Source of the DNA: Peredibacter starrii | GTDB taxonomy: Bacteria > Bdellovibrionota > Bacteriovoracia > Bacteriovoracales > Bacteriovoracaceae | Length of the DNA stretch: 64,000 nt | Assembly: GCF_034259205.1 (NCBI RefSeq) | Contig: NZ_CP139487.1 | Location: forward strand, 558,001-622,000 | Reading direction: 5' to 3' | Shown here: piece by piece, positions 1 through 64,000 of the stretch | How the letters are laid out: each line of letters opens with the position of its first letter | How positions within the stretch are numbered: position 1 is the stretch's first letter | The notes under the pieces: model-generated | Database searches by the model: none | What the model was told of the DNA's origin: nothing | Seen by the model: only the letters and a program-made list of their open reading frames with translations | Made by a program: the position numbers and the translations under genes

Positions 1-906
1 CGTAAGCCGCAGTTTCATATTGCTAACATTCACTTAGAAGCAAGTAGTGGACTCCTTGATGTGATTGGAAACGGTCCTGCTTATGAAATTCCTCAAAACT
101 ACATCGACTCATTTGATCCAGAGGATATGCGATCAAAACTTGCTAAAAATCAAGGTGAACTTGCCCACTCGAGAATCAATCTCTTCCCGAACATCACGGT
201 GAGAGGTCTAACTCTCGGTTATATGTACTCGCAGCGTGACCGAGCAATCATCAATGATGATGTTGCCAATAATTATGAGATTGCAGAAAGAAAAGATCAG
301 GGTCCAGTAATGGCACTGAATGCTTCATTCTTCGGAGGAATTTTTAAGATTGGTGCTTCAGCAGTGTATCTGATGCGAAAAGATCTTTATAAATCTTTCG
401 GACCAACTGATCCAGTAGATGTAAGTGGAAACGACTTTAAAAATGGTAAGAGCTTACAAGTAACTGCCGGTGCACGCTTAACTTTGCCATGGGATTTTCT
501 TCCAACTGTTTCGGCGGTTCTAAGAAATGCTACCAACAATGATTTTGAAGGTGCTTCGGGTGGCGGACTTCCTGATGCAATTAAGCAAACAGTAGACCTT
601 GGTGTTTCTATCACTCCTCAAATTGGAAAGATTTCTCGTCTTCACCTTGAGGCCAACATCAAAGATTTAAATGATGCTTACGATACTGATTACAAACGCC
701 GTCTTGCCGCTGGTGCTGAGCTAGACTTCAATCGCCGTCTATTTGTGCGTGCGGGTTGGGGTGATGGTTGGGGGTCTGCCGGTCTAGGTGTGCGTACACG
801 TACTTTCATTTTGGATCTCACAACTTATGCTGTTGACCGCTCTTTGGATGGCTTCCGCGAAGAAGAAGATCGCCGCTGGGTTCTTTCTCTCGCCTCGGGC
901 TTCTAA
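1..906 (+). CDS. Outer-membrane beta-barrel-like protein (3' part)
   Basis: The reading frame is open to the left edge, so the true start lies outside the window; 301 C-terminal residues are visible. The sequence alternates polar and hydrophobic residues with many Gly and aromatic positions, carries repeated strand-like segments in its second half, and ends in Phe (LSLASGF), the usual C-terminal signature of outer-membrane barrels recognised by the BAM machinery. I do not recognise a named family. It could be a surface or transport barrel; no enzymatic motif is visible. An in-frame GTG at 61 has no convincing Shine-Dalgarno and is not taken as the start. Confidence 0.6.
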   Translation, partial: RKPQFHIANIHLEASSGLLDVIGNGPAYEIPQNYIDSFDPEDMRSKLAKNQGELAHSRINLFPNITVRGLTLGYMYSQRDRAIINDDVANNYEIAERKDQGPVMALNASFFGGIFKIGASAVYLMRKDLYKSFGPTDPVDVSGNDFKNGKSLQVTAGARLTLPWDFLPTVSAVLRNATNNDFEGASGGGLPDAIKQTVDLGVSITPQIGKISRLHLEANIKDLNDAYDTDYKRRLAAGAELDFNRRLFVRAGWGDGWGSAGLGVRTRTFILDLTTYAVDRSLDGFREEEDRRWVLSLASGF

Positions 907-1062
907 GTTCAGGTACTTAAGTCACATTTAATACCCTGTAATTCTATTCTTTTCCTTTCCAAAAATTCCATCATCTGTTAAAAATCCTCATTCTTAATTA
1001 GAGGGTTCCAATCCTTCCACTCAACCAAATTTTTGAGTGAAACAAACCAGACGGAGACTTTT

Positions 1063-3771
1063 GTGGCCTCACACAATCCTTATGCATCCTTTCTAGAAAA
1101 AGTTGAAAAACCTGCACGATATATTGGTGGCGAACATTTCGTTACGAAAAAGAATTGGGACGAGACCATCGGTCGCGTGGCCCTGTGTTTTCCTGATACA
1201 TACGAAATTGGGATGAGTCACTTGGGGATGAAGATCCTTTATGATGAAATCAACCAGCATCAATCTCTTTTAGCTGAACGCGTGTTTGCTCCATGGATTG
1301 ATATGGAGAAAGAAATCCGCTCACGTGGATTGCATCTCGTTTCTCTTGAAAACTTCAAACCGCTTAAAGACTTCCATATTGTTGGTTTCTCTCTTCAGTA
1401 TGAAATGAGTTATTCAAATATTCTGAACATGCTTGATCTGGGTGGAATTTCTATCTGGACCAAAGACCGTCAGGAACACGAACCATTCGTGATCTGTGGT
1501 GGTCCGTGTGCGACTCACCCTGAACCACTTGCTCCATTCATGGATTTCGTAGTGATCGGTGATGGTGAAAAACTTTTCGCTCGAGTAACTCACTTCGTGG
1601 GTGAAGCACGTGCTCGCGGTATGAAGCGTGATGAGATCCTTTTTGAACTAGCGAAGTGGAAAGGGATTTACGTTCCTAAGTTTTACGATACGGCCATTGA
1701 TCCAATGACTCAGATGGAAGTTGTGACAGGGCCAAAAGCTGAATTCGCAGGCGTGATCCCTGATCGCGTTCAACGTTACTTTGTGGATAACCTCGCAAAT
1801 TATCCGTTCCCGACAAAATCTCCGATCCCTCACATGACGGCGATCTTTGACCGTTTCTCAGTTGAGCTTGCTCGTGGTTGTACGGAAGGCTGTCGTTTCT
1901 GTCAGGCAGGAATGATCTATCGTCCGGTTCGTGAAAGAAATCCAGAGAACGTCGTTCAGATGATGATGGATGGACTTAAGAACGGGGGCTTTGATGAAGC
2001 CTCTCTTACCTGTCTATCAACTGCGGACTATTCTGCAGTTACTCCACTAGTGCTTGAACTTCTCGATAAATTACACAAAGAGAATGCGACACTTGGTATT
2101 TCTTCACTTCGTGCTTACGGTCTCGATGAGAGAATTCTCGATAAACTGGCCGAAGTGAAAAACACTTCTCTTACATTCGCTCCAGAAGGCGGCTCTCAGA
2201 GAATGAGAGATGTTATTAACAAGAACGTTTCAGAAGACGATCTACTAAAAACTGCCGAGAACGTTTTCTCTCGTGGTTGGACGAAAATGAAGCTCTACTT
2301 CATGATTGGTCTACCAACTGAGGAAGATGAAGATGTTGTGGCGATTATGGAAACTGCTGCTAAGGCACGTAAGAAGGCAACTGAGTGCGGTGTTCGTAAC
2401 CCAACTGTTACTGTATCGGTTTCTTCATTCGTTCCTAAGCCTCATACACCGTTTCAGTGGTCGAATATGATCACGCTTCCGGAAATTGAGCGCAAGCAGA
2501 ACATGCTTAAAGATCACGCTGAAAGATACCGTCTGAACTTCAGAAAGCACGTGGCACGCATTTCTGCTCTTGAAGGAATTGTTGCTCGTGGTGACAGACG
2601 TATTGCCGATATCATCTACAAAGCTTGGTCTCAGGGTGCTCGCTTTGATGGATGGGATGAAACATTTAAATATGATCTATGGGTTAAATGTGTAGAAGAG
2701 TCTGGTCTTGATACTCAGATCTTCCTTGGCACAATTCCGATGAACGGAAAACTTGCCTGGGACCACATTGATGTTGGATTGACTGAAAGATTCCTGGAAA
2801 TTGAATGGAAGAAGGCGACTCATAACCGTCTTTCACCTCCATGCGGAAAAGTTCACGGGATGATTGTTCACCACTCAAACCTTGAATCGCTTGAGAAGAC
2901 CTTCGATATCGATAAAAAGAAACTAGTTTGTTACCACTGTGGTGTTGCTTGTGACCTTAAAGGCATGGTGGAAGAGCGCCGTGACTTCCTTAAAGGCATG
3001 AACAGCATTGAAGATACCCCTTACGTTCAGCCAGAAGTCTTGAAGAAAGACATCGTGGAGCTTCGTGAGAAACGTAACCAAGCGGTTGGCTTTAAATATC
3101 GTATTGAGTTCTCAAAACTCGGGCCTATTACTTTCATTTCTCACCTTGATCTACAAAAGGTGATGACTCGAATCTTTAAACGCGCGGGTTTAGAAACTCT
3201 TCACTCTGAAGGTTATAACATTCGTCCGCTTCTTTCATTTGGACCGGCACTCACTTTGGGTATTAGCTCTCTGACTGAATACTTTGATGTACGTGTTCCT
3301 GCTGAATGGACTGATTTCGATGATATGATGAAGCGTCTTCAGACTCACTCTGAGCCGGGCATTATCTTTAAGGCCATCTCAGTGATTAATTCGAAGACTC
3401 CTTCAATTCAGGACTCGGCGAAGACCTTCACTTATTTCGTGCCAGTAAAGAACGATATTGGAACTGTGGTTGAGAATTTAAAATCTCAAGAGCAGATCAT
3501 TATTCAATCTTACTCTAAAAAAGAAGAGAAGCTTCTGGATAAAGACATCCGTCCGATGTTGATTGATATCAAGACCGGTGAGTTGAGTCTCAATGAGAAA
3601 ATCATGGAAATCATCGATGAAGTTTCTCCGTGCCGCATGCCGGGAATTTTTGTAACGGCAAAAGTGACTCAGGGGACAAGTATCCGTCCTTCTGAAATCA
3701 TTGAGCTGCTTTCTGGCAAAGGCCTTGTTGTTGAGCGTCCAATCAAGGTTGCGATTGAGCTTAATGCATAG
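1063..3771 (+). CDS. TIGR03960-type B12-binding radical SAM protein with TIGR03936/DUF2344 C-terminus
   Basis: The protein (902 residues from this start) begins with the family hallmark VEKPARYIGGE and has a B12-binding-like N-terminal region. The radical SAM [4Fe-4S] motif CTEGCRFC lies at about residues 273-280, and a Cys cluster CYHCGVAC at about 627-634. The last ~230 residues match the TIGR03936/DUF2344 module (FSKLGPITFISHLDLQ). The family is uncharacterised and in many bacteria sits beside RNase G and ribosomal protein genes, which is not the case here. GTG 1063 is chosen because GGAG lies 6 nt upstream and the family N-terminus is preserved; the longer TTG start at 1033 has no Shine-Dalgarno. 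Cytoplasmic iron-sulfur enzyme; substrate unknown. Confidence 0.85.
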   Translation: MASHNPYASFLEKVEKPARYIGGEHFVTKKNWDETIGRVALCFPDTYEIGMSHLGMKILYDEINQHQSLLAERVFAPWIDMEKEIRSRGLHLVSLENFKPLKDFHIVGFSLQYEMSYSNILNMLDLGGISIWTKDRQEHEPFVICGGPCATHPEPLAPFMDFVVIGDGEKLFARVTHFVGEARARGMKRDEILFELAKWKGIYVPKFYDTAIDPMTQMEVVTGPKAEFAGVIPDRVQRYFVDNLANYPFPTKSPIPHMTAIFDRFSVELARGCTEGCRFCQAGMIYRPVRERNPENVVQMMMDGLKNGGFDEASLTCLSTADYSAVTPLVLELLDKLHKENATLGISSLRAYGLDERILDKLAEVKNTSLTFAPEGGSQRMRDVINKNVSEDDLLKTAENVFSRGWTKMKLYFMIGLPTEEDEDVVAIMETAAKARKKATECGVRNPTVTVSVSSFVPKPHTPFQWSNMITLPEIERKQNMLKDHAERYRLNFRKHVARISALEGIVARGDRRIADIIYKAWSQGARFDGWDETFKYDLWVKCVEESGLDTQIFLGTIPMNGKLAWDHIDVGLTERFLEIEWKKATHNRLSPPCGKVHGMIVHHSNLESLEKTFDIDKKKLVCYHCGVACDLKGMVEERRDFLKGMNSIEDTPYVQPEVLKKDIVELREKRNQAVGFKYRIEFSKLGPITFISHLDLQKVMTRIFKRAGLETLHSEGYNIRPLLSFGPALTLGISSLTEYFDVRVPAEWTDFDDMMKRLQTHSEPGIIFKAISVINSKTPSIQDSAKTFTYFVPVKNDIGTVVENLKSQEQIIIQSYSKKEEKLLDKDIRPMLIDIKTGELSLNEKIMEIIDEVSPCRMPGIFVTAKVTQGTSIRPSEIIELLSGKGLVVERPIKVAIELNA

Positions 3772-3810
3772 AAGTAGATGGAATCTTCATTCTAAATTAA
3801 ATTAAACTTC

Positions 3811-3852
3811 TGCTCCTCCTCATCCAGTATGTCTGGTCGTCGAGGAGGAGCA
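3811..3852 (+). promoter_or_regulatory. Perfect hairpin sequestering the amt ribosome-binding site
   Basis: TGCTCCTCCTC (3811-3821) is the exact reverse complement of GAGGAGGAGCA (3842-3852), which contains the Shine-Dalgarno and abuts the ATG at 3853. An inner CCAG/CTGG pair (3824-3827 with 3833-3836) could extend the stem. In the folded RNA the ribosome-binding site would be fully paired. No U-run follows, so this is not a terminator. The geometry fits translational control; the trigger is unknown. Confidence 0.6.
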
Positions 3853-5136
3853 ATGAAACCCATCTATCTCGTTCATCTCGGTCTTATTTTTGTCTGCGGT
3901 CTATTGGCCACTTTCCTTCCTGAAATTCCTCAAGCTAAAACCGGCGGTCCCATTAACTATGGTGATACGGCGTGGTTGTTAACCGCTTCTGGATTAGTCC
4001 TTCTCATGACTCCTGGACTCTCATTCTTCTACGGAGGAATGGTTCGAAAGAAGAACATGATTTCGACCATGCTTCAATCGATGGTGGCACTGGGAGTGAT
4101 CTCAGTCACGTGGGTCGCGATTGGATTCAGTCTGTGTTTTGGTGAATCCATCGGAGGCATCATCGGAAACCCAATGACCTATTTCATGTATCGCGGAGTA
4201 GGGATGGCGAGTCATCCGGATTTTGCTCCAACGATTCCTTTTGCTCTCTTTTCTCTCTTTCAATTGAAATTCGCCATTATCACGCCGGCACTTATTAGCG
4301 GTGCTTTCGCAGAACGAGTGAAGTTTTCTTCTTATTTGATCTTCATGTTTCTCTTCTCAATTTTCATCTACGCGCCTCTTGCCCATATGACCTGGCACCC
4401 AGATGGTCTTCTTCGTGGTTGGGGAGTTTTAGATTTTGCGGGTGGAACTGTCGTGCATATATCGGCCGGTATGGCGGCACTGGCGGGCTCAATTTATCTT
4501 GGACCTCGTCAGGAAATTAATCATGAGGCCCATCATATCCCTTATGTGATTTTAGGCACGGGTCTTTTGTGGTTTGGTTGGTTTGGATTTAATGCTGGAT
4601 CTTCTCTTGGAGCTAATGAGACTGCAACATTGGCATTCATGAACACTAATACTGCCTCCGCAGTTGCAATGCTTACCTGGATGTTTTTAGAGCGCCTCCG
4701 AGGCAAAAAAGCTTCTGCTCTAGGTGCTTGCATTGGAGCCGTGGTGGGTCTAGTGGGAATAACTCCAGCTGCAGGGTTTGTAAGTGTAGGAGCTGCGATT
4801 CTAATTGGGTTTATCTCCGCTTCGATTTCAAACTTTGCTCTTTCCCTAAAAGCCAAGACCGATATTGATGACACTCTAGATGTTTTTCCTTGTCACGGAC
4901 TGGGTGGAATTGTGGGAATGATTTTAACTGCGGTGTTTGCAAAAGACGTGGGCCTTATCTACGGGCAGACAACGACCTTCGTGAATCATTGTATTGCTTT
5001 AATCCTCGTGATGCTTTTCTGTTTTGTGGGGTCGTATGCACTTTACTGGATCAGTAATTTCACTCGACCACTTAGAGTGAGTGTAGAAGACGAAACGGTT
5101 GGTTTGGATTTATCTCAACATGGTGAGCACATCTAA
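3853..5136 (+). CDS. amt: Ammonium transporter (Amt/MEP/Rh family)
   Basis: The 427-residue protein begins with a signal-peptide-like hydrophobic segment, then has about eleven membrane helices. It carries the Amt hallmarks FFYGGMVRKKN after the first helix, the motif DFAGGTVVHISAG with the first pore histidine, and CHGLGGIVGMI with the second, which form the twin-His ammonia channel. It should import ammonium across the inner membrane. No glnK/P-II gene is adjacent, although Amt proteins are normally gated by P-II. The ATG at 3853 directly follows a strong GAGGAG; the in-frame ATG at 3829 lies in the hairpin loop without a Shine-Dalgarno and would only add eight residues. Confidence 0.93.
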   Translation: MKPIYLVHLGLIFVCGLLATFLPEIPQAKTGGPINYGDTAWLLTASGLVLLMTPGLSFFYGGMVRKKNMISTMLQSMVALGVISVTWVAIGFSLCFGESIGGIIGNPMTYFMYRGVGMASHPDFAPTIPFALFSLFQLKFAIITPALISGAFAERVKFSSYLIFMFLFSIFIYAPLAHMTWHPDGLLRGWGVLDFAGGTVVHISAGMAALAGSIYLGPRQEINHEAHHIPYVILGTGLLWFGWFGFNAGSSLGANETATLAFMNTNTASAVAMLTWMFLERLRGKKASALGACIGAVVGLVGITPAAGFVSVGAAILIGFISASISNFALSLKAKTDIDDTLDVFPCHGLGGIVGMILTAVFAKDVGLIYGQTTTFVNHCIALILVMLFCFVGSYALYWISNFTRPLRVSVEDETVGLDLSQHGEHI

Positions 5137-5143
5137 AAAATAA

Positions 5144-5161
5144 GGAGGGGATGTCCCCTCC
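5144..5161. terminator. Bidirectional intrinsic terminator
   Basis: GGAGGGG and its complement CCCCTCC form a 7-bp GC-rich stem (with an ATGT loop) between the convergent ends of amt and the downstream minus-strand gene. A-rich sequence lies to the left and AT/T-rich sequence to the right, so it can act on both strands. Confidence 0.75.
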
Positions 5162-5165
5162 ATTA

Positions 5166-5498
5166 TTAATTTTTAATATCACATGTATAAGTTTGAATGA
5201 AATTCCTGAAGGTTCCTGGAACTGCTTTCCCTTTAATTGAGATGACAGTTTTTTCTGGATTCGGAGTGTCGATGTTTCTTCTGTTTCCAGTGATGATGTA
5301 GGTGTTACATCCAGGACAACGTGCGACAACTTTTTTGATTTCAATGTTTACGAGATCAACGTTCTCGCGAGCAAAGCAATCTACAACTTGTGGATGCTTC
5401 ATCATCGAAAAGATTTCAACTGCTTCTGGACCCATTTTTTGTTGAGCGAAGACTGAGAAAGAGAAAAGCACAGTGAGAGATGCGATTAAAAATTTCAT
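5166..5498 (-). CDS. Small secreted protein with CxxC motif
   Basis: The 110-residue product has a clear Sec signal peptide (MKFLIASLTVLFSFSVFA, cleavage before QQK). The mature part contains a CPGC motif plus another Cys (CFARENVD), suggesting a disulfide or metal site. GGAGG lies just upstream of the ATG. Not recognised as a named family. It is divergent from the subtilase gene, with a perfect palindrome between them. Confidence 0.75.
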   Translation of the reverse strand: MKFLIASLTVLFSFSVFAQQKMGPEAVEIFSMMKHPQVVDCFARENVDLVNIEIKKVVARCPGCNTYIITGNRRNIDTPNPEKTVISIKGKAVPGTFRNFIQTYTCDIKN

Positions 5499-5559
5499 AA
5501 TGCCTCCGGGTTTAATGATGAAAAGTTTATAGTCTTTTTGGCCCCGGCCAGTCTCTATC

Positions 5560-5578
5560 TGGTGTAAGAATTACACCA
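5560..5578. promoter_or_regulatory. Perfect operator-like palindrome
   Basis: TGGTGTAAgaaTTACACCA is a perfect inverted repeat of 8-bp arms with a 3-nt spacer, in the intergenic region between the divergent genes starting at 5498 and 5676. It sits about 35 bp upstream of the proposed -35 of the subtilase promoter. No U-run of terminator type follows, so a dimeric repressor or activator site is the likelier reading. Confidence 0.45.
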
Positions 5579-5613
5579 ATTTTAAGAAATATTCTGACAG
5601 CAAATTTAAACAC

Positions 5614-5642
5614 TTGTCTGAATTTCTTCATTGGGACATAAA
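5614..5642 (+). promoter_or_regulatory. Putative sigma70-type promoter of the subtilase gene
   Basis: TTGTCT (5614-5619) and CATAAA (5637-5642) are separated by 17 bp; each matches four of six consensus positions. It would give a leader of about 27 nt. Confidence 0.35.
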
Positions 5643-5675
5643 GGAGGGCAGTTCATCAACAAAGGAAGGATCCCC

Positions 5676-7421
5676 ATGATGTCAAAGACCGCGCTTCTTG
5701 CGCTTGCTCTTCCACTTTCAATTACAGCAGCATTCGCTCGTGTACAAGTAATCCCAAAAGCAGAACAAGATATTAAACTTTTTAAGCAGAACCAATCTCA
5801 ATACGTTCTGAAAAATGCTAAAGGCACAATTCTTCAAACTTCAGCGAAGTCACTTCTAAGTGTTCGCCCTGAGAACTGGTTCAACCTTTCTCCGGCAGAA
5901 GGTGCTGAAGGTGTTGGTACGGAAGAAACTTACCGCCAGTTCGGTGTTGCTCAATCTGAAGACATCATCGTTGCGGTAATCGATTCTGGTGTAGACGTTA
6001 ACCACGAAGATCTACAAGGTAAAATCTGGATCAATAAAGGCGAAATCGCTAACGACGGTATCGATAACGATGGTAACGGTTACGTTGATGACGTTTTCGG
6101 TTGGAACTTCATCGGTGGTTCAAATGGTATGGCGAAGATGGTTGAAGACTCATCTCTTGCTAACGGTATCCGTCTTGTGAAAGGTAATCCAGCTGCTCAA
6201 ACAGATGCTGATTCACTTGAAGTAACTCGTGAACTAGTTCGTATGAAAAAACTTAAAGCTCGCACTGAAGAACTAGGTGAAACTCTTACTCCAGCTCAAC
6301 AAGCTCACCTTGAAAAAATTCAAGCAATCGTAACTGAGAACCTTGAGGCCGCTAAAGGTGTAGTTGCTACTTATACAACTCGTCTTAATTCATACAAAGA
6401 AGCTGAGGCTGTTCTTAAATCAGTTGGCGTAACAACGATGACTCTTGAAGCCGTTCGTGCAGTTCAATCAGAGGACGAAGCAGTTGTTAAAGCTAAATCT
6501 GTGATGATCACACTTCTTGCTAATGGCCAGAACGAAGCTCGTCTTAACCGTGTGCTTGAGTACTACGGAGACCAAATTAAGTACTACTACAATGAAGATT
6601 TCAATCCTCGTTCAATCGTTGGTGATAACTACTCTGATATGAATGAGCGTATTTACGGTAACAACGATGTAATCGGTCCAGATTCAAGCCATGGTACTCA
6701 CGTATCTGGTTCAATCGCCGCTGTTCGTGACAACAACCTTGGTATCAAAGGTGTTGCTACTAACGTAAAAATCATGGCCGTAAGAGTTGTACCAAACGGT
6801 GATGAGCGCGATAAAGACGTTGCGAACGGTATCCGTTACGCTGTTGATAATGGCGCTCGCGTGATCAACATGAGTTTCGGTAAAATGTATTCTCCATTTA
6901 AGAAAGTGGTAGATGAGGCCGTTCGTTATGCTGAATCAAAAGGTGTTCTACTAGTTCACGCTGCTGGTAACGACAATAAGAACAACGACGTTACTCCAAG
7001 TTTCCCTCAAAGAACTTATTCAAAAGAGGGTCGTGATTTCAATAACTGGTTAGAGATCGGTGCTTCTTCTTTCGAAAAAGGTCTAACTCTTCCAGCTGAC
7101 TTCTCTAACTACGGTAAGAAGACAGTAGATCTATTCGCTCCAGGTGTTGATATCCTTTCAACAACTCCGGACAACACATACGATACTTACTCTGGTACAT
7201 CGATGGCGTCTCCGACTGCTGCTGGTGTGGCGACACTTCTTCTTTCATATGATCCTTCAATGGATGCAGACGCGGTTAAAGCCCTTATGATCGATACTTC
7301 TCGTCGTTACCCTAATCTGAAGGTTAACCTGCCTGGAACTGAAACTCCGGTTCTTTTCAGCACGCTTTCAACGTACGGAACTATTCTAGACGTACTTTCA
7401 GCTACTAAGTCTTTGAAATAA
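5676..7421 (+). CDS. S8 family serine peptidase (subtilase), exported
   Basis: The start is the ATG at 5676, preceded by AAGGAAGG and followed by a signal peptide ending AAFA. The catalytic triad is visible: Asp103 in VAVIDSGVD, His339 in SSHGTHVSG and Ser509 in SGTSMASP (581-residue protein). A Ca-site-like stretch NDGIDNDGNGYVDD follows the Asp motif. Asp and His are about 236 residues apart, against 32 in subtilisin; the insertion is largely helical and charged. It should degrade proteins in the periplasm or outside the cell, consistent with a predatory or saprophytic lifestyle. A monocistronic unit ending in a strong terminator. Confidence 0.9.
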   Translation: MMSKTALLALALPLSITAAFARVQVIPKAEQDIKLFKQNQSQYVLKNAKGTILQTSAKSLLSVRPENWFNLSPAEGAEGVGTEETYRQFGVAQSEDIIVAVIDSGVDVNHEDLQGKIWINKGEIANDGIDNDGNGYVDDVFGWNFIGGSNGMAKMVEDSSLANGIRLVKGNPAAQTDADSLEVTRELVRMKKLKARTEELGETLTPAQQAHLEKIQAIVTENLEAAKGVVATYTTRLNSYKEAEAVLKSVGVTTMTLEAVRAVQSEDEAVVKAKSVMITLLANGQNEARLNRVLEYYGDQIKYYYNEDFNPRSIVGDNYSDMNERIYGNNDVIGPDSSHGTHVSGSIAAVRDNNLGIKGVATNVKIMAVRVVPNGDERDKDVANGIRYAVDNGARVINMSFGKMYSPFKKVVDEAVRYAESKGVLLVHAAGNDNKNNDVTPSFPQRTYSKEGRDFNNWLEIGASSFEKGLTLPADFSNYGKKTVDLFAPGVDILSTTPDNTYDTYSGTSMASPTAAGVATLLLSYDPSMDADAVKALMIDTSRRYPNLKVNLPGTETPVLFSTLSTYGTILDVLSATKSLK

Positions 7422-7441
7422 TTAAACAATATCGCTTATTG

Positions 7442-7461
7442 AGGGCCCCTTTTGGGGCCCT
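7442..7461 (+). terminator. Intrinsic terminator after the subtilase gene
   Basis: AGGGCCCC-TTTT-GGGGCCCT forms an 8-bp perfect stem followed by TCTTC, 20 nt after the stop codon. Confidence 0.85.
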
Positions 7462-7515
7462 TCTTCATCTAATCTTAGGTTAAGTATTTTTACTGACTGA
7501 CCGAAAAGGTCAGAT

Positions 7516-8190
7516 ATGAGGATTGGATTATTTCTCCTATTCGTCTTACTTGTCAGTTGCGCTGAAGCACCTCTTCGGCGTAATCCTGCTTCTGAGTCTC
7601 CGGTTCAGTTAGGGGAGGTCTCGCGTTCTCATAGCTCTGTTCAACTTTTTCCTTCTGCTGAAAATGATTCCCTGACTTATTACTTTTATCTTCAACTGAA
7701 GGACAGTAAGGGCCAGTTTGTAGATGTTTCTCCCTCTGAAATTGCTCTTAAAGCTAAAAATAAAAGGCCCGTCAAATTTAAACTCGAGCGCATATTGAAT
7801 GGTCGCTACTACGTAATCGTAGAGAAATCAGAGCACGCTAAGAGTGTCGATTTTGTGGTTCAGAATCAAACGCTAAAAGAAAAAGTAAGTCTTAATTTCC
7901 GTCAACCTGACCGACGATATTCAAGCATCAGCATTAAAACCAAAGGTGAAGGGAAGATCACTTTCCAGCTGCGATTGGCGGATAAATCGAATCGGCCGGT
8001 GCTCCTTCCGGATCAACCTGAGATCGTTCTCGAAGGTCGAGGCGAAATTGAAGATTTGAAGCATATTCAAGAGGGAATATGGCAGTTCACAGTGATTTAT
8101 CCCGAAGATAACCAGATCATGTATTTTTCAGTCCGCGCCCAAGGCGTTTACCTAGTAAATCTCCTGCGTTACCAGCACATAGAGAAATAA
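7516..8190 (+). CDS. Lipoprotein of unknown function
   Basis: The 224-residue product opens with a short lipoprotein signal peptide (FVLLVSC lipobox, Cys at residue 15). The rest is rich in beta-strand-like segments and resembles two Ig/beta-sandwich repeats, with no catalytic motif. The ribosome-binding site AAAAGG overlaps a small hairpin, CTGACC-GAAAA-GGTCAG (7497-7513), just before the ATG. Not recognised as a known family; the membrane-anchored, envelope location is the only secure inference. Confidence 0.75.
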   Translation: MRIGLFLLFVLLVSCAEAPLRRNPASESPVQLGEVSRSHSSVQLFPSAENDSLTYYFYLQLKDSKGQFVDVSPSEIALKAKNKRPVKFKLERILNGRYYVIVEKSEHAKSVDFVVQNQTLKEKVSLNFRQPDRRYSSISIKTKGEGKITFQLRLADKSNRPVLLPDQPEIVLEGRGEIEDLKHIQEGIWQFTVIYPEDNQIMYFSVRAQGVYLVNLLRYQHIEK

Positions 8191-8198
8191 TACCCATA

Positions 8199-8254
8199 TC
8201 CCATCTAAACTGGATTTTTCCCTCGTCATTAGGGTAAGATGGGGCATCTTTTTT
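8199..8254 (+). promoter_or_regulatory. Attenuator-like leader of the E1 dehydrogenase gene
   Basis: Two mutually exclusive pairings are possible. AAGATG-GGG-CATCTT (8236-8250) followed by TTTT resembles a small intrinsic terminator. TCCCATCT (8199-8206) can instead pair with AGATGGGG (8237-8244) and block it. A CCCT/AGGG hairpin (8220-8234) lies between. The terminator stem has only two G-C pairs, so it may be weak. Confidence 0.3.
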
Positions 8255-8266
8255 AGGGGAATTACT

Positions 8267-10438
8267 ATGCGCACAAACATCTCAGAAAACGAGGCAACTG
8301 CCGTGAATTCGAAATCAAACCCAGAGTACAATAAGAAACTCGACATCATCAAAAAGCATAAGCTTACAAAAGCTGATCTTTCTTGGTTCTTAAAGAACAT
8401 CTACCTTTCACGCAAAACTGACGACGCTGAAATCACAATGAAGAAACAAAACAAAGCTTTCTTCCAGATTTCTGGTGCTGGTCACGAAGGTATTCTTTCA
8501 GCTACGGCGAAAGTTCTAAAAGCTAAGCACGATTACTTCATCCCATACTACCGTGACCGCGCGCTTGTGCTTGGTCTTGGTCACTCAGTTTACGAACAAC
8601 TTTGTCAGGCCAATGGTAACACTGGTGATACAGCATCTCACGGCCGTCAGATGCCAGCTCACTGGGGTAACGTAAATCTAAACATCGTTTCTAAATCATC
8701 TTGTACTGGAACTCAGTTCCTTCAAGCTGTAGGTATCGCTGAAGCAGGTCTTCACCTTAAAAAGATGAAGCTAAAAGATTCTCCGGTTTATAACGACCGT
8801 GAGATCGTTTACGTTTCATGTGGTGACGGTACAACTTCTCAAGGTGAATTCTGGGAAGGTTTAACCACTGCTTGTGTAAACAAGCTTCCAGTTCTATTCA
8901 TGGTTGAAGATAACGGTTACGCGATCTCAACTCCAACTTGGGTACAAACTCCAGGCGGATCAATTTCAAAAGCTCTTGCAAACTTCCCTGGTCTTAAAAT
9001 TTTCGTTTGTGACGGTAACTGTCCAATCGAGTCTTACGATACAATGGTAGAAGTAGAAAAATACCTTCGTGCTGGAAACGGCCCGGTACTTGTTCACGCT
9101 TCTGTAACTCGTCCATATTCTCACTCACTATCTGATGACCACGGTTACTACCGTACGAAAGACGATCTAGCTGATGAGCACTACCGTGACGTATTCAACG
9201 CTTTCCCACGTTTCCTAACAGGTACAGGTCTATTCACAACTGACGAAGTGAAAGCTCACCTGGATGAAGCTACGAAAGAAGTTCGTGATTCTATGAACCG
9301 TGCTCTTGAAACAGCATGGCCTGATAAATCAACTTACAAAGATCACCTATACTCAGACATCGATCCAACTTCATCTGAGTTCGATACTGCTCCTCAGTTC
9401 TCTGGTAAGGAAGATATTCCTCTAGCGACTGCGATCAACATGACTCTAAAGTCTGAGATCAAGAAGAACCCTCTTATGATGGTGTTCGGTGAGGACGTTG
9501 CGGATTTCACTGAAGTAGAAAAATACGACAACCCAGACCTTAAAGGTAAGGGTGGGGTATTCAAAGTTACTCACGGTGTTCAGAAGGCCGCGAAAGCTGG
9601 CCAGGTTTTCAACTCACCACTTGCTGAAGCAAACATCATCGGTCGTGCCATTGGTATGGCGATGAGAGGGCTTAAGCCAGTAGTTGAAATCCAGTTCTTT
9701 GACTACATCTGGACTGCTTATATGCAACTTAAGAACGAGATGGCGACTACTCGCTACCGTTCTGGTGGTGACTTTAAATGTCCAATGGTAGTGCGTGTTC
9801 CAATCGGCGGATACCTTCGCGGTGGAGCTATGTACCACTCTCAATCTGGTGAATCTCTATTCACACATAACCCTGGTATTCGCGTGGTTTACCCATCGAA
9901 CGCACAGGATGCTATCGGTCTTCTAAGAACAGCAATTCGTTGTGATGACCCTGTTATGTTCCTTGAGCACAAACACCTTTATTACCAAGGTTATAACCGC
10001 TCTGCTGATCCAGGTGAGGAATACATGATTCCTTTCGGTAAAGCTCGCGTAGTTAAAGAAGGTAAATCAGCAACGATCGTTGCCTGGGGTGCGCTAGTTC
10101 AGAAGTCAGTAGAAGCCGCTAAAGAGCTTGAGAAAGAAGGCCATTCAATCGAGATCCTGGATGCTCGTACAATTGCTCCTTTCGATTTTGAAGCTGTATT
10201 CAAATCACTTAAAAAGACTCACCGTCTTCTTATCTGTCACGAAGAGCATAAGACATCTGGTTTTGCCGGTGAAATCGCTGCTCGCGTGAATGAAGAAGCA
10301 TTTGAAACGCTAGATGCTCCGATCCTTCGTGTATGTTCAGAAGATACTCACGTAGCTTACTGTCCGGACCTTGAAGAAGTGATTCTTCCACAGACAAATA
10401 ATGTGGTTGATGCTTTAAGAAAATTACTCGCTTACTAA
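8267..10438 (+). CDS. Fused alpha/beta E1 component of a 2-oxo acid dehydrogenase
   Basis: The first ~360 residues are an E1-alpha domain with the thiamine diphosphate motif starting GDGTTSQGEFWEG (about 186-198) and ending EDN. Residues from about 380 are an E1-beta transketolase-like domain (FGEDVADFTEVEKYD) with the usual C-terminal transketolase domain. Such single-chain E1 proteins (about 700 residues) act in branched-chain or pyruvate dehydrogenase complexes, decarboxylating a 2-oxo acid and passing the acyl group to a lipoyl E2. No E2 or E3 gene is adjacent, so the substrate cannot be fixed from context. AGGGGA precedes the ATG. Branched-chain E1 (BkdAB-like) is the most likely assignment. 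Monocistronic, followed by a strong terminator. Confidence 0.85.
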   Translation: MRTNISENEATAVNSKSNPEYNKKLDIIKKHKLTKADLSWFLKNIYLSRKTDDAEITMKKQNKAFFQISGAGHEGILSATAKVLKAKHDYFIPYYRDRALVLGLGHSVYEQLCQANGNTGDTASHGRQMPAHWGNVNLNIVSKSSCTGTQFLQAVGIAEAGLHLKKMKLKDSPVYNDREIVYVSCGDGTTSQGEFWEGLTTACVNKLPVLFMVEDNGYAISTPTWVQTPGGSISKALANFPGLKIFVCDGNCPIESYDTMVEVEKYLRAGNGPVLVHASVTRPYSHSLSDDHGYYRTKDDLADEHYRDVFNAFPRFLTGTGLFTTDEVKAHLDEATKEVRDSMNRALETAWPDKSTYKDHLYSDIDPTSSEFDTAPQFSGKEDIPLATAINMTLKSEIKKNPLMMVFGEDVADFTEVEKYDNPDLKGKGGVFKVTHGVQKAAKAGQVFNSPLAEANIIGRAIGMAMRGLKPVVEIQFFDYIWTAYMQLKNEMATTRYRSGGDFKCPMVVRVPIGGYLRGGAMYHSQSGESLFTHNPGIRVVYPSNAQDAIGLLRTAIRCDDPVMFLEHKHLYYQGYNRSADPGEEYMIPFGKARVVKEGKSATIVAWGALVQKSVEAAKELEKEGHSIEILDARTIAPFDFEAVFKSLKKTHRLLICHEEHKTSGFAGEIAARVNEEAFETLDAPILRVCSEDTHVAYCPDLEEVILPQTNNVVDALRKLLAY

Positions 10439-10453
10439 TCCAAGAAAAAATGG

Positions 10454-10477
10454 GGTGTAGCTCTTACGAGCTACACC
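10454..10477. terminator. Strong bidirectional terminator
   Basis: GGTGTAGCTC-TTAC-GAGCTACACC is a perfect 10-bp stem. On the minus strand it is followed by CCATTTTTTCTT, ideal for ending the small minus-strand gene; on the plus strand by TATGTTTT, ending the E1 gene. Confidence 0.85.
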
Positions 10478-10486
10478 TATGTTTTA

Positions 10487-10606
10487 CTATCGCAAGGTAC
10501 CGATCGGTTCACGAACCGGCTGAATCTCCTGACAAGGATTGGATTCAGCTTTCGCCATAGCGATAGTCATTAGAATCATAATACCTACAATTAAGACCTT
10601 ATTCAT
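10487..10606 (-). CDS. 39-residue secreted peptide
   Basis: A short open frame starts at ATG 10606, with AGGAGG ideally placed upstream. It encodes a signal peptide (MNKVLIVGIMILMTIAMAKA) and a 19-residue mature part, ESNPCQEIQPVREPIGTLR, with a single Cys. The stop is 10 bp from the shared strong terminator, so gene, ribosome-binding site and terminator are all in place. No known family. The short mature peptide could be a structural, signalling or toxic peptide; nothing in the sequence decides this. Confidence 0.65.
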   Translation of the reverse strand: MNKVLIVGIMILMTIAMAKAESNPCQEIQPVREPIGTLR

Positions 10607-10780
10607 AAGTCCTCCTAGTAAGCAATATACTGGAATTACGGATTTAATAATAATCAGAAATCAGGAAGGGATTGTTCAGTTTAGCTTAAGGTTGCGTAGA
10701 CAATGGGTTGCCATCAGCAAATCTTCCTTGAGCGAATTTTTGGCCCAAACTCTGGATAATCTGTCGATAAGTCTTAATAG

Positions 10781-13028
10781 ATGAGATCTTCGTTAATACT
10801 TGGAACTTTTCTGGGCCTCCAATTATTGGTTTCGTGTGAGCCTTCTATTCGCGTGATCATGGATGGCAAAGTTGCTGAAGTTCCTTCGAGTCAACCAACA
10901 CTAATCTGGAACTATGATCAACCAGTCCTTCGTTCTGGTGAATCCATTCCATTCGCATTTTCTAATGGGACCTCTGGATACACTACTAATGCAAATGGCA
11001 TCGGAACCTTCGATCCGAATACGCTTATTTATTCTGTTCCATTAAATCAACCTCCGCTCGCTCATCCCATCTCTGCCACAGATGGAGCGGGAATGAATGG
11101 CATTAACACTGTAAAGATTGCGGGATTTCAAGTCGGAGAACGAATTGATTTCCCACTTTCATTTGGAGAGCAGAACTTTGTTACAAGTTCGGCCACATTA
11201 GCAAATGGGAACATATTTATTTCAAGTATTGTTGGGGATTCACCAGGATGGGAAAGATGGGTCATTAATAAAACATCTGATATTGGATCAACTTGGACCC
11301 AAGTTGACCACTATGCCCCTCATGAAGAAGGGGAATCTCATCCTCTTGCAATGATTGCAAAAAATAATGACTTATATGTATGTGGTTATCAATGGGAATA
11401 CGGTTCTCCAATATATAGTTCAGAATGGATAATTAGAAAAACATCTGATGGTGGAAGTACCTGGACCACAGTTGATCAGTATGGAAACGTACCTGGTGCG
11501 GACCATATTTGTTTTGATATTGATTTGCATGAGGCCTCAGGAACACTTTTCGCCGTTGGATATGACGGCATAGGTGCATTAGTTAAACAAAGTGTTGATG
11601 ATGGTGCTACTTGGACGGTGATTGGAAGTTTTCCTGCAATTGAATTTTTCTCTTCAATCAAAATTTCACCTTCTGGAGTAATTTGGGCAATTTCCAAAGA
11701 GAGTGAGCTGTGGAAAGGAACCTTCAGTCTAGGAACATGGAATTGGGTCAATCAAGGTCCAATATTGAGTGGGATCATTAATTATGGTCTTTATCAATTA
11801 CGAGGTGATCTCGAGATAGTTTCAGAAACGGAGGCCTATTATTCTGGTAACAATGGCAGGTGGAGCATAGCTAAAACGATGGATGGAGGAGCGAGTTGGA
11901 CCATTGTGTATAGTGGTCCCGCCAATTCAGGCGGCCAGGATATAAAGATTTTGAGCAGCGGTGATCTTGTTGCAACGGGTTTTTTTGAAACTGCAGTACG
12001 AAGCTTCGTGATTTTACAAAGTCCGGATAACGGTTCCACCTGGAACATTGAGTATCAGAACAATACAGTTGAAAAACAAGGAGTAACAATCACTCCTGCG
12101 AACGATGGTTCAATCATGGTGTTCGGAACTTTCAGAGACACTCCCAATCAAATTATAAATGTTCGTTCGGTTGATAATGGATTGAGTTGGGGCGATAGAG
12201 GAATTGTTTATTTTAAGCAAAACTTCTGGACCATCGGCAAATGAAATCTATATCGGAGGTAACGCTGGTGCAGCTGGCTTTTATTTAAGAAAATCAAATA
12301 ACAGTGGCTCATCTTGGAACTTGGTTGATTCCAATCCGGCCTTCCTCAGTGATCCTCATGTGACGGTTTCTCCAGATGGAACTGTCTATTACATGGGCAA
12401 AAACGGAGCAAACTGTAATTTAAGAAAGGGAACCGCAAACGGAACTATTTGGAGTACGATTCAAACTTTTCCGATTAAACCAGGAAGTATAGGTTGCGAT
12501 ACAAGAGCTTTGGAGGCCTTCAGTGATGGTTCTCTGTGGCTTTCAGTAAGAGAGCTTGGTGTGGGCCCTGTTAATCAAGGGGTCATATATCGTTCAACCG
12601 ATGGTGGAGCGACTTTTACTGAGGTTTTCCGAGAGTCCCAGATACTTCACCATCAGACAATAAAGAGGCTCGCAAATGGTGATGTCCTGGCGCAGTCTTA
12701 TTACACCGTCATGAAGACTTCAGACAATGGAGTTTCATGGCAAGTCCTTTATGATGGCACGCCTACACTGAATGAAGTTAAGGAGTTCGCATTAGATACT
12801 GTCGGCCGACTCTATGTCCTAGATGATAACAATCGGGTCTGGGCCCAGAACCAATTTGATCAGAGTTGGTTTGTTACCTATGATTACACCCTCATTAACA
12901 TGCTTTATGGTCGAGAATTAACTAAAATTACTGATTGTGGTAATAATAGTGGAGTGTGTGTTCTGGCTAAATACGAACAACGTATCGTCGGCGCAGTCAA
13001 TGAAATGATTCCACTCGTAGTTCCCTAA
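10781..13028 (+). pseudogene. Asp-box (BNR/sialidase-like) repeat lipoprotein, frameshifted
   Basis: The first frame (10781-12244, 487 residues) has a lipoprotein signal (LLVSC lipobox). It carries Asp-box repeats of the form S-x-D-x-G-x-T/S-W: KTSDIGSTW, KTSDGGSTW, QSVDDGATW, KTMDGGASW, QSPDNGSTW, RSVDNGLSW. The repeat series continues without a break in another frame up to 13028 (KSNNSGSSW, RSTDGGATF, KTSDNGVSW). The two frames meet near 12211-12214, where removing one T from a TTTT run restores a continuous ~750-residue beta-propeller-like protein. The second frame has only a TTG (12204) without a ribosome-binding site, so it is not an independent gene. Whether this is a true mutation, a phase-variable or programmed slip, or a sequence error cannot be told here. 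Asp-box folds occur in sialidases and in non-enzymatic surface proteins; no sialidase Arg triad is obvious. Confidence 0.75.
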
Positions 13029-15577
13029 AGGATTTCAATCTCTCCAGTGTCACCGTTCATTCTGATCTTCATTCCGCTCTTAAAACGCTCTGTCGCATTT
13101 TTCACATTGATAATGCAGGGAATTCCCAGTTCACGAGAGATAATCGCCGCATGAGAGAGCATGGAGCCCTTCTCGATGATGATTCCTTTCACTCCAACGA
13201 AGAAGTATCCCCAGGCGGGATCGGTTCTTTCTGCCACGAGAATTTTTCCATTGAGAGAGGGTGCTTGATTGAGGTCGAGTACCACTTCACACTGAGTTTC
13301 GATAATGCCACCAGAGCATGGGACACCACGAACAGAGTTGGAAGAAGTGACAGTTGATTTGTCTGAAAGCTTTTCGGCAAATGTTAGATCATTCACAATG
13401 AGGCGATCAGGTAGTTTTAAATCTTTGAATTTCTCTAAATGATTTTTACGAAGAGAAATCAGCTCCCTCCAATAACCTGGCCCATAAGTATCATAGACCA
13501 GTGACATTAATTCATCGTAAGTGAGATAGAAAATGTCCTCAGTTTGCTCGATCCATTTCTTTGCCACGAGATTTTTCCCGATGCTTAATACGAGCTTACG
13601 AGAAAGACCTTTGAATCGAACACGATCAAAGCGAGCGTCTTCACGGAAGCAAATAACCTCAGTGCATTTCCTGAAGAGTTGCCAGAAGAGGAGCGAAGTC
13701 AGAGGTTTGGCGAACCAATATTTTTTTAATTCTTTATGAGCGTAATCACTTTTTTCACGTTCGCGGCTTCGCTGAGACTTTTCACTCATACCTGATTTTG
13801 CATACTCGAGGATGAGCTTGATCGTGGTCTCAGGATTTTCTCTGGCAGTGGGAACTTCAATTTTCATTTCCCATTGTGAGCGGTCCCCGAAGCGATCCAA
13901 GTGGGCCTTGAACTTATGATAGAAATCTCTAAACTCTGAATGCTCGAGAAGACGCGCCAGAATGTGATGATCCTGCAGGTTTTTTTCTAAAAAAGTTACA
14001 AGTGCATGATTGGCCCGCACACTTTCCGCGAGGCCAATAAGGGAATAGATCGCTTTGGAGCTCTCTAAATCTTCTCGGTGGCTTAATAAATCATTGTACA
14101 GTTGATCTCCGCGACTCCCTGCCAGGCGGCCCGCCAGAATACGGCATGAGCGATTAAGCACAGATGAGAAGAAATCGTTTAAAAGAGGAATTTTAATAAT
14201 CGCCAGGAACTCTGAGTCCAGGCGGCTTAGTAAATGAATCGTTTCAAAGGCATCTTTGGTGTTATGAGCATCACGGTTAAAACGCTCATACAGCTCTTTG
14301 AATTCTTTTTTATATTGGCGGTGGTGACGGCCGGCCATGAAATAAAAACTCGCAAATTTCGGTAAAATCTTGGCGATGATGCGAAGTTTTTGGAATAGAG
14401 TGCGCTCTGGCACTTCGATCATGCCGGAAGTTCCAATTCCAACCATTTCCTCGAATGAAGAAGCTGCCTTCTCGCCACCGAATGGAAGAAGAGTGTAGAC
14501 CGAGTACCAGTTATTTAAATTGTAATAAATCTGACCGCCCCATTGGCCCACTAAATTTTCCAGACTGTGGTTAATGTAACGAAAATCATCTTCTGAGAAA
14601 CCCAGGTAGCGCACGAGATTTTTAAAATTCGCTGAATAGCCACGTGCCAGAGCTGTATATGTCAGGGGAGTGGACTGCTTTGGGTAGTTCTCTGCAATGT
14701 TGCTGTTATCAAAAATATGGATGTGCTTGCGCGATGGCACTGTCGTGATGGGTCTGGCCTGAAGAACAAACAAATCACCGTTTCTAAAAGTGAATTCTAT
14801 ATCAAGGAAGTGCTCGACTTTGGAACTTAAGATTGATGATGCCTTAAGGAGCTTCTCAATATCTGAGTCGGAAAGAGTTGAAAGTTCTCTTTGATTGTCG
14901 GCGAGCTCTTTCTTAATAAGAGTGTTACTGCCTTGATCAAAAGCGATGTAGTGCTTCTTATTGTGGATATGTCTTTCTTTTACAATATAATTTTCCACGA
15001 TGTACCGATCGGTATCAGTCTCTTCATCAACAATGCCTTGTCCGAGACCAGGACCGGCGACGATAATTTGCTCGGTAATTTTTCCTAGAGGATCTGCCTG
15101 AAAGAGGACACCGGATTTTTCGCCATCAATCATCGCTTGGACTACGATGTCCATTTTTAGGAGGGTCCAAGAGAGTCGGCGGTCCACACAGTATTGCAAA
15201 GCTTTGGTATGAAACAGCGAGTGCCAGACTTCTTTGATCGCTTCGTTTAACTTTTGCGATATGAAAAGTTTAGTTTCAAAAATTCCCGCAAACGAATGCT
15301 CAGGAGAGTCTTCAAGTGAGGCCGAAGATCTCACGGCGTAATGAACGTTCTTCCCGAGATCTAAACGAGTATCAGGAATATGAACAGAATGAATGAAACT
15401 CTTCGCGAGATTTTCAATTTTCTTGGCATCAGTTGTTGCTAGTGCTTCATGGAGTTCGTCCCAGATTTTTTTGTCTCCCCAACTAATGAACTCTTCGTGA
15501 GTGATCACTGTGAAGGGCGGAACATTCAATCCAAGAGATGCGAGAAACTTGAGAGAGCCGGCCTTACCATTAAACAT
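13025..15577 (-). CDS. PEP synthase / PPDK-like phosphotransferase
   Basis: The 850-residue protein begins with a pyruvate/PEP-dikinase ATP-grasp domain (GKAGSLKFLASLGLNVPP; YAVRSSASLEDS near residue 100). It ends with a PEP-utilising swivelling His domain: GSMLSHAAIISRELGIPC, with the phosphoryl-carrier His at about 809. The large TIM-barrel PEP-binding domain of true PEP synthase is missing. The layout resembles rifampicin phosphotransferase-type enzymes: ATP-grasp, middle region, His domain. It should move a phosphoryl group from ATP via His to an unknown acceptor, which the middle ~450 residues may bind. The start overlaps the end of the UbiA-like gene by 8 bp, so the two are translationally coupled. 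Confidence 0.7.
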   Translation of the reverse strand: MFNGKAGSLKFLASLGLNVPPFTVITHEEFISWGDKKIWDELHEALATTDAKKIENLAKSFIHSVHIPDTRLDLGKNVHYAVRSSASLEDSPEHSFAGIFETKLFISQKLNEAIKEVWHSLFHTKALQYCVDRRLSWTLLKMDIVVQAMIDGEKSGVLFQADPLGKITEQIIVAGPGLGQGIVDEETDTDRYIVENYIVKERHIHNKKHYIAFDQGSNTLIKKELADNQRELSTLSDSDIEKLLKASSILSSKVEHFLDIEFTFRNGDLFVLQARPITTVPSRKHIHIFDNSNIAENYPKQSTPLTYTALARGYSANFKNLVRYLGFSEDDFRYINHSLENLVGQWGGQIYYNLNNWYSVYTLLPFGGEKAASSFEEMVGIGTSGMIEVPERTLFQKLRIIAKILPKFASFYFMAGRHHRQYKKEFKELYERFNRDAHNTKDAFETIHLLSRLDSEFLAIIKIPLLNDFFSSVLNRSCRILAGRLAGSRGDQLYNDLLSHREDLESSKAIYSLIGLAESVRANHALVTFLEKNLQDHHILARLLEHSEFRDFYHKFKAHLDRFGDRSQWEMKIEVPTARENPETTIKLILEYAKSGMSEKSQRSREREKSDYAHKELKKYWFAKPLTSLLFWQLFRKCTEVICFREDARFDRVRFKGLSRKLVLSIGKNLVAKKWIEQTEDIFYLTYDELMSLVYDTYGPGYWRELISLRKNHLEKFKDLKLPDRLIVNDLTFAEKLSDKSTVTSSNSVRGVPCSGGIIETQCEVVLDLNQAPSLNGKILVAERTDPAWGYFFVGVKGIIIEKGSMLSHAAIISRELGIPCIINVKNATERFKSGMKIRMNGDTGEIEIL

Positions 15578-16481
15578 GAAATTGTCTCCAGGCCTTATAT
15601 GTGAGAGCGGCCAGAGGAATAAATAAGTGTAGGGTCATATAGATTTCGGCCACAGGCTTAAGATTTTTTAGTCGTGGCCTCATACCATGGAACAAGATCG
15701 CAAGAAGTAATAGAAGGTTCAGAGCGAGTAAAGGTATGTTCATCCCTTCAAGGCCTTCAAACAGACTTACCATCACGAGGTTATTCAGAATCGTAACAAC
15801 GACCCAGAAGGCCGCAAAGGCGAGAGATCCTTTAAATCCCATCATCGTTGAATAGATTTGATAGCCAGGCATTTCATCTTCCGGAAGATAGGTTTTACGA
15901 AGAACTTCCCAAGAAAGTCCGGGAAGGACAATGAAACCGATAATAGAAAGTTTCTCCGGTAGTGACCAAGATACGTTATTTTGATTTAAAAGATAGGCCT
16001 CGGCATACCAGTATAAGAACAGACCTACCGGAGCATGAGTAAAAAAAGCATAGAGCCTATTACTTGAAATGGTCTTCTCCATGAAAAACCATTTGCCCAT
16101 GCAAAACGTAAAGAACAGGGCCAACAAAAATTCAATAAGAGCGTGTGGGAAGATTATATTAATGATCACGCTAATAACTGTGACAACGACTAGTAGGACA
16201 TTTAAATCCGAAAGTTTTAAGCGTCCCGATGGAATAGGGCGGTCAGGAAAAAACTTTTGATCAGTTTTAAAATCTTTAAATTCATCGCTAATGCGGTAGT
16301 AGAGCAAAAGGAAAAAAGTACTGAAGGCCGGAACCAGGAAATGCCATTCGAATTTTGTGAGTTTGAAATCAAGAAGGATAATCAGATAGATAAATAGGGT
16401 CACAATCAAGGAAAGTACCAGACGGGAACCCGGCTCAAGCTGCTCACGGCAATAGCATTGAATCCTTTCAATGAATGACAT
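15570..16481 (-). CDS. UbiA-family prenyltransferase-like membrane protein
   Basis: The 303-residue protein has about eight membrane helices. The segment RISDEFKDFKTD followed by PDRPIPSGRL matches the first Asp-rich, Mg-prenyl-diphosphate motif of UbiA enzymes (usually NDxxDxxxD...PxRPIPSG), with the Asn replaced. The second Asp-rich loop of classic UbiA enzymes is less clear (LPEDEMPGYQIYS may correspond). It should transfer, or have lost transfer of, a prenyl chain to a small acceptor within the inner membrane. AAGGGG precedes the ATG, and it is the first gene of a two-gene operon with the PEP-synthase-like enzyme. Confidence 0.65.
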   Translation of the reverse strand: MSFIERIQCYCREQLEPGSRLVLSLIVTLFIYLIILLDFKLTKFEWHFLVPAFSTFFLLLYYRISDEFKDFKTDQKFFPDRPIPSGRLKLSDLNVLLVVVTVISVIINIIFPHALIEFLLALFFTFCMGKWFFMEKTISSNRLYAFFTHAPVGLFLYWYAEAYLLNQNNVSWSLPEKLSIIGFIVLPGLSWEVLRKTYLPEDEMPGYQIYSTMMGFKGSLAFAAFWVVVTILNNLVMVSLFEGLEGMNIPLLALNLLLLLAILFHGMRPRLKNLKPVAEIYMTLHLFIPLAALTYKAWRQFHV

Positions 16482-16527
16482 AAAAACCCCTTTATTTCAT
16501 TCTAAAGGGTTCTGGTTTTTGTGCCAT

Positions 16528-16551
16528 AAAAAAAGGCCCCTTTCGGGGCCC
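16528..16551 (-). terminator. Intrinsic terminator of the TIGR03546/TIGR03545 operon
   Basis: On the minus strand GGCCCC-GAAA-GGGGCC is followed by TTTTTTT, a few bases after the stop of the TIGR03545 gene. Confidence 0.88.
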
Positions 16552-16555
16552 AATC

Positions 16556-18460
16556 TTACAATTTAATGCCTTTAAATATCTTTTTGCCTTTTTCCTTAAG
16601 ATCGTCGATGGCCTTATTACTTCCACCGGACTTGAGCTTGGCAATTTCTGCCTTGATGCGGTCCTCGTTCTTCTTATAAAGCTCTTCGAGGTTCGTGAGT
16701 TGAGACAAATTGGCGTTGTTGCCGCCGATAAGTTTCATAAGCTCGGCCTTCGGTTGGTTGATTTTTTCATCTACCAAAGCGCTGATTTTATTTTGGGCCT
16801 CAGTTACTTTGTTGCCCACTTCGCGAGTAAAGCCCTGGGCCAGCTCATCTCCCAAATTGGAATTGATGTGCATGCTGAGATTGCTGAAACTTCCAGTGGC
16901 AGATCCGTTAATATTGATTACCGGAATGTTGTTAACGACATTGTTAAGCATCTCACGGGCAATTTTATTCGAGGTATCGACTAAAAATTGAGGCCTCGTA
17001 AGTGCTGAAGTCCAGTTCATGCTGATCTTCTGTTCCACAAGGTTTGCCGAGATGGTGCTTGATCCAACTGCGTTTTTAAAACCAAATTTAAGATCTTTGT
17101 TCTCAACAAAAAGCTTTTCAGGAACAGCAAAAGAGTTGACCTGAATAAGTGCCGATTGTTTGCCTACGTCGCGTGTGAAGTCGGCGGTGAGTACCGCTTT
17201 TACTCCATTCACTTGCACTCCTGGGAAATCACCACGAACATCAAGCACGATGGGCTTTTTGATTTGCTTCGGCGCCGTTGTTACGTTGGTAAGCTCACCA
17301 GATACCTGACCAGAATATGAATCAGCTGTACCTTTAGAACTAATGGCCGCACGCTTTAGCCAAAAGAGTGGGTAACCAGTGGTGATCGGAAACTCATAGT
17401 TTTTACCTTCTGAGCGTTTGCGTGGAACCACAACATCTTCTTCTTTTTTCTTCTCTGGAAGATATTGTTTGGCGAGTGCTTGATACTTGCGTGCTTTTGC
17501 GATGTATTCGGCGAATTGACCGGCAAATAAATGCATGGCCATGTCTTTAAAATCAAGTTTTGGGATAGAGAAGCGGTTCTTTAAAGAAGCGATATCTTCA
17601 TTAACCAGCGCCTGAAGTTCCTTCGGATAAGCTGCAACGGCATTAACTTCGCTTTGAAGCTGCTTGGTTGATTTATCGATTTCCTTATACTGCTTGTTCA
17701 CTTCTTTCAGAAGATCATTAAGTTTAGAGACACCTTGAGCTTGCTTCACGAAATCTTTTTCTTTCGTGATGGCATTAACTTCGTTCTCGATTTGCTTAAG
17801 TTTTGAAGTGTCTGAAAGTTCTTTAACTTTACCGTCCCAGAACTTCTTCTTTTCATTCACATCGGCCACCATGGCGTTCACTCGTGCTTCTGATTTAAGA
17901 GTCCCACGGATTTGTTGAATCTGTGCCTCATAGTCACCGCCACCAGCGATTGCGAGAATATCACCAAGCATGTTTGAGCTGTATTTATTCTTAACCTGTG
18001 CCATGACTTCGTTTTGAAGTTCGTTGAGCTTACTTGGTTTGGCCGGTTCCGGAGGAAGGACCTTACCTGGAGATTTTCTTGGTTTATAGAGCTGAATGTT
18101 GTTGATACTTGCGTCCTCAACTACAAATTTCATTCTCAAAAGAGCGTCCCAAAGATAACCAAAGTGCATGTTACCGATTTCAAGAATATTTTGAGAAGGT
18201 TTCTCTTTATCTGTTACTTGCAGACGATCAAGATCAAATGATCCCTTAATGAAACTCGTTCTAACTGAATCCACATTCACTTCTGCTCCATTGGCCTGTG
18301 TACCCACATACTCAATGAGCTTTTTCATGTGATGATCGAAGTAATATGTAAAATAGATAAAGGTAATGGCAGTAAGTACCAAGACCGGAATGATGGCCTC
18401 AAAACGAATTGGGCCCTTCTTTTTATTTTTCTTTTCTTCTGTTTTTGTTTTGTCAGTCAT
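16556..18460 (-). CDS. TIGR03545 family protein
   Basis: Starting at ATG 18460, the 634-residue protein has a short Lys-rich cytoplasmic N-terminus (MTDKTKTEEKKNKKK), one membrane helix (about residues 20-38) and a long periplasmic part. The centre is rich in coiled-coil heptads (about 150-280). The later region has AsmA/TamB-like beta sequence. The longer frame from 18565 would run through the stop region of the upstream gene, so it is rejected. TIGR03545 is an uncharacterised family restricted to bacteria with outer membranes and typically paired with TIGR03546, as here. A role in envelope lipid or protein transport is plausible but not shown. Confidence 0.82.
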   Translation of the reverse strand: MTDKTKTEEKKNKKKGPIRFEAIIPVLVLTAITFIYFTYYFDHHMKKLIEYVGTQANGAEVNVDSVRTSFIKGSFDLDRLQVTDKEKPSQNILEIGNMHFGYLWDALLRMKFVVEDASINNIQLYKPRKSPGKVLPPEPAKPSKLNELQNEVMAQVKNKYSSNMLGDILAIAGGGDYEAQIQQIRGTLKSEARVNAMVADVNEKKKFWDGKVKELSDTSKLKQIENEVNAITKEKDFVKQAQGVSKLNDLLKEVNKQYKEIDKSTKQLQSEVNAVAAYPKELQALVNEDIASLKNRFSIPKLDFKDMAMHLFAGQFAEYIAKARKYQALAKQYLPEKKKEEDVVVPRKRSEGKNYEFPITTGYPLFWLKRAAISSKGTADSYSGQVSGELTNVTTAPKQIKKPIVLDVRGDFPGVQVNGVKAVLTADFTRDVGKQSALIQVNSFAVPEKLFVENKDLKFGFKNAVGSSTISANLVEQKISMNWTSALTRPQFLVDTSNKIAREMLNNVVNNIPVININGSATGSFSNLSMHINSNLGDELAQGFTREVGNKVTEAQNKISALVDEKINQPKAELMKLIGGNNANLSQLTNLEELYKKNEDRIKAEIAKLKSGGSNKAIDDLKEKGKKIFKGIKL

Positions 18461-18470
18461 AGGGCCCCGC

Positions 18471-18998
18471 TTATTTCCAGCTATATTGTTCGTACTTGTA
18501 GTACCACTGATAAAACTTAGTTGCCTGAAGGGCCTTCCAGAACTTGGTGCCTTTAAAGCGAGCAACTACGATTTCACGATACTTAACAATAAAGTACTGG
18601 CTCAGAATGAACACAATTGGTGATAGAGCAAAAGTAACAACCGCTGAGCCCATCACAATTGAGTTGTTAAAACGAGTGAAAGGAATGATCGGCATGTTGT
18701 ATAGGGTAGTGAAGAAACCTTGAAGAGATTCCATTTCAAGAACTTTTTGTCCGACAAAATCAAACGCGGGATCTAATAAGAAGGCGATGAATTTGAAAAA
18801 GAAAGCTGCCACCAGGGCGGCCCCAATTTGAATGCGAAAGAAAAAGAGAATCAGAAAAATGAGTAAACTGTGAAGTGAAAGAACTGGAGTCATTCCTAAA
18901 ATAAAACCGCAGGTCATCCCTAGGGCCAATGAAATGTTACCAGTGTCCGAATTGAGTAACTTAATGAAAGCAAATAGCTGTTTGAGAATCAGTCCCAT
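18471..18998 (-). CDS. TIGR03546 family membrane protein
   Basis: The 175-residue protein has three to four hydrophobic segments, including GMTCGFILGMTPVLSLHSLL and a second near PIIPFTRFNNSIVMGS. AAGGAGAGG precedes the ATG. The gene lies 10 bp upstream of the TIGR03545 gene on the same strand, the arrangement typical of this two-gene family. DUF2062-like GMTPVLSLH suggests a conserved membrane re-entrant or binding site. Function unknown. Confidence 0.8.
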   Translation of the reverse strand: MGLILKQLFAFIKLLNSDTGNISLALGMTCGFILGMTPVLSLHSLLIFLILFFFRIQIGAALVAAFFFKFIAFLLDPAFDFVGQKVLEMESLQGFFTTLYNMPIIPFTRFNNSIVMGSAVVTFALSPIVFILSQYFIVKYREIVVARFKGTKFWKALQATKFYQWYYKYEQYSWK

Positions 18999-19087
18999 GT
19001 CCTCTCCTTAAAAATCCTTTGCCATAATTTTAAAGAGCCGAAGGAGATTTGACCACAATAATGAAATGACTGGCAGAGCGTCAGATT

Positions 19088-20101
19088 TTAGTGTTGAATT
19101 TGACTCGAATCTTTAAAGATCTCCGCATGCCCTTCAGGATGAGAAGAATGCCAATGCCATGAGTGCGCAACAATCGTATCAATCGATGGATACAGTGGCA
19201 GCCATTTGAGTACTTTTCTTATCTTTTGAGAGTTGGCAATGAGTATAGCAGGATCACCGACGCGTCTTTTGAGCTCAATCGTTCCAATCTTCTTTCCGGT
19301 TGCCTTCTCACAAGCTGTAATGACTTCTTTTACTGAGAAGCCTCTATCGCTGCCTATGTTGAAGACTTCTTTAATACCAGGTCTTAAATGATCTACAGCA
19401 AGAACATGCGCTCGAGACACATCCAAAACATGAACGAAATCTCTGATGCAAGTGCCATCGGGAGTCTGGTAATCGGTACCAAAAACTTCAACCACACCTT
19501 CTTCCTGAGCAGCATGAAGAATTCGCGGAATGAGATGACTCTCTGGATGGTGGTCTTCCCCTAAGACTGAGTCTGTACTTGCGCCTGCCACATTGAAGTA
19601 GCGAAGAATAATGTAGTTTAGATTGTAAGCATGACTGAAGTCTTCAATCGCCGTCTCCGCCATTAATTTACTTCTACCATAAGGTGTAATGGGTTCTGGG
19701 TGCTCATTTTCAACGATCGGAATGAGATCAGGATTTCCATAGATAGCAGCTGATGAGGAGTAAACGAGATTTTTTACTCCGGCCTTAATCATCGCCGAAA
19801 GAAGATTGAGAGTAAGGGAGAAGTTAGTGAAATAGTATTTATAAGGCTCATGAACACTTTCGCGAACATCAGTAAGGCCCGCAAAATGCATAACAACTTC
19901 TATTTTATGGGCCTGAAGGGTTCGAATGATGAGATCTTGATTGGAGAGGTTACCAACAATGAAACTTGCTCTGGGATCGACTGCTTCCTGATGACCTTTG
20001 GAGAGATTATCCAAGACCGTCACAGTGTGACCTGAATTTATAAGGTCACGAACAGTGTGACTTCCAATATAGCCTGCGCCTCCAGTAACAAGTATTCTCA
20101 T
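19088..20101 (-). CDS. galE: UDP-glucose 4-epimerase
   Basis: A 337-residue short-chain dehydrogenase/reductase with the NAD-binding motif GGAGYIGSH at the N-terminus, catalytic SSSAAIYG and Y-x-x-x-K in YGRSK. RYFNVAGA and the C-terminal substrate region are typical of GalE. It interconverts UDP-glucose and UDP-galactose in the cytosol, supplying UDP-galactopyranose to the mutase encoded just upstream. The start codon immediately follows the mutase stop codon (TAG ATG), so the genes are translationally coupled. Last gene of the four-gene operon. Confidence 0.93.
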   Translation of the reverse strand: MRILVTGGAGYIGSHTVRDLINSGHTVTVLDNLSKGHQEAVDPRASFIVGNLSNQDLIIRTLQAHKIEVVMHFAGLTDVRESVHEPYKYYFTNFSLTLNLLSAMIKAGVKNLVYSSSAAIYGNPDLIPIVENEHPEPITPYGRSKLMAETAIEDFSHAYNLNYIILRYFNVAGASTDSVLGEDHHPESHLIPRILHAAQEEGVVEVFGTDYQTPDGTCIRDFVHVLDVSRAHVLAVDHLRPGIKEVFNIGSDRGFSVKEVITACEKATGKKIGTIELKRRVGDPAILIANSQKIRKVLKWLPLYPSIDTIVAHSWHWHSSHPEGHAEIFKDSSQIQH

Positions 20102-21256
20102 CTAGGCTTCCATCGGATCGGCACTAAATTTGGGCCATTCGTGGATTTCCTTTTGTTGGCAAACTTTTGCAAGGTCGAGCGATTCTCCTATCACAGCATG
20201 CATATCGAGATAGCGATACGTACCTAATCTTCCAATAAAGGTAATTTTATCTTCTGATTCACACATGTCCATATAACGCTCAAGCAGTTCAATGTCCTGA
20301 TTTAGGCGAGTAGGGAAATAGGGAACATCGTTTGCTTCACAAGGTCTGGCATATTCTTTAAAGCAAACCGATTTCTCATGCTCTTCCCAAGGCATGAAGT
20401 GTTTGTATTCGGAGATTCGGAGATAAGGTACATCTTCTTCGCAAAAGTTAATGATGCTATTTCCCTGAAAATCTCCATCCTCGATAAACCTTTCAAAATG
20501 AAGAGTCCGATATCCCAATCGGCCCAATTTGAAATTAAAAAACCCATCCATGGGACCACACCAAAAGGTATGATCAAAATCCCTTTTTCTTTCTGGATCA
20601 AGTCTTTGCCCAATTCGAACTTCAATATCATGATGATCTAATATTCTTTTGATGATTTCAGTATATCCACTTACCGGAATGCCCTGGTATTGATGATCGT
20701 AATAACCATCATCGTAATTAAAACGAACCGTCAGACGTTGAAGAAGGCCGGCCGGTAGTTCTCTTGGAGAAACACCCCACTTTTTGCGGGTATATCCTTC
20801 TATGAATGTTGAATAGATCTCTTTCCCAAAAAACTTCAGTGCATATTCTTCCAGGTTTTTTGGGTCCTTAATTGAAGAGTCGCCTACCGAACCAATAAAA
20901 TCCCGGGCCTCTTTAGGACGGAATTTTTTTTGGAAGAGCTGATTAATCGTCATGAGATTTATTGGTAAATTAAAGATGCCTTTTTCAGTTTCGGCCTTAA
21001 TTCGATTAACAAATGGTTCGAATCTGCCCCACTGATTAACATATTCCCAAACGTCCTCACGATTCGTGTGGAAAATATGAGGTCCATATTGATGGACCAT
21101 AATGCCAGTTTCTTCATCTCTCTTCGTATGACAATTTCCACCCACGTGGTTTCTTTCATCAAAGATCGTAATTCTGTATTTTCCAGTTTCGGCTAGCTCC
21201 CTAGCAAGGACCGCTCCCGCGAATCCAGCTCCTGCAATGCCGATGTGGTATCTCAT
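20102..21256 (-). CDS. glf: UDP-galactopyranose mutase
   Basis: The 384-residue flavoprotein has the N-terminal FAD Rossmann motif GAGFAGAVLARELAE. Family hallmarks are HVGGNCHT, HQYGPHIFHT and FIEGYTRKKWG. It converts UDP-galactopyranose to UDP-galactofuranose. With galE downstream and a glycosyltransferase upstream, the operon should make and use galactofuranose. The start overlaps the stop of the preceding gene by 4 bp (ATGA type). Confidence 0.95.
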   Translation of the reverse strand: MRYHIGIAGAGFAGAVLARELAETGKYRITIFDERNHVGGNCHTKRDEETGIMVHQYGPHIFHTNREDVWEYVNQWGRFEPFVNRIKAETEKGIFNLPINLMTINQLFQKKFRPKEARDFIGSVGDSSIKDPKNLEEYALKFFGKEIYSTFIEGYTRKKWGVSPRELPAGLLQRLTVRFNYDDGYYDHQYQGIPVSGYTEIIKRILDHHDIEVRIGQRLDPERKRDFDHTFWCGPMDGFFNFKLGRLGYRTLHFERFIEDGDFQGNSIINFCEEDVPYLRISEYKHFMPWEEHEKSVCFKEYARPCEANDVPYFPTRLNQDIELLERYMDMCESEDKITFIGRLGTYRYLDMHAVIGESLDLAKVCQQKEIHEWPKFSADPMEA

Positions 21257-23349
21257 TGGTACTGCTCCTGTTCCAAATCATCTGGTAAATGTAAATCAAA
21301 AAGCTTTTTCACAGCTTGATGAGACGAGGTGGGGTGAATTTGTTTATCACTCTTAATGACTGAAATTATTCTTCTAGGATGATCGGCCGAAATTTCAGTC
21401 TGAGTTAGTAATTTTTCTTTCATCGTTTCAGAAGCACAGTCGGAGAATTTTTGATGACTGATTCCTCCGTCGTTCAAGAGGTGGACGACACCTTTCTCTT
21501 CATCGATCAGAAGATCCAGACAATGGTTGGCAATTTCTTTAAGCTGTGACTCGGAAATATTGCATTCTTCTAATACACAATATTCGGAATCTGGATCCAG
21601 CACCGCACTGGTTCTAATAATTAAGGCATCTGGATGTGCATTGATGACATGGTCTTCATTTTCCACTTCACTTCGATCAAACACATTCTCCGGAGCAGAG
21701 ACATTACTTTCGGCATATGAGGCCTTGGCATGTTTTTCAAAGACCTGATCAGAAGAAAAAGTTAGAAGTGGAATATTTCTGTCTCCACAGATTTCTGCCA
21801 ATTTCAAAGCACCTGTGACTTTTTCAGTATGCTTTTCATTATCAATATGGATAAATCCCGCCGCATTGATGACTGCCCATGGACGGAAGACATCGATTGT
21901 TCCCTCAATCGAATCTTTGTCGGTAATATCTAGTTCCTGCCTTCTTACCATCCGGTTGTGGATGTTCCTGCTGCCACAGGCGCTTGCGATCGCTTGAGCG
22001 AGGACGCCGTTGGCACCTAATATAAGAATGGGTTGCACGTCACTTCGATGATAAAAACGAATGAAGTCACCATTGCGGTCGCTCCATTGAATTCTTCTGG
22101 ACGTTTCCCAGTGGCCCTCGGATTTTAAAACAGGCGAATGAGAGTATCCGTTGGTTGCTAGTTCTTTGATTAAAAGGGCAAGACCTGTTGGAACTGGTTT
22201 TTGTGAGGGGGCGTGGAGCTCGAAAGCGCCTGGATTATAGAAACTCTCTCCATCATGCCAGGCAAACGTTCCCAAGAGCGCCGAAGAGGTCACTGCATCA
22301 ATTTGAATATTTTGTTTTCTTAGGGTATCTGCCAATTGCCAGGTCGTATTTAGCCATCTCATTTGGGCCTCACGTTCACCCAGAATATGAGTTTCAGTGA
22401 TTGCCAGAGGAATCTGATACCGCTCCCATGCTTCCAACAGGATGCTTCCTGGATTCACATTTTCTACTTTCCCTGAATCAACAGCGGCAACGTTCGTATA
22501 GACAAGTTTGTCATGCTCGATTTTTGTCCATTCTGGATAAAGTGAAACTTCTTCATCTAAAAAACGATCACTCATCAGAGTGTGTCGTACACCGATGATA
22601 TCAGGAGAACATGAATTTTCTTCGAACCATTTAATTTCTTCTTCTCGAATCCCGTTTTGAAGAAGATTTTGAAAAAGTGGGTGAGCGGAAGTTACTTTCC
22701 CACAAAGAAGATCAAGGGCGAACCACTTACGGTTGTTCTCAAGTTCTGCCACTTGTTTCAATTTCTCGGTGCTAAAGAAATTCCCCAAAGTTTCGGTTTG
22801 GATAAATTTAGCGCGAGGATTAATTCTACGAATTTCCTTCATCGCCATTATGGTTGCTTTGCATTGATGAATAATCGCTTTAAAAAAATAGGTCTCATTT
22901 TTTAGATGAGGGTACCAAAGTCCCTCAAGGCAACTGAATCTTGCTGTTTGTGTAATTTCATGAATAGGTGCGTACTCATCGACCTCCGGATATCTTGTTG
23001 CAAAAAGACGAGCATAGGTCGAAAACTTTTCCGGAAAATCAGGGTCAATCAAACTTGTATAAACGGGTCCACTTCCGTGATGAAGGAGTCTGGCCACCAC
23101 CTTCAATTCAAGGCGTTTTAATTCATTCAATCGTTCATCTAAGTAGGACCAATCGCAATGATCTAAATCTCGAGGAGCAACTGTCTCCCAAAGACATGGA
23201 TAAAATATTTTTTTAATCCCAAGTTTTTTAAATAATTGAAGATCATTAAGACGCTTATGATGCCCGCTCTTTTCAATCTGATTGATATAGCGATCCCCCA
23301 TGCGATTGAGGGTAGACTCAATTCCGCCCCACATCTCTAACGGTTTCAT
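21253..23349 (-). CDS. GH1-like glycosidase fused to RmlD-like SDR domain
   Basis: Residues 1 to about 400 resemble family 1 glycoside hydrolases. The acid/base Glu region reads APIHEITQTARFS where typical members have a NEP motif, and the nucleophile region reads AITETHILGEREAQ; both Glu residues are kept. Residues from about 425 form an RmlD/dTDP-4-dehydrorhamnose-reductase-like domain (ILGANGVLAQAIA, INAAGFIHID, FSSDQVF). There the catalytic Y-x-x-x-K is replaced: PENVFDRSEVENE stands where P-x-NVYGRSK is expected, so reductase activity is unlikely. The fusion sits in the galactofuranose operon, 1 bp from the glycosyltransferase gene and overlapping glf by 4 bp. It may trim or shape the glycan or act as a sugar-binding regulator. 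Confidence 0.75.
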   Translation of the reverse strand: MKPLEMWGGIESTLNRMGDRYINQIEKSGHHKRLNDLQLFKKLGIKKIFYPCLWETVAPRDLDHCDWSYLDERLNELKRLELKVVARLLHHGSGPVYTSLIDPDFPEKFSTYARLFATRYPEVDEYAPIHEITQTARFSCLEGLWYPHLKNETYFFKAIIHQCKATIMAMKEIRRINPRAKFIQTETLGNFFSTEKLKQVAELENNRKWFALDLLCGKVTSAHPLFQNLLQNGIREEEIKWFEENSCSPDIIGVRHTLMSDRFLDEEVSLYPEWTKIEHDKLVYTNVAAVDSGKVENVNPGSILLEAWERYQIPLAITETHILGEREAQMRWLNTTWQLADTLRKQNIQIDAVTSSALLGTFAWHDGESFYNPGAFELHAPSQKPVPTGLALLIKELATNGYSHSPVLKSEGHWETSRRIQWSDRNGDFIRFYHRSDVQPILILGANGVLAQAIASACGSRNIHNRMVRRQELDITDKDSIEGTIDVFRPWAVINAAGFIHIDNEKHTEKVTGALKLAEICGDRNIPLLTFSSDQVFEKHAKASYAESNVSAPENVFDRSEVENEDHVINAHPDALIIRTSAVLDPDSEYCVLEECNISESQLKEIANHCLDLLIDEEKGVVHLLNDGGISHQKFSDCASETMKEKLLTQTEISADHPRRIISVIKSDKQIHPTSSHQAVKKLFDLHLPDDLEQEQYQ

Positions 23350-23350
23350 C

Positions 23351-24529
23351 TTATACCACTCTGCTAGTTGAAATGTTCAAAGGATGGATGATTCTTGGTC
23401 GTTCCTCTCTGAATTTTCTGTCTTTTACGAAATCAAGTTCCAACTGGGCCATCTTTTCATGCAGACTGTCCCAAGATTGATCTTTTAAGAAATGATCAAT
23501 TCGGTCCAGCCATTCAGGGTTGTTCTTTTCCTGCATGGCCATTTCAATTTCTTCCAGAAATGTTTCCGCCTTGTCTGCAATACGCACTAGCTGTTTCTTT
23601 CCAAATGGACTTACAACATCTGGAACACTGGTTGATACGACTGATTTTCCTGCTGCCAGGTATTCTAGGGTCTTCATTGGTGAGACGAATCTGGTCGTTT
23701 CATTTTGAAGATAAGGCATCATGGTTGCGTCCCAACCCGCCAGGTATAGTGGGAGGGCGTAGTAGTCTTTCTTTCCTAGATAATGAACATTTGGTCTTCT
23801 AGGTAATGTTCTTGTGTCTAAGTTAACAACTGGACCGGCCAGAACAAATTGGAATTCAGGTTTTAAATCCGCCATCTGCATGACGAGATCAAAATTAAAG
23901 CGATGATCAATGACTCCGTAGAAACCAATTCTTGGGTGCGGGATATTGATTTGATCATCCGGTTCCACTAACTTCGTTCTGCCCTGGGAGAAATGAGCGT
24001 AATCAAGACCACTCGGCATATAATGGATATTATGATGGATGTGTTTCTTGGCCTCATAAATGGACTGTCCCGCAGAGAAAACAATATCTGCCTTTTCTAG
24101 CAATTCTTGTTCCTCGGCAAGGCCCTGTTCTTTTTGATAAGAAAGATGATCCAAGTAATCGAAAATGACAGACTTCGGTTCTAAGTGACGTGAGAAGGTA
24201 AGGGCCTTAGGTGAATAATACCAAAGTGTATAATCAATCAGTTCTTCCTCATAAATAAGTTCATCCACCAAATCAGTAAGCGCTGCTACCATCTTTGTGG
24301 GATCAATACTAGTTGGTAGATAAGGAATGACCACTAGGACATTCTCTGCTGTCTCTCTTAAGTGCAGACGCGGAATTTCCGTCATCCCAAAAACAGGTTC
24401 CTCAAAATAAAAGACCCGACGATTTTTGGCCTGACGTGATAACAAATGCTGCGGGCGTTGAAATAAAAAGTCCCAACGTAGATGCGAAAAAACCAATAGG
24501 TCTGACGTTTCACTGGCGGTGTTCATCAT
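23351..24529 (-). CDS. GT4-type glycosyltransferase
   Basis: The 392-residue protein starts, after a short leader, with the HLRWDFLFQRPQHLLSR motif typical of a glycosyltransferase group often found beside UDP-galactopyranose mutase genes. The C-terminal half has the GT-B nucleotide-sugar region (GFYGVIDHRFN, NVHYLGKKDYYALPLYL, SPMKTLEYLAAGKSVVST). It probably transfers galactofuranose or galactose to an acceptor at the inner membrane. First gene of the four-gene operon; GGAGAG precedes the ATG. Confidence 0.82.
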   Translation of the reverse strand: MMNTASETSDLLVFSHLRWDFLFQRPQHLLSRQAKNRRVFYFEEPVFGMTEIPRLHLRETAENVLVVIPYLPTSIDPTKMVAALTDLVDELIYEEELIDYTLWYYSPKALTFSRHLEPKSVIFDYLDHLSYQKEQGLAEEQELLEKADIVFSAGQSIYEAKKHIHHNIHYMPSGLDYAHFSQGRTKLVEPDDQINIPHPRIGFYGVIDHRFNFDLVMQMADLKPEFQFVLAGPVVNLDTRTLPRRPNVHYLGKKDYYALPLYLAGWDATMMPYLQNETTRFVSPMKTLEYLAAGKSVVSTSVPDVVSPFGKKQLVRIADKAETFLEEIEMAMQEKNNPEWLDRIDHFLKDQSWDSLHEKMAQLELDFVKDRKFREERPRIIHPLNISTSRVV

Positions 24530-24847
24530 TTGCTCTCCAGAATGTTCAGATTATTTGAGACTGGTGGACTCCCTGGGCCATTTGTGATCCGGTCTGGTTA
24601 TGCCAGCCGGATGCCAAAGCTGAGAGGGGATTTCGAGGGATAAGGGCACTTAAGTGGTGGCAATTTAGGACGAAAACGGGGCAATTCACCCGAGAGTTTT
24701 CGTCCGCCCTGAGAGTGAGAAATAATTACATGGGCCAGGCCTTTCGATGGCACTTCTCGTCACCACGGCAGGTTATTTTTTCAGGCTTTAAACTGTCTGA
24801 AGAAATATCCCCTATAATGCCGCAACCTCAAACGGTGGAGATTTATT
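24530..24847. other. 318-bp intergenic region with two hairpins in the leader of the glycan operon
   Basis: No gene is seen. Two inverted repeats stand out. ATCCGG-T-CTGG-TTATG-CCAG-CCGGAT lies at 24587-24612. A 10-bp perfect stem GGACGAAAAC/GTTTTCGTCC (24668-24677 with 24696-24705) encloses a further GGG/CCC pair. Neither is followed by a U-run on either strand. Both would lie in the 5' leader of the minus-strand operon if it starts upstream of 24705. The region also holds the promoter of the plus-strand gene at 24848. It does not match a known riboswitch consensus that I can recognise. Confidence 0.45.
24813..24818 (+). promoter_or_regulatory. Perfect -10 element
   Basis: TATAAT 30 bp upstream of the TTG start at 24848 gives a leader of about 23 nt. 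No good -35 is seen at 16-18 bp. Confidence 0.45.
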
Positions 24848-25339
24848 TTGAAGTTTGCTCTGATCATTTTTTCGACACTTCTTTCAACTCTTGCTTTTGC
24901 GGATCTGGCAGAAATGCACCAACAAAAGTGTGAGACTGCAGAAGTAAAAGAACTTATGGGTGAGAACGGCTCATGTCGAATTGTGGCGGCCCCAAAGAAA
25001 TTTACTGCCTCAGGAACTTGTACTGGAACTTTCATGGAGATGTTTCCATGTAAAGTGACTTACATTGCGGAGGATTCGATCTCTGCTCTTAGTATTACTT
25101 GTGGCGATCCTAGTAATCCAGTGATGAGTCAGGAAATGAGAGCAAATAGTCTTGGGTACAATATTGCAGCTCTTATCAAGGACTCAGAAGGAAAGACCAT
25201 CATTCAAAATGATGAGACTGAGTACAAAAGCATTCAAAGTAATGCGCTAAAAGTTGTTCTAGATAATAATACGATAAATATTGCTCTGACTTTTCAGGCC
25301 GGTGATATCAATCTGACGAATGTGTCGTGCACGAAGTAA
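24848..25339 (+). CDS. Small secreted protein, unknown
   Basis: The 163-residue product starts at a TTG with GTGGAG about 8 nt upstream. It has a signal peptide (MKFALIIFSTLLSTLAFA). The mature part has six Cys spread along it, beginning CETAEVK and ending VSCTK, which suggests disulfides. No known family recognised. It ends one base before the stop of the convergent flavin reductase gene, with no room for a separate terminator. Confidence 0.75.
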   Translation: MKFALIIFSTLLSTLAFADLAEMHQQKCETAEVKELMGENGSCRIVAAPKKFTASGTCTGTFMEMFPCKVTYIAEDSISALSITCGDPSNPVMSQEMRANSLGYNIAALIKDSEGKTIIQNDETEYKSIQSNALKVVLDNNTINIALTFQAGDINLTNVSCTK

Positions 25340-25966
25340 TTACTTTTGAATTTGGGCCTTAGTCAGGCGTTCCATCTCAAAGCGGCTGTCAGTTTTAAAC
25401 CAGTCATTTCCAGCACCACGACCTACGGCCTTAAGGAGATCGGTCACGATCTTTCCATCTTTCATGATGTTTTCATCGACGTGAACTAACTTAACCTCGC
25501 CGGTAATTAAAGAGCCTGAACCTGGGACCTTTCCGTAACAAAGCATATCTCTGAATTCACATTCAAATTGAATAGGCGATTCAAGTAAGCGCTTGGCCTT
25601 GACCACTTCTGAGTCAATAGGAGTAAGTCCGGAGAACTTAAATTCATCTTCGCCGTAAGGAAGTTCAGTTGAAGCGAGATTTACTTTTGTATAATTACTT
25701 TCTGTACAAAAATTTACAACGAACTCTTTTTCTCTCAGAATATTCTTAACTGTATCTTTGAACTCACCGTTCGAAGTTCTGATCATCGGACAAAAAGCGA
25801 TAATCATCGGAGAGGCAGATACGGCCGTGAAAAACGAAAACGGAGCTAGATTATTAGAACCGTCGATGTTACGAGTAGAAATAACTGCAATTGGTCGAGG
25901 AATAATTGAGCCAATTAAAAATTTATAATTATCTGCAAAGGCGCCGGTTGTTTGGTATGTTTTCAT
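25340..25966 (-). CDS. Flavin reductase family protein (FMN-binding split barrel)
   Basis: The 208-residue protein shows the family signature near the N-terminus: LIGSIIPRPIAVISTRN, then APFSFFTAVSASPMIIAFCP, which lines the FMN site. Such proteins reduce or bind FMN, often as partners of monooxygenases, but no partner is adjacent. It is divergent from the metallo-hydrolase gene with only 24 bp between start codons. No clear Shine-Dalgarno precedes ATG 25966. Confidence 0.85.
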   Translation of the reverse strand: MKTYQTTGAFADNYKFLIGSIIPRPIAVISTRNIDGSNNLAPFSFFTAVSASPMIIAFCPMIRTSNGEFKDTVKNILREKEFVVNFCTESNYTKVNLASTELPYGEDEFKFSGLTPIDSEVVKAKRLLESPIQFECEFRDMLCYGKVPGSGSLITGEVKLVHVDENIMKDGKIVTDLLKAVGRGAGNDWFKTDSRFEMERLTKAQIQK

Positions 25967-25975
25967 ACCCGATAG

Positions 25976-25983
25976 CTTATAAG
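25976..25983. promoter_or_regulatory. Symmetric -10 element shared by divergent genes
   Basis: CTTATAAG is a palindrome, so TATAAG is read on both strands. Transcription initiated about 7 nt downstream would start at or within about 2 nt of both start codons (25966 minus, 25991 plus), giving leaderless or nearly leaderless mRNAs. Neither gene has a convincing Shine-Dalgarno. Confidence 0.45.
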
Positions 25984-25990
25984 ATTCAAT

Positions 25991-26890
25991 ATGATGTTTA
26001 AAACTCTATTTTTTATTTTTGCTCTTGTACTCACTGCTAAATCAGCGATTTCAGCGGTTAATGCTCGATGGTTAACGGTGACTGCTGTTTCGATTGATGA
26101 TGGAAAGACCCGGCTTTTATTCGATCCGGCCTGGACCAGACCAAGCTTTAAGCACTGGACGGGTATCTCCAAATTGACCTCTGATGAGGCCCTGGTTAAA
26201 GCAGTTCTTGAGAAGAACCAGCTTACAAAGATCGATGCTGTGTTTGCCAGTCATTCTCACTTCGATCACGTCATTGATGCTCCATTGGCCGCCAAACTTG
26301 GTAATGGTATTTTCTATGTGGACGAAAGCTCTGAGAGGATTGCCAAGGCCTATAAAGATCCTGCGATTAAAACTCAGCGCTATAAGGCCGAAGAGAAAAT
26401 CAAAGTGGGGGATTTTACCATCACACCACTGACTCGTGGGCACGCTAAAATCCTTCATATGTTTGCTTTCTTACCTGGTCCAGTACCGGAAGATTGTTCT
26501 CTCAGTTTCTTTGACTATCACGAAGGGGAAACTTGGTTTTATCTGGTTGAGCATCCGGAAGGAGTGATCCTGGTTGATCAAGGGTCCAAGGCACATCCTG
26601 AGATCTTAAAGAAGCACACAACTAAAGTGGACGTACTGTTCCAAGGTGTTGCGAACAGAAAGAATGATGAAGACATTGTTGAAGGACATGCTAAGACTTA
26701 TCAACCGAAGATTTTCATTCCTCTGCATTTTGATAATTTCTTCAAAGACTTTAATGATGGGAAATGGTCTGAGCTACCGGGTGCAAAGCTAGATGAGATA
26801 TTGGCGAAAGTTAAAAAGGCCTACCCAACAATGCAAGTGGATAGGCCCGAGTATGGAAAATCGATGACTGTCTTAGAAATCAAAAGATAG
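25991..26890 (+). CDS. Exported metallo-beta-lactamase-fold hydrolase
   Basis: The 299-residue protein begins with a signal peptide (FFIFALVLTAKSAISA). It has the zinc motif HSHFDHV at about residues 83-89, followed by TRGHAK and LVDQGSKAH, which supply further metal ligands. The fold is that of UlaG/RomA-like MBL hydrolases, with the late HFDNFF His. It should be a periplasmic or exported metal-dependent hydrolase; substrate unknown. The last 18 bp overlap the end of the convergent outer-membrane protein gene. Confidence 0.82.
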   Translation: MMFKTLFFIFALVLTAKSAISAVNARWLTVTAVSIDDGKTRLLFDPAWTRPSFKHWTGISKLTSDEALVKAVLEKNQLTKIDAVFASHSHFDHVIDAPLAAKLGNGIFYVDESSERIAKAYKDPAIKTQRYKAEEKIKVGDFTITPLTRGHAKILHMFAFLPGPVPEDCSLSFFDYHEGETWFYLVEHPEGVILVDQGSKAHPEILKKHTTKVDVLFQGVANRKNDEDIVEGHAKTYQPKIFIPLHFDNFFKDFNDGKWSELPGAKLDEILAKVKKAYPTMQVDRPEYGKSMTVLEIKR

Positions 26891-27661
26891 TTTACCAGAC
26901 ACTCTTTTCGCGTCCTGGATTTGAGAACCTTCAACACCAAGCTTGATGAAGAACAATTGGATGTTAGCACCAACTGCAAGGAAGCTGCCTGACATGTTTA
27001 CTGATTCTTTTGTTGCAGAAGTATAACCAAGAATCTGTCCAGTTGCATTCAGGTCACCTTCAATTTTAGAAGTACCTACTTTGGCGTAAGGAGTGAAAAA
27101 AGCGAAAGTTTTTGAAATCCCGATCCAATAAACAGTCGTCTTTGTTTCAAGCTCAATGTCTGATTCCGGAATTGAATTTGGAACATCAGCGTCCTGGTGG
27201 AATTTCACATTACCTTTAGAAAAATCAGCACCAATGGCGATATCAAGTGGAAGTGATACAAAGCGACCAAAGTTCCAACCTAGACCAAATGAACTGCTCT
27301 TTGCCTTTACATCACTGAACTCTTGCTCAGGTAGATAACTTGCTTCAACAAACAGATCAAACGGGAAATGGGCGCGTGCCATAATCGCAGCATGGTAGAG
27401 GTTTTTAAAATCACTTCCATCACCACCAGAAGCATCAATAACATCAGCAAATTTCTTTGATTGTGTTTGTCCGCCTACAGCACCAATTTCAATTCCCCAA
27501 AGACCATCAGTTTCCGGAGCAGCAACTGCGGTGTGAGCAAAGTTACCACCGAACTCCATTGAAACATCTTCAACATCTTTCTTAGTTAGATCGCTAAACA
27601 CAGGATCAGCGGCGTATGCTGACATTGATAAGAGGAGAGACAGGGCCAAAAGCTTCTTCAT
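26873..27661 (-). CDS. Outer-membrane beta-barrel protein (DUF6588-like)
   Basis: The 262-residue product has a signal peptide ending AYA, barrel-like alternating strands rich in Gly and aromatics, and a terminal Phe (KLSFDF). AAGGAAG precedes the ATG. It may belong to the DUF6588 group of small outer-membrane proteins, but that is from general resemblance only. No enzyme motif. Separate transcription unit from the downstream aromatic operon genes. Confidence 0.65.
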   Translation of the reverse strand: MKKLLALSLLLSMSAYAADPVFSDLTKKDVEDVSMEFGGNFAHTAVAAPETDGLWGIEIGAVGGQTQSKKFADVIDASGGDGSDFKNLYHAAIMARAHFPFDLFVEASYLPEQEFSDVKAKSSSFGLGWNFGRFVSLPLDIAIGADFSKGNVKFHQDADVPNSIPESDIELETKTTVYWIGISKTFAFFTPYAKVGTSKIEGDLNATGQILGYTSATKESVNMSGSFLAVGANIQLFFIKLGVEGSQIQDAKRVSGKLSFDF

Positions 27662-27730
27662 AAACTTCCTTGTGATAAATGAATGCTTTAATTTTCACCC
27701 ATTTACCACCGGAAGCTAGATAGGAAATTC

Positions 27731-28828
27731 TTACTTGAGCATCCAACTCTTCCAATATTCCTTGTTCTCGAGTTTCTCGAACTCAGGAGTCATGTTTAGT
27801 GGATTACGGGCATCAATCATCACAGCGTATTCATCAGTGAATTCGTTCTCATTGGCCTTAAGGAAGGCCTTCGGGTGTGGCCCATGGTGAATGCCTTGTG
27901 GGTGATAAGTAATCGCGCCGGCATCGATATTATCCCGAGAGAAAAAGTTGCCTTGGTGGTAGAACAGGATTTCATCGTAATCAATATTTGAGTGGAAGAA
28001 CGGAACTTTAAGTACACCCTCGCTGGTGTATTCAAGAGGTCTTGCCACAAATGAACAGATGACAAAATTCTGCGCAACGAATGTCGTATGACCTGATGGC
28101 GGAATATGGTAGCGGTGTGAATTGATTGGACAGTAATCGTAGATAGAAAGTTTCCAAGCATAGAGGGAACCTTTCCAACCTGTAACATCCAACGGATTGA
28201 ACGGATATGTCACACGCGAGATCTTTCCGCGATGTTTGATATCAATATGGTACTCTTTTAGGTTTTGCTCAGAACCCACAGCTGCTTCTGGAACAAACTT
28301 GGCAGTTTGATCGTAAAGAGCATTTGGACCCAGAATTCCACGAGTCGGTTCTTCAAACTCTGAATGAGATTCAACTTTTAAAATTTTGCACGGTTTTGAA
28401 ATGTAAGTCTTATAAGTCGTTCCACGCGGGATGATAATGTAATCACCTTTTACGAATGGAATGTGACCATAGATTGTTTCGATTTTACCTTCACCTTCGT
28501 GAATGAAGAAAAGCTCATCGAAATCAGCATTACGGAAGAATGAATCAAAATTAGCAGTCATCGTTCCTAAGTAAACTTCAACATCAGTGTTATAAAACAT
28601 CTTTACGAAGTTATTCTGAAGCGACTTCTCTTCAAATACCGGTGGAAGATTGTGAGGGCGAAGTTCGCCAACAATATTGGTCCAATCAGTTGGTTTGTTT
28701 TGGTGGTAGAGATGAGAAACGCGACCGAAGAAACCTTTTCTTCCATGCTCTTCCTCAAACATCCCTTCAGGGATTTTTACGTGAGCTTGTTTTGTATAAA
28801 CGCCACTCGCTTTGAAATTTTCTGCCAT
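27731..28828 (-). CDS. hmgA: Homogentisate 1,2-dioxygenase
   Basis: The 365-residue cupin enzyme carries the Fe(II) site: His in VPFFHSN, Glu in DYDEILFYH, and His in HHGPHP. DARNPLNMTPEFE near the C-terminus also fits the family. It is shorter than the ~430-residue enzymes of many bacteria and animals but matches a compact bacterial form. It opens the homogentisate ring to maleylacetoacetate in the cytosol. The gene is 8 bp downstream of the fumarylacetoacetase gene in a tyrosine-catabolic operon. Confidence 0.88.
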   Translation of the reverse strand: MAENFKASGVYTKQAHVKIPEGMFEEEHGRKGFFGRVSHLYHQNKPTDWTNIVGELRPHNLPPVFEEKSLQNNFVKMFYNTDVEVYLGTMTANFDSFFRNADFDELFFIHEGEGKIETIYGHIPFVKGDYIIIPRGTTYKTYISKPCKILKVESHSEFEEPTRGILGPNALYDQTAKFVPEAAVGSEQNLKEYHIDIKHRGKISRVTYPFNPLDVTGWKGSLYAWKLSIYDYCPINSHRYHIPPSGHTTFVAQNFVICSFVARPLEYTSEGVLKVPFFHSNIDYDEILFYHQGNFFSRDNIDAGAITYHPQGIHHGPHPKAFLKANENEFTDEYAVMIDARNPLNMTPEFEKLENKEYWKSWMLK

Positions 28829-28836
28829 AACTTATC

Positions 28837-29853
28837 CTATGGTTTTGGGTTTGGTGTACCCACGATGTTTTTAAGTGTTCCGATTTTTTCGATCGATAGC
28901 TCAAGCTTATCGCCTGGCTTGATCCATTTATCTAATTCAAGGCCGCATCCGGTTCCTACAGTTCCTGAACCAATGAAATCTGTGGCACGAATCCATTCTT
29001 CCATGCCCATGTGTTCGATCATCTCGCCCCATGAGTAGTGTGAGTCGCCTGATTGACCACGGGACCATTCCTCACCATTCACTGATGCGGTCATCAGAAG
29101 ATTTGGTTCCTCATAGTTGAATTCATCGTAGGTCACAATGACTGGACCCATGATGCTACACCAGTCTTTGCCCTTCGCAGGTCCAAGACGAATCGACATT
29201 TCTTTTCTTTGAATATCGCGAGCAGAAACATCGTTTAGAATAGTGAATCCGAAAATATGTTTTTTAATGTCTTTAGCTTTAACGTTTTTGCCATCACGGC
29301 CAATCACAACACCCAATTCAAGTTCATAATCCAGTTGTTGCGAATAAAACGGCCAAGGGATGATATCGTCCTGGCCGATGAAACCAGTGTTACCACCTTT
29401 GTAGTAGGCGGGAATTTCATACCAAGCAGGAGGTACTTCCTCTTTGCGTTTCTCAAAGCCCTTCTTCACGTGCTTCTCGTGAGCGTAGAAATCACGATAC
29501 ATCGCGATTTCATCCAGAGGAGCATCAAATTTTACATCTTTCACATCGTGAAGATGAAAAGCAATATCAGCACCGTTTAGAGTTTTAAGAGTCCCGGCCT
29601 GCATGAACTTTTTATAGCGCTCGATTGTATCTTGTAGCATTGGGATAGCAGCATCTTGATGAACGCGAAGAAATTGCGCCAGTGATTTAGGTGCAAACAT
29701 TGCCGCGCGATTTTCAGGCGAATAGAATCCCTGATGCTCAAAATCCGCCTGCCATAAAAGGTTCACATCTATGACCGTTTTCTCATCAAGAAAAAGACCC
29801 AGGCGCTTTTGTACGCCCATGAAGGAAGAACGTTTGTAAGTTACGACTTTCAT
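28837..29853 (-). CDS. Fumarylacetoacetase / FAH family hydrolase
   Basis: The 338-residue protein has the FAH metal site YELELGVVIG (E-x-E), with AMYRDFYAHEKHV upstream and FGFTILNDVSARDIQ downstream. In this operon it should split fumarylacetoacetate into fumarate and acetoacetate, the last step of tyrosine breakdown. No maleylacetoacetate isomerase gene is visible, so it may act on maleylacetoacetate directly or the isomerase is elsewhere. Start codon follows the aminotransferase stop without a gap. Confidence 0.85.
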   Translation of the reverse strand: MKVVTYKRSSFMGVQKRLGLFLDEKTVIDVNLLWQADFEHQGFYSPENRAAMFAPKSLAQFLRVHQDAAIPMLQDTIERYKKFMQAGTLKTLNGADIAFHLHDVKDVKFDAPLDEIAMYRDFYAHEKHVKKGFEKRKEEVPPAWYEIPAYYKGGNTGFIGQDDIIPWPFYSQQLDYELELGVVIGRDGKNVKAKDIKKHIFGFTILNDVSARDIQRKEMSIRLGPAKGKDWCSIMGPVIVTYDEFNYEEPNLLMTASVNGEEWSRGQSGDSHYSWGEMIEHMGMEEWIRATDFIGSGTVGTGCGLELDKWIKPGDKLELSIEKIGTLKNIVGTPNPKP

Positions 29854-30978
29854 CTATGCACCACCGAATTTCTGCTTGTAGCGTGGAAGAACATCATCCA
29901 TCGCTTCGTATAAGTGACTCATCTCTTCTTTCGTCCCGATCGAAATACGAACATGATCCGGCATTAGATTTGCGCGAAGAGGACGAATAATCACACCGTG
30001 ATTAAGAAGTTCGTTGTAAAGGAACAAGCTTGCTTCCTCAGATCCGGTCTTAATGGTGATGAAGTTCGTCACACTTGGGATTGGATTAAAGCCATGATCA
30101 GTTAAATACTTAAAGAGTTCATCGTAACGAGCTTTATTGTTCTCAAGTGTACGAAGAAGGTGAGGATAATCTTTAAGCGCACCATAAGCTCCCTTCTGAG
30201 CAATCAGACTTGGCTCGAATGGGAGCTTAACTTTATGAAGGTTACCGATTAAGTACTCGTGACCGAATCCATAACCGCAACGAATGCCTGAAATACCATA
30301 GGCCTTCGAAAAGGTTCTAAGAGTAATCACATTGTCGTAACGGTAGTTCATGGAATCCGGATAGTCCCATTGGCCCTGAGCAAATTCGAAATAGGCCTCA
30401 TCCAAAATCACAATTGTATGACTTGGAACATGTTTCATAAGGTAATCGAACTCTTCTTTCGTGATATAAGTTCCAGTTGGATTATCAGGATTTGCAATGT
30501 ACACAATCTTGGTGTTTTCAGTAATTTTCTCTGCCATCGCTTTAACGTCATACTTGTAATCGGGACGACGAGGAACCTGAATGAGTTTGGCGCCCACTGA
30601 TTTTGCAAGAATCAGAAATCCGATGAAGGTATTTTCTGATGTAACAACTTCTTCATTTGGTTGAAGAAAAGCACGAACAATATAACCCATGATTCCTTCA
30701 GAACCATTACCGAGGATAATATTTTGCGGCTTCAAACGGTAAAGCTCACAAAGAGCATTTTTAAGCTGGTGAGCAAACATATCTGGGTAACGATGAACGT
30801 CCCAAAGTGCATTGGTCATCTCACGAATGGCGAATGGTGATGGGCCAAGTGGATTCTCGTTACTCGCTAATTTCGAAATTTTTGTCAGACCTTTTTCTCG
30901 AGCAAGCTCTTCAATTGGCTTACCGGCCTGATATACCTCAAGTTTTTCAATGTACTCTGGAACAAGTTTCTTTTGCAT
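29854..30978 (-). CDS. HisC-type PLP aminotransferase, probably aromatic
   Basis: The 374-residue fold-type I aminotransferase has KLASNENPLGPSP near the N-terminus, NPDNPTGTYI, DEAYFEF, and the PLP lysine in TFSKAYGISGIRCGYG. By sequence it belongs to the histidinol-phosphate aminotransferase family. As first gene of an operon with homogentisate dioxygenase and fumarylacetoacetase, and with no other his gene near, it probably transaminates tyrosine or phenylalanine. 4-Hydroxyphenylpyruvate dioxygenase, the next step, is not in the window. Confidence 0.82.
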   Translation of the reverse strand: MQKKLVPEYIEKLEVYQAGKPIEELAREKGLTKISKLASNENPLGPSPFAIREMTNALWDVHRYPDMFAHQLKNALCELYRLKPQNIILGNGSEGIMGYIVRAFLQPNEEVVTSENTFIGFLILAKSVGAKLIQVPRRPDYKYDVKAMAEKITENTKIVYIANPDNPTGTYITKEEFDYLMKHVPSHTIVILDEAYFEFAQGQWDYPDSMNYRYDNVITLRTFSKAYGISGIRCGYGFGHEYLIGNLHKVKLPFEPSLIAQKGAYGALKDYPHLLRTLENNKARYDELFKYLTDHGFNPIPSVTNFITIKTGSEEASLFLYNELLNHGVIIRPLRANLMPDHVRISIGTKEEMSHLYEAMDDVLPRYKQKFGGA

Positions 30979-31061
30979 AGTGCCTTCTGTAAAAAAATGA
31001 CTCTAAAAAAGTACCAAAAACCATGGGGGAAGGCATTGAATAAAATCATGATTTGCTATGC

Positions 31062-31079
31062 GCCAAAATGAACTTTGGC
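31062..31079. promoter_or_regulatory. Inverted repeat between divergent genes
   Basis: GCCAAA-N6-TTTGGC lies between the aminotransferase and the histidine kinase starts, 31 bp before the kinase ATG. It could be an operator for either gene. Confidence 0.25.
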
Positions 31080-31109
31080 ATTCTGACAAAAGCAATGTAG
31101 GCTGAATGA

Positions 31110-32960
31110 ATGCATACTTTCACACCTGACCATCTGATTGGGCTAATTTCTGCCGGTTATCACGGCCTAATTGCCTACATCGATAAAGAGTTTAAGTATC
31201 ATTTTGTGAATGAGTACTACCAAGATTGGTTTGGTCAAAATCCTTCTGAATTAATTGGTAAATCTGCAATGGAAGTCATTGGCAAAGAGGCCTTTGCAGA
31301 ACGTCTTCCTTATCTCGAGCGAGTTCTTCGCGGTGAAAAATTAAAATTCTTTTCTTATCTTCCTCATAAAACTTTGGGCCGTCGTGAAGTTGAACAAATC
31401 TATCATCCTGACATCAAGGAAGACGGATCAATCCGCGGATTCATTGTTATGGTTCGTGATATTACAGATCAACGAAGGGCCGAACGAGTTGCACAGGAGA
31501 GTGAAGCAAGATTCAGGGGTTTGACTGAAGTCATGCCTCAGATTGTTTGGATCACAGACGATGAAGGTAAAGCGATTTTTTTTAACAATAACTTTTCACG
31601 AGTTACTAATACTCGCATGGAAGATAATCTTGGAAATGGTTGGGTCAATTCGGTTCACCCTGAAGACAGAGTAAATCTCATTCTTCAGTGGGGCGAATCC
31701 ATAAAGCATGGTTCACCATTTGAGGCCGATTATCGCATTAGAATGGCAGATGGAAGTTATCGTTGGCATGTTGCCCGCGGTATTCCGATCAAAAATGAGA
31801 AAGGGAAAGTTGAAAGATGGGCGGGCACGACCACAGATATTGAAGATCAAAAAAATGCCCGGGTTCTCGCGGATAAAGAAAGAGAACGAATTTACTCTCT
31901 CTTCATGCAAGCGCCAGTATTAATTGCTGTCATGAATGGGCCCGATCATATTTTTGAAATGATCAATCCTGCAGGAATAAAAAATCTTGGTGGAAAACAA
32001 GTCATTGGTCTTCCTTTAAAAGACGCTCTTCCTGAGTTCATCCCTCAAGGGTTTGTAAAACTCATGGATGAAATTTATTTCAGCGGTAAGGGAATGTTTT
32101 TTCCCGCTCGCGAACTCCACATTCAAAATGCCGACGGTACTAAAATTGAAACTTATCAGGATCTTTTTTACGAACCAATTAAAGACGAGAATGGTCTTAC
32201 GACTGGTATCCTCTCAATGGCAGTTGATGTTACTGAGCAAGTGAAGGCCTTGAAGAACATGGAAGAGGCCCTCAAGTCGAGAGATCAATTCTTGTCTATT
32301 GCTTCTCACGAATTAAAAACACCTTTGACCTCACTTAAACTTCAATCTCAACTTACTTTGAGAATGCTCGAAAAAAACAATGAGATTCCAACGGAAAGAC
32401 AGAAGCTTCAGGCCCTACAGCAAAGTGATTTAGTGACCAAACTTACTCGTCTCATTGATGACATGTTGGATGTATCGCGAATCAGAACCGGTAAACTCAA
32501 TCTTGAAAAAGGTCAGCATGAGATTGGTGATATCGTAAGGGAAGTGGTTTTTCGGATGGGGCTTCTCTTCGAAGCTGCAGGGATTCCATTGCCCGCAGTA
32601 AAAGCTGACAGCAAAATGTCGGGTCTTTGGGATCGTTTTAGATTGGAGCAAGTCATTGGAAATCTTCTGACCAATGCTATTCGTTACGGTAAAGGCAGGC
32701 CGATTGAAATTCTTATCGAGAAGAAAGGCACTATGGCGTCAGTCTCGGTGACCGATCAAGGTTATGGAATTGATAAAGTCGATTTGGAAAGAATTTTTGG
32801 CCGTTTCGAAAGAGCGTCACATTCTGCTGAGGTAAGCGGTTTAGGTCTGGGACTTTTTATTTCCAAAGAAATTATCGAATCTCATCACGGGAAAATTTTC
32901 GTTACCAGTCGCTTAGGACATGGTTCTACTTTCACCTTCGAAATTCCTATTAATAGTTAA
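31110..32960 (+). CDS. PAS-domain sensor histidine kinase
   Basis: The 616-residue kinase has no membrane helix. Three PAS domains (about 5-125, 130-250 with PAC-type RWAGTTTDIEDQK, and 260-380) precede the H-box SIASHELKTPLTS (His about 400). The ATPase has the N-box NLLTNAIRYG, the G1 box DQGYGID and the G2 box GLGLGLFISKEII. It should autophosphorylate in response to a cytosolic or membrane-derived signal. No response regulator is adjacent, so the partner is unknown. Its kinase core closely resembles that of the gene at 39861, suggesting paralogy. Confidence 0.9.
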   Translation: MHTFTPDHLIGLISAGYHGLIAYIDKEFKYHFVNEYYQDWFGQNPSELIGKSAMEVIGKEAFAERLPYLERVLRGEKLKFFSYLPHKTLGRREVEQIYHPDIKEDGSIRGFIVMVRDITDQRRAERVAQESEARFRGLTEVMPQIVWITDDEGKAIFFNNNFSRVTNTRMEDNLGNGWVNSVHPEDRVNLILQWGESIKHGSPFEADYRIRMADGSYRWHVARGIPIKNEKGKVERWAGTTTDIEDQKNARVLADKERERIYSLFMQAPVLIAVMNGPDHIFEMINPAGIKNLGGKQVIGLPLKDALPEFIPQGFVKLMDEIYFSGKGMFFPARELHIQNADGTKIETYQDLFYEPIKDENGLTTGILSMAVDVTEQVKALKNMEEALKSRDQFLSIASHELKTPLTSLKLQSQLTLRMLEKNNEIPTERQKLQALQQSDLVTKLTRLIDDMLDVSRIRTGKLNLEKGQHEIGDIVREVVFRMGLLFEAAGIPLPAVKADSKMSGLWDRFRLEQVIGNLLTNAIRYGKGRPIEILIEKKGTMASVSVTDQGYGIDKVDLERIFGRFERASHSAEVSGLGLGLFISKEIIESHHGKIFVTSRLGHGSTFTFEIPINS

Positions 32961-32997
32961 TATCAGGAATCTTGCTTAAACATTCAGGATAAATGGT

Positions 32998-33026
32998 TTC
33001 AACACTAACATCGGTAGCGCTATACT
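32998..33026 (+). promoter_or_regulatory. Putative promoter of the small RNA
   Basis: TTCAAC (32998-33003), a 17-bp spacer and TATACT (33021-33026; five of six match). The expected transcript start, 7-8 nt later, coincides with the first base of the hairpin at 33034. Confidence 0.45.
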
Positions 33027-33033
33027 GGTTTTA

Positions 33034-33107
33034 GTTCATAGATCAGCAGAGTAAAATCTGAAGATAGATGAACGGAAAGATGGCCACCGTAAAAAGTGGC
33101 CATTTTT
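33034..33107 (+). ncRNA. Candidate small RNA, about 74 nt, two hairpins
   Basis: The 5' hairpin (33034-33073) has stems GTTCAT/ATGAAC, ATC/GAT and CAGA/TCTG, separated by symmetric 2x2 internal loops AG/AG and AG/AA, with loop GTAAAA. It is followed by the linker CGGAAAGA and a textbook terminator. A promoter-like element lies exactly in place upstream, and no open frame is present. Alternative: the 3' untranslated region of the kinase gene. Confidence 0.5.
33081..33107 (+). terminator. Intrinsic terminator
   Basis: TGGCCAC-N8-GTGGCCA followed by TTTTT, 80 bp upstream of the glutathione peroxidase start. Confidence 0.88.
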
Positions 33108-33186
33108 ATTTCGAAAAGTGTTCTGAGAATCTAATAAATCCGCTAACATTATTGAGCAATTTCAGTCATCAAAACCGGGAGTTTTT

Positions 33187-33741
33187 ATGTCTCAAAACGT
33201 CTACTCGTTTAATGTTAAAAAAATTGATGGAAGCCAAGCATCGCTAAATGATTACAAGGGCCAGGTCATGTTGGTTGTGAATGTTGCCTCAAAATGTGGT
33301 TTAACTCCACAGTATGATGGTCTTGAAAAGCTTCACGAAAACTACCATTCGAAAGGTCTTGCTGTACTTGGTTTTCCTGCAAACGAATTTCTTGCTCAGG
33401 AGCCGGGAACAAATGCAGAGATTCAAGAATTCTGCCGCATGAATTACGGGATCAAGTTCCCAATGTTTGAGAAGATTGTGGTTAAAGGCGATGGCCAACA
33501 TCCGCTTTATGCTTTCTTAACTGAGACAAAACCTAATGCCACAATGAAACCTGATGGAACTCTGATTGAACGTTTGAAATCAAAAGGTCTTCTTTCTGGT
33601 AAAGACAATGACATCAAATGGAACTTTGAAAAATTCCTCATTAACAGAAAAGGTGAAGTGGTAGATCGATTCTCCCCTGAGTTAGATCCACAAGACCCGA
33701 TCATCGTTAAGGCAGTGGAGAGAGAACTTGCTGCACTTTAA
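33187..33741 (+). CDS. Glutathione peroxidase family protein
   Basis: The 184-residue thioredoxin-fold protein has the peroxidatic motif NVASKCGLTPQY (Cys, not Sec), GFPANEF, and KWNFEKFLINRKG near the C-terminus with the catalytic Trp and Asn. It reduces hydroperoxides with thioredoxin or glutathione in the cytosol; no signal peptide is present. Although the family is named for glutathione, Cys-type members often use thioredoxin. It overlaps the downstream secreted-protein gene by 14 bp. Confidence 0.92.
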   Translation: MSQNVYSFNVKKIDGSQASLNDYKGQVMLVVNVASKCGLTPQYDGLEKLHENYHSKGLAVLGFPANEFLAQEPGTNAEIQEFCRMNYGIKFPMFEKIVVKGDGQHPLYAFLTETKPNATMKPDGTLIERLKSKGLLSGKDNDIKWNFEKFLINRKGEVVDRFSPELDPQDPIIVKAVERELAAL

Positions 33742-34165
33742 TCTTTTTTTATTATTATTTACTTCAGCGGTCTTTGCCGCTGAAGTAGAACCACTTCAAG
33801 ACAACGTGCTCTTTGCTTTTGAACGTTGCCAATCCTTATCTGTCGATCTGAAGAGGCCAGGGATCATCGCCACCGATCTTCCAGGTTTTGATATGCACTG
33901 TAAGGCCACTATCGGACTTGAGTTTAAGTGTGACTATATAGATATAAAAACTAATAAACGATCGTTGTTAGAGGTTTTTAATGGCGGGAAAATTGGGGCC
34001 AACGTTGTACTAAGTAGCAAAGGTAGCAGCAGCTTAAAATTCATTCTAGGCAATCAAAACGCTTACTACGAAACTCCTCTGACAGAAAATGAACAAATTC
34101 AGGGAAGAAAGATATGCTCAGGTATTTTTCTTCTTGAAAAGGATGCTCTTAAAAGGAAGAAGTGA
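33728..34165 (+). CDS. Small secreted protein, unknown
   Basis: The 145-residue product starts at TTG 33728 inside the end of the peroxidase gene, with GGAGAG suitably upstream, so it is translationally coupled. It has a signal peptide (LLHFNLFLLLFTSAVFA). The mature part has four Cys (CQSLS, CKATIGLEFKCDYI, CSGIF). No known family. The coupling suggests envelope oxidative-stress use, but that is only by association. Confidence 0.65.
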   Translation: MLHFNLFLLLFTSAVFAAEVEPLQDNVLFAFERCQSLSVDLKRPGIIATDLPGFDMHCKATIGLEFKCDYIDIKTNKRSLLEVFNGGKIGANVVLSSKGSSSLKFILGNQNAYYETPLTENEQIQGRKICSGIFLLEKDALKRKK

Positions 34166-34252
34166 CCTTTACTCGGTCTTCACCGCGCATTGAATTCATA
34201 ACTGCGGCCGAATTAACATGGAGTTGATTAGACTCAAACAAAGGGGTTCTTA

Positions 34253-34504
34253 ATGAAATTTCTTTTAATCGGTGCAATGTCTCTATTCGTGATGAGTGCG
34301 ATGGCAGAAGATCTGAACGCCATGAAGAAAACTGCGAATGAACAAATCGACAGTAAAATTTCTCTTCTCCAAAAATCGAAAACTTGTGTAAATGAAGCAA
34401 CAACAGTTGAAAAGGTTAAGACCTGTAAGTCCGATTTGAAGGACGATATGGGGATGAAGCAAAAAATGGAAGAGACTAAAGACAAAATGGATGACGCTCT
34501 TTAA
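34253..34504 (+). CDS. Small secreted helical protein
   Basis: The 83-residue product has a signal peptide (MKFLLIGAMSLFVMSAMA) and a 65-residue mature part that is Lys-rich and predicted helical. It has two Cys (KTCVNEA and KTCKSD) that could form a disulfide hairpin. AAAGGGG precedes the ATG and a perfect terminator follows 13 bp after the stop. Not recognised as a known family. Confidence 0.7.
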   Translation: MKFLLIGAMSLFVMSAMAEDLNAMKKTANEQIDSKISLLQKSKTCVNEATTVEKVKTCKSDLKDDMGMKQKMEETKDKMDDAL

Positions 34505-34517
34505 GATTGATCTAAAA

Positions 34518-34542
34518 GGCCACATTCAAGTGGCCTTTTTTT
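34518..34542. terminator. Bidirectional intrinsic terminator
   Basis: GGCCAC-ATTCAA-GTGGCC followed by TTTTTTT and preceded by AAAA lies between the convergent secreted-protein and DoxX genes. Confidence 0.88.
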
Positions 34543-35002
34543 AAGTAATTCTTCTGGCCCGACGATTATCCAAACTTATTGGACCTGCACCGTAAAAATA
34601 AATCAGAACTGCACCACCTAACATACAAATGTTTTTCATAAAATGAACCATTTGCATTTGTGCCATTTCAGGATCTGTGAAAGACCAGAAGTTATGCATA
34701 AGCAATGTAACTGGAATTAAGAAGATAATTAATAAGAGTGCCCCAAATCGGGCATGAAATCCCAATAAGACACTTAGTCCTCCGAGGAATGCAAGCACTC
34801 CAGATATTGGAACTAGTATATCTGCCATTGGAATTCCTTGGCCGGCAGCGTATCCGATACTTCCGCTACTGAAGTGGTTAATTCCAGAGATGATGAAGAT
34901 AAGTGAAAAAAGAAATCGACCAATAGGAACTGCGATTAAAGACATTCTTGTCCCAGTAAAATCTAACGGTGTTCTCGTTCGATGTTGAGTCATGGTAGCC
35001 AT
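34541..35002 (-). CDS. DoxX family membrane protein
   Basis: The 153-residue protein has four membrane helices and the DoxX pattern RFLFSLIFIISGINHF at the start of the first. It has an N-terminal hydrophilic leader of about 20 residues. DoxX proteins occur in thiosulfate:quinone oxidoreductase and oxidative-stress complexes but most are uncharacterised. AGGAGG lies upstream of the ATG, and an inverted repeat lies in the promoter region, so it is probably regulated by a redox- or stress-responsive repressor. Confidence 0.85.
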   Translation of the reverse strand: MATMTQHRTRTPLDFTGTRMSLIAVPIGRFLFSLIFIISGINHFSSGSIGYAAGQGIPMADILVPISGVLAFLGGLSVLLGFHARFGALLLIIFLIPVTLLMHNFWSFTDPEMAQMQMVHFMKNICMLGGAVLIYFYGAGPISLDNRRARRIT

Positions 35003-35031
35003 ATAAGCCTCCTTGCATATTCATTAATATT

Positions 35032-35053
35032 TGTCCTCCTAACACCTAGGACA
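35032..35053. promoter_or_regulatory. Operator-like repeat upstream of the DoxX gene
   Basis: TGTCCT-N10-AGGACA is a perfect 6-bp inverted repeat 30 bp upstream of the start. It would lie just upstream of a possible -10 TATTAA on the minus strand. Confidence 0.35.
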
Positions 35054-35092
35054 TGGCAAGGTATCAGAAATATGACAAACGCTATTGATTAG

Positions 35093-35509
35093 TTACTTTT
35101 GAATGGCGAGATAAATTTGAGGACAAGTTGTTGAATAGGGATCATGCTCTAACATTTCGATGGCATCTTCTATTAGCTGAAAGATCGTTTCGGTACTCAG
35201 GTCTGCTTTATTGATTAAGTAATTAGATTGATTATCAAATTTAAGCAACTCGGTGAACAGACGAAGCTTTTCGATTTTCTCATAATTTTGACTTTTTGTA
35301 TTACTACAGTACAAAGTCATGGCCCGTTTAGGATCTTGAAGATTAGAGAAGCGAGCAAAGTGTAATCCGCTTTTTGACAGCAAGTTGAGCTCATTTTCTA
35401 GATTCAGAGTTGGTTGAGTTTTATCAGTAGAAGGTAAGTTACTATGGTCGCTTTTTTTGCCACAGGAACTAAAGAGGATAAAGAGAATGAGAAAGTATAT
35501 GATTCTCAT
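35093..35509 (-). CDS. Lipoprotein, tandem paralogue B
   Basis: The 138-residue product has a short lipoprotein signal (FILFSSC). It shares with its upstream neighbour the spaced motifs TLYCSNTK and CPQIYLAI at the same relative positions, so the pair arose by duplication. The start overlaps the neighbour's stop by 4 bp. No known family. Membrane-anchored on the periplasmic side or in the outer membrane. Confidence 0.7.
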   Translation of the reverse strand: MRIIYFLILFILFSSCGKKSDHSNLPSTDKTQPTLNLENELNLLSKSGLHFARFSNLQDPKRAMTLYCSNTKSQNYEKIEKLRLFTELLKFDNQSNYLINKADLSTETIFQLIEDAIEMLEHDPYSTTCPQIYLAIQK

Positions 35510-36075
35510 TCATCCATCTCAATCGCCAGATAGATCTGTGGACAAAAGCGTGAATGAGATTTTGCTTCCAATTCTTTAATCGATTTTTTAATAAGGTCAA
35601 TCAGAACACTGGTCTTGACAGGAACATCATCCATACAAGTTGTGAATTCGTCTTTCAGTGAAATCATGAATGATTTCAGTTCTTTGATTTTTTCTTTGTT
35701 AAGATATTTTGTGTTTGAACAATATATGGCCGCCGGGTAATTCAATTCGGAGAGAATAGATTTACCTTCAATATGAATTCCTTTATCAGTAAGAAGTGAA
35801 AAATCGTATAATGGAATTTCTTCCTCTGGAAATCTTTCTGGATCTGCGATGGTAATGGGCGTGACAACTTCAGTCTCTGGTAGCGGCTCAGGATCAGCAA
35901 TAATGATGACTGGTGTTTCTGGTTCTACATTTGGAATGTTTTCTTCTCCTGATGTTGATCTCTCAACATGCCTTTCTTCAGTTGTTGATACTGTTTGGTT
36001 TGGTTTTTTAGAACCATGATTTCCAGTACAAGCAGTAACAACAATGAAAATTAAAGCGAACCTTAGTTGTTTCAT
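35506..36075 (-). CDS. Lipoprotein, tandem paralogue A
   Basis: Starting at ATG 36075 gives a proper lipobox (IVVTAC) after MKQLRFALIF. The longer frame from 36120 would bury that signal. Neither start has a good Shine-Dalgarno. After a Pro/Glu-rich linker of about 75 residues (PEPLPETEVV, DPERFPEEE), the C-terminal ~100 residues match the next gene (YCSNTK ... CPQIYLAIE). First gene of a two-gene operon, divergent from the GCS2-type ligase. Confidence 0.7.
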   Translation of the reverse strand: MKQLRFALIFIVVTACTGNHGSKKPNQTVSTTEERHVERSTSGEENIPNVEPETPVIIIADPEPLPETEVVTPITIADPERFPEEEIPLYDFSLLTDKGIHIEGKSILSELNYPAAIYCSNTKYLNKEKIKELKSFMISLKDEFTTCMDDVPVKTSVLIDLIKKSIKELEAKSHSRFCPQIYLAIEMDE

Positions 36076-36176
36076 GGCGATGGAATAACTGAATGGAAAT
36101 CGATAAACAACTAAAGGCATTCTTAAAATGCTGCTATGAATTTTGTAAATTTCTGAAATCGTGTTAAGGTTTCTTA

Positions 36177-37490
36177 ATGAAGTTTGGTCTAGAAATTGAA
36201 AAGTTCCTATTTGACCTTAAGCATAATCGTCCTTCCGATGGTGTTTTTCGTTTTATTGATGCTCTCTCAGATTTTGAATTGCACGAGTCTTCGGCTCCCA
36301 TCAATCAAGTCACAAATGAGTTTGTTCTCAACTTAGTGGAAATCGTTACGGAGCCATCAACGGCTCCTTTGGATGTGCTTAAGGGTTACATTGAAAATTA
36401 TTTGCGCTTGAAGTCTGTTGCACTTCGTGAGGCCGCGACACTTGTGCCATTGGGCTCAATGCCAATGGAATATCAACCACACATGACTCCGAAATGGAGT
36501 TACTTTGTGCAAAACTGTATTCTCGATCAGAAAATCCAATCTTCCTGGATGTTGAATAAAGATACTCCTTTAACTCCGGCCGGAAATTGCGCTGGAATGC
36601 ATGTGCATTTTGAAGTGGAGACGGCAGGGGAATATCTTTTCTCTAATAGAGAGTTGCAGGACAAATTCAATATGGGGCTCATGCTGACACCCATGATTGC
36701 TTTTGGAAGCTCACCGTATTTCTTTGGTCGTCACGAGGCTTCCAGTATGCGAGGAATTCGCTACTTCGAAGGTGTCTATAAGAACTATCCAATGAACGGG
36801 GCCTTGCCGCCTGTGATGAATTCTTCGCAAGAAGTACTATTGTTCTTCCAAAAAAGCTCGGCCAATTGGATTGAGCTAGGTAAAGGCATTGGACTTCCCG
36901 AAGAAGATCTTTCTCGGCTGGTGCTTAAAAAAGGTGCAAACTGGAATCCTATTAGATGGAACCGGACCTGGAATACCATTGAACTTCGTTGCTTGGAATC
37001 TGATCGATTAGATTTTGATTGTTCTAAATTTATCTGGGCAACTGCTGTTATGAAACGAATGGACCTTAAGGGCGAGGGTTTAAAGTGTGTTCCGATTCAA
37101 AGTAGCGCTCAGGTTGATAAGGCAATGCTTGATGAATGTTTCAATATCAGTGGTAATGAAGTTGCAATCCTAAGTTCAGAAGGTATTCAAGACATCTTCA
37201 AGCGAGCAATGCATAAAGGTCTAAAAGATCCTATCGTTGAACAATATCTATATCGAGTAGCTGATTTTGCTCGACCTTCAGTCGATCCATCATGCCTTCC
37301 GATTTTCATGATTCTGGAAGATGTGCTGATTTCCAAGGGAACTAGTTCTGAATTACTACTTGAAAGATCAGAACGATTGGAAAAGATCTCAAACGAACAG
37401 GCAGTTGATTTGGTTCACTTCAGTATTGAAAGTGAAAAAAAGATCTTAACCTCGTTCCTGGATCACTTTCCTGAACTAAGCCTTTTCTAA
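36177..37490 (+). CDS. GCS2-type glutamate-cysteine ligase-like protein
   Basis: The 437-residue protein has GLEIEKFL at the N-terminus, VEIVTEPS, GMHVHFEV and RWNRTWNTIELRCLESD, the pattern of the glutamate-cysteine ligase family 2 (carboxylate-amine ligase) fold. It may form gamma-glutamyl-cysteine or another amide bond using ATP; the precise substrate cannot be read. No gshB is adjacent. AAGG lies upstream of the ATG. The 3' end overlaps the convergent MFS gene by 15 bp. Confidence 0.65.
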   Translation: MKFGLEIEKFLFDLKHNRPSDGVFRFIDALSDFELHESSAPINQVTNEFVLNLVEIVTEPSTAPLDVLKGYIENYLRLKSVALREAATLVPLGSMPMEYQPHMTPKWSYFVQNCILDQKIQSSWMLNKDTPLTPAGNCAGMHVHFEVETAGEYLFSNRELQDKFNMGLMLTPMIAFGSSPYFFGRHEASSMRGIRYFEGVYKNYPMNGALPPVMNSSQEVLLFFQKSSANWIELGKGIGLPEEDLSRLVLKKGANWNPIRWNRTWNTIELRCLESDRLDFDCSKFIWATAVMKRMDLKGEGLKCVPIQSSAQVDKAMLDECFNISGNEVAILSSEGIQDIFKRAMHKGLKDPIVEQYLYRVADFARPSVDPSCLPIFMILEDVLISKGTSSELLLERSERLEKISNEQAVDLVHFSIESEKKILTSFLDHFPELSLF

Positions 37491-38696
37491 TTCTTCTAAA
37501 TCCAGGTTGCGCAGCTTTTTTGAAAAGATGGATATAATTCCAACTGAGGCCAGGCACATAACTCCGCCAAAGATAGCGGAAGGGACGGTGCCTAAAAGCT
37601 TTGCCGCGACACCTGATTCGAATTCTCCAATTTCGTTTGAGGAACCAATGAAGATGGAATTCACGGCCGCGATTCTTCCTCGCATATGATCAGGCGAGGA
37701 TAGTTGAACTGCAGAAGTTCTTACCACCATGCTTACTCCATCAAATGCCCCTGCGCAAACAAGAGCAAGAAGTGAAAGAATGTAGTTTCGGCTGACGGCA
37801 AAAACTAAAATACATACACCGAATCCTGCAACCGCACTAAAAAGTTTTCTTCCAGCGTTCTTTTTAATTTCTCCTCTAATTAACCAAGCACTCATAAGAA
37901 ATGAACCAATCGCCGGGGCCGCTCGTAAAATTCCCAGTCCTTCAGGTCCCACAAATAAGACTTCGGCCGCATAGATAGGCAGAAGTGCCGTCACGCCTCC
38001 AAAGAGAACCGACACCATATCCAGAGTCAAGGCCGGAAATAAAATAGGATGTTTGAAGACAAACTTCGCGCCAGAAAGAAGTTCTTCTTTAATGGATTTG
38101 TCTTTCTCCGGTTCATTGGCGGGAGGATTGAAATCAAATAAATAGAGTGAGGTAATGGTGATAATTAAAAAAGTGCAGATAATAACGGCAGTTCCGGAAA
38201 CTCCTAAGAAGCCGTAAAAGACACCACCTAAAGCTGGGCCTGACATCCGAGCTGTCTGCATTGCTGATGACATCCAAGCTGAAGACTTAGGAAGTAAAAC
38301 TCTAGGAATGATCTTCGGAACCAACGAGAACATAGAAGGCTGAGAAAATGCCCGAGCACAACCTGTCAGAAATGATGAGCAGAAAAGCAAAACCACTTGA
38401 TGATCAATTGTTACGTGGAAGTAGGGAAGCTGGGACAAAAGCATCAAAAGACCAGAGGCCAAACTTACAAGTGTAAGTCTTCTATAAACGACTAATGGAC
38501 GAGAGCGATCAACAATATAACCTGCAAAGAGGGCGAGACTTAGGGCGGGAACAGCTTCGACTAAACCAATTAGACCTAAATAGAGAGCATCCTTTGTTAA
38601 CTCGTACATCCTCCAACCGAGCACAATGGCCTGCATTTGAACGGCGAGGGTGAAGAAGAAACGAGCGGTCATGAGTTTTTTAAAGTCGGTAGTCAT
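37476..38696 (-). CDS. MFS transporter (MFS_3/EntS-like)
   Basis: The 406-residue protein has about 12 membrane helices with the MFS loop motif GYIVDRSRPLVVYRR after helix 2, and a similar charged loop later. It belongs by appearance to the EntS/macrolide-efflux-like MFS_3 group (LSSPDHMRGRIAAVNS). It is likely an efflux pump of the inner membrane. Substrate unknown. No clear Shine-Dalgarno. Confidence 0.82.
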   Translation of the reverse strand: MTTDFKKLMTARFFFTLAVQMQAIVLGWRMYELTKDALYLGLIGLVEAVPALSLALFAGYIVDRSRPLVVYRRLTLVSLASGLLMLLSQLPYFHVTIDHQVVLLFCSSFLTGCARAFSQPSMFSLVPKIIPRVLLPKSSAWMSSAMQTARMSGPALGGVFYGFLGVSGTAVIICTFLIITITSLYLFDFNPPANEPEKDKSIKEELLSGAKFVFKHPILFPALTLDMVSVLFGGVTALLPIYAAEVLFVGPEGLGILRAAPAIGSFLMSAWLIRGEIKKNAGRKLFSAVAGFGVCILVFAVSRNYILSLLALVCAGAFDGVSMVVRTSAVQLSSPDHMRGRIAAVNSIFIGSSNEIGEFESGVAAKLLGTVPSAIFGGVMCLASVGIISIFSKKLRNLDLEELEKA

Positions 38697-38796
38697 GGCA
38701 AGAATTTACCACAATCCCCTGAGTGTAGACGATAGCTTTTAGACCCTTCATAATTAAATCTCCTTCATCTTAGTCATATTGAAAAAGGACGTTTCT

Positions 38797-39603
38797 ATGA
38801 AATATCTATTACTAAGTTTGCTCCTCGTTGCCTGTTCTTCTAAAAGAGATCCCAATACACTTGAAATACCTGAGACTCTAAACGAAGCCGTTGATACCGG
38901 TTACCGCACTTTTGAAAATCGCGCTCGCGATCAATACCGCCACCCAGTTGAGACTCTGACATTTTTTGGCATAAAACCTGAAATGACAGTGGTCGAAGTT
39001 GCACCAGGCACAGGTTGGTATATGGAGATCCTGGCCCCTTATCTTTCAACGAAAGGTCGATACATAATGGCCTCACCAGTTGCAGATAAGCCGTACTTTA
39101 AGGCCAATGAAGAGAAAATCAATGCTTGGAAAGCAAAACATCCAAATGTTGCTCCTAAAATGGAATCAGCTATTTTCTCTCCTCCATCAAAAATCGTTTT
39201 TCCTGCAGACGGCACAGCAGATATGGTTCTTACTTTCAGAAATGTTCATAACTGGATGATGGCCAAAGGTGAAGACCAAGCATTCGCTGCTTTTTATAAA
39301 GTTTTAAAACCAGGCGGAATCTTGGGAGTGGTTGAACACCGTGCACTTCCGAATCAGGAAGATCCTCTTGCTAAAAGTGGTTATGTCAGAGAGCAGGATG
39401 TAATTGAAATGGCAACCAAGGCCGGATTCAGACTAGTGGCAACTTCTGAAATCAATGCCAATCCTAAGGACACAAAAGATCATCCAGAAGGTGTGTGGAC
39501 TTTGCCTCCAACATTAAAACTTGGAGAAAAGGATCGTGAGAAATATCTCTCGATTGGCGAAAGTGACAGAATGACTTTGAAATTTATGAAGCCGAAAAAA
39601 TAA
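38797..39603 (+). CDS. Exported methyltransferase-like lipoprotein
   Basis: Starting at ATG 38797 (AAGGA upstream) the 268-residue product has a lipobox (LSLLLVAC at residues ~5-12). The rest is a class I methyltransferase fold with motif I VVEVAPGTGWYMEIL, motif III-like TADMVLTFRNVHNW and LKPGGILGVVEH. It resembles the COG4798 group of predicted methyltransferases that carry signal peptides. Because S-adenosylmethionine is cytosolic, the role outside the membrane is puzzling. The terminator overlaps the convergent gene. Confidence 0.78.
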   Translation: MKYLLLSLLLVACSSKRDPNTLEIPETLNEAVDTGYRTFENRARDQYRHPVETLTFFGIKPEMTVVEVAPGTGWYMEILAPYLSTKGRYIMASPVADKPYFKANEEKINAWKAKHPNVAPKMESAIFSPPSKIVFPADGTADMVLTFRNVHNWMMAKGEDQAFAAFYKVLKPGGILGVVEHRALPNQEDPLAKSGYVREQDVIEMATKAGFRLVATSEINANPKDTKDHPEGVWTLPPTLKLGEKDREKYLSIGESDRMTLKFMKPKK

Positions 39604-39620
39604 GGGTACTAAGTACCCTT
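39602..39620. terminator. Inverted repeat at convergent gene ends
   Basis: AAGGGTAC-TAA-GTACCCTT is a perfect 8-bp stem overlapping the stop codons of both convergent genes. Only short T-runs follow, so termination may be weak. Confidence 0.5.
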
Positions 39621-39803
39621 AGCGCTCTTTTCTTTATCGTTATGTTTTTTAGGCGCGGGTTTTTCATTCTGATCAGATGAAGGCCCGCGAACATCTTTGG
39701 TAATAACTTCTTCTTTCTTCGGAGAGACACCGTTCGGAGAAGTCCAGTGGGCCAGTACTGAGGAAGAGAAAAGCATGGCCGAAACAATGATAAGAATTTT
39801 CAT
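39609..39803 (-). CDS. Small secreted Lys-rich protein
   Basis: Starting at ATG 39803 (GGAGAT upstream), the 64-residue product has a signal peptide ending VLA and a mature part HWTSPNGVSPKKEE followed by a Lys/Glu/Asp-rich tail. It is probably disordered. The longer start at 39845 lacks a Shine-Dalgarno and would place the signal peptide internally. No known family. Confidence 0.6.
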   Translation of the reverse strand: MKILIIVSAMLFSSSVLAHWTSPNGVSPKKEEVITKDVRGPSSDQNEKPAPKKHNDKEKSAKGT

Positions 39804-39860
39804 AATATCTCCGTGGTTTAAGTGACCGGAGATATATATCGACATCGACCTCTAAAAAAT

Positions 39861-41918
39861 TTAAACCCTCGGAAGCTCAACAATAAATGTAGAGCCTTTA
39901 CCCATTTCACTCATTAACCGCACAGTTCCGCCATGTTCCTCAATAATTTGTTTATTGATAAATAGACCTAATCCCAGACCACTTACGTCTTCTGCTGTGT
40001 GAGCACGCTCAAAGCGTTTAAAGATTCTTTCTTGATCCTCAGGAGCAATTCCACGTCCGAAGTCTTGGACCTTTAATATTAGCTTATCTTCAATCTCTTC
40101 GAGATTCACATGAATTGGTTTTTTATTTCCATAGCGAATGGCATTGGTCATGAAATTGGTGATGACTTGCTCGAAACGTTCTGGATCAATTTCAGCAGAG
40201 ACCTCTTTAGAGGTCTCATATTTTAATTCAATTTGCAGTGACTTCAACTGATCAGCAAAGCGTCCAAGGATCTCTTTAGTAAATTCTGAAAGGTTGGTTT
40301 TCTTCTTTCTGAGTGTAAGTTTACCGGTTGAGATGCGAGAGATATCCAGCATATCTTCCACTAGTCTGGTCAATCTCGCCAATTGGCCATTGGTCCCATT
40401 AAGGAACTTTTTCATTAACTGAGTTTCAGTCGTATCAATCCCGAGATTGTTGATGAGATCGTTTAACACTTCGATTTGAAGGTTCAGCGAGGTGATAGGA
40501 GTGCGAAGCTCATGTGAAGCAATCGAGATAAAATCATCTCTCAAGCGAACTGCACTCTGAAAATCTTTGAATAAGCGGGCATTATCAATTGCGACCGCCA
40601 GATGCCTGCCGAGTTCCATCGCCGTACGAAGGTCTCGCTCATCAAAGCGTTTTCGTTCTGTGGTGTTGTAAAGATTTAAGCAACCGATGGTTCTTCCGCG
40701 AATTTTAAGCGGGACCGCAATATGAGAGTTAAAGCCAATGGCAACCATGAGATCCACATGCTCTTGAGAAACGCAGAAGTTTTTAAGCATCTCATTACTT
40801 AACTTATTGGTGAGCAGCGGCTTCCCAGTAGTGAGAACTCTTGAGGTTGGTTGAGGCGTTTGAAGATCAGGAGGATATTCATCCGTCATCTTTTGAATCA
40901 GCTTTTCGATATTCGGATCAAAATGCTTGATGATCAGACGTTTAATACAATCGCCCTCCAGAAGATCTACTGCACATCCGTCCGCAAGAATAGGAATGGA
41001 GGCACTACCCACCTTTCTGATGATCTCTTCATAGTCTAGGGTTGAAATGAGCATCGACTTAATGTGGGCCATGAAAACTTGTATTTCGTTAACTTCATGC
41101 TGTTCCGTCACATCTTGATGAATGACAACAACTTCCTGTACCTCATCTTGATCGTTTTTGAGAGGATACAGAATGCCCTTCGCCCATCTGGCGCGAGCAT
41201 CATAGACACCAACTTTCGCAGGGTCATATAAGAATTCTGGAACGCCAACCGTTTCACCTTTAAACGCACGTTTGATTGTTTCAAGCTGGCCCGATTCTTC
41301 CAGGAGCTTATCCTTAAGAAGATTGAAATCTTTCAAAATATAATTCTGCACGAACTCCTCGGAGACGCCCCATAGTTGACGATAGGCGGGGTTCACCAGG
41401 ATAGTGTGACCGCTTTTCGCAAGAAGTTGAATGCTAAGGGGGGATTGCTCAAAAATCGCTCTGAATCTTTTTTCTGAACGCGCCAAAGCGTTGTTGAGTT
41501 CTGCCATGGTTTTATTCAGTCGAAGATTTGTGATGTCTTGAAACGTTACAATGGCCCCAAGCCTTGTGCCGTCTTGCCCAATAATAGGCTGAGCATTACA
41601 CACAAACAGCAACGGTTCCTGGCCTTTCCTACAAACGAATATTTCTATATTTTTAACGACTTCACCTTTGAAGGCGCGGTAGAGCGGAATGTCTTCTTTG
41701 GCTATTGGAATTTTACTATCCGGATAGTACATGTCGTAATGCTCTTGCCAGTTCTGGATGACATCTGCCCCAGAAGGGCCTCCAAAGAATTCTTGGGCCT
41801 TTTGATTAACGTAAGTGAGTTCGCCTTCTGCATTACAGACAACAATACCATCATTGGTACTTGCGAAGAGGGCCGATAGGAATTCTGGTCTTTCCAGAAG
41901 AGAGGAATTTCTTTCCAT
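39861..41918 (-). CDS. PAS-GAF sensor histidine kinase
   Basis: The 685-residue kinase has two PAS domains (about 10-130 and 150-275), a GAF domain (about 290-450), the H-box SIASHELRTPITS (His about 468), the N-box NFMTNAIRYG, and DFGRGIA and GLGLGLFINKQII in the ATPase. No membrane helix is visible. Its core resembles that of the kinase at 31110 (RTP versus KTP H-boxes, identical GLGLGLFI), suggesting duplication with different sensors. No adjacent response regulator. Confidence 0.9.
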   Translation of the reverse strand: MERNSSLLERPEFLSALFASTNDGIVVCNAEGELTYVNQKAQEFFGGPSGADVIQNWQEHYDMYYPDSKIPIAKEDIPLYRAFKGEVVKNIEIFVCRKGQEPLLFVCNAQPIIGQDGTRLGAIVTFQDITNLRLNKTMAELNNALARSEKRFRAIFEQSPLSIQLLAKSGHTILVNPAYRQLWGVSEEFVQNYILKDFNLLKDKLLEESGQLETIKRAFKGETVGVPEFLYDPAKVGVYDARARWAKGILYPLKNDQDEVQEVVVIHQDVTEQHEVNEIQVFMAHIKSMLISTLDYEEIIRKVGSASIPILADGCAVDLLEGDCIKRLIIKHFDPNIEKLIQKMTDEYPPDLQTPQPTSRVLTTGKPLLTNKLSNEMLKNFCVSQEHVDLMVAIGFNSHIAVPLKIRGRTIGCLNLYNTTERKRFDERDLRTAMELGRHLAVAIDNARLFKDFQSAVRLRDDFISIASHELRTPITSLNLQIEVLNDLINNLGIDTTETQLMKKFLNGTNGQLARLTRLVEDMLDISRISTGKLTLRKKKTNLSEFTKEILGRFADQLKSLQIELKYETSKEVSAEIDPERFEQVITNFMTNAIRYGNKKPIHVNLEEIEDKLILKVQDFGRGIAPEDQERIFKRFERAHTAEDVSGLGLGLFINKQIIEEHGGTVRLMSEMGKGSTFIVELPRV

Positions 41919-42061
41919 GGCTGGATTATACAGATTTAGAATCCCTTAACAAACTTCTCTTTTTAATAATTCTTAGTCCCCATTCGCGAAATCTTAAGTT
42001 AGCTAAGAAATCTTTATTCCGAACTTTCATTCATAAGACACTCATAAACGCAGGGAGGAAT

Positions 42062-42964
42062 ATGAGAATTGCAGCAGTGGTAATGGCGCTTGTTCTTGTG
42101 GGATGTAAGAGCGGTGGGGAAGATAAAGTTATTTCGGATACATTGACCCAGGTTAAAAATGGCATTTATCAAAAATGCTCTAATGACGATGGTGAGAGTT
42201 ACAAAGAAACAATTTATGTTTCAGATTCATACGTTCAAGAACGTTACACCTTCTACACGACGACAGGCTGTCCTTCTGGAAGTGAGTATCTGGATGAAAA
42301 AGTCGTTTATTCATATGAGGACCTAGGTTCTTTCAACTATAAATTGAGAGTCGAAAGTGCAGTAGCCCTACCATTGAATGTTACATTTGTGACAATGATG
42401 AATAGCCATCAAATTTGTGGATCAAGTACTTGGGCCAAAGACATTCCTAAATCTACCATCGGACTTGATTGCGGTTCTGATTCTGGGCCGACTCAAATTG
42501 GGGACGAGGGCACGATCAAAATGGGCATGGTTGGTGCAAGCCTGAGAGTCGTTAGTGAAGGGGGGACGTTCACTTATTCAAGCTTGAACGCCTTAAATTT
42601 TGCAAACACGAGTCAGTCGCTTCAAAATGGTAATTATGGTTATTATGATGGAACTAATGGAATGTATCTGAACATTAACGGAACTGCCTTCACTGCCACG
42701 GTATATGACCAGCTTTCAAAAAAATATTTTGTGATTAATGGTACGACTTCAGGTTCAGGTAATACGAGAACATTTACGGTCGGAAGTACCACACCATCTT
42801 CATGTCCGGTGAACGATGTTGTGTATTCCTTCTCACAACTTTCAGAATCATTGGCCCTGAGAGAGGATGGTGAGTCAGATTTAGTGCTTCAAAAATTGCC
42901 TTACAGTGCTTCATTATTTGTTTCTGCCTACCTCGAAAACGGCTATTCTTCGGCCTGCTTCTAA
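42062..42964 (+). CDS. Lipoprotein of unknown function
   Basis: ATG 42062, with GGGAGG upstream, gives a clean lipobox (LVLVGC at residues 10-15) and 300 residues. The longer frame from 41861 overlaps the kinase gene and buries the signal. The mature part is beta-rich and Ser/Thr/Gly-rich, with about six Cys. Not recognised as a known family. Confidence 0.75.
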   Translation: MRIAAVVMALVLVGCKSGGEDKVISDTLTQVKNGIYQKCSNDDGESYKETIYVSDSYVQERYTFYTTTGCPSGSEYLDEKVVYSYEDLGSFNYKLRVESAVALPLNVTFVTMMNSHQICGSSTWAKDIPKSTIGLDCGSDSGPTQIGDEGTIKMGMVGASLRVVSEGGTFTYSSLNALNFANTSQSLQNGNYGYYDGTNGMYLNINGTAFTATVYDQLSKKYFVINGTTSGSGNTRTFTVGSTTPSSCPVNDVVYSFSQLSESLALREDGESDLVLQKLPYSASLFVSAYLENGYSSACF

Positions 42965-42988
42965 ATTAGGAAAAAATTAACGAATCAA

Positions 42989-43021
42989 AGTTCAGGAGGT
43001 TATATCCATACCTCCTGGACT
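42989..43021 (+). other. Strong hairpin between the lipoprotein and the motor operon
   Basis: AGTTCAGGAGGT and ACCTCCTGGACT pair over 12 bp (one G-U) around loop TATATCCAT. A second 5-bp hairpin TATCC/GGATA follows at 43025-43041. No U-run follows. It could be an mRNA 3'-end or leader structure of the downstream operon. Confidence 0.4.
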
Positions 43022-43224
43022 ATATATCCGGCACCTGGATAACTTTGCCAAAAAGACGTGGCATTCACTCTCAAAATACTGCCATTTTTCCTTGATAGAA
43101 GATTTTCTGCCAACTCTTTGAGACTCAAGCGTTTTTTGATTTTTTAGTGTTAGGCCAAAATAAGGTGCTAACCTCGATCAGTTCCAAAATTTCCAAGTCA
43201 TTAATTTTAACAAGAGAACGTCAG

Positions 43225-45126
43225 ATGAGTTTGGATTACCAAAAATTAAAACAGAAACAGGCCGAGGATGGTGGGTTCTGGACCTCCTACTCGGACTTGT
43301 TCATGGTGTTGAGTGTAGTGTTCCTGTTGCTCTATGTGGTGGCATCACTTCGTAGTGGTACATCTAGCGTGCAAAACATGATTGAGAATCAGAAGCTCAA
43401 AGCAGAGGCCCAGGATTATAAAAAACAAATCCAGGCCTACAATGCTTTGAAGGATGATTATCTTGAAAAAGACGCCAGTGAAGAAGAGGCCAAAATGTAT
43501 GAAGAGCTGATGAGTAAGCTCTCGTTGCTTCAGGATGAAGCTCATGAGGAGAAGCGCCAGCTGGAAGCCCAGGCCCAAGAGAACGCTGCTAAGGCCCGTG
43601 CTCTTAACCAATATCAACAGATGGTTCGTAACATCGTTAACACAAACTTACTTTCTAACAAGAAAATTAAGTTCCGTAACGAAGTGATCGAAAAGAAAAA
43701 CGAATCAATCAAAGAGATGGATTCAACCATCCAGGCCCAGACTCAGGACATTCAACAGAAAGCTCAGCAAATTACTCAGAACCAGAAACAAATCGAAAAG
43801 CAAGAGCGTGAGATCTACGAGAAGCAACAAGTTCTCGATCAGAAGAAGCAGCAAGTTGCTATGCTTGAATCTCAGGTTGATGAGAAGGCCAAAACGATTC
43901 AGGCCAACCAATCAAAGATCAATGCTCTTAACTCAGATCTTTCTAACAAGATCAAAGAACTTGAAAAGACCAGCGCCACTGCCAATACATCTAAAGCGGA
44001 ACTTAATCGTAAGATTGCAATCATGAAGCTTCAGAATGCAAAGCAGATTGGCGAACTTCAAAATCAAACAAAGGTCATGAAAGAAAGTGTTGAATCAATC
44101 AACCGCGAACTTTCAAATGCCGAAGGTCAGCTTGCTGATGCTCGCGGAAAAATGGCCGAGCAGGAAGCACTTAAGAAAAAGATGGAAGCAGATATGGCGG
44201 CAGCAAGTGCTGACCACGCCAATAAAATGGCCGAAATGCGTAAGAATTTCGATGCGAAGATGAACGCAGAACGTGCTGCTCTTGAAAAGCAACTTGAGGG
44301 CGAAAAAGCTTCGGCTGCTGAGAAGATGAAGGCCCTTGGAGAGTTTAAAGACAAAATGGCAAAAGAGAAGGCCGCTCTTGATGGCCAACTTGCCGCTCTT
44401 AAAGATGAAGTTGGCAAAGCTAAAGGTGAAGCAAATCAACTTAAAGGTCAGCTGGCCGATGCTCAGAAAGAACACGGTCGTTACTTAGCGGCCATCGATC
44501 AACTTAATAAAGACAAGGCCGGACTATCTGGTGACTTAAAACGCGCCAATGAAATTGCCAATGCTAAGAAAGCTCTTGCTAAGAAAATCGCAGACAACCT
44601 TGCCAAAAACGGAATCAAGGCAGGAGTTGACGGTAAAACAGGTGACGTAACAATTCAGTTTGGTGACGAGTACTTCGATACTGGTCGTGCAGATCTGAAA
44701 CCAAACATGAAAGAAGTGCTTAAAAAATTCGTTCCGACATATTCTAAGTCTCTTCTAGAAGACGAGAAAGTTGCTAAGGAAATTTCTTCGGTTGAAATTG
44801 TTGGGTTCTCTTCACCAACTTATAAAGGTAAGTACGTTGACCCTCAATCTTTAGCAGATGGTGACCGAGCAGCTGTTAGCTATAACCTGGACCTTTCTTA
44901 TAACCGTGCAAAATCGATCTTTAACTATATGTTCGATAAGAAGAGTATGACCTATCAGCACCAAAAGGACATGTTACCGCTGGTTAAAGTAACCGGTCGT
45001 TCATTCCTTGCTGAAGGTGTTCAAGGACGTGACATTGCTTCGGGCCTAGATATGAAAGACTACTGTGCGAAATATAACTGTGAAAAATCTCAAAAGGTAA
45101 TCATTCGTTTTAACTTGAAGGACTAA
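43225..45126 (+). CDS. MotB-like stator protein with long coiled coil and OmpA-like domain
   Basis: The 633-residue protein begins with a short cytosolic tail and one membrane helix (about 24-44) in FWTSYSDLFMVLSVVFLLLY. Asp24 aligns with the proton-binding Asp of MotB (Asp32 in E. coli, in YADFMTA). Residues ~45-455 are an almost unbroken Gln/Lys/Glu-rich coiled coil, predicted periplasmic. An OmpA-like peptidoglycan-binding domain follows (about 470-633; FDTGRADLKPNM, YNLDLSYNRAKSIFNYM), although the usual TDxxG Asp is replaced by FSSPTYKG. ATG 43225 is used; the longer start at 43147 lacks a ribosome-binding site and would precede the MotB-type N-terminus. First gene of the three-gene motor operon. 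Confidence 0.8.
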   Translation: MSLDYQKLKQKQAEDGGFWTSYSDLFMVLSVVFLLLYVVASLRSGTSSVQNMIENQKLKAEAQDYKKQIQAYNALKDDYLEKDASEEEAKMYEELMSKLSLLQDEAHEEKRQLEAQAQENAAKARALNQYQQMVRNIVNTNLLSNKKIKFRNEVIEKKNESIKEMDSTIQAQTQDIQQKAQQITQNQKQIEKQEREIYEKQQVLDQKKQQVAMLESQVDEKAKTIQANQSKINALNSDLSNKIKELEKTSATANTSKAELNRKIAIMKLQNAKQIGELQNQTKVMKESVESINRELSNAEGQLADARGKMAEQEALKKKMEADMAAASADHANKMAEMRKNFDAKMNAERAALEKQLEGEKASAAEKMKALGEFKDKMAKEKAALDGQLAALKDEVGKAKGEANQLKGQLADAQKEHGRYLAAIDQLNKDKAGLSGDLKRANEIANAKKALAKKIADNLAKNGIKAGVDGKTGDVTIQFGDEYFDTGRADLKPNMKEVLKKFVPTYSKSLLEDEKVAKEISSVEIVGFSSPTYKGKYVDPQSLADGDRAAVSYNLDLSYNRAKSIFNYMFDKKSMTYQHQKDMLPLVKVTGRSFLAEGVQGRDIASGLDMKDYCAKYNCEKSQKVIIRFNLKD

Positions 45127-45157
45127 TTTAAAAATTTGATGAATTAAGGTGGTACGT

Positions 45158-46192
45158 ATGCTTAGTCAAGGTTTAGTTCAAGGTTTAGTAGATGGAGTTG
45201 TAGTTTTTGCTACAGACCTTCTCATGCCAGCAATGGCAGTGTTCTTTGTATTAGCAATCTCTCTTCGTTGTCTAATTTATTACACAGTAAAAAGAGAAGA
45301 CTGGTTTGCTAAAGAGTTTTCAAAGCGCGTGAAGAAATTCATGGACGCAAGGGACGAGAAGGCCGATCAATCGTTCTATGTCATTTGTAAGAGACTTCTT
45401 GAAATCACTTACTACGAAGTATTTGAAATTCGTTCAATCATGAAGCGTAGAAATCCTGATGCGATCATGACTGTAACTGACCGAGTTTTCCTGGTTCAGC
45501 AAGGTTCTGCTCGCATTGTGACTGACACACTTAAGCAAGTTAAGTATCTTAAATGGGGTGAGCGTCCTAAGTTCCTTGAAATCTCAAATACTGTTCTTCG
45601 TAACAATCCATGTTTCAATAAAGTATTTGGTATCGTTCCAGTAGCGGTATTCAATGACTTCCTTAATACAGTTCCAGGTCTATTCATCGTAGGCGGTATT
45701 TTTGGTACCTTCCTTGGGATCATGAAGGCCCTTCCAGAACTAGGTGGTATGAACCTTAGTGACGTTGAAGGTTCTAAACTAATCATGGACAACTTCCTTC
45801 TTAAAATTTCATTCTCAATGTCGACATCGATCATTGGTATTATCCTTTCAGTATCAATGAGCTTGGCGAATACATTCTTCTCTTGTGAGAAAGTGTATAT
45901 GGAAACAGTTGAGCGTCTTGAAAACGAATTCGACACACTTTGGAACATGAGTGCTTCCAATAAACTCCCGGCCGAAGTTTCTAACTTCGAGGCCGAACGT
46001 GATCCTATTGAAGTTCTTTCTGAGGATCTGATTGCTAAGGAATTGAACGTTGAAGTTGGATTTGTGACTCTCGTTAGACCTATCAGTAAATGGTGGGGGA
46101 AAATGGGAAAATCTAATCCTCAGCAGAAGTACGACGAAATTCCTGTAGCTGCAGCTAAGGCGCCCGAAAAAGAAGATAAAGAGGCGGCCTAA
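45158..46192 (+). CDS. MotA/TolQ/ExbB-type proton channel subunit
   Basis: The 344-residue protein has an N-terminal membrane segment (about 15-40), a cytosolic stretch of about 120 residues, and two further helices. The first is VPGLFIVGGIFGTFLGIMKAL and the second FSMSTSIIGIILSVSMS, the core of the MotA/TolQ/ExbB channel family and close in style to ZorA. AAGGTGG lies upstream of the ATG at 45158, which is 31 bp after the MotB-like gene. It should form, with the MotB-like protein, a proton-driven stator complex in the inner membrane. Compared with MotA it has three rather than four clear helices. Confidence 0.78.
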   Translation: MLSQGLVQGLVDGVVVFATDLLMPAMAVFFVLAISLRCLIYYTVKREDWFAKEFSKRVKKFMDARDEKADQSFYVICKRLLEITYYEVFEIRSIMKRRNPDAIMTVTDRVFLVQQGSARIVTDTLKQVKYLKWGERPKFLEISNTVLRNNPCFNKVFGIVPVAVFNDFLNTVPGLFIVGGIFGTFLGIMKALPELGGMNLSDVEGSKLIMDNFLLKISFSMSTSIIGIILSVSMSLANTFFSCEKVYMETVERLENEFDTLWNMSASNKLPAEVSNFEAERDPIEVLSEDLIAKELNVEVGFVTLVRPISKWWGKMGKSNPQQKYDEIPVAAAKAPEKEDKEAA

Positions 46193-46215
46193 GGTTTTGA
46201 ACCCGGGAGGGTTAC

Positions 46216-49200
46216 GTGTCATCACTCATAATTAAAATTACCCAGAACGGGTCATCGAAAGAGTATCTGTTCAATAAGTTGGGGCCGATCATTATCGGCT
46301 CCGACAAACGTTGTGACCTGGTTCTGGATGATGCTCATATTGAACCAAAGATTCTTGAGATCAAGGTAAGTGGCGGTAACATTTTCGTAAAAGAAGTTGG
46401 TGCTCGAGCACAAATCTACCTTGATTCAGTCATCCTTCCTTTTCGAGAAGAGACTCGATATCATGATGGTAGTTGTCTGACTTTAAAGAACGCCAATTAC
46501 CAGATCCATATTTCAAGAAAAGAGGAAGAGGCACTGGAGCCACCTCCATTTTTTGAAGGTGAATTCAAAGAACGCCTGGATCGCATGAATCTGAAAATTC
46601 GTGAGCGCGAATTTGAGTTGAAAATCCTTGATGCTTCTCAAGAAAAAAAGAAAAATCAACTCCTAGATATTGAAGATAAGTACCACAAGCATGCAAATGA
46701 AAAAAGCAAACTTGAAGTAGAGGTCGGAGCTCTTAAAACTCAAAAAGAGATCCTGACCCAAGAGATTCGTAAAAACACAGATAAGAATCGTGATGAGGAA
46801 GAGAAAATCATCCAGCTTCGCGAGTTTGTGAAACGACTTGAAAATGAAGAGCGTGGTCTAAAGGATACCATTGTTGCCCAAAATCTTGTTCTTACCAATT
46901 TAAAAGATGAAAGAGAAAAGAAAAGCAAAGAAGTAGATAACCAACGTGTCCTTCTTGCAAATCTCCAACTCGATAGCACTCAATTAGAAGAGCAGATTAA
47001 GGAACTATCGATTCAACAGGAAAACCAGGAAAGAGAAATTCAGGATGAGGGCCTTAAGGTTCAAAAGATCCTGACCAATTCTGATGCGGCCTTACGCGAA
47101 AGCGCAAGAATCCAGGGTCACATGGCCCAGATCATGAAAGAGAAGGCCGTTCTTGATCATGAAGTAAAAGACGTTCAAGATGAGGTCAATAAATTAGAGG
47201 CCCAACGTAAAGAAGCAGTCTCAAAACTGAATGATCTTAAAGTTCAGATCCATAACGAAGAGGCACACGCCCGTAAAATTCAGGAAGAAATCAAAAAAGA
47301 AACTGAGGAAGAAAGTAACCTCAAAATTATCAATGGCGAGTTAAGGGCAGAGCTGGTTAAGGCAGAAGAGAAGCTTTCTCTTAAAAAGAACCAGTTGAAC
47401 CAACTTGATTTCCAAAATCAGGACGCCTCAAGAAAACTTTCAACCATTAACTTTGAGCTAGAAAGAGCATCACTACGTTTGAAAGAACTGACATCTGAAG
47501 AACGTGCTCATGAGCTTAAGATGCTTGCCATCCGTGAAGACATGCAAAATCTTTCACGCAAAGCAGGTGATGATAGAAAAAATCTTTATAAAGAAATCGA
47601 AGATGAAAAGACCAAGCTCGGAGTTGAAGTTAATGCCCTTCGCGGTCTAATCGAAGAAGGCGAAAGAGAAAAGGCAAAAACTGATGCTGAACACGGTCTT
47701 TTAAAAATTCAGATAGAGGAACTCCATTCAAAACAACGCAATCTTCATAAAGAGAAGGCGGTACTTGAGGCCCAGGTCGCAGAACTTCATGTTAATAAGA
47801 AGCAAACTGAGACTCAGATTCAGGAACTAAAATCTGAAACGATGAAGATGGAGCATGAAAAAGGCCGTGCTCACCGTGAATTGACACAGCTTCAAATTAA
47901 ACTGATGGACTGTGAAACTCAGATCAAAGAAAAACAAGAGGCCGCTCGAATCGAAATGGAGAATTATAAGCGTGATGAACGCTCGAAAATCCTGGCAGAG
48001 AAAGAAGTTTATCTGGCCGAAGTTGAGGCCTTTAAGCAAAAGTCCATGATCGAAGTGGAAGCTGAATATCGTCGTAAACAAAACGACATTCATCAAATGA
48101 AAAACTTGGCCCAAGAGCAAGTTGAGCAAATTATCAGTGAGGCCAGAAAGATTGAGGCCGAGATCACTCGTGAGGCCAATAAACGCTTAAAAGAAGCGAC
48201 TCTTGATGCCCAGGAAAGAGAGTCTTCTTCTCATAACCGTATTAAACAGGCCCAAGACTATTTCAAAGAGAAAGAAGCCGAAGCTGAGGAGATTGTTACT
48301 AAAGCTCGCTTGGAGTCCCGTGAGCTTGTCAAACGCACGGAAATGGAACTTCTGGATGATTTAGGGAAACGCAAACAGAAGGTCAAAAACTTCCTGAAGA
48401 TGAAACAGGAGACTGGTCTCATTCATATCAAAAACATGACTGACCAGCATGTGGCAAAACTTAGAAGGGACGAAGATAAGAGTCATCAAAAACTAGAAGA
48501 AATTAAGCGCAAGGAACTCAAAAAGATTGCCCGCATTCGTGAAGAAGAACTTAGCCGCCAAGGCGAGTTGAAAGATTCAGCGATGAAGGAATTGAAGACC
48601 GAGAAAGAAAAGATTCAACGCCAAATTGCTGATCTCAAAAAACAACAAGAAACTGAGCTTGCTGATAAAAAGAAAACTATGCTTGAGCACATCAACTCGA
48701 CCAAGTTTAATCAGCAAAAGATGTGGGAGGAAGAGCTTCGTAAAGAAAAGGAACTCTTTCAGCGAACTAAGAAAGACCGTATTCTTAATGCTACTCAAGC
48801 TGTCATGAACGTCCTTGTGGCCGAAACCGGATCCCAAGGTGAAAAAGAACAACAGATCCGTGATAAAATTCGTTCGACACTTGAGATGGCAATTGATGGT
48901 CAAAATGCGAACGCGATGAAGGAAGTAGAGCAGGTACTTGACTTCAATCCTATGAAACGCAAAAAAGTCATACCTGTTATTAAGAAATATACACTTCGTG
49001 TTGGTATTCCTGCTGCTGTTGCGATCGTCCTTCTTGCCGATATTGGTTCAGTTCGTACTAAACTGGTTGAGGCCACGAAAGAGGGAATGAAGCAACGTAA
49101 CTCTGCTTCTGAGATGTATGTAACTCAACAGAAGACCGAATGGAAGGCCAAGCACACTTATAATCCTGAAACGACACCAGGTTATAAAGCGACGTTTGTG

Positions 49201-49584
49201 GATAACATTATCTACACCACAGATTTTGAAAAAGTGATGGATAATGAAGAGTTTCAGAATGATTGGATTCTAAAAGTTCACGATTTTATGGTTAAAGACC
49301 TTGAGCTTTCGGAAGATGTTGCGATCAGCTACATCTCTTCGGAAGGCACTCTTATCAAAGAGCTTGGGGTTGCACGTAAAGATCTTCACCCTCAACATCT
49401 CGATGTCGGCATGAAGAAACTTACAGATCTTGAGACGACACATCTGGGATGGTTGAAGGAGAAAATTACTGACCCGGCAAAAGTCGAAAAATTTGCGGCC
49501 TTCCGTAAAGAGTACTTTGATAAGTTCTACAACGAGAAATTCAAATCCGATCGTGGCATTGCCACGGAGGCTCCGAAGCCTTAA
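46216..49584 (+). CDS. FHA-like, giant coiled-coil transmembrane protein
   Basis: Start GTG 46216 is preceded by GGGAGG. Residues 1-105 resemble an FHA domain (LGPIIIGSDKRCDLVLDD, VILP, YHDGSCLTL), but the phosphothreonine-binding Arg and SRxH/NG residues are not conserved. Residues ~110-900 are almost continuous coiled coil. A membrane helix (about 926-946, VGIPAAVAIVLLADIG) precedes a ~175-residue C-terminal region, predicted periplasmic, with no family I recognise. The topology puts about 790 residues of coiled coil in the cytosol. Third gene of the motor operon and likely its cytosolic or regulatory scaffold. Ends before a strong terminator. Confidence 0.78.
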   Translation: MSSLIIKITQNGSSKEYLFNKLGPIIIGSDKRCDLVLDDAHIEPKILEIKVSGGNIFVKEVGARAQIYLDSVILPFREETRYHDGSCLTLKNANYQIHISRKEEEALEPPPFFEGEFKERLDRMNLKIREREFELKILDASQEKKKNQLLDIEDKYHKHANEKSKLEVEVGALKTQKEILTQEIRKNTDKNRDEEEKIIQLREFVKRLENEERGLKDTIVAQNLVLTNLKDEREKKSKEVDNQRVLLANLQLDSTQLEEQIKELSIQQENQEREIQDEGLKVQKILTNSDAALRESARIQGHMAQIMKEKAVLDHEVKDVQDEVNKLEAQRKEAVSKLNDLKVQIHNEEAHARKIQEEIKKETEEESNLKIINGELRAELVKAEEKLSLKKNQLNQLDFQNQDASRKLSTINFELERASLRLKELTSEERAHELKMLAIREDMQNLSRKAGDDRKNLYKEIEDEKTKLGVEVNALRGLIEEGEREKAKTDAEHGLLKIQIEELHSKQRNLHKEKAVLEAQVAELHVNKKQTETQIQELKSETMKMEHEKGRAHRELTQLQIKLMDCETQIKEKQEAARIEMENYKRDERSKILAEKEVYLAEVEAFKQKSMIEVEAEYRRKQNDIHQMKNLAQEQVEQIISEARKIEAEITREANKRLKEATLDAQERESSSHNRIKQAQDYFKEKEAEAEEIVTKARLESRELVKRTEMELLDDLGKRKQKVKNFLKMKQETGLIHIKNMTDQHVAKLRRDEDKSHQKLEEIKRKELKKIARIREEELSRQGELKDSAMKELKTEKEKIQRQIADLKKQQETELADKKKTMLEHINSTKFNQQKMWEEELRKEKELFQRTKKDRILNATQAVMNVLVAETGSQGEKEQQIRDKIRSTLEMAIDGQNANAMKEVEQVLDFNPMKRKKVIPVIKKYTLRVGIPAAVAIVLLADIGSVRTKLVEATKEGMKQRNSASEMYVTQQKTEWKAKHTYNPETTPGYKATFVDNIIYTTDFEKVMDNEEFQNDWILKVHDFMVKDLELSEDVAISYISSEGTLIKELGVARKDLHPQHLDVGMKKLTDLETTHLGWLKEKITDPAKVEKFAAFRKEYFDKFYNEKFKSDRGIATEAPKP

Positions 49585-49592
49585 TTCATCAA

Positions 49593-49636
49593 ACGATAGG
49601 CCGGAAGGTATGAGATCCTTTTGGCCTATTGTTTTT
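49593..49636 (+). terminator. Terminator of the motor operon
   Basis: ACGATAGGCC and GGCCTATTGT pair over 10 bp (one G-U), with an inner AAGG/CCTT, followed by TTTT. Confidence 0.85.
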
Positions 49637-49848
49637 CATATATCATCCCACTCATGACTCAAGGTTCTGAGGCAGCACGTGCGCCTTGTGCGTCTTAATG
49701 AATTTTCATACTGCTGATTTCAATGTAGAAAATGTTGCCTTTCTATGACTGTCCTTAAATAAGTTTTTACAGGTAAGAAATTTAGCAGGAAACTAACTCA
49801 GGACTTTTCCTAAAAAATTAATAAAAATTCATGAACATCGGAGTGTGG

Positions 49849-51021
49849 GTGAATAAGAAAATTTTGGCGACGGTTACATTACTCTCTACTGGTCTTGCAA
49901 ATGCGGCGACTCTGCAAGGTTTCGATGCTACGGCATACGGATTTATCAAAGCGAGTGCGATTTATTCTACTGAAGCAGTAGGTAGTTTTAACAACACCAA
50001 CATGTCAGCTCCTACACATGCGGTAGTGGATGCTGGCCCTAATAGAGAATCTCGTCTCAGCTTTCAAACTGCACAAAGCCGTATTGGGGCAATTCTAAAA
50101 AAAGGTGAAAATCTTTCGGGTAAAATCGAATTAGATTTCATTGATTTCGCCAAATCGTCTCCTACAACTCAGATGAACCCTCGTGTTCGTATTGCTGCCG
50201 TTACTTATAGCTGGGGCAATAACAAAGTAATCGTAGGTCAAGATTGGGATCTATTCTCGCCGGTGACTGGTTATACTTTCGATATCGTTGGTATGTACTT
50301 TAAGGCCGGTAACTCAGGTTTCATGAGACAGCAGGCCCAATATCTAAAAACTTTGGGTGAATGGGAATTAGGTGGTGCTGTTGGTCTTAGTTCTGCCAAC
50401 CCAAGTGTATCTGATACAGATACTGAATATTCAAAATCACCTTCTTATGCTCTTAGACTTTCTCGCAAGCTTGATGCAGGTCGAGTGGGTGTTTCAGGAA
50501 TTTATAGCCGAATTGATCTATATAACCCGAATGGTTCTCCACAAGTAAATCCTAATGGAAAACATCATGAATCATATGGTGCTAACATTTTTTTCGAGAA
50601 GAACTATGGTCTTCTAGGACTTAAAGCTGAGGCATACTATGGTCAGAACATGGACAATTTGGGAACTCTGACTCTTAGCCGAGCAGCGAACGGCATTGAC
50701 ACTAAAGAATATGGTGGATTTTTATCGGCACAGTATCAGGTCATCGAGAAGAACTTCATCTTCGGTGGTGTAGGTATTGCTAAAATCGATGACCCCGCCG
50801 ATATGCCAAACGTTGCTACAGCAACAACTCCTGCAACTCCAGCAAGTAACTTTCTTGCAAGTAACTCTGTTCTAAGAGTTGGTTGGGAATATCGTGTGAC
50901 GGATGACTTCTCTTGGATCTCGGAAGTTTCGCACTTCACAACGCAGACAAAAGTTTCAGACAATAACTACAAGTTGGCCATCGCAGACACCTTTGAAACC
51001 GGTGTTCAACTTAGATTCTAA
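49849..51021 (+). CDS. DcaP-like outer-membrane porin
   Basis: GTG 49849, with CGGAG ending 5 nt upstream, gives a clean signal peptide (MNKKILATVTLLSTGLANA); an in-frame ATG at 49831 is less suited. The 390-residue product has repeated amphipathic strands. Segments such as ESRLSFQTAQSRIGA and KVIVGQDWDLFSPV are typical of DcaP-type porins, and it ends in VQLRF with terminal Phe. It should be a trimeric porin for small anions or sugars. Substrate is not determinable here. Monocistronic, ending in a perfect terminator. Confidence 0.8.
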   Translation: MNKKILATVTLLSTGLANAATLQGFDATAYGFIKASAIYSTEAVGSFNNTNMSAPTHAVVDAGPNRESRLSFQTAQSRIGAILKKGENLSGKIELDFIDFAKSSPTTQMNPRVRIAAVTYSWGNNKVIVGQDWDLFSPVTGYTFDIVGMYFKAGNSGFMRQQAQYLKTLGEWELGGAVGLSSANPSVSDTDTEYSKSPSYALRLSRKLDAGRVGVSGIYSRIDLYNPNGSPQVNPNGKHHESYGANIFFEKNYGLLGLKAEAYYGQNMDNLGTLTLSRAANGIDTKEYGGFLSAQYQVIEKNFIFGGVGIAKIDDPADMPNVATATTPATPASNFLASNSVLRVGWEYRVTDDFSWISEVSHFTTQTKVSDNNYKLAIADTFETGVQLRF

Positions 51022-51033
51022 TCACAACGCTGG

Positions 51034-51060
51034 CCCCCGTGTTACGGGGGTCTTTTTTTT
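51034..51060 (+). terminator. Intrinsic terminator of the porin gene
   Basis: CCCCCGT-GTT-ACGGGGG, then TCTTTTTTTT, 12 bp after the stop codon. Confidence 0.92.
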
Positions 51061-51074
51061 GCTAAGCTCTCCTC

Positions 51075-51374
51075 ATGTTGAAGAACTCAAAAAAAATCGT
51101 CGAAAAATTAATTGGCCCAGTTACGGTAGGATCTCTTTTGAAGGGGTTCCGCATGACTCATGAGCTTTCTCTTGATGATATGTGCAAGAAACTTAAGCTC
51201 ACTAAGCCCATGCTTCAAAGAATTGAATCAGGTAAGCATCACCTAACCTTAAAAGAAGTTGTGTCCATCACTAAAAAGCTGGATGAACCCAAACACGTCT
51301 ACGCTCGCGTTTGGTGCGAAGAGCAGGCCCGTTTGGTTGGACTTGATTTTGATGATCTTATAAAAGTCATCTGA
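51075..51374 (+). CDS. Small XRE-family HTH regulator
   Basis: The 99-residue protein has a helix-turn-helix of XRE type (SLDDMCKKLKLTKPMLQRIESGKHHLTLKEVVSITKK). No extra effector domain is visible beyond a short C-terminal helix. It starts 15 bp after the porin terminator and lacks a strong Shine-Dalgarno. Regulator of unknown target, possibly one of the neighbours. Not a toxin-antitoxin pair: no adjacent partner gene. Confidence 0.75.
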   Translation: MLKNSKKIVEKLIGPVTVGSLLKGFRMTHELSLDDMCKKLKLTKPMLQRIESGKHHLTLKEVVSITKKLDEPKHVYARVWCEEQARLVGLDFDDLIKVI

Positions 51375-51450
51375 GCTTTAGGTAAGATTGCTTTGACTGC
51401 CATGAACCCTTCCGTCTAAAACTCTTGGGAATAAAACCCAAGGGGCAATC

Positions 51451-51903
51451 ATGAAATCTCTAAGTCTTGTTTTCTTTGGTCTACTTTCGTTTTCTGCATT
51501 TGCTGATCAACAACCATTTATTACGAAATATAGCGCCTCAGGATTTGTACCTATTGAGTGGTCACGTTCGGATAAATGTGAAGTTTTTGAAACAGAAGTT
51601 CTACTCACTCGTACTTACGCTCGCTCGGCCGTGCAGTACCGAATTCCTTTCTCTGCTGAAGATTCATTGAACGAAATGATCGCCAAGGCTCAGGTCGAAC
51701 GATTAAAGCTGGAGGACAATTATATGTGTGACGGCCCTTCTACTACGATTAAGGCAAGATTTGTGGCAGAGGGGAGTGAGGAGTCTCAGGAAATTCTTCT
51801 TTATTCAACGGGCGGATGTGGATCACCTAAGAAAGTTAGAGTTGGTCCGGCTTCATCAGCTTTAATAGACATCGCCAGTACTTTCTGTCCGACAACACAT
51901 TAG
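51451..51903 (+). CDS. Small secreted protein, unknown
   Basis: The 150-residue product has a signal peptide (LSLVFFGLLSFSAFA). The mature part carries four Cys (CEVFETE, CDGPSTT, CGSPKKV, CPTTH), suggesting two disulfides. AAGGGG precedes the ATG. No known family. It ends just before a bidirectional terminator shared with the metzincin-like gene. Confidence 0.7.
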   Translation: MKSLSLVFFGLLSFSAFADQQPFITKYSASGFVPIEWSRSDKCEVFETEVLLTRTYARSAVQYRIPFSAEDSLNEMIAKAQVERLKLEDNYMCDGPSTTIKARFVAEGSEESQEILLYSTGGCGSPKKVRVGPASSALIDIASTFCPTTH

Positions 51904-51910
51904 AAATAAA

Positions 51911-51932
51911 AAGGCCGGGATTCCCCGGCCTT
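51911..51932. terminator. Bidirectional intrinsic terminator
   Basis: AAGGCCGGG-ATTC-CCCGGCCTT is a perfect 9-bp stem between convergent genes; on the minus strand it is followed by TTTATTT. Confidence 0.9.
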
Positions 51933-51951
51933 AAAGAGATACTTGAACCTA

Positions 51952-52599
51952 TTAGATCATTTTACGAGCAAGATCTCTCATCAAGTAACCAACTGCGTAC
52001 GGTACTGAATATTTACGAGTAGGCGTTCTATCAGCTGAGTGTTTGAAACCAAGCTTGTGAAGCCATTCGTGAGTCATATTAGTTGTAACTTCCGCTGCAT
52101 TATTTTGGTCAAGGAACTTACTGTTCATCCAAATTTTAATCACTGACGGCATTGTATAACCAACCACAACGTTATTGGCATGATAGACTTCAAGCTCTAA
52201 GTCCATAGCGTTGTTATTGCCTGGATTAAGCTTCTCAGAGCCTTCTAGGATCTTTTGGTAGATTTCTGCATTACTTAGGCCGGCAGAATCTACGAAACCT
52301 TTTTTACCATTGTATGAATGGTTGAGAATTGCATTTTTAAATTCTTCCGTTGCAATAACTTTTTTGATCAGTTCTGCTGCTTCAAGAACTTTTGATTCTT
52401 GTTCAGCATCAAAATTTTCTAATTTAACGTTTACATCAAAATTATTTGCAGCACTAGGTACAGCAGCATCTGTTGAAATCTCTTGAGCTGATACCGGAGT
52501 GCCTGAGCCCTTTGAACCACTAGCGCTACCGCCGCCTCCACCGCCTCCGCATGAAGCTAGGGACAATAATAGAAATAGTGATAGAAAAGCTTTTGTCAT
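51952..52599 (-). CDS. Small lipoprotein with metzincin-type zinc motif
   Basis: The 215-residue product has a lipobox (LSLASC) followed by seven Gly and a Ser/Gly-rich linker. A helical domain follows (residues ~55-165). Near the C-terminus is HEWLHKLGFKH, an exact HExxHxxGxxH metzincin zinc motif, with a possible Met-turn region in GYLMRDLAR. It is shorter than most metzincins, leaving a compact catalytic core. GAGGTAACT precedes the ATG. It may be a surface-tethered metalloprotease. No neighbour clearly shares a pathway. Confidence 0.75.
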   Translation of the reverse strand: MTKAFLSLFLLLSLASCGGGGGGGSASGSKGSGTPVSAQEISTDAAVPSAANNFDVNVKLENFDAEQESKVLEAAELIKKVIATEEFKNAILNHSYNGKKGFVDSAGLSNAEIYQKILEGSEKLNPGNNNAMDLELEVYHANNVVVGYTMPSVIKIWMNSKFLDQNNAAEVTTNMTHEWLHKLGFKHSADRTPTRKYSVPYAVGYLMRDLARKMI

Positions 52600-53152
52600 A
52601 GTTACCTCTTTTTTTTAGTTACAAAATTCTTTGTCGTGAACCTGTAGATAAACACAAGATGGAACCCATGTTGGCCGTCGCAATACTTATTTTCAAGATT
52701 AAATTTTGGTGGATAAACCCATGATTATGAGAGTGAAAAATTAAGATTGGGTCATCATGCTACAAGGCCGATTTACTCTAAAAACTTTCATTAAAATGAA
52801 GCATGTGAAATTACATTTTATCTGACGGATACATTTCTCCAACAACCTTAGCGAAAAATAAAACGGTCATATAAATATGCCCCAATCTTAAATCTCCATT
52901 CTTGTTTGTGTTGACTATTCACTTAGTCATGCGAGTGCATTGGAGGAAGATTTTTAGCGTACTTACATTCCAATTTGTTCTGCTCAGAGAAGGAGATGAT
53001 TGTTACAAAAAAATGTGGAGAAATGATGGAATTACAAAAAAAGTCCATTGGACAGGCTATTTCGACTCTATTTGACCCGGTGCAAACCTTCGATTCGCTT
53101 GAAAGCCTGCGGCCTGTTAGGTAGTGTATCCTGACAAAAAAGTGAGGACATT
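52600..53152. other. 553-bp intergenic region, AT-rich, no secure gene
   Basis: The region separates the metzincin-like gene from fabI. It holds a long-range 11-bp inverted repeat described as a separate entry and a weak 42-codon open frame at 52996-53124 (plus) with SD-like sequence but no further support. GAGAAGGAG at 52987 is followed by ATG without spacing. Promoter positions are not certain. Confidence 0.6.
52736..52891 (-). ncRNA. Candidate structured RNA with long-range closing stem
   Basis: On the minus strand TTAAGATTGGG (52891-52881) can pair with CCCAATCTTAA (52751-52741), which is followed by TTTTT. Inside, GCTAAGG can pair with CCT-TG-TAGC, and CATAT/ATATG forms a small hairpin. 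It could be a stand-alone RNA or the leader of the metzincin gene. No convincing promoter was found. Confidence 0.25.
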
Positions 53153-53923
53153 ATGAAACTTCTTGAAGGCAAGAAAGCCCTTATCCTAGGCCTAGCGAAT
53201 GATCGCTCTATCGCTTGGGGAATTACAAAAGCATTTAAAGAACAGGGAGCATCGATTGCTCTATCTTATATGAATGATGCCATTAAAAAGCGTGTTGAAC
53301 CACTTGCTCAGGAAATCGGTGCAGACTTTATCTTTGAAATGGATGTGACGAACGACGCTCATTATCCTTCAATGAGAGAAGCCGTAGAAAAAAACTGGGG
53401 CAAGTTCGATATTATCGTTCATTCCCTAGCATTCGCCGACAAAGAAGATCTGTCGCGTGAATTCGTTCACACCAGCCGCAAAGGTTTTGCGATGGCCTGT
53501 GATATTTCAGCTTTCTCACTTGTTGGTGTGACTGATGCTCTTCATGATCTCATGAATGATAACGGTTCAATCATCAGCATGACTTATTACGGTTCACAAA
53601 AAGTAGTGAAGAACTACAACGTAATGGGTGTAGCAAAAGCGGCTCTGGAAGCTTCTACACGTTACCTGGCATATGACCTGGGTCCTCGTGGCATTAAAGT
53701 AAACTGTATCTCGGCGGGTCCGATTAAGACCCTTGCTGCTTCTGGTATCTCCGGTTTCAGAGGTCTTCTTTCTCAGGTTGAAGAAATTGCTCCGATGAAG
53801 AAGAACGTTACTCCTGAAGACTGCGGTGGTGCTGCAGTTTATCTTGCCTCTCACCTTTCAGGTGGAGTGACTGGACAGGTTCTATACGTTGACTCTGGAT
53901 TAAATATCCTCGGCGGTTTCTAA
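53153..53923 (+). CDS. fabI: Enoyl-[acyl-carrier-protein] reductase
   Basis: The 256-residue SDR enzyme has the N-terminal LILGLANDRSIAWG nucleotide site, the SLAFA motif and MTYYGSQKVVKNYNVMGVAKA, with the catalytic Tyr-x6-Lys arrangement. It ends LNILGGF. It reduces enoyl-ACP in the last step of each fatty-acid elongation cycle, in the cytosol, and is the triclosan-sensitive type by sequence. GTGAGGAC precedes the ATG. The downstream DUF309 gene starts one base after the stop, so the two are co-transcribed. Confidence 0.93.
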   Translation: MKLLEGKKALILGLANDRSIAWGITKAFKEQGASIALSYMNDAIKKRVEPLAQEIGADFIFEMDVTNDAHYPSMREAVEKNWGKFDIIVHSLAFADKEDLSREFVHTSRKGFAMACDISAFSLVGVTDALHDLMNDNGSIISMTYYGSQKVVKNYNVMGVAKAALEASTRYLAYDLGPRGIKVNCISAGPIKTLAASGISGFRGLLSQVEEIAPMKKNVTPEDCGGAAVYLASHLSGGVTGQVLYVDSGLNILGGF

Positions 53924-54328
53924 GTGTTCGACCTCGAACATTTAAAAAAAATGGAAGAGGGCGTCCAACTCTTCAATGAGCAAAAATATTGGGAATGCCA
54001 TGAAGCTCTTGAGGATTTATGGATGGAGGATCGTCAGGATCCTACAAGAAATGTCTACTGGGCGGTCATTCAGGTGGCCGCCGCCTGTATCCACTACCGC
54101 GATTCAAATCTCATTGGTGCCCGTGGCATGATCTATAAAGCGAAAGAAAAGTTTCGCCGTTGCCGGGATCAGCATATACTTACAGATATAACTTTTAAGT
54201 TTCTTGATTGGCAGGAGCTAGAAGATATTGTGATGAAGATCCCTGACGGGACAACCTCCACACTTCAAGACTTTGCCGATCTTTTTGAATTCCGTTTTAA
54301 GCACTACTCAGCAGAAGGTAAACTATGA
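53924..54328 (+). CDS. DUF309 domain protein
   Basis: The 134-residue protein has the DUF309 pattern GVQLFNEQKYWECHEALEDLW near the N-terminus and an all-helical fold. Its GTG start immediately follows the fabI stop, and its stop overlaps the next gene's ATG (ATGA). Function unknown; conserved in many bacteria, sometimes with ribosome- or tRNA-linked genes, not here. Probably translationally coupled within the fabI operon. Confidence 0.85.
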   Translation: MFDLEHLKKMEEGVQLFNEQKYWECHEALEDLWMEDRQDPTRNVYWAVIQVAAACIHYRDSNLIGARGMIYKAKEKFRRCRDQHILTDITFKFLDWQELEDIVMKIPDGTTSTLQDFADLFEFRFKHYSAEGKL

Positions 54329-55065
54329 AAGGTATTTTGAAAGCGTTCCCAATGGCCTTTAAGATGATTCTTACTGACCCAGTGAATTTCGTGCTTTCAA
54401 TCTTTCCTACCGTCATGGCCCTTGCTCTTTATCTTTTTACGATCGTTTCGGCCTATCGTAACTCTGATCGCTTAGTTGCTTTCTTTCGTGGCTACATTTA
54501 CACCTCTGATCAGGCAACATTTCTGGCGACTCTTGTAACTGGTATCCTCATGATCTTTCTTTTCTTCGTCATGAGCTGGACTTTCGTAATTGTCGTGGGA
54601 ATTATCGCGGCACCATTTAACTCACTCTTGAGTAGCCGCATCGAAACGAAACTAGTTCAAAAAGTGTACATGGATGAAGATCAATCGAAAGCACTGGCAC
54701 AAGTAAAGATGAGCATGGGTCAGACCTTTAAGAACGAGGCCAAGAAGCTTGTGTTTATTGGAATCGTGGCGGTGATGGCCTTCCTTCTAAATCTTTTCCC
54801 ATTGTTCTATCCACTAGGAGTTTTCCTGGTTGCGACTTTGGTGGCAGTTCAATTTGTGGATTATTCTTGGTCACGCCGAAATATGCATTTTGGGGAATGC
54901 TTGAAAGATGTTTTTAAAAACATCATTCCTTATTCGATTTCAGGGGCGATCTTCCTGCTTCTGGTGGCGATCCCAATCGTTAATGCTTTTATTCCGGCAC
55001 TTGCGACCAGTTACTTCACTGTTCTGTTCTTATATCGTCAAAAGAAAATTGAACTCGCTCCTTAA
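54325..55065 (+). CDS. EI24 domain (CysZ-like) membrane protein
   Basis: The 246-residue protein has four or more membrane helices and the EI24/CysZ pattern (AFPMAFKMILTDPVNFVLS, IIAAPFNSLLSSRIE). CysZ imports sulfate in some bacteria, but many EI24 proteins are uncharacterised. No cys gene is near. The last 50 bp overlap the convergent DUF5996 gene, so transcripts must interfere or terminate inside coding sequence. Confidence 0.78.
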   Translation: MKGILKAFPMAFKMILTDPVNFVLSIFPTVMALALYLFTIVSAYRNSDRLVAFFRGYIYTSDQATFLATLVTGILMIFLFFVMSWTFVIVVGIIAAPFNSLLSSRIETKLVQKVYMDEDQSKALAQVKMSMGQTFKNEAKKLVFIGIVAVMAFLLNLFPLFYPLGVFLVATLVAVQFVDYSWSRRNMHFGECLKDVFKNIIPYSISGAIFLLLVAIPIVNAFIPALATSYFTVLFLYRQKKIELAP

Positions 55066-55987
55066 GACGATAAAGATAAGGACTTACTTCCAGCATATCG
55101 CGGTCCCAGTGACCGAGGTTCGCGGCCGCTCGATAACTTGATTCTAAAAAGCTCATCAAGGTTGCCGCCGGCTCCAGCGAGGTTCTCACTGTTTCATAGG
55201 GCAGGATAAATTCATGCAGGTCTTGATTATAGATTGCTTCAGGAGGCATGACCTTCGCCTTTGAAAAGTGATCAGGCTCTGGATAGGCATAGCTATAGAA
55301 GGCAGCATGAGGATACATCTCGTTACCCGGCCAGAAGCCACAACTCATCTCTTCATGCGAATAGGCCTCTCTTACCACATCGTTTGGAAGATTTGGTATG
55401 CCGCCTGGATGTTCCGGCGCTCTTCTCCCTGAGAAGCGGGTGATTGCCAGATCAAAACTTCCCCAGAAGAAATGTACTGGGCTGCTCTTACCCACAAAGT
55501 CGGTTCTAAATTCCTGGAAAATATTATTCACTCTTACGAGTGCCTGAAAAAAGTTATGGGCCTTAAGAGGATCGTAAGTTCTATGTACAGTGTCTTCGGC
55601 AAAAGGAATTCCATCTGAAACTTCATTGGGAACTGGATCAAAGTTTGGTTCTACGTCCATGATCTTAAGCGCTTCCAAAAAGCGCTCATAAAAAGATGCG
55701 ACGGTTTCATTTTGTAGAAGAAGAACAAAACTTTTACCCACACTGTCCTGGAAGATCAGCTGATGATCATGAAAATCAAAATCGACCGTAAGATTTCTTT
55801 GACCCAGAGGAATGGCCGAAGTCGATAGGCCCCTGGAGGTCACATAAAGAGTAGTGTTCCAAGAATGATTGCACCAAGGCGATTTACACAGTCGCAGCTT
55901 ACCTACAATCTGAGTCCAACGATGAAGGGTCTCATAAGTGTCTTTCCATTCAGAATACTCAAGTGTTGGCCATGTTAGATTCATCAT
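55016..55987 (-). CDS. DUF5996 family protein
   Basis: ATG 55987 with AAGGAG upstream gives 323 residues; the frame extends to 56044 but without support. The sequence matches the DUF5996 pattern: TYETLHRWTQIVGKLRL, NHSWNTTLYVTSRGLST, and HFFWGSFDLAITRFSGR. Cytosolic, function unknown. The fold is conserved in several phyla. Divergent from the glycosyltransferase-9-like gene. Confidence 0.82.
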   Translation of the reverse strand: MMNLTWPTLEYSEWKDTYETLHRWTQIVGKLRLCKSPWCNHSWNTTLYVTSRGLSTSAIPLGQRNLTVDFDFHDHQLIFQDSVGKSFVLLLQNETVASFYERFLEALKIMDVEPNFDPVPNEVSDGIPFAEDTVHRTYDPLKAHNFFQALVRVNNIFQEFRTDFVGKSSPVHFFWGSFDLAITRFSGRRAPEHPGGIPNLPNDVVREAYSHEEMSCGFWPGNEMYPHAAFYSYAYPEPDHFSKAKVMPPEAIYNQDLHEFILPYETVRTSLEPAATLMSFLESSYRAAANLGHWDRDMLEVSPYLYRLKERVQFSFDDIRTEQ

Positions 55988-56084
55988 AAAAAACTCCTTG
56001 GCTGATTGAAGTTTAAGATACTTACCCTGGAAAAAAAGGTGCAAGGACCTTGAGAGTTGCGTCTAATCCGCCGATAATAGTTCC

Positions 56085-57092
56085 ATGGAAAATTCACCTG
56101 AAGTTGATGAACCGAAAGTCATTGCGATAAAGCTTCCGTTTGATCTCACGGAGCGTATCTTGAGTTTTCCATTTCTTCATGCAATCCGTGAGAAGTATTC
56201 CAAAGCAGATTTACATTTCATCACGCCTAAGAAAGATATCGAGGTCTTAAATCTCTTACCTTTCTCGGCCTATTATCATGAGTTCGATGAAGACGAGATC
56301 AGTAATGTGTTTGATGTCCATCGCTACTGTGCGAATGCGAAAATTTATAATGTTGATCTATTTATTTCGCTTACCAATTCTTTTGCTGATGCTTGCCTGG
56401 GACTGGGTCTAAGAGCGAAGAAAAGAGTAGGGTTTTCAGATAACTGGAAAACTCTTGTTCTCACTCATAAAACTCCCAGACCAGTCGGTCACCATTTAGT
56501 GGAAGATCATTTTGCCCTTTTTAAAGAATTGGTGGGTGAAAATGTGAATACCAAATTGCGTGTGATGTCCCGTGATCTCACTCCCATTATTCCTGAGTGG
56601 GATTCGCTTCCATACATCGCAATTGATCTTTATCCTTTAAGAAATGCCGTAATTGAAGGGGAGTGGATTCAGCTCGTTTCACAGTTTGAGAATCAAAGAA
56701 TTGTTTTTTTCTCTTCCGATGAGACAGTGAAAGTCCAGATGCTGATCGAACCATTTCTTGCGGGCCTTTCGAAGAAAAATATTTACGTAAACTTTGTCTA
56801 TAAAAACTGGATTGAGTTGGGCCGCATGCTGGCGTTTGCCAAGGGTGTGATTGGTTACGCTGGTCCTGCAACGGCGCTATCTGCTTATGTTGGCTCTAAG
56901 ACTCTCATCCTGTATGAGAATCAGGACCCTCAAAGAACGGGACCATTTTATTTTCTGGCAGATGTGGCAGTAATGGGTGTGAATAATCCAACTCTTGTTA
57001 ATTCTTCCAAGAGCTCGGGTTCACTACGAGAACGTGTTACGTTTGATATGAATGAAGTTGCGAAGAAGGCCTTCGATTTCTTTAAACTATAG
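56085..57092 (+). CDS. Glycosyltransferase family 9-like protein
   Basis: The 335-residue protein has GT9 (heptosyltransferase) features: KLPFDLTERILSFPFLHAIR at the N-terminus and a C-terminal GVIGYAGPATALSAYVG, where classic enzymes have D-T/S-G-x-x-H. That substitution weakens the donor-site assignment. It may transfer a sugar to lipid A core or another acceptor, or be a degenerate member. No LPS genes are adjacent. Confidence 0.65.
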   Translation: MENSPEVDEPKVIAIKLPFDLTERILSFPFLHAIREKYSKADLHFITPKKDIEVLNLLPFSAYYHEFDEDEISNVFDVHRYCANAKIYNVDLFISLTNSFADACLGLGLRAKKRVGFSDNWKTLVLTHKTPRPVGHHLVEDHFALFKELVGENVNTKLRVMSRDLTPIIPEWDSLPYIAIDLYPLRNAVIEGEWIQLVSQFENQRIVFFSSDETVKVQMLIEPFLAGLSKKNIYVNFVYKNWIELGRMLAFAKGVIGYAGPATALSAYVGSKTLILYENQDPQRTGPFYFLADVAVMGVNNPTLVNSSKSSGSLRERVTFDMNEVAKKAFDFFKL

Positions 57093-57491
57093 AGTAGAAT
57101 CGGCCGGATCTGAAAAACGTTTGTCCTTACTGAAAATAAAGTTCACGTTCCTTCCATTGTCACGAGAAAGCACGAAAAAACCCAAGTTCGTATAAGTAAA
57201 ACAAGTCGTAGATTGAGTGAGATCGGCGATGATGGTCGAACAAATCGGCAAGACTTTGATTGAGACTTCATTAGGCTTACAAAGAAGTTTCACATTCACG
57301 AGAGTAAGGAGTGCTACCTTGGCGCCTTCAGCGTCCAAGAACTCTTTACCATCATTCCATTCATCTTTTGTTAGTTGGTGTAGCCCAGAGTGCTTACCGT
57401 AAGGCATGAGCTTATCCATACAGGTCATAGTCTGCGCAGACGCTGAAGCATGGAGAACTAAAAAAGTGATGAGAATTAAAAGTTTCTTCAT
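57087..57491 (-). CDS. Small secreted protein, unknown
   Basis: The 134-residue product has a signal peptide (LITFLVLHASASA) and four or more Cys in the mature part (CMDKLM, LLCKP, PICSTI, TTCFTY). No known family. The 3' end overlaps the convergent GT9-like gene by 6 bp. Confidence 0.7.
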   Translation of the reverse strand: MKKLLILITFLVLHASASAQTMTCMDKLMPYGKHSGLHQLTKDEWNDGKEFLDAEGAKVALLTLVNVKLLCKPNEVSIKVLPICSTIIADLTQSTTCFTYTNLGFFVLSRDNGRNVNFIFSKDKRFSDPADSTL

Positions 57492-57536
57492 GAGTTGACC
57501 TTTTTTATTAAGTCTAACATGAAGAGGAAATGTAGG

Positions 57537-57567
57537 GGCGAGGGAGCAAAACTTGCTCTGACTCGCC
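57537..57567 (-). other. Two-part hairpin after valS
   Basis: GGCGAG/CTCGCC and inner GAGCAA/TTGCTC form a stable stem with an asymmetric internal loop, 8 bp after the valS stop on the minus strand. No U-run follows, so it may be a Rho-linked or processing end rather than a classical terminator. Confidence 0.5.
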
Positions 57568-57574
57568 GCTGTAT

Positions 57575-60235
57575 TTATAGGAAACTATCGAGAATCTGGT
57601 TGAGGGACTGAAGCTTGTCTTGGAAAAGCTTGGCCTTCTCTTGAACTTCAGCGCGTACTTCCTCAGGGGCATTGGCCATGAAGTTCTGGTTATTGAGCTT
57701 AGATTCGACCTTCTTGTATTCGTTCTGGGTCTTCTCCATGTCCTTCTTAATTCTGTTCACTTGTTCATTGAGATCGATGATCCCTTCAAGTGGAATGAAG
57801 ATTTCAGTATGGGCAGTTGCCAGAGACGCCGACTTCTTGGGCTTTTCCTGGGCCTTGTTTCGAATTGTACCCGACTTCACGTTCGCCAGATCTTTCAGGA
57901 AGTGACGAGACTCGTACACGAACTTCGCAAGTTTCTTATCGTCAGTGAAGAGTTTCACGTCGATTTCATCTTTTGGCTTCATGTTCACTGAAGAACGAAT
58001 GTTACGAATTCCAGTGGTGATATCGATGAACTTATTCATCATCTCTTGAACTTCAGCGTTCTCAAGAGACTTATCAAATTCTACGTATTCCTGAGTCGCA
58101 ACCAGCGATTTGTCATCGAAGTATGACCAGATCTCTTCCGTAATAAACGGAGTGATCGGGTGAAGAAGGTTTACGATCTTCTTGAAGCAGTACTTAAGCA
58201 TTGTCGCGCGAATGATCTTCGCTTTCTCATCATTGCCATAGAGGATGTTTTTTGAGAGCTCGATGTACCAAGAGCAGAACTTGTCATAAACAAACGAATA
58301 AATCTCAGCAGAAGCATCGTCAAAGCGATAAACGTCAAAGGCCTCGTTCATTGTTTTCGCAACAGTGTTTAGCTCAGCAAGAATCCATTTATCGTGAAGG
58401 TGCCACTCAGACTTTACTGGAAGTTCGTCTTTTGCTTTATCCAGGAACGGATAAACGAAACGGAAGGCGTTCCAAAGTTTGTTGACGAAGTTTCTGTAAC
58501 CTTCGATTCTTTCTGGATCAAGATTAAGGTCACGGTTATAACCAGAACCCGCCGCCAGAGTGAATCTCATGGCATCACATCCATACTGTTGTACCATGTC
58601 CAGTGGATCAATACCGTTTCCAAGAGACTTACTCATCTTACGACCTTGCTTATCGCGAACAATAGCGTGGATGTAAGTATGTTTGAATGGAGCTTTGCCA
58701 GTTACTTTCATTCCCATCATCATCATTCTGGCCACCCAGAAGAAGATAATGTCAAAGCCAGTGATAAGTGTTTCGTTTGGATAGAACTTATCAAAACCTT
58801 TCTCTTCCATTGCTTTCTCATCAGGCCAGCCCAGAGTTGAAAGTGGCCATAGACCTGAAGAGAACCAAGTATCAAGTACGTCTGGATCCTGGAAAATATC
58901 AGTGTCTTTACACTCGATACATTGAGTAGGTGCTTCTTCAGCTGCCCACTGAGTATCACAGTGACGACAGTAATAAACTGGAATCTGGTGACCCCACCAA
59001 AGCTGACGAGAAATACACCAGTCTTTTGGATTACGAAGCCAAGCAAAGTAAGTGTTCTCCCAACCTTTCGGGAAGAACGACATATCGCCTTGTTCAACTG
59101 CTTCAACCGCAACACGTGCCATTTCAGTTGTATTTAGGAACCACTGTTTTGAAACCATCGGCTCTACGATTTCATCTGAACGTTCACCGTGCCCAACTGG
59201 GTGTACGTGATCTTTCTTTTCAACCAATGAACCAAGTTCAGTCAGGATGCGCTCAACTTCTGCACGAGCGTCCTTGGGCTTAAGACCCTCGATTTCAGGA
59301 GCGTTCTTATTGAATGTGCCGTCTTTATTAAGGATGTTAATGATTGGAAGACCGTTACGTTTACCAATTTCAAAGTCATTAAAATCGTGGCCCGGAGTTA
59401 CTTTTAAGCAGCCAGTTCCTTTCTCAATATCAACGTGCTCGTCACCAATGATCGGAACTTCACGGTTACAAATAGGCACGATTGCCGTCTTACCAATAAG
59501 ATCTTTGAAGCGTTCGTCATTTGGATTAACCGCAACTGCCGTATCAGCGAAAATAGTTTCTGGACGAGTTGTCGCGATGATAAGTTCCATATCTGGATCT
59601 TCTTTTACTTTGTATTTTAAGTAATAGAAGAAGCCTTTAACTTCTTTGTGTTCAACTTCAGCATCTGAGATCGCCGATTGAAGGACAGGGTCCCAGTTTA
59701 CGATATAGTCAGACTGATAGATCAGACCTTCGTTATAAAGCATAACGAAAAACTTCTTAACTGCCTTATTAGGAATGTCATCAAGTGTGAAAGTAGAGTA
59801 GTCCCAGTCACATGAAACACCCATCTTCTTCTGTTGGTTAACGATCTCTGAACCGTATTGTTCTTTCCAGGCCCAGATACGTTTAGTGAATTCTTCACGA
59901 CCAAGGTCATGACGATTTTTCTTCTCTTGTTTCCAGATTAGTTTTTCAACCACTGCCTGAGTTGAAATACCGGCGTGGTCAGTCCCTGGGATCCAAAGCG
60001 TTTCAAAGCCCTTCATTCGCTTATAACGGATAAGAGCATCTTGAGTTGTAGCATCCAGGGCGTGACCCATGTGAAGCTTACCTGTTACGTTTGGAGGTGG
60101 CATAAGTACAGTGAATGTTTTCTTCTGCTTACCTGGAACGGGCTTAAATACTTTTTTATCAAGCCACTTCTGGTACCACTTATCTTCTGCCCCTTGAGGG
60201 TCAAATGTCTTCGGGAGGTCGTTTTGAATTTCCAT
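57575..60235 (-). CDS. valS: Valine--tRNA ligase
   Basis: The 886-residue class I synthetase has the HIGH-type motif PPNVTGKLHMGHALD near the N-terminus. It has zinc-binding-like Cys pairs (CRHC ... CIEC) and KMSKSLGN. The C-terminal coiled-coil arm typical of bacterial ValRS is present. It charges tRNA-Val and edits threonine. Located 12 bp downstream of hisS, so the two form an operon, an uncommon pairing. Confidence 0.96.
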   Translation of the reverse strand: MEIQNDLPKTFDPQGAEDKWYQKWLDKKVFKPVPGKQKKTFTVLMPPPNVTGKLHMGHALDATTQDALIRYKRMKGFETLWIPGTDHAGISTQAVVEKLIWKQEKKNRHDLGREEFTKRIWAWKEQYGSEIVNQQKKMGVSCDWDYSTFTLDDIPNKAVKKFFVMLYNEGLIYQSDYIVNWDPVLQSAISDAEVEHKEVKGFFYYLKYKVKEDPDMELIIATTRPETIFADTAVAVNPNDERFKDLIGKTAIVPICNREVPIIGDEHVDIEKGTGCLKVTPGHDFNDFEIGKRNGLPIINILNKDGTFNKNAPEIEGLKPKDARAEVERILTELGSLVEKKDHVHPVGHGERSDEIVEPMVSKQWFLNTTEMARVAVEAVEQGDMSFFPKGWENTYFAWLRNPKDWCISRQLWWGHQIPVYYCRHCDTQWAAEEAPTQCIECKDTDIFQDPDVLDTWFSSGLWPLSTLGWPDEKAMEEKGFDKFYPNETLITGFDIIFFWVARMMMMGMKVTGKAPFKHTYIHAIVRDKQGRKMSKSLGNGIDPLDMVQQYGCDAMRFTLAAGSGYNRDLNLDPERIEGYRNFVNKLWNAFRFVYPFLDKAKDELPVKSEWHLHDKWILAELNTVAKTMNEAFDVYRFDDASAEIYSFVYDKFCSWYIELSKNILYGNDEKAKIIRATMLKYCFKKIVNLLHPITPFITEEIWSYFDDKSLVATQEYVEFDKSLENAEVQEMMNKFIDITTGIRNIRSSVNMKPKDEIDVKLFTDDKKLAKFVYESRHFLKDLANVKSGTIRNKAQEKPKKSASLATAHTEIFIPLEGIIDLNEQVNRIKKDMEKTQNEYKKVESKLNNQNFMANAPEEVRAEVQEKAKLFQDKLQSLNQILDSFL

Positions 60236-60247
60236 ACGGGATCCTTA

Positions 60248-61582
60248 TTAAAAATCAGCTAATGTCTTAGTCGTTTCTGTTCTAGTCGCCACTTCTTTCA
60301 CTTTAATGTCAGTCTCTGTGACCATCACGATGTGAGCGAAGTTCTTTTTATCTGAGTAATTGAAAATTTTCTTGGGCTTATTATCACCAAACATCATTTC
60401 CACTTTCTTATTTTGAGAGCGAAGCTTGTTTGCGATTTGTGCCGCCGTCTTTTCTCCTTCCGGAGTGAAGTAGGCCACAAGATAATCAATTGATGGTTTT
60501 GAAAAATCACCAACCAGCTTGTGGGTTGTTAAGAAATCAGTTAGTGGTACTTCGCCCAGGCCAATTCCTACACCTTCAAGAGCTGGCTCATTGAAGATTT
60601 GAAGAAGGTTGGCGTAAGCTCCTCCACCCGCAACCGCGCGACGGTTATCAGGGTGTTTATCGAAGATCTCAAAAACCACACCTGTGTAGTAATCAAGGCC
60701 ACGTACAATCGATGGATCAAACTTCACATATTCGCCCAGATCTTGGTCTTTAAATTTCTCAAAGAGCGAGATTAACGGGGTCACATGCTTTTCAATGACA
60801 TGATCGCCAATGCTCTCGACACCTGAAAGCTTTTGCATGAATACATCTGAGAGAGTTGTTTCAGAGAAGTACTTTGAAACATATGTTTTCACTTCATCAA
60901 TTGAAGTGAGGTTTACGAATTCTTCAAAGATTTTTGCCTTAGTTTCATCGGGAGTGATGGTTCTAACTTCGGCGGCGAACTTGTCTGCCGGCATTTTATT
61001 TTTCTTATCTACAAGCTTGTAAAGCTTATGAGTCAGAGCTGGTTCTAGACCAATAAGTCCTTCAAACACTAAATCCACAAAACGACGATCATTCACCAAC
61101 ACTTCAAAGTGCTCAGAAGTCGCACCGAAGCTCTTCATCAAAGTCACTGCAAGCTGAATGATTTCAACTTCGCCATATTGGCCGGCACCGAAAATATCGG
61201 CGTTGTATTGCCAGAACTCACGCAGACGACCTTTCTGAGGTTTTTCATATCTCATGAGGTTCGGAATCGCGTACCAACGAATTGGTTTGGCAATTTCCCT
61301 ATGCACTTGAGCTGCCATACGGGCAACAGTTGGAGTCATCTCAGGACGAATGGCAACTTTACGTTCACCACGGTCAATGAATGAATAAATTTGTTCGTTG
61401 ATCAGCTCTTCACCGGACTTCGCAAGATACAGTTCCACTTCTTCAAGAAGAGGTCCATCGTATGGTTCGTAAGCAAATAGCTCAGAGACTTCCGCCATTT
61501 TCTGGAAGATATAATTTCTAAGTCGCATCTCTTTCGGAAAAAAATCCCGAGTTCCACGATATGGGGATTTTGTGAGTGCCAT
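60248..61582 (-). CDS. hisS: Histidine--tRNA ligase
   Basis: The 444-residue class II synthetase has motif 1 region (RGTRDFFPKEMRLRN), motif 2 (IRWYAIPNLMRYEKPQKGR), the histidine-specific RGLDYYTG, and a C-terminal anticodon domain. AAAGGAC precedes the ATG. A perfect -10 TATAAT lies upstream. Start of the hisS-valS operon. Confidence 0.96.
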   Translation of the reverse strand: MALTKSPYRGTRDFFPKEMRLRNYIFQKMAEVSELFAYEPYDGPLLEEVELYLAKSGEELINEQIYSFIDRGERKVAIRPEMTPTVARMAAQVHREIAKPIRWYAIPNLMRYEKPQKGRLREFWQYNADIFGAGQYGEVEIIQLAVTLMKSFGATSEHFEVLVNDRRFVDLVFEGLIGLEPALTHKLYKLVDKKNKMPADKFAAEVRTITPDETKAKIFEEFVNLTSIDEVKTYVSKYFSETTLSDVFMQKLSGVESIGDHVIEKHVTPLISLFEKFKDQDLGEYVKFDPSIVRGLDYYTGVVFEIFDKHPDNRRAVAGGGAYANLLQIFNEPALEGVGIGLGEVPLTDFLTTHKLVGDFSKPSIDYLVAYFTPEGEKTAAQIANKLRSQNKKVEMMFGDNKPKKIFNYSDKKNFAHIVMVTETDIKVKEVATRTETTKTLADF

Positions 61583-61613
61583 ACATGTCCTTTGTGAGCG
61601 GTGAGGCAGACAT

Positions 61614-61619
61614 ATTATA
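61614..61619 (-). promoter_or_regulatory. Perfect -10 element upstream of hisS
   Basis: TATAAT on the minus strand, 31 bp before the hisS ATG. The -35 is poor (TTAGTC at 16 bp), suggesting an extended or activated promoter. Confidence 0.5.
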
Positions 61620-61646
61620 CACTTTTGAGAGCGATGACTAATAGTG

Positions 61647-62510
61647 TTATGGGATTTTCTTATTCAACTCTTCGTTGATCTCGTCAGAGAGGGGACTTAG
61701 GTCTTCCGGGGTCACATCCTGGACCTGTTTTGTCGCCTCGGTTTTCGCTTTCTCTGACTCTTCTTTAAGAGTTAGCGGGACTTCATTCTGCTGCATGCGC
61801 TTAATGTCTTCCGGATGAAGTTCCAGGAGCTTCTGAGGGATGTTGAAGATAGTGATTTTTGTATTGCTCGTGGCGGTCGAAGCGTATCGCTTAAATAATA
61901 GCGAGCGCTCATTCAGGCGACGAAGAATGACCCAAGAGACCTGTTTAGACAGGTTATTGAATTCCGGAGCAGTCAAACTATCCATGCGATCAATCCACGG
62001 CATGAGATAGGTGAGGTAGCGAGCAAAACGCTGGGCCTCGGATTTTTTGGCGCCATCAAATTGGTTGGCATCAAAAGTTCTGGCGGTGATAAGTCCCATA
62101 TCCTGGCGGTAACGAAGTTCGGCGAGAATTGAGCGCCAAATCCATTGTGAGAAAGAATTGAGGTATCTTTCTTTGTTTTTAAAATCTTCTTCCAAGCGAT
62201 CAAGTAGAAGAAGAGTCATGTCAAACTGACGAACTTTCTTAAATTTATATTCCAGAACGTTTTTAATCACTTCTGATTTCATCAAAAGAAAGATGTGCTC
62301 TTTTTGTAACTGACCAAGATTTTCATCCAAATCCTTACATATTCCCACCATCTGAATTTTCTCGGCCGGAGTCTTTATACCCATTTTGAGCGAGTTAAAA
62401 AGGTGAGTGAATTCCAGCGGCACGCGATCCGACATGGCCGTGAAGTCCTTATCAAAGGCCTGTGCACTTATTGGCAAAATAAGAATGAAAAGCAGGAGTT
62501 TAGAGATCAA
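61647..62510 (-). CDS. Secreted helical protein, unknown
   Basis: The 287-residue product starts at TTG (GGAG about 7 nt upstream) with a signal peptide (LLLFILILPISAQA). The rest is largely helical and charged, with a Glu/Lys-rich C-terminus. It overlaps the gene upstream by 11 bp and is the third of three overlapping envelope genes. No known family. Confidence 0.7.
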   Translation of the reverse strand: MISKLLLFILILPISAQAFDKDFTAMSDRVPLEFTHLFNSLKMGIKTPAEKIQMVGICKDLDENLGQLQKEHIFLLMKSEVIKNVLEYKFKKVRQFDMTLLLLDRLEEDFKNKERYLNSFSQWIWRSILAELRYRQDMGLITARTFDANQFDGAKKSEAQRFARYLTYLMPWIDRMDSLTAPEFNNLSKQVSWVILRRLNERSLLFKRYASTATSNTKITIFNIPQKLLELHPEDIKRMQQNEVPLTLKEESEKAKTEATKQVQDVTPEDLSPLSDEINEELNKKIP

Positions 62511-63552
62511 GCTGTAACTCCTCTTTCGTTGGAACTGCCTTCAAGATGTCCTCGCCCAAATTGAACTTACCTTCGAGCACAAAGAACTCACCACGAAGGG
62601 GTATCAGAACTCGTCCGTCCATCTCCAAAAGTTGACCCACGTTTTTAAGTTCAGACCTTACTTCAACATCCTGGGTCTTTAAGTTCAGTCGAACCGCTTC
62701 TGTGGTTCGGTGATTGATTTGTTTATCCTGAGTCATGGTTTTCACGAAATAAATGAATTCTGGAAGACAAACCATATTACCCAGGTCTTGTTCCACCGAA
62801 CTATAAAGCGTGGTGTAGCTCGTGCCTCTCATTTCCCCCGCAAACTTTAGGATCTTACTGCCACGGCTCACACCTTCAAAAGGAAACTCACCAACAGCGA
62901 GATAGTTCTCTTGTTGGCACATTTCCAGACGGGTAGCACTCTGTGGGCTGCGGTAAATGATGTTACTTTTCTGAGAAATAAGATCATAAGCAATGAGCGC
63001 GCTATAACCATTCTCGTTAATATCGGTGTAGATGACAGTGCTTGAACTTACCATCTCTACTTCTGGTACAAAAAATGGATTCGCTTTCTTAGAGAGACGA
63101 ATATCGTATTTTTTTTGAGTAACAAGATTTTGGATATGAAGAACTTTTTCAACCGCGTTGAAATAAGAGATCCACTCATCTTTTAAGTGGAGCTTACTAT
63201 TTCTTCCAAATCCGACATCACGAGTGATGGTGTTACCGAAATCAACTACCATGATGCGATTGTTTTTTAAGAAATTGTATTCGTCATGTGCGTTTGGAAT
63301 CGATTCAATGGCAAGGCGCTGTTTAAAACGCGAAGACTTCACTAAATAATCATTCGACGAGGCCTCAGCAATAAAATCCAGACTTCTAAAGCTACTGACC
63401 ATGCCAAGCACGCCTGGCTTCTTTTGAACATAGGCGTATCGCCCATCCATACTGATGAAACGCAAAGTCTCCGGAGAGTGTTTCGTTAAGAAACGTGGAA
63501 GTTCCGCTGCCTCTACACTTAGAAAGAGTAAGAATAAACTAATCCAGGCCAT
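62500..63552 (-). CDS. Secreted protein, possible beta-propeller
   Basis: The 350-residue product has a signal peptide (AWISLFLLFLSVEAAE). The mature part is rich in short beta-like repeats such as NRIMVVDFGN, DEWISYFN and GYSALIAYDL, suggestive of a propeller. No catalytic motif. It overlaps both neighbours (11 and 14 bp), so the three genes are translationally coupled. Confidence 0.65.
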   Translation of the reverse strand: MAWISLFLLFLSVEAAELPRFLTKHSPETLRFISMDGRYAYVQKKPGVLGMVSSFRSLDFIAEASSNDYLVKSSRFKQRLAIESIPNAHDEYNFLKNNRIMVVDFGNTITRDVGFGRNSKLHLKDEWISYFNAVEKVLHIQNLVTQKKYDIRLSKKANPFFVPEVEMVSSSTVIYTDINENGYSALIAYDLISQKSNIIYRSPQSATRLEMCQQENYLAVGEFPFEGVSRGSKILKFAGEMRGTSYTTLYSSVEQDLGNMVCLPEFIYFVKTMTQDKQINHRTTEAVRLNLKTQDVEVRSELKNVGQLLEMDGRVLIPLRGEFFVLEGKFNLGEDILKAVPTKEELQLDL

Positions 63553-64000
63553 ACATCGTCCAAAGTTTTAAAGGGTGTAAGCGCTGATAACTCTTAACTC
63601 CTGAGTAGATGCTACTCCAGCTAATAAGGCGTGGGGCCTGAAGTGAATCTGCCGCAGTACGGATCACAAACACAGTATTACCTTTTTCGTTCATGATTCC
63701 ATTAATGATGAATGGCAGAGGTGAACACTGATTTATGGCCTGAATCTTAAAGAACGTAGGAAGGATATCTTCCGCACATCCAATCCCATGAATGATGGCA
63801 CCCTTGGATTTCTTAAAGTAACTCTGAATAGTCGATAGATTATTCATGATTCTACCTGTCTTCTTAAAGTCACGAGTCAGAAGAGAATTCTGCGAAAATC
63901 TTTCGTCTCTTACTGTCAGCGGGAAGTAAGCAAGATTCACACGATTTTTGATCTTGATGTAATCAATCGCTCGGTCATTGAAGAGAATTTTGTGCTTACA
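63539..64000 (-). CDS. Protein of unknown function, 5' part missing
   Basis: The frame is open to the right edge; 153 C-terminal residues are visible. No signal peptide or family motif can be read from this part. A GTG at 63940 is not a convincing start because coding continues upstream without a stop (FNDRAIDYIKIKNR). The 3' end overlaps the next gene by 14 bp, so it belongs to the envelope operon. Confidence 0.6.
   Translation of the reverse strand, partial: CKHKILFNDRAIDYIKIKNRVNLAYFPLTVRDERFSQNSLLTRDFKKTGRIMNNLSTIQSYFKKSKGAIIHGIGCAEDILPTFFKIQAINQCSPLPFIINGIMNEKGNTVFVIRTAADSLQAPRLISWSSIYSGVKSYQRLHPLKLWTMYGLD

Follow-up and report, generated by a model that had tools for sequence, protein, structure and literature searches.

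Qrr1-4, RsmX/Y/Z and CsrB/C are multicopy small RNA (sRNA) families, each under the control of one activator. Hairpins of the GNRA or lambda boxB type are read by proteins, and GNRA loops are also common stable caps that need not be recognition sites. Among predatory bacteria, the available text of one report on Bdellovibrio bacteriovorus describes eight attack-phase sRNAs, including merRNA, which is 445 nt long and contains a c-di-GMP riboswitch, and it reports no significant homology of these sRNAs outside that species (PMC3627812). A search of the mostly open-access literature on Bacteriovorax, Bacteriovoracaceae, Halobacteriovorax and Bdellovibrio revealed no apparent sRNA for Bacteriovorax-type predators.

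The window analyzed here is a 64,000-nt stretch of the Peredibacter starrii genome, and it contains a candidate sRNA gene. Comparison of genomes indicates that the RNA is one of a multicopy family, and the family itself is well supported. Like the Qrr, Rsm and Csr sets, the family has several diverged copies per genome, a regulator-like upstream site in most copies, stem-loops and an intrinsic terminator, but it differs from them in having no GGA enrichment, no detectable Hfq and no match in Rfam. Like the hairpins that are read by proteins, it has stem ends capped by GNRA, or perhaps GNRA-like, loops, although these loops sit in a free small RNA and a GUNAWA hexaloop is also used. As far as the available text describes the attack-phase sRNAs of B. 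bacteriovorus, the RNA resembles them in being intergenic and in coming from the same phylum of predators; it differs from merRNA in that the window locus has no riboswitch match in Rfam.

The window locus and its predicted fold

The preliminary description of this DNA reported a promoter-like TTCAAC-17-TATACT, a 40-nt hairpin and a terminator-like hairpin, and all three are found where it placed them (Table 1). The 23-bp upstream site and the multicopy nature of the RNA were absent from it.

Table 1. Features of the candidate sRNA locus and its flanking genes (positions within the window)
Feature	Position	Strand	Basis and remarks
Candidate transcription factor-binding site, CTTGC-N6-ATTCAGGATAAA	32971-32993	+	About -63 to -40 from the predicted start; near-fixed spacing in other copies
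-35-like hexamer, TTCAAC	32998-33003	+	Sequence; weakly conserved, low information over 20 copies
-10-like hexamer, TATACT	33021-33026	+	Sequence; 17 bp after TTCAAC
Predicted small RNA, about 74 nt	33034-33107	+	Fold, homologues and covariation; 5' end predicted
Hairpin, 40 nt, two 2x2 internal loops	33034-33073	+	Fold; covariation over six copies
GUAAAA hexaloop	33051-33056	+	Same in 6 of 6 window-type copies
Intrinsic-terminator-like hairpin	33076-33107	+	Fold; a similar hairpin follows the RNA body in 20 of 20 copies
Histidine kinase gene (PAS/HisKA/HATPase), upstream context	31110-32960	+	Outside the RNA
Glutathione peroxidase gene, downstream context	33187-33741	+	Adjacency to the RNA not conserved

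The hairpin consists of stems of 6, 3 and 4 bp with the two symmetric internal loops between them, and the terminator has a stem of 12 bp (33076-33087 with 33096-33107) with U's at the end. The linker between the two, described earlier as 8 nt, measures 2 nt when the fold is predicted; a length of 8 nt is obtained only by leaving the outer terminator pairs uncounted. The RNA at 33028-33113 has a minimum free energy of -32.0 kcal/mol compared with -11.8 (SD 2.5) for shuffled sequences (z -8.0, with 0 of 200 shuffles as good); over three copies of the family the z values are -8.0, -4.4 and -5.3. A consensus scan found 1 promoter-like site versus 2.4 in shuffled sequences, a count within chance, and the hexamers by themselves are no proof of a promoter. 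It is conservation in the other copies that raises the predicted promoter and hairpin above chance. In the scan the terminator hairpin appeared just for the minus strand; on the plus strand it was probably missed because the U run is consumed by A-U pairs.

Copies, covariation and apical loops

When the genome that holds the window (G000, one contig of 4.15 Mb) was searched at the DNA level, a relative emerged at C1 ~1,518,800 that is 73% identical over the RNA. Another relative was found in genome G018, and these two and the window copy form the first three-copy set, which aligns without gaps save for a paired 3-nt + 3-nt gap across an internal loop. Model R1, made from these three copies, added copies in G018, G025, G009 and G021 (10 of 36 rows accepted). 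Model R2, made from seven copies with no window-type copy among them, returned 21 places (16 accepted) and recovered both the window (E 5.1e-5) and its relative (E 4.5e-6), values that are rough, as for all the models, owing to short calibration. Model R3 was made from fourteen copies. Rows were dropped by eye ahead of counting, on sequence and fold (26 of 36 for R1, of which part were inspected; 5 of 21 for R2, among them G009:C38:24690 at E 0.004; and 1 of 20 for R3, in G024), while the R3 matches G018:C19:324099 and G012:C53:61732 were held uncertain and kept outside the counts. R2 also found, at E 0.026, a third own-genome copy (G000:C1:3,150,709-3,150,811), which was accepted because it matches copy G018b in hairpin, loop, terminator and gene neighbourhood. 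The result is 20 credible copies in 11 of the 26 genus genomes, with four copies in G009, three in G000, two each in G018, G025, G021 and G005, and single copies in G019, G017, G011, G012 and G003. Three of the G009 copies lie inside 45 kb (G009:C17:155,137-200,306), all on the minus strand.

Two architectures occur. Some copies form a single hairpin, as in the window type and in the type of G009a-c; others (e.g., G019, G017 and G021) form a three-way junction that bears two hairpins. The first three-copy alignment has 30 of 30 cells paired and 3 of 10 pairs changed on both sides. The larger alignments (A8 and A9) were made to fit the structure of the model, a procedure that favours that structure; in them the six window-type copies have all 60 cells paired and show changes on both sides in 9 of 10 pairs, and the fourteen other copies have 92.1% of 215 cells paired and 11 of 18 pairs changed on both sides. 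The covariation of the hairpin, put forward in the preliminary description as a check, is therefore borne out. The fourteen-copy covariation score is 0.321, compared with 0.184 for shuffled alignments, none of 500 of which reached it, and no more than 0.081 with the structure slid; the slid controls also drop to ~40% or less paired cells. The first alignments (A4 and A5) are plain MAFFT alignments that agree with A8 and A9, though the sequences aligned were also the source of the structures applied to A4 and A5. In the two nearest relatives of the window copy, the innermost stem is reduced from 4 bp to 2 bp. A conserved and covarying secondary structure, as found here, is a hallmark of a stand-alone intergenic sRNA gene.

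Thirty-one apical loops could be read from the folds of the 20 copies. Sixteen are GNRA loops (GAAA, GAGA, GCAA and GCGA), 12 are GUNAWA loops (GUAAAA, GUCAAA and GUGAUA), and the other three, both of G021b and the first of G011, fall outside both classes.

The terminator type ATGGYCATC...GATGGYCAT also occurs elsewhere in these genomes (L004, L013, L014, L016, L032 and others), and terminator-only matches are therefore no marker of this RNA. Two related RNA-like stretches, L230 (G018:C19:324,099) and L233 (G012:C53:61,732, minus strand), combine a long hairpin with a terminator of this kind and are weak R3 matches; their kinship to the sRNA family is uncertain.

The upstream site and the distribution of the family

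The 23-bp site CTTGC-N6-ATTCAGRATAAA lies ~40 bp before the RNA and is common to most copies. The exact pattern occurs five times in the 26 genus genomes, all five before this RNA (two in the own genome, the others in G021, G025 and G019), and the G019 copy was newly found that way. When up to two mismatches are permitted there are 82 sites, of which 10 are family copies, the downstream sequence having been read for part of the rest; a control pattern with a 7-base instead of a 6-base gap gave no family copy among the sites listed. The ATTCAGGATAAA half is common to the first three copies at an identical distance from the RNA, and the 16-copy consensus, CTTGCG-N2-A-N-AATTYAGRATAAA, ends ~40 bp before the first stem. 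This candidate for an activator site of the Qrr/Rsm kind is clear in most copies and poor or absent in 4 of 20 (G009d, G005b, G012 and G003); the consensus does not include these four. Farther upstream, the flanks of the window copy and its two nearest relatives are 20% identical, which is the level of chance, and those two are 47% identical to each other.

The 16 copies show a visible -10 region and hardly any -35 region, and the six window-type copies have TATACT, TATCCT, TAATCT or TATTCT at the same -10 place. The site beside a weak -35 region suggests an activator. A promoter and terminator of the RNA's own are predicted from the sequence, with the site and -10 region conserved in most copies. 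The earlier proposal of an sRNA with its own promoter and terminator is backed in this way by conserved copies, covariation and genomic contexts.

A degenerate form of the site is also found at L157 (minus strand, G024:C5 ~256,850) and L175 (minus strand, G018:C15 ~337,640), which have TTTCTGAGGGC in common, with a terminator-like hairpin after it. These two loci, for which Rfam gave no match, are possibly a second noncoding RNA family.

The family does not extend to every genome of the genus: under strict filters, 15 of the 26, many of them incomplete, yielded no credible copy. Across 129 genomes of the taxonomic family, R3 gave matches at E up to 0.05 in 12, all in this genus (11 after G024 is dropped), and in none of the 103 genomes of other genera, under strict filters that may miss remote relatives. 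The pattern of the site plus GTTC had 17 matches in a collection of 84,980 species, and the hairpin was present in just two, both Bacteriovoracaceae records (JAIFLR010000085.1, with the copy sequence of G021:C123, and CANFNN010000074.1, with that of G019:C74). The same pattern had two matches in viral contigs, the hairpin being present in neither, and the window sequence had no match in a phage collection. Rfam 15, searched with the entire window and with five further loci, gave zero matches at the gathering score; with E values up to 10 admitted, the best sub-threshold match in the region had E 0.33, which is at chance level. As far as searched, the predicted family is confined to one genus of the Bacteriovoracaceae.

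Gene neighbourhoods and candidate modes of action

The copies have diverse neighbours. The copy at ~1,518,800 is flanked by genes for a DUF1428 protein and a flavin reductase, and its downstream neighbour is encoded on the opposite strand. The third own-genome copy has as neighbours the genes for an OmpR-like response regulator, directly upstream (L238:5802-6536, minus strand), and an acyl-ACP thioesterase; G018b (L078) has the same regulator-first order plus other common neighbours. A regulatory tie of the OmpR-like regulator, or of the window histidine kinase, to the RNA is possible on this arrangement, and the OmpR-like regulator is an initial candidate for the factor that would bind the upstream site. 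Copy G005a adjoins a LigT-like phosphoesterase, a similar protein is encoded beside G021b, and G021a adjoins a phospholipase A1. Neighbourhoods are common between species at three pairs of copies (G000c/G018b, G005a/G021b and G009c/G018a).

The explanation that we favour, with a probability of about 0.55, is that the RNA is the product of a stand-alone sRNA gene from a multicopy, factor-controlled family and acts in trans via its apical loops on a common partner. What the sequence shows of the gene is the upstream site shared with other copies, the -10 region, the hairpin body with its covariation and the predicted terminator hairpin. A transcription factor that binds the -63 to -40 site would switch the copies on together, and the RNAs would then present their GNRA or GUNAWA loops to the partner. 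This partner would more likely be an RNA-binding protein than an mRNA because the loop shape is kept while the letters of loop and stem change, a pattern that appears to favour recognition by a protein or by a folded RNA rather than the use of one antisense seed in common. Our best guess is titration of, or delivery to, an RNA-binding protein. That protein is probably not Hfq, which Hfq-dependent trans-encoded sRNAs require: Hfq (PF17209) was detected in 0 of 26 genus genomes, and 5 of 14 control genomes were matched.

The failure to detect Hfq in the 26 genomes also bears on a reading to which we give perhaps one chance in a handful or slightly better, in which the RNA is a base-pairing regulator whose GUAAAA loop and neighbouring bases form a seed for U-rich mRNAs, acting independently of Hfq or with another chaperone. 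A U-tailed terminator is typical of base-pairing regulatory RNAs, and GUAAAA is invariant in the six window-type copies, distant ones included. The other loops of the family are hardly compatible with a shared seed, however, and one of the two pairs that close GUAAAA is changed on both sides in one copy. Titration of CsrA by an RNA of the CsrB/RsmZ kind is improbable. CsrA is encoded in 24 of 26 genus genomes, the own genome included, Hfq was not found, and four GGA occur in the hairpin body of one relative (L002), but the window core has none and the cores of the 20 copies together have 28 against a shuffled mean of 27.7, which is no enrichment. A sponge of this type was rejected on the lack of repeated GGA motifs in the loops, csrA being present.

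It is comparably improbable that the RNA is a cis element, either a leader or attenuator of the peroxidase gene or the 3' untranslated region of the histidine kinase gene. The window RNA does lie between two genes that are co-directed with it, and its terminator hairpin ends 79 nt before the peroxidase start codon. Unrelated genes stand beside other copies, however, and the other copies whose neighbours were examined do not lie behind a histidine kinase, so the objection that the RNA is merely the kinase 3' untranslated region failed. Fourteen copies have a callable downstream open reading frame, and in 8 of them it runs on the opposite strand; the RNA is therefore not a general cis leader. 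Eight other genus genomes encode a peroxidase at least 60% identical, and none was found to have a copy adjacent; in the stretches around these orthologues the only copy is in G021, ~4.7 kb away, and a stress link is thus unsupported. A cis leader of the peroxidase gene was rejected for want of a conserved upstream position, and the peroxide-stress link that the preliminary description had drawn from the placement of the RNA lost its support with the adjacency; its small RNA with a predicted promoter and terminator of its own is supported. A mobile or repetitive palindromic element of the MITE or REP type is the least probable source. Several dispersed copies per genome and the G009 cluster would fit such an element, whereas strong divergence with compensatory changes, a preserved order of promoter, body and terminator, and the three loci with common neighbours between species speak against it.

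The stand-alone, trans-acting family offers a direct handle on RNA regulation in genomes without detectable Hfq. The upstream site may be used for finding the controlling factor and the loops for fishing the partner. A more specific version, which we advance only tentatively, is that these are genus-specific, fast-diversifying sRNAs under one dedicated transcription factor in a lineage without detectable Hfq, with GNRA and GUNAWA loops that serve as decoys or guides for an RNA-binding protein. If this is true, the family would represent a post-transcriptional system of its own kind in a predatory lineage.

Follow-up and report, generated by a model that had tools for sequence, protein, structure and literature searches.

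A trio of co-directional chromosomal genes in Peredibacter starrii probably encodes a proton-driven 5:2 motor akin to ZorAB and TolQR, which would be gated by a signalling partner and perform mechanical work on the cell wall or envelope. The trio is apparently a so far undescribed, conserved variant of 5:2 motors with lineage-specific signalling partners. It lies within the window, by which I mean the whole stretch of 64,000 nucleotides that was analysed, and its features are as follows.

43225..45126, + strand: MotB/ZorB-like subunit (633 aa, ATG start) with a transmembrane (TM) Asp, an arm, and a ZorB-type C-terminal domain
45158..46192, + strand: channel subunit of the MotA/TolQ/ExbB/ZorA fold (344 aa, three TM helices, without the long ZorA tail)
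46216..49584, + strand: third protein, FHA-coil-TM-helical domain (1122 aa, GTG start)
46282..46482, + strand: FHA domain of the third protein (residues ~23-89), with a degenerate phosphothreonine site
48988..49584, + strand: third protein, TM (~925-947) plus the helical domain at its C-terminus, for which no Pfam or PDB relative was found
49591..49640, + strand: intrinsic terminator and operon end (18-bp hairpin and U-run)

An earlier, sequence-only reading of this DNA had described three co-directional genes closed by one terminator, and both points were recovered: an ORF check of the window found the genes separated by gaps of 31 and 23 bp, and folding revealed a hairpin with its U-run 3' of the third gene (-26.9 kcal/mol, z -6.8) that was absent from the list of a simple terminator scan. 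The operon is flanked by a PAS-GAF histidine kinase (39861-41918) and a porin-like outer-membrane protein (49831-51021), neither of which accompanies the trio in the relatives that were compared.

Calling ORFs in all loci and removing duplicates by channel sequence yielded a survey of 128 loci, mostly from Bdellovibrionota. A MotB gene was present upstream of all 127 channels that had upstream sequence, and stood directly before the channel in 125 of the 128 loci, the remaining three being one contig edge and two ORF-caller artefacts with MotB present; chance adjacency of the trio is ruled out by this conservation. The third slot held an FHA-coil-TM-tail protein in 72 loci, a CNB (cyclic-nucleotide) protein in 33, no gene in 12, and another gene in 8, with 3 loci ending at an edge. 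Among the 8, L046 and L135 still contain the tail protein in a split or divergent form, and one locus without a third gene (L230) has a CNB gene on the opposite strand. The CNB partner is a small protein in which PF00027 was detected in 16 of 17 aligned sequences, the 17th being an unrelated protein, and the phosphate-binding cassette is retained in 31/33. The proposal of a dedicated third partner that is conserved with the trio elsewhere has thus held up, given the FHA-type protein in 72 of the 128 loci, while its fixation to the FHA type has not, given the 33 CNB loci and the 12 without a third gene.

A two-gene version occurs in gammaproteobacteria (L170-L186), in which complete MotB copies have about 767-973 residues and neither an FHA nor a CNB gene is close by, so that a partner is not always required. 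As the third slot is taken by CNB in a sister lineage with the same core and is empty in the gammaproteobacterial one, the third protein appears closer to a switch or adaptor than to the only partner for output.

The channel has three TMs, with a cytoplasmic domain between TM1 and TM2, and matched the Pfam MotA_ExbB model weakly (16.9 bits, cut-off 22.9). Its AlphaFold model (pLDDT 78, with low confidence in the tail after ~275) aligned with ZorA in VIA-align at Z 11.6 over 204 residues (rmsd 3.2), TolQ and ExbB coming next, and these three made up the top of the structure list at Z ~10-11.6. Since all-helical models may attain such values by chance, the case for the fold rests on the all-motor top list, the Foldseek ranking, and the family profile, which among solved motor proteins matched ZorA alone (E 4e-8). 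The earlier assignment to a MotA/ExbB-type channel therefore stands.

The C-terminal extension of the channel contains a motif found in 62/72 FHA-linked channels and in 0/33 CNB-linked ones, and this partner-specific distribution suggests that the extension may be where the partner docks. The window channel ends in -EAA (46177-46189), and a C-terminal [AVS][ASG] was found in 63/68 FHA-class channels and 28/33 CNB proteins versus 7.5% of background genes. These ends suggest a candidate ClpXP-type degron of the phylum and, with it, regulated proteolysis of channels and CNB proteins. In other genes of the surveyed loci, too, AA and AS belong to the most frequent C-terminal dipeptides.

The first gene encodes the MotB-like protein that had been expected: its N-terminal TM carries the channel Asp within 'WTSYSDLFMVLSVVFLLLY', a residue kept in every MotB with a readable N-terminus except L169, the start of which seems miscalled, and its C-terminal domain (residues ~438-633) is of the ZorB type and peptidoglycan-binding-like (PADLOC ZorB1, E 9e-30; Pfam OmpA E 6e-4, under the cut-off). 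Absent from the earlier account was a ~390-residue, proline-free helical arm, which should be located in the periplasm. Across the family, the arm between TM and wall-binding domain has median lengths of 346 (FHA class) and 522 residues (CNB class) and reaches ~1490 in the latter, and the B subunit as a whole spans 500-1750 residues. A straight helix of 346 residues is ~50 nm long and exceeds the width of the periplasm, so the arm would have to fold back or run along the wall. MotB length showed no correlation with the length of the third protein (r 0.11).

As for the third protein, the claim of an FHA-like, coiled-coil, membrane-anchored protein was corroborated: Pfam returned FHA (9e-5) and Yop-YscD_cpl (4e-8), followed by a coil of ~800 residues with 3 prolines and a TM at ~925-947. 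In a heptad analysis, local windows often peak near 3.5, which is only suggestive as the whole-length peak of this coil is not above shuffles. In relatives, a strong positive-inside bias of charge (52 vs 4) predicts an N-in/C-out orientation, in agreement with the periplasmic tail that had been proposed. The C-terminal helical domain was modelled with confidence (pLDDT about 95-98) and is expected to be periplasmic. This domain had no Pfam match and no convincing sequence relative, and the fold search found no relative either (best Z 5.3, to TetR), from which a new fold does not follow.

A detail overlooked by the sequence-only reading is that the phosphothreonine site of the window FHA domain is replaced, Ser/Arg/His by E/P/I and Asn/Gly by A/Q, which rules out this domain as a phosphothreonine reader. 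Ser, Arg, and His are present in 60, 61, and 59 of 74 sequences, respectively, and the site is canonical in 52/74 and lost in the window's own subclade. Gating by phosphorylation can therefore not apply as such in the window's organism, and the FHA module must have a role besides phosphothreonine reading, perhaps a protein contact by analogy with YscD, the model of which also matches. The window genome encodes a Ser/Thr kinase.

The signalling-domain partners, the long wall-tethered arm, and the absence of an output protein would also fit a mechanosensor or ion-gated signalling complex, that is, a core run in reverse as a sensor of wall load that reports via FHA or CNB. This reading appears improbable: the system persists in the window's subclade despite the degenerate FHA domain, the TM and periplasmic domain of the FHA form suggest a mechanical role, and the operon contains no signalling enzyme.

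The channel tree, with the six canonical channels of the window genome as outgroup and ZorA left out, separated the lineages by partner: all 34 CNB-linked channels fell into one clade (support 1.0), all FHA-linked channels lay within another (support 0.90), and the gammaproteobacterial two-gene group formed a third (support 1.0). Within the window's genus (G000-G025), the genomes with the FHA class and those with the CNB class do not overlap, a pattern uncorrected for kinship, and other genera hold both. Distances between channels, MotB proteins, and partners were correlated (Mantel r 0.76-0.90, 0/2000 permutations), as expected under co-inheritance, although simple shared descent would also produce such values.

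A channel search of 98 relatives matched 38 genomes, and when 325 genomes of the phylum were searched with a profile, 167 matched, leaving about half without a match; 20 of the 167 belong to a single genus whose genomes measure 3-4 Mb and are in many cases single contigs. The trio was found in most Bdellovibrio genomes searched and is very probably present in B. bacteriovorus HD100, where it would lie at about 1,107,724-1,112,616. A species-genome scan (best 80 of 155 matches) added more named Bdellovibrionota loci and the gammaproteobacterial group. In several genomes of the window's genus, the trio has the same enoyl reductase gene close by. Two fragmented assemblies show its loss: one has a precise empty site at which the flanking genes abut (G018, L266:10291-11604), and the other a remnant without the channel, in which the N-terminal portion of MotB runs into the third protein's tail (G009, L267:3656-7377). 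The site is therefore an old one for the trio, and some lineages have lost the whole unit, a history that speaks against a mobile defence island. Elsewhere in the phylum, it would have been gained once.

Stable inheritance in Bdellovibrio, a TolQ-like topology, and a wall-binding B subunit could also be read as a housekeeping, Tol-Pal-like motor of envelope maintenance, tuned to growth phase, active at the division site or pole and without a part in movement, and phase-dependent turnover would fit the proteolysis-tag-like ends of channels and CNB proteins. I consider this unlikely, though worth keeping in mind, since so many genomes of the phylum do without the trio and tolerate its precise loss, the organism is already equipped with six canonical MotA/ExbB/TolQ genes, and the operon lacks a Pal/TolB-like gene.

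The nearest named relatives of the core are the Zorya proteins, and the window channel scored 28.6 bits against the curated ZorA model (cut-off 190), with 0/192 genomes of the phylum over the cut-off. The third gene had no PADLOC match, and the ten neighbouring genes gave no Zor match and only weak, generic PADLOC matches; ZorC/D, ZorE, and ZorF/G were thus all missing from the operon. A ZorC search of the window's own genome was likewise without a match, but the control gave none anywhere either. Membership of Zorya is ruled out by the sub-cut-off scores, the absent ZorA tail, and the absent effectors. Other ZorA-like channels outside the family (L247 in G050, and L248-L251) scored 42-65 bits against the same model, also sub-cut-off. 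As had been noted earlier, the neighbourhood of the trio yielded no partner genes of a Zorya, flagellar, Ton, or T9SS system.

A Zorya-like anti-phage defence, in which a ZorAB-like motor would sense perturbation of the envelope by phage with FHA or CNB as sensor or effector, draws on the kinship of the core pair with ZorAB in sequence and structure, on a patchy distribution in some genera, and on more than one copy in some genomes, and is nevertheless very improbable, given the low ZorA score, a third slot without nuclease or other effector, neighbours without a Zor effector, and, instead of an island-like placement, a conserved chromosomal position together with presence in nearly all Bdellovibrio.

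The preferred reading remains a signal-gated motor acting on the wall. It is established for 5:2 motors that protons are carried by the Asp and that the pentamer rotates against a wall-anchored dimer. Here, five channel subunits would surround a MotB dimer, the long periplasmic arm of which would be tipped by the peptidoglycan-binding domain, and the C-terminal tails of the channel may couple the motor to the cytoplasmic signalling partner (FHA, or CNB in the sister lineage). Depending on the cell's state, this partner would gate or aim the motor, and it would control or transmit the motion of the pentamer; in the FHA form, it would also extend into the periplasm via its own TM and helical domain. 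The output would be mechanical work on the Bdellovibrionota wall or envelope, for example in gliding or prey-associated envelope movement, and not phage defence. Among the roles listed by the sequence-only reading, defence is disfavoured by the sub-cut-off ZorA score, the lack of an effector, and the conserved site, and gliding, prey attachment, and envelope remodelling are indistinguishable here.

A search of the literature on Zorya, FHA, MotA, and Bdellovibrio, with subscription papers and preprints outside its scope, found no description of the trio, in keeping with the suggestion of an undescribed system, and guessed HD100 locus tags (Bd1147-1152 and Bd1173-1178) had no relevant published mention. 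A 2026 review describes the gliding machinery of Bdellovibrio as unidentified and counts the discovery of its motor among the major open challenges (PMC13104615), which makes the trio a directly testable candidate for a gliding motor. It could be one of the still unknown machines that generate force in Bdellovibrio-related predators. The bolder proposal, that it supplies the missing force for surface movement or prey entry in Bdellovibrionota as a wall-anchored, signal-switched rotary motor of an undescribed class with interchangeable FHA and cyclic-nucleotide partners, is speculative and rather doubtful. One 5:2 motor core paired with different intracellular signal receptors would link second messengers or protein phosphorylation directly to a rotary motor.

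Compared with known motors, the trio shares with the MotA-MotB stator a TM Asp near the N-terminus and the OmpA-like wall-binding domain of MotB, whereas its channel has three TMs rather than four, its arm is far longer, and it has no flagellar rotor partner. TolQ-TolR and ExbB-ExbD resemble it in the three-TM channel, the cytoplasmic domain between TM1 and TM2, and the TM Asp of the B subunit, but the trio has a much-extended B subunit (the 500-1750 residues given above) with a peptidoglycan-binding-like domain and a different third partner in place of TolA, TonB, or Pal. GldL-GldM is a 5:2 motor with a long periplasmic extension of its B subunit, like the MotB of the trio, yet the arm of the latter resembles a coil and is tipped by a wall-binding domain instead of the GldM periplasmic domains, and no T9SS genes were seen. 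I know of no long-armed ZorB-type subunit or FHA/CNB partner in AglRQS, which is set apart from the trio by description and not by sequence. AglRQS is the proposed proton-driven motor of gliding predators, and homologs have been reported in Bdellovibrio (PMC13104615, PMC12505986). Zorya is the closest comparison, with ZorA as the nearest relative of the channel in fold and sequence and with the ZorB-type C-terminal domain of MotB. The trio differs from it in its FHA or CNB partner, its conserved chromosomal site, and the absence of ZorC/D/E beside it; ZorA has a long cytoplasmic tail that the channel of the trio lacks, the long coil sitting on the B subunit instead. The motor core pair, for all these differences, is nearest to ZorAB.
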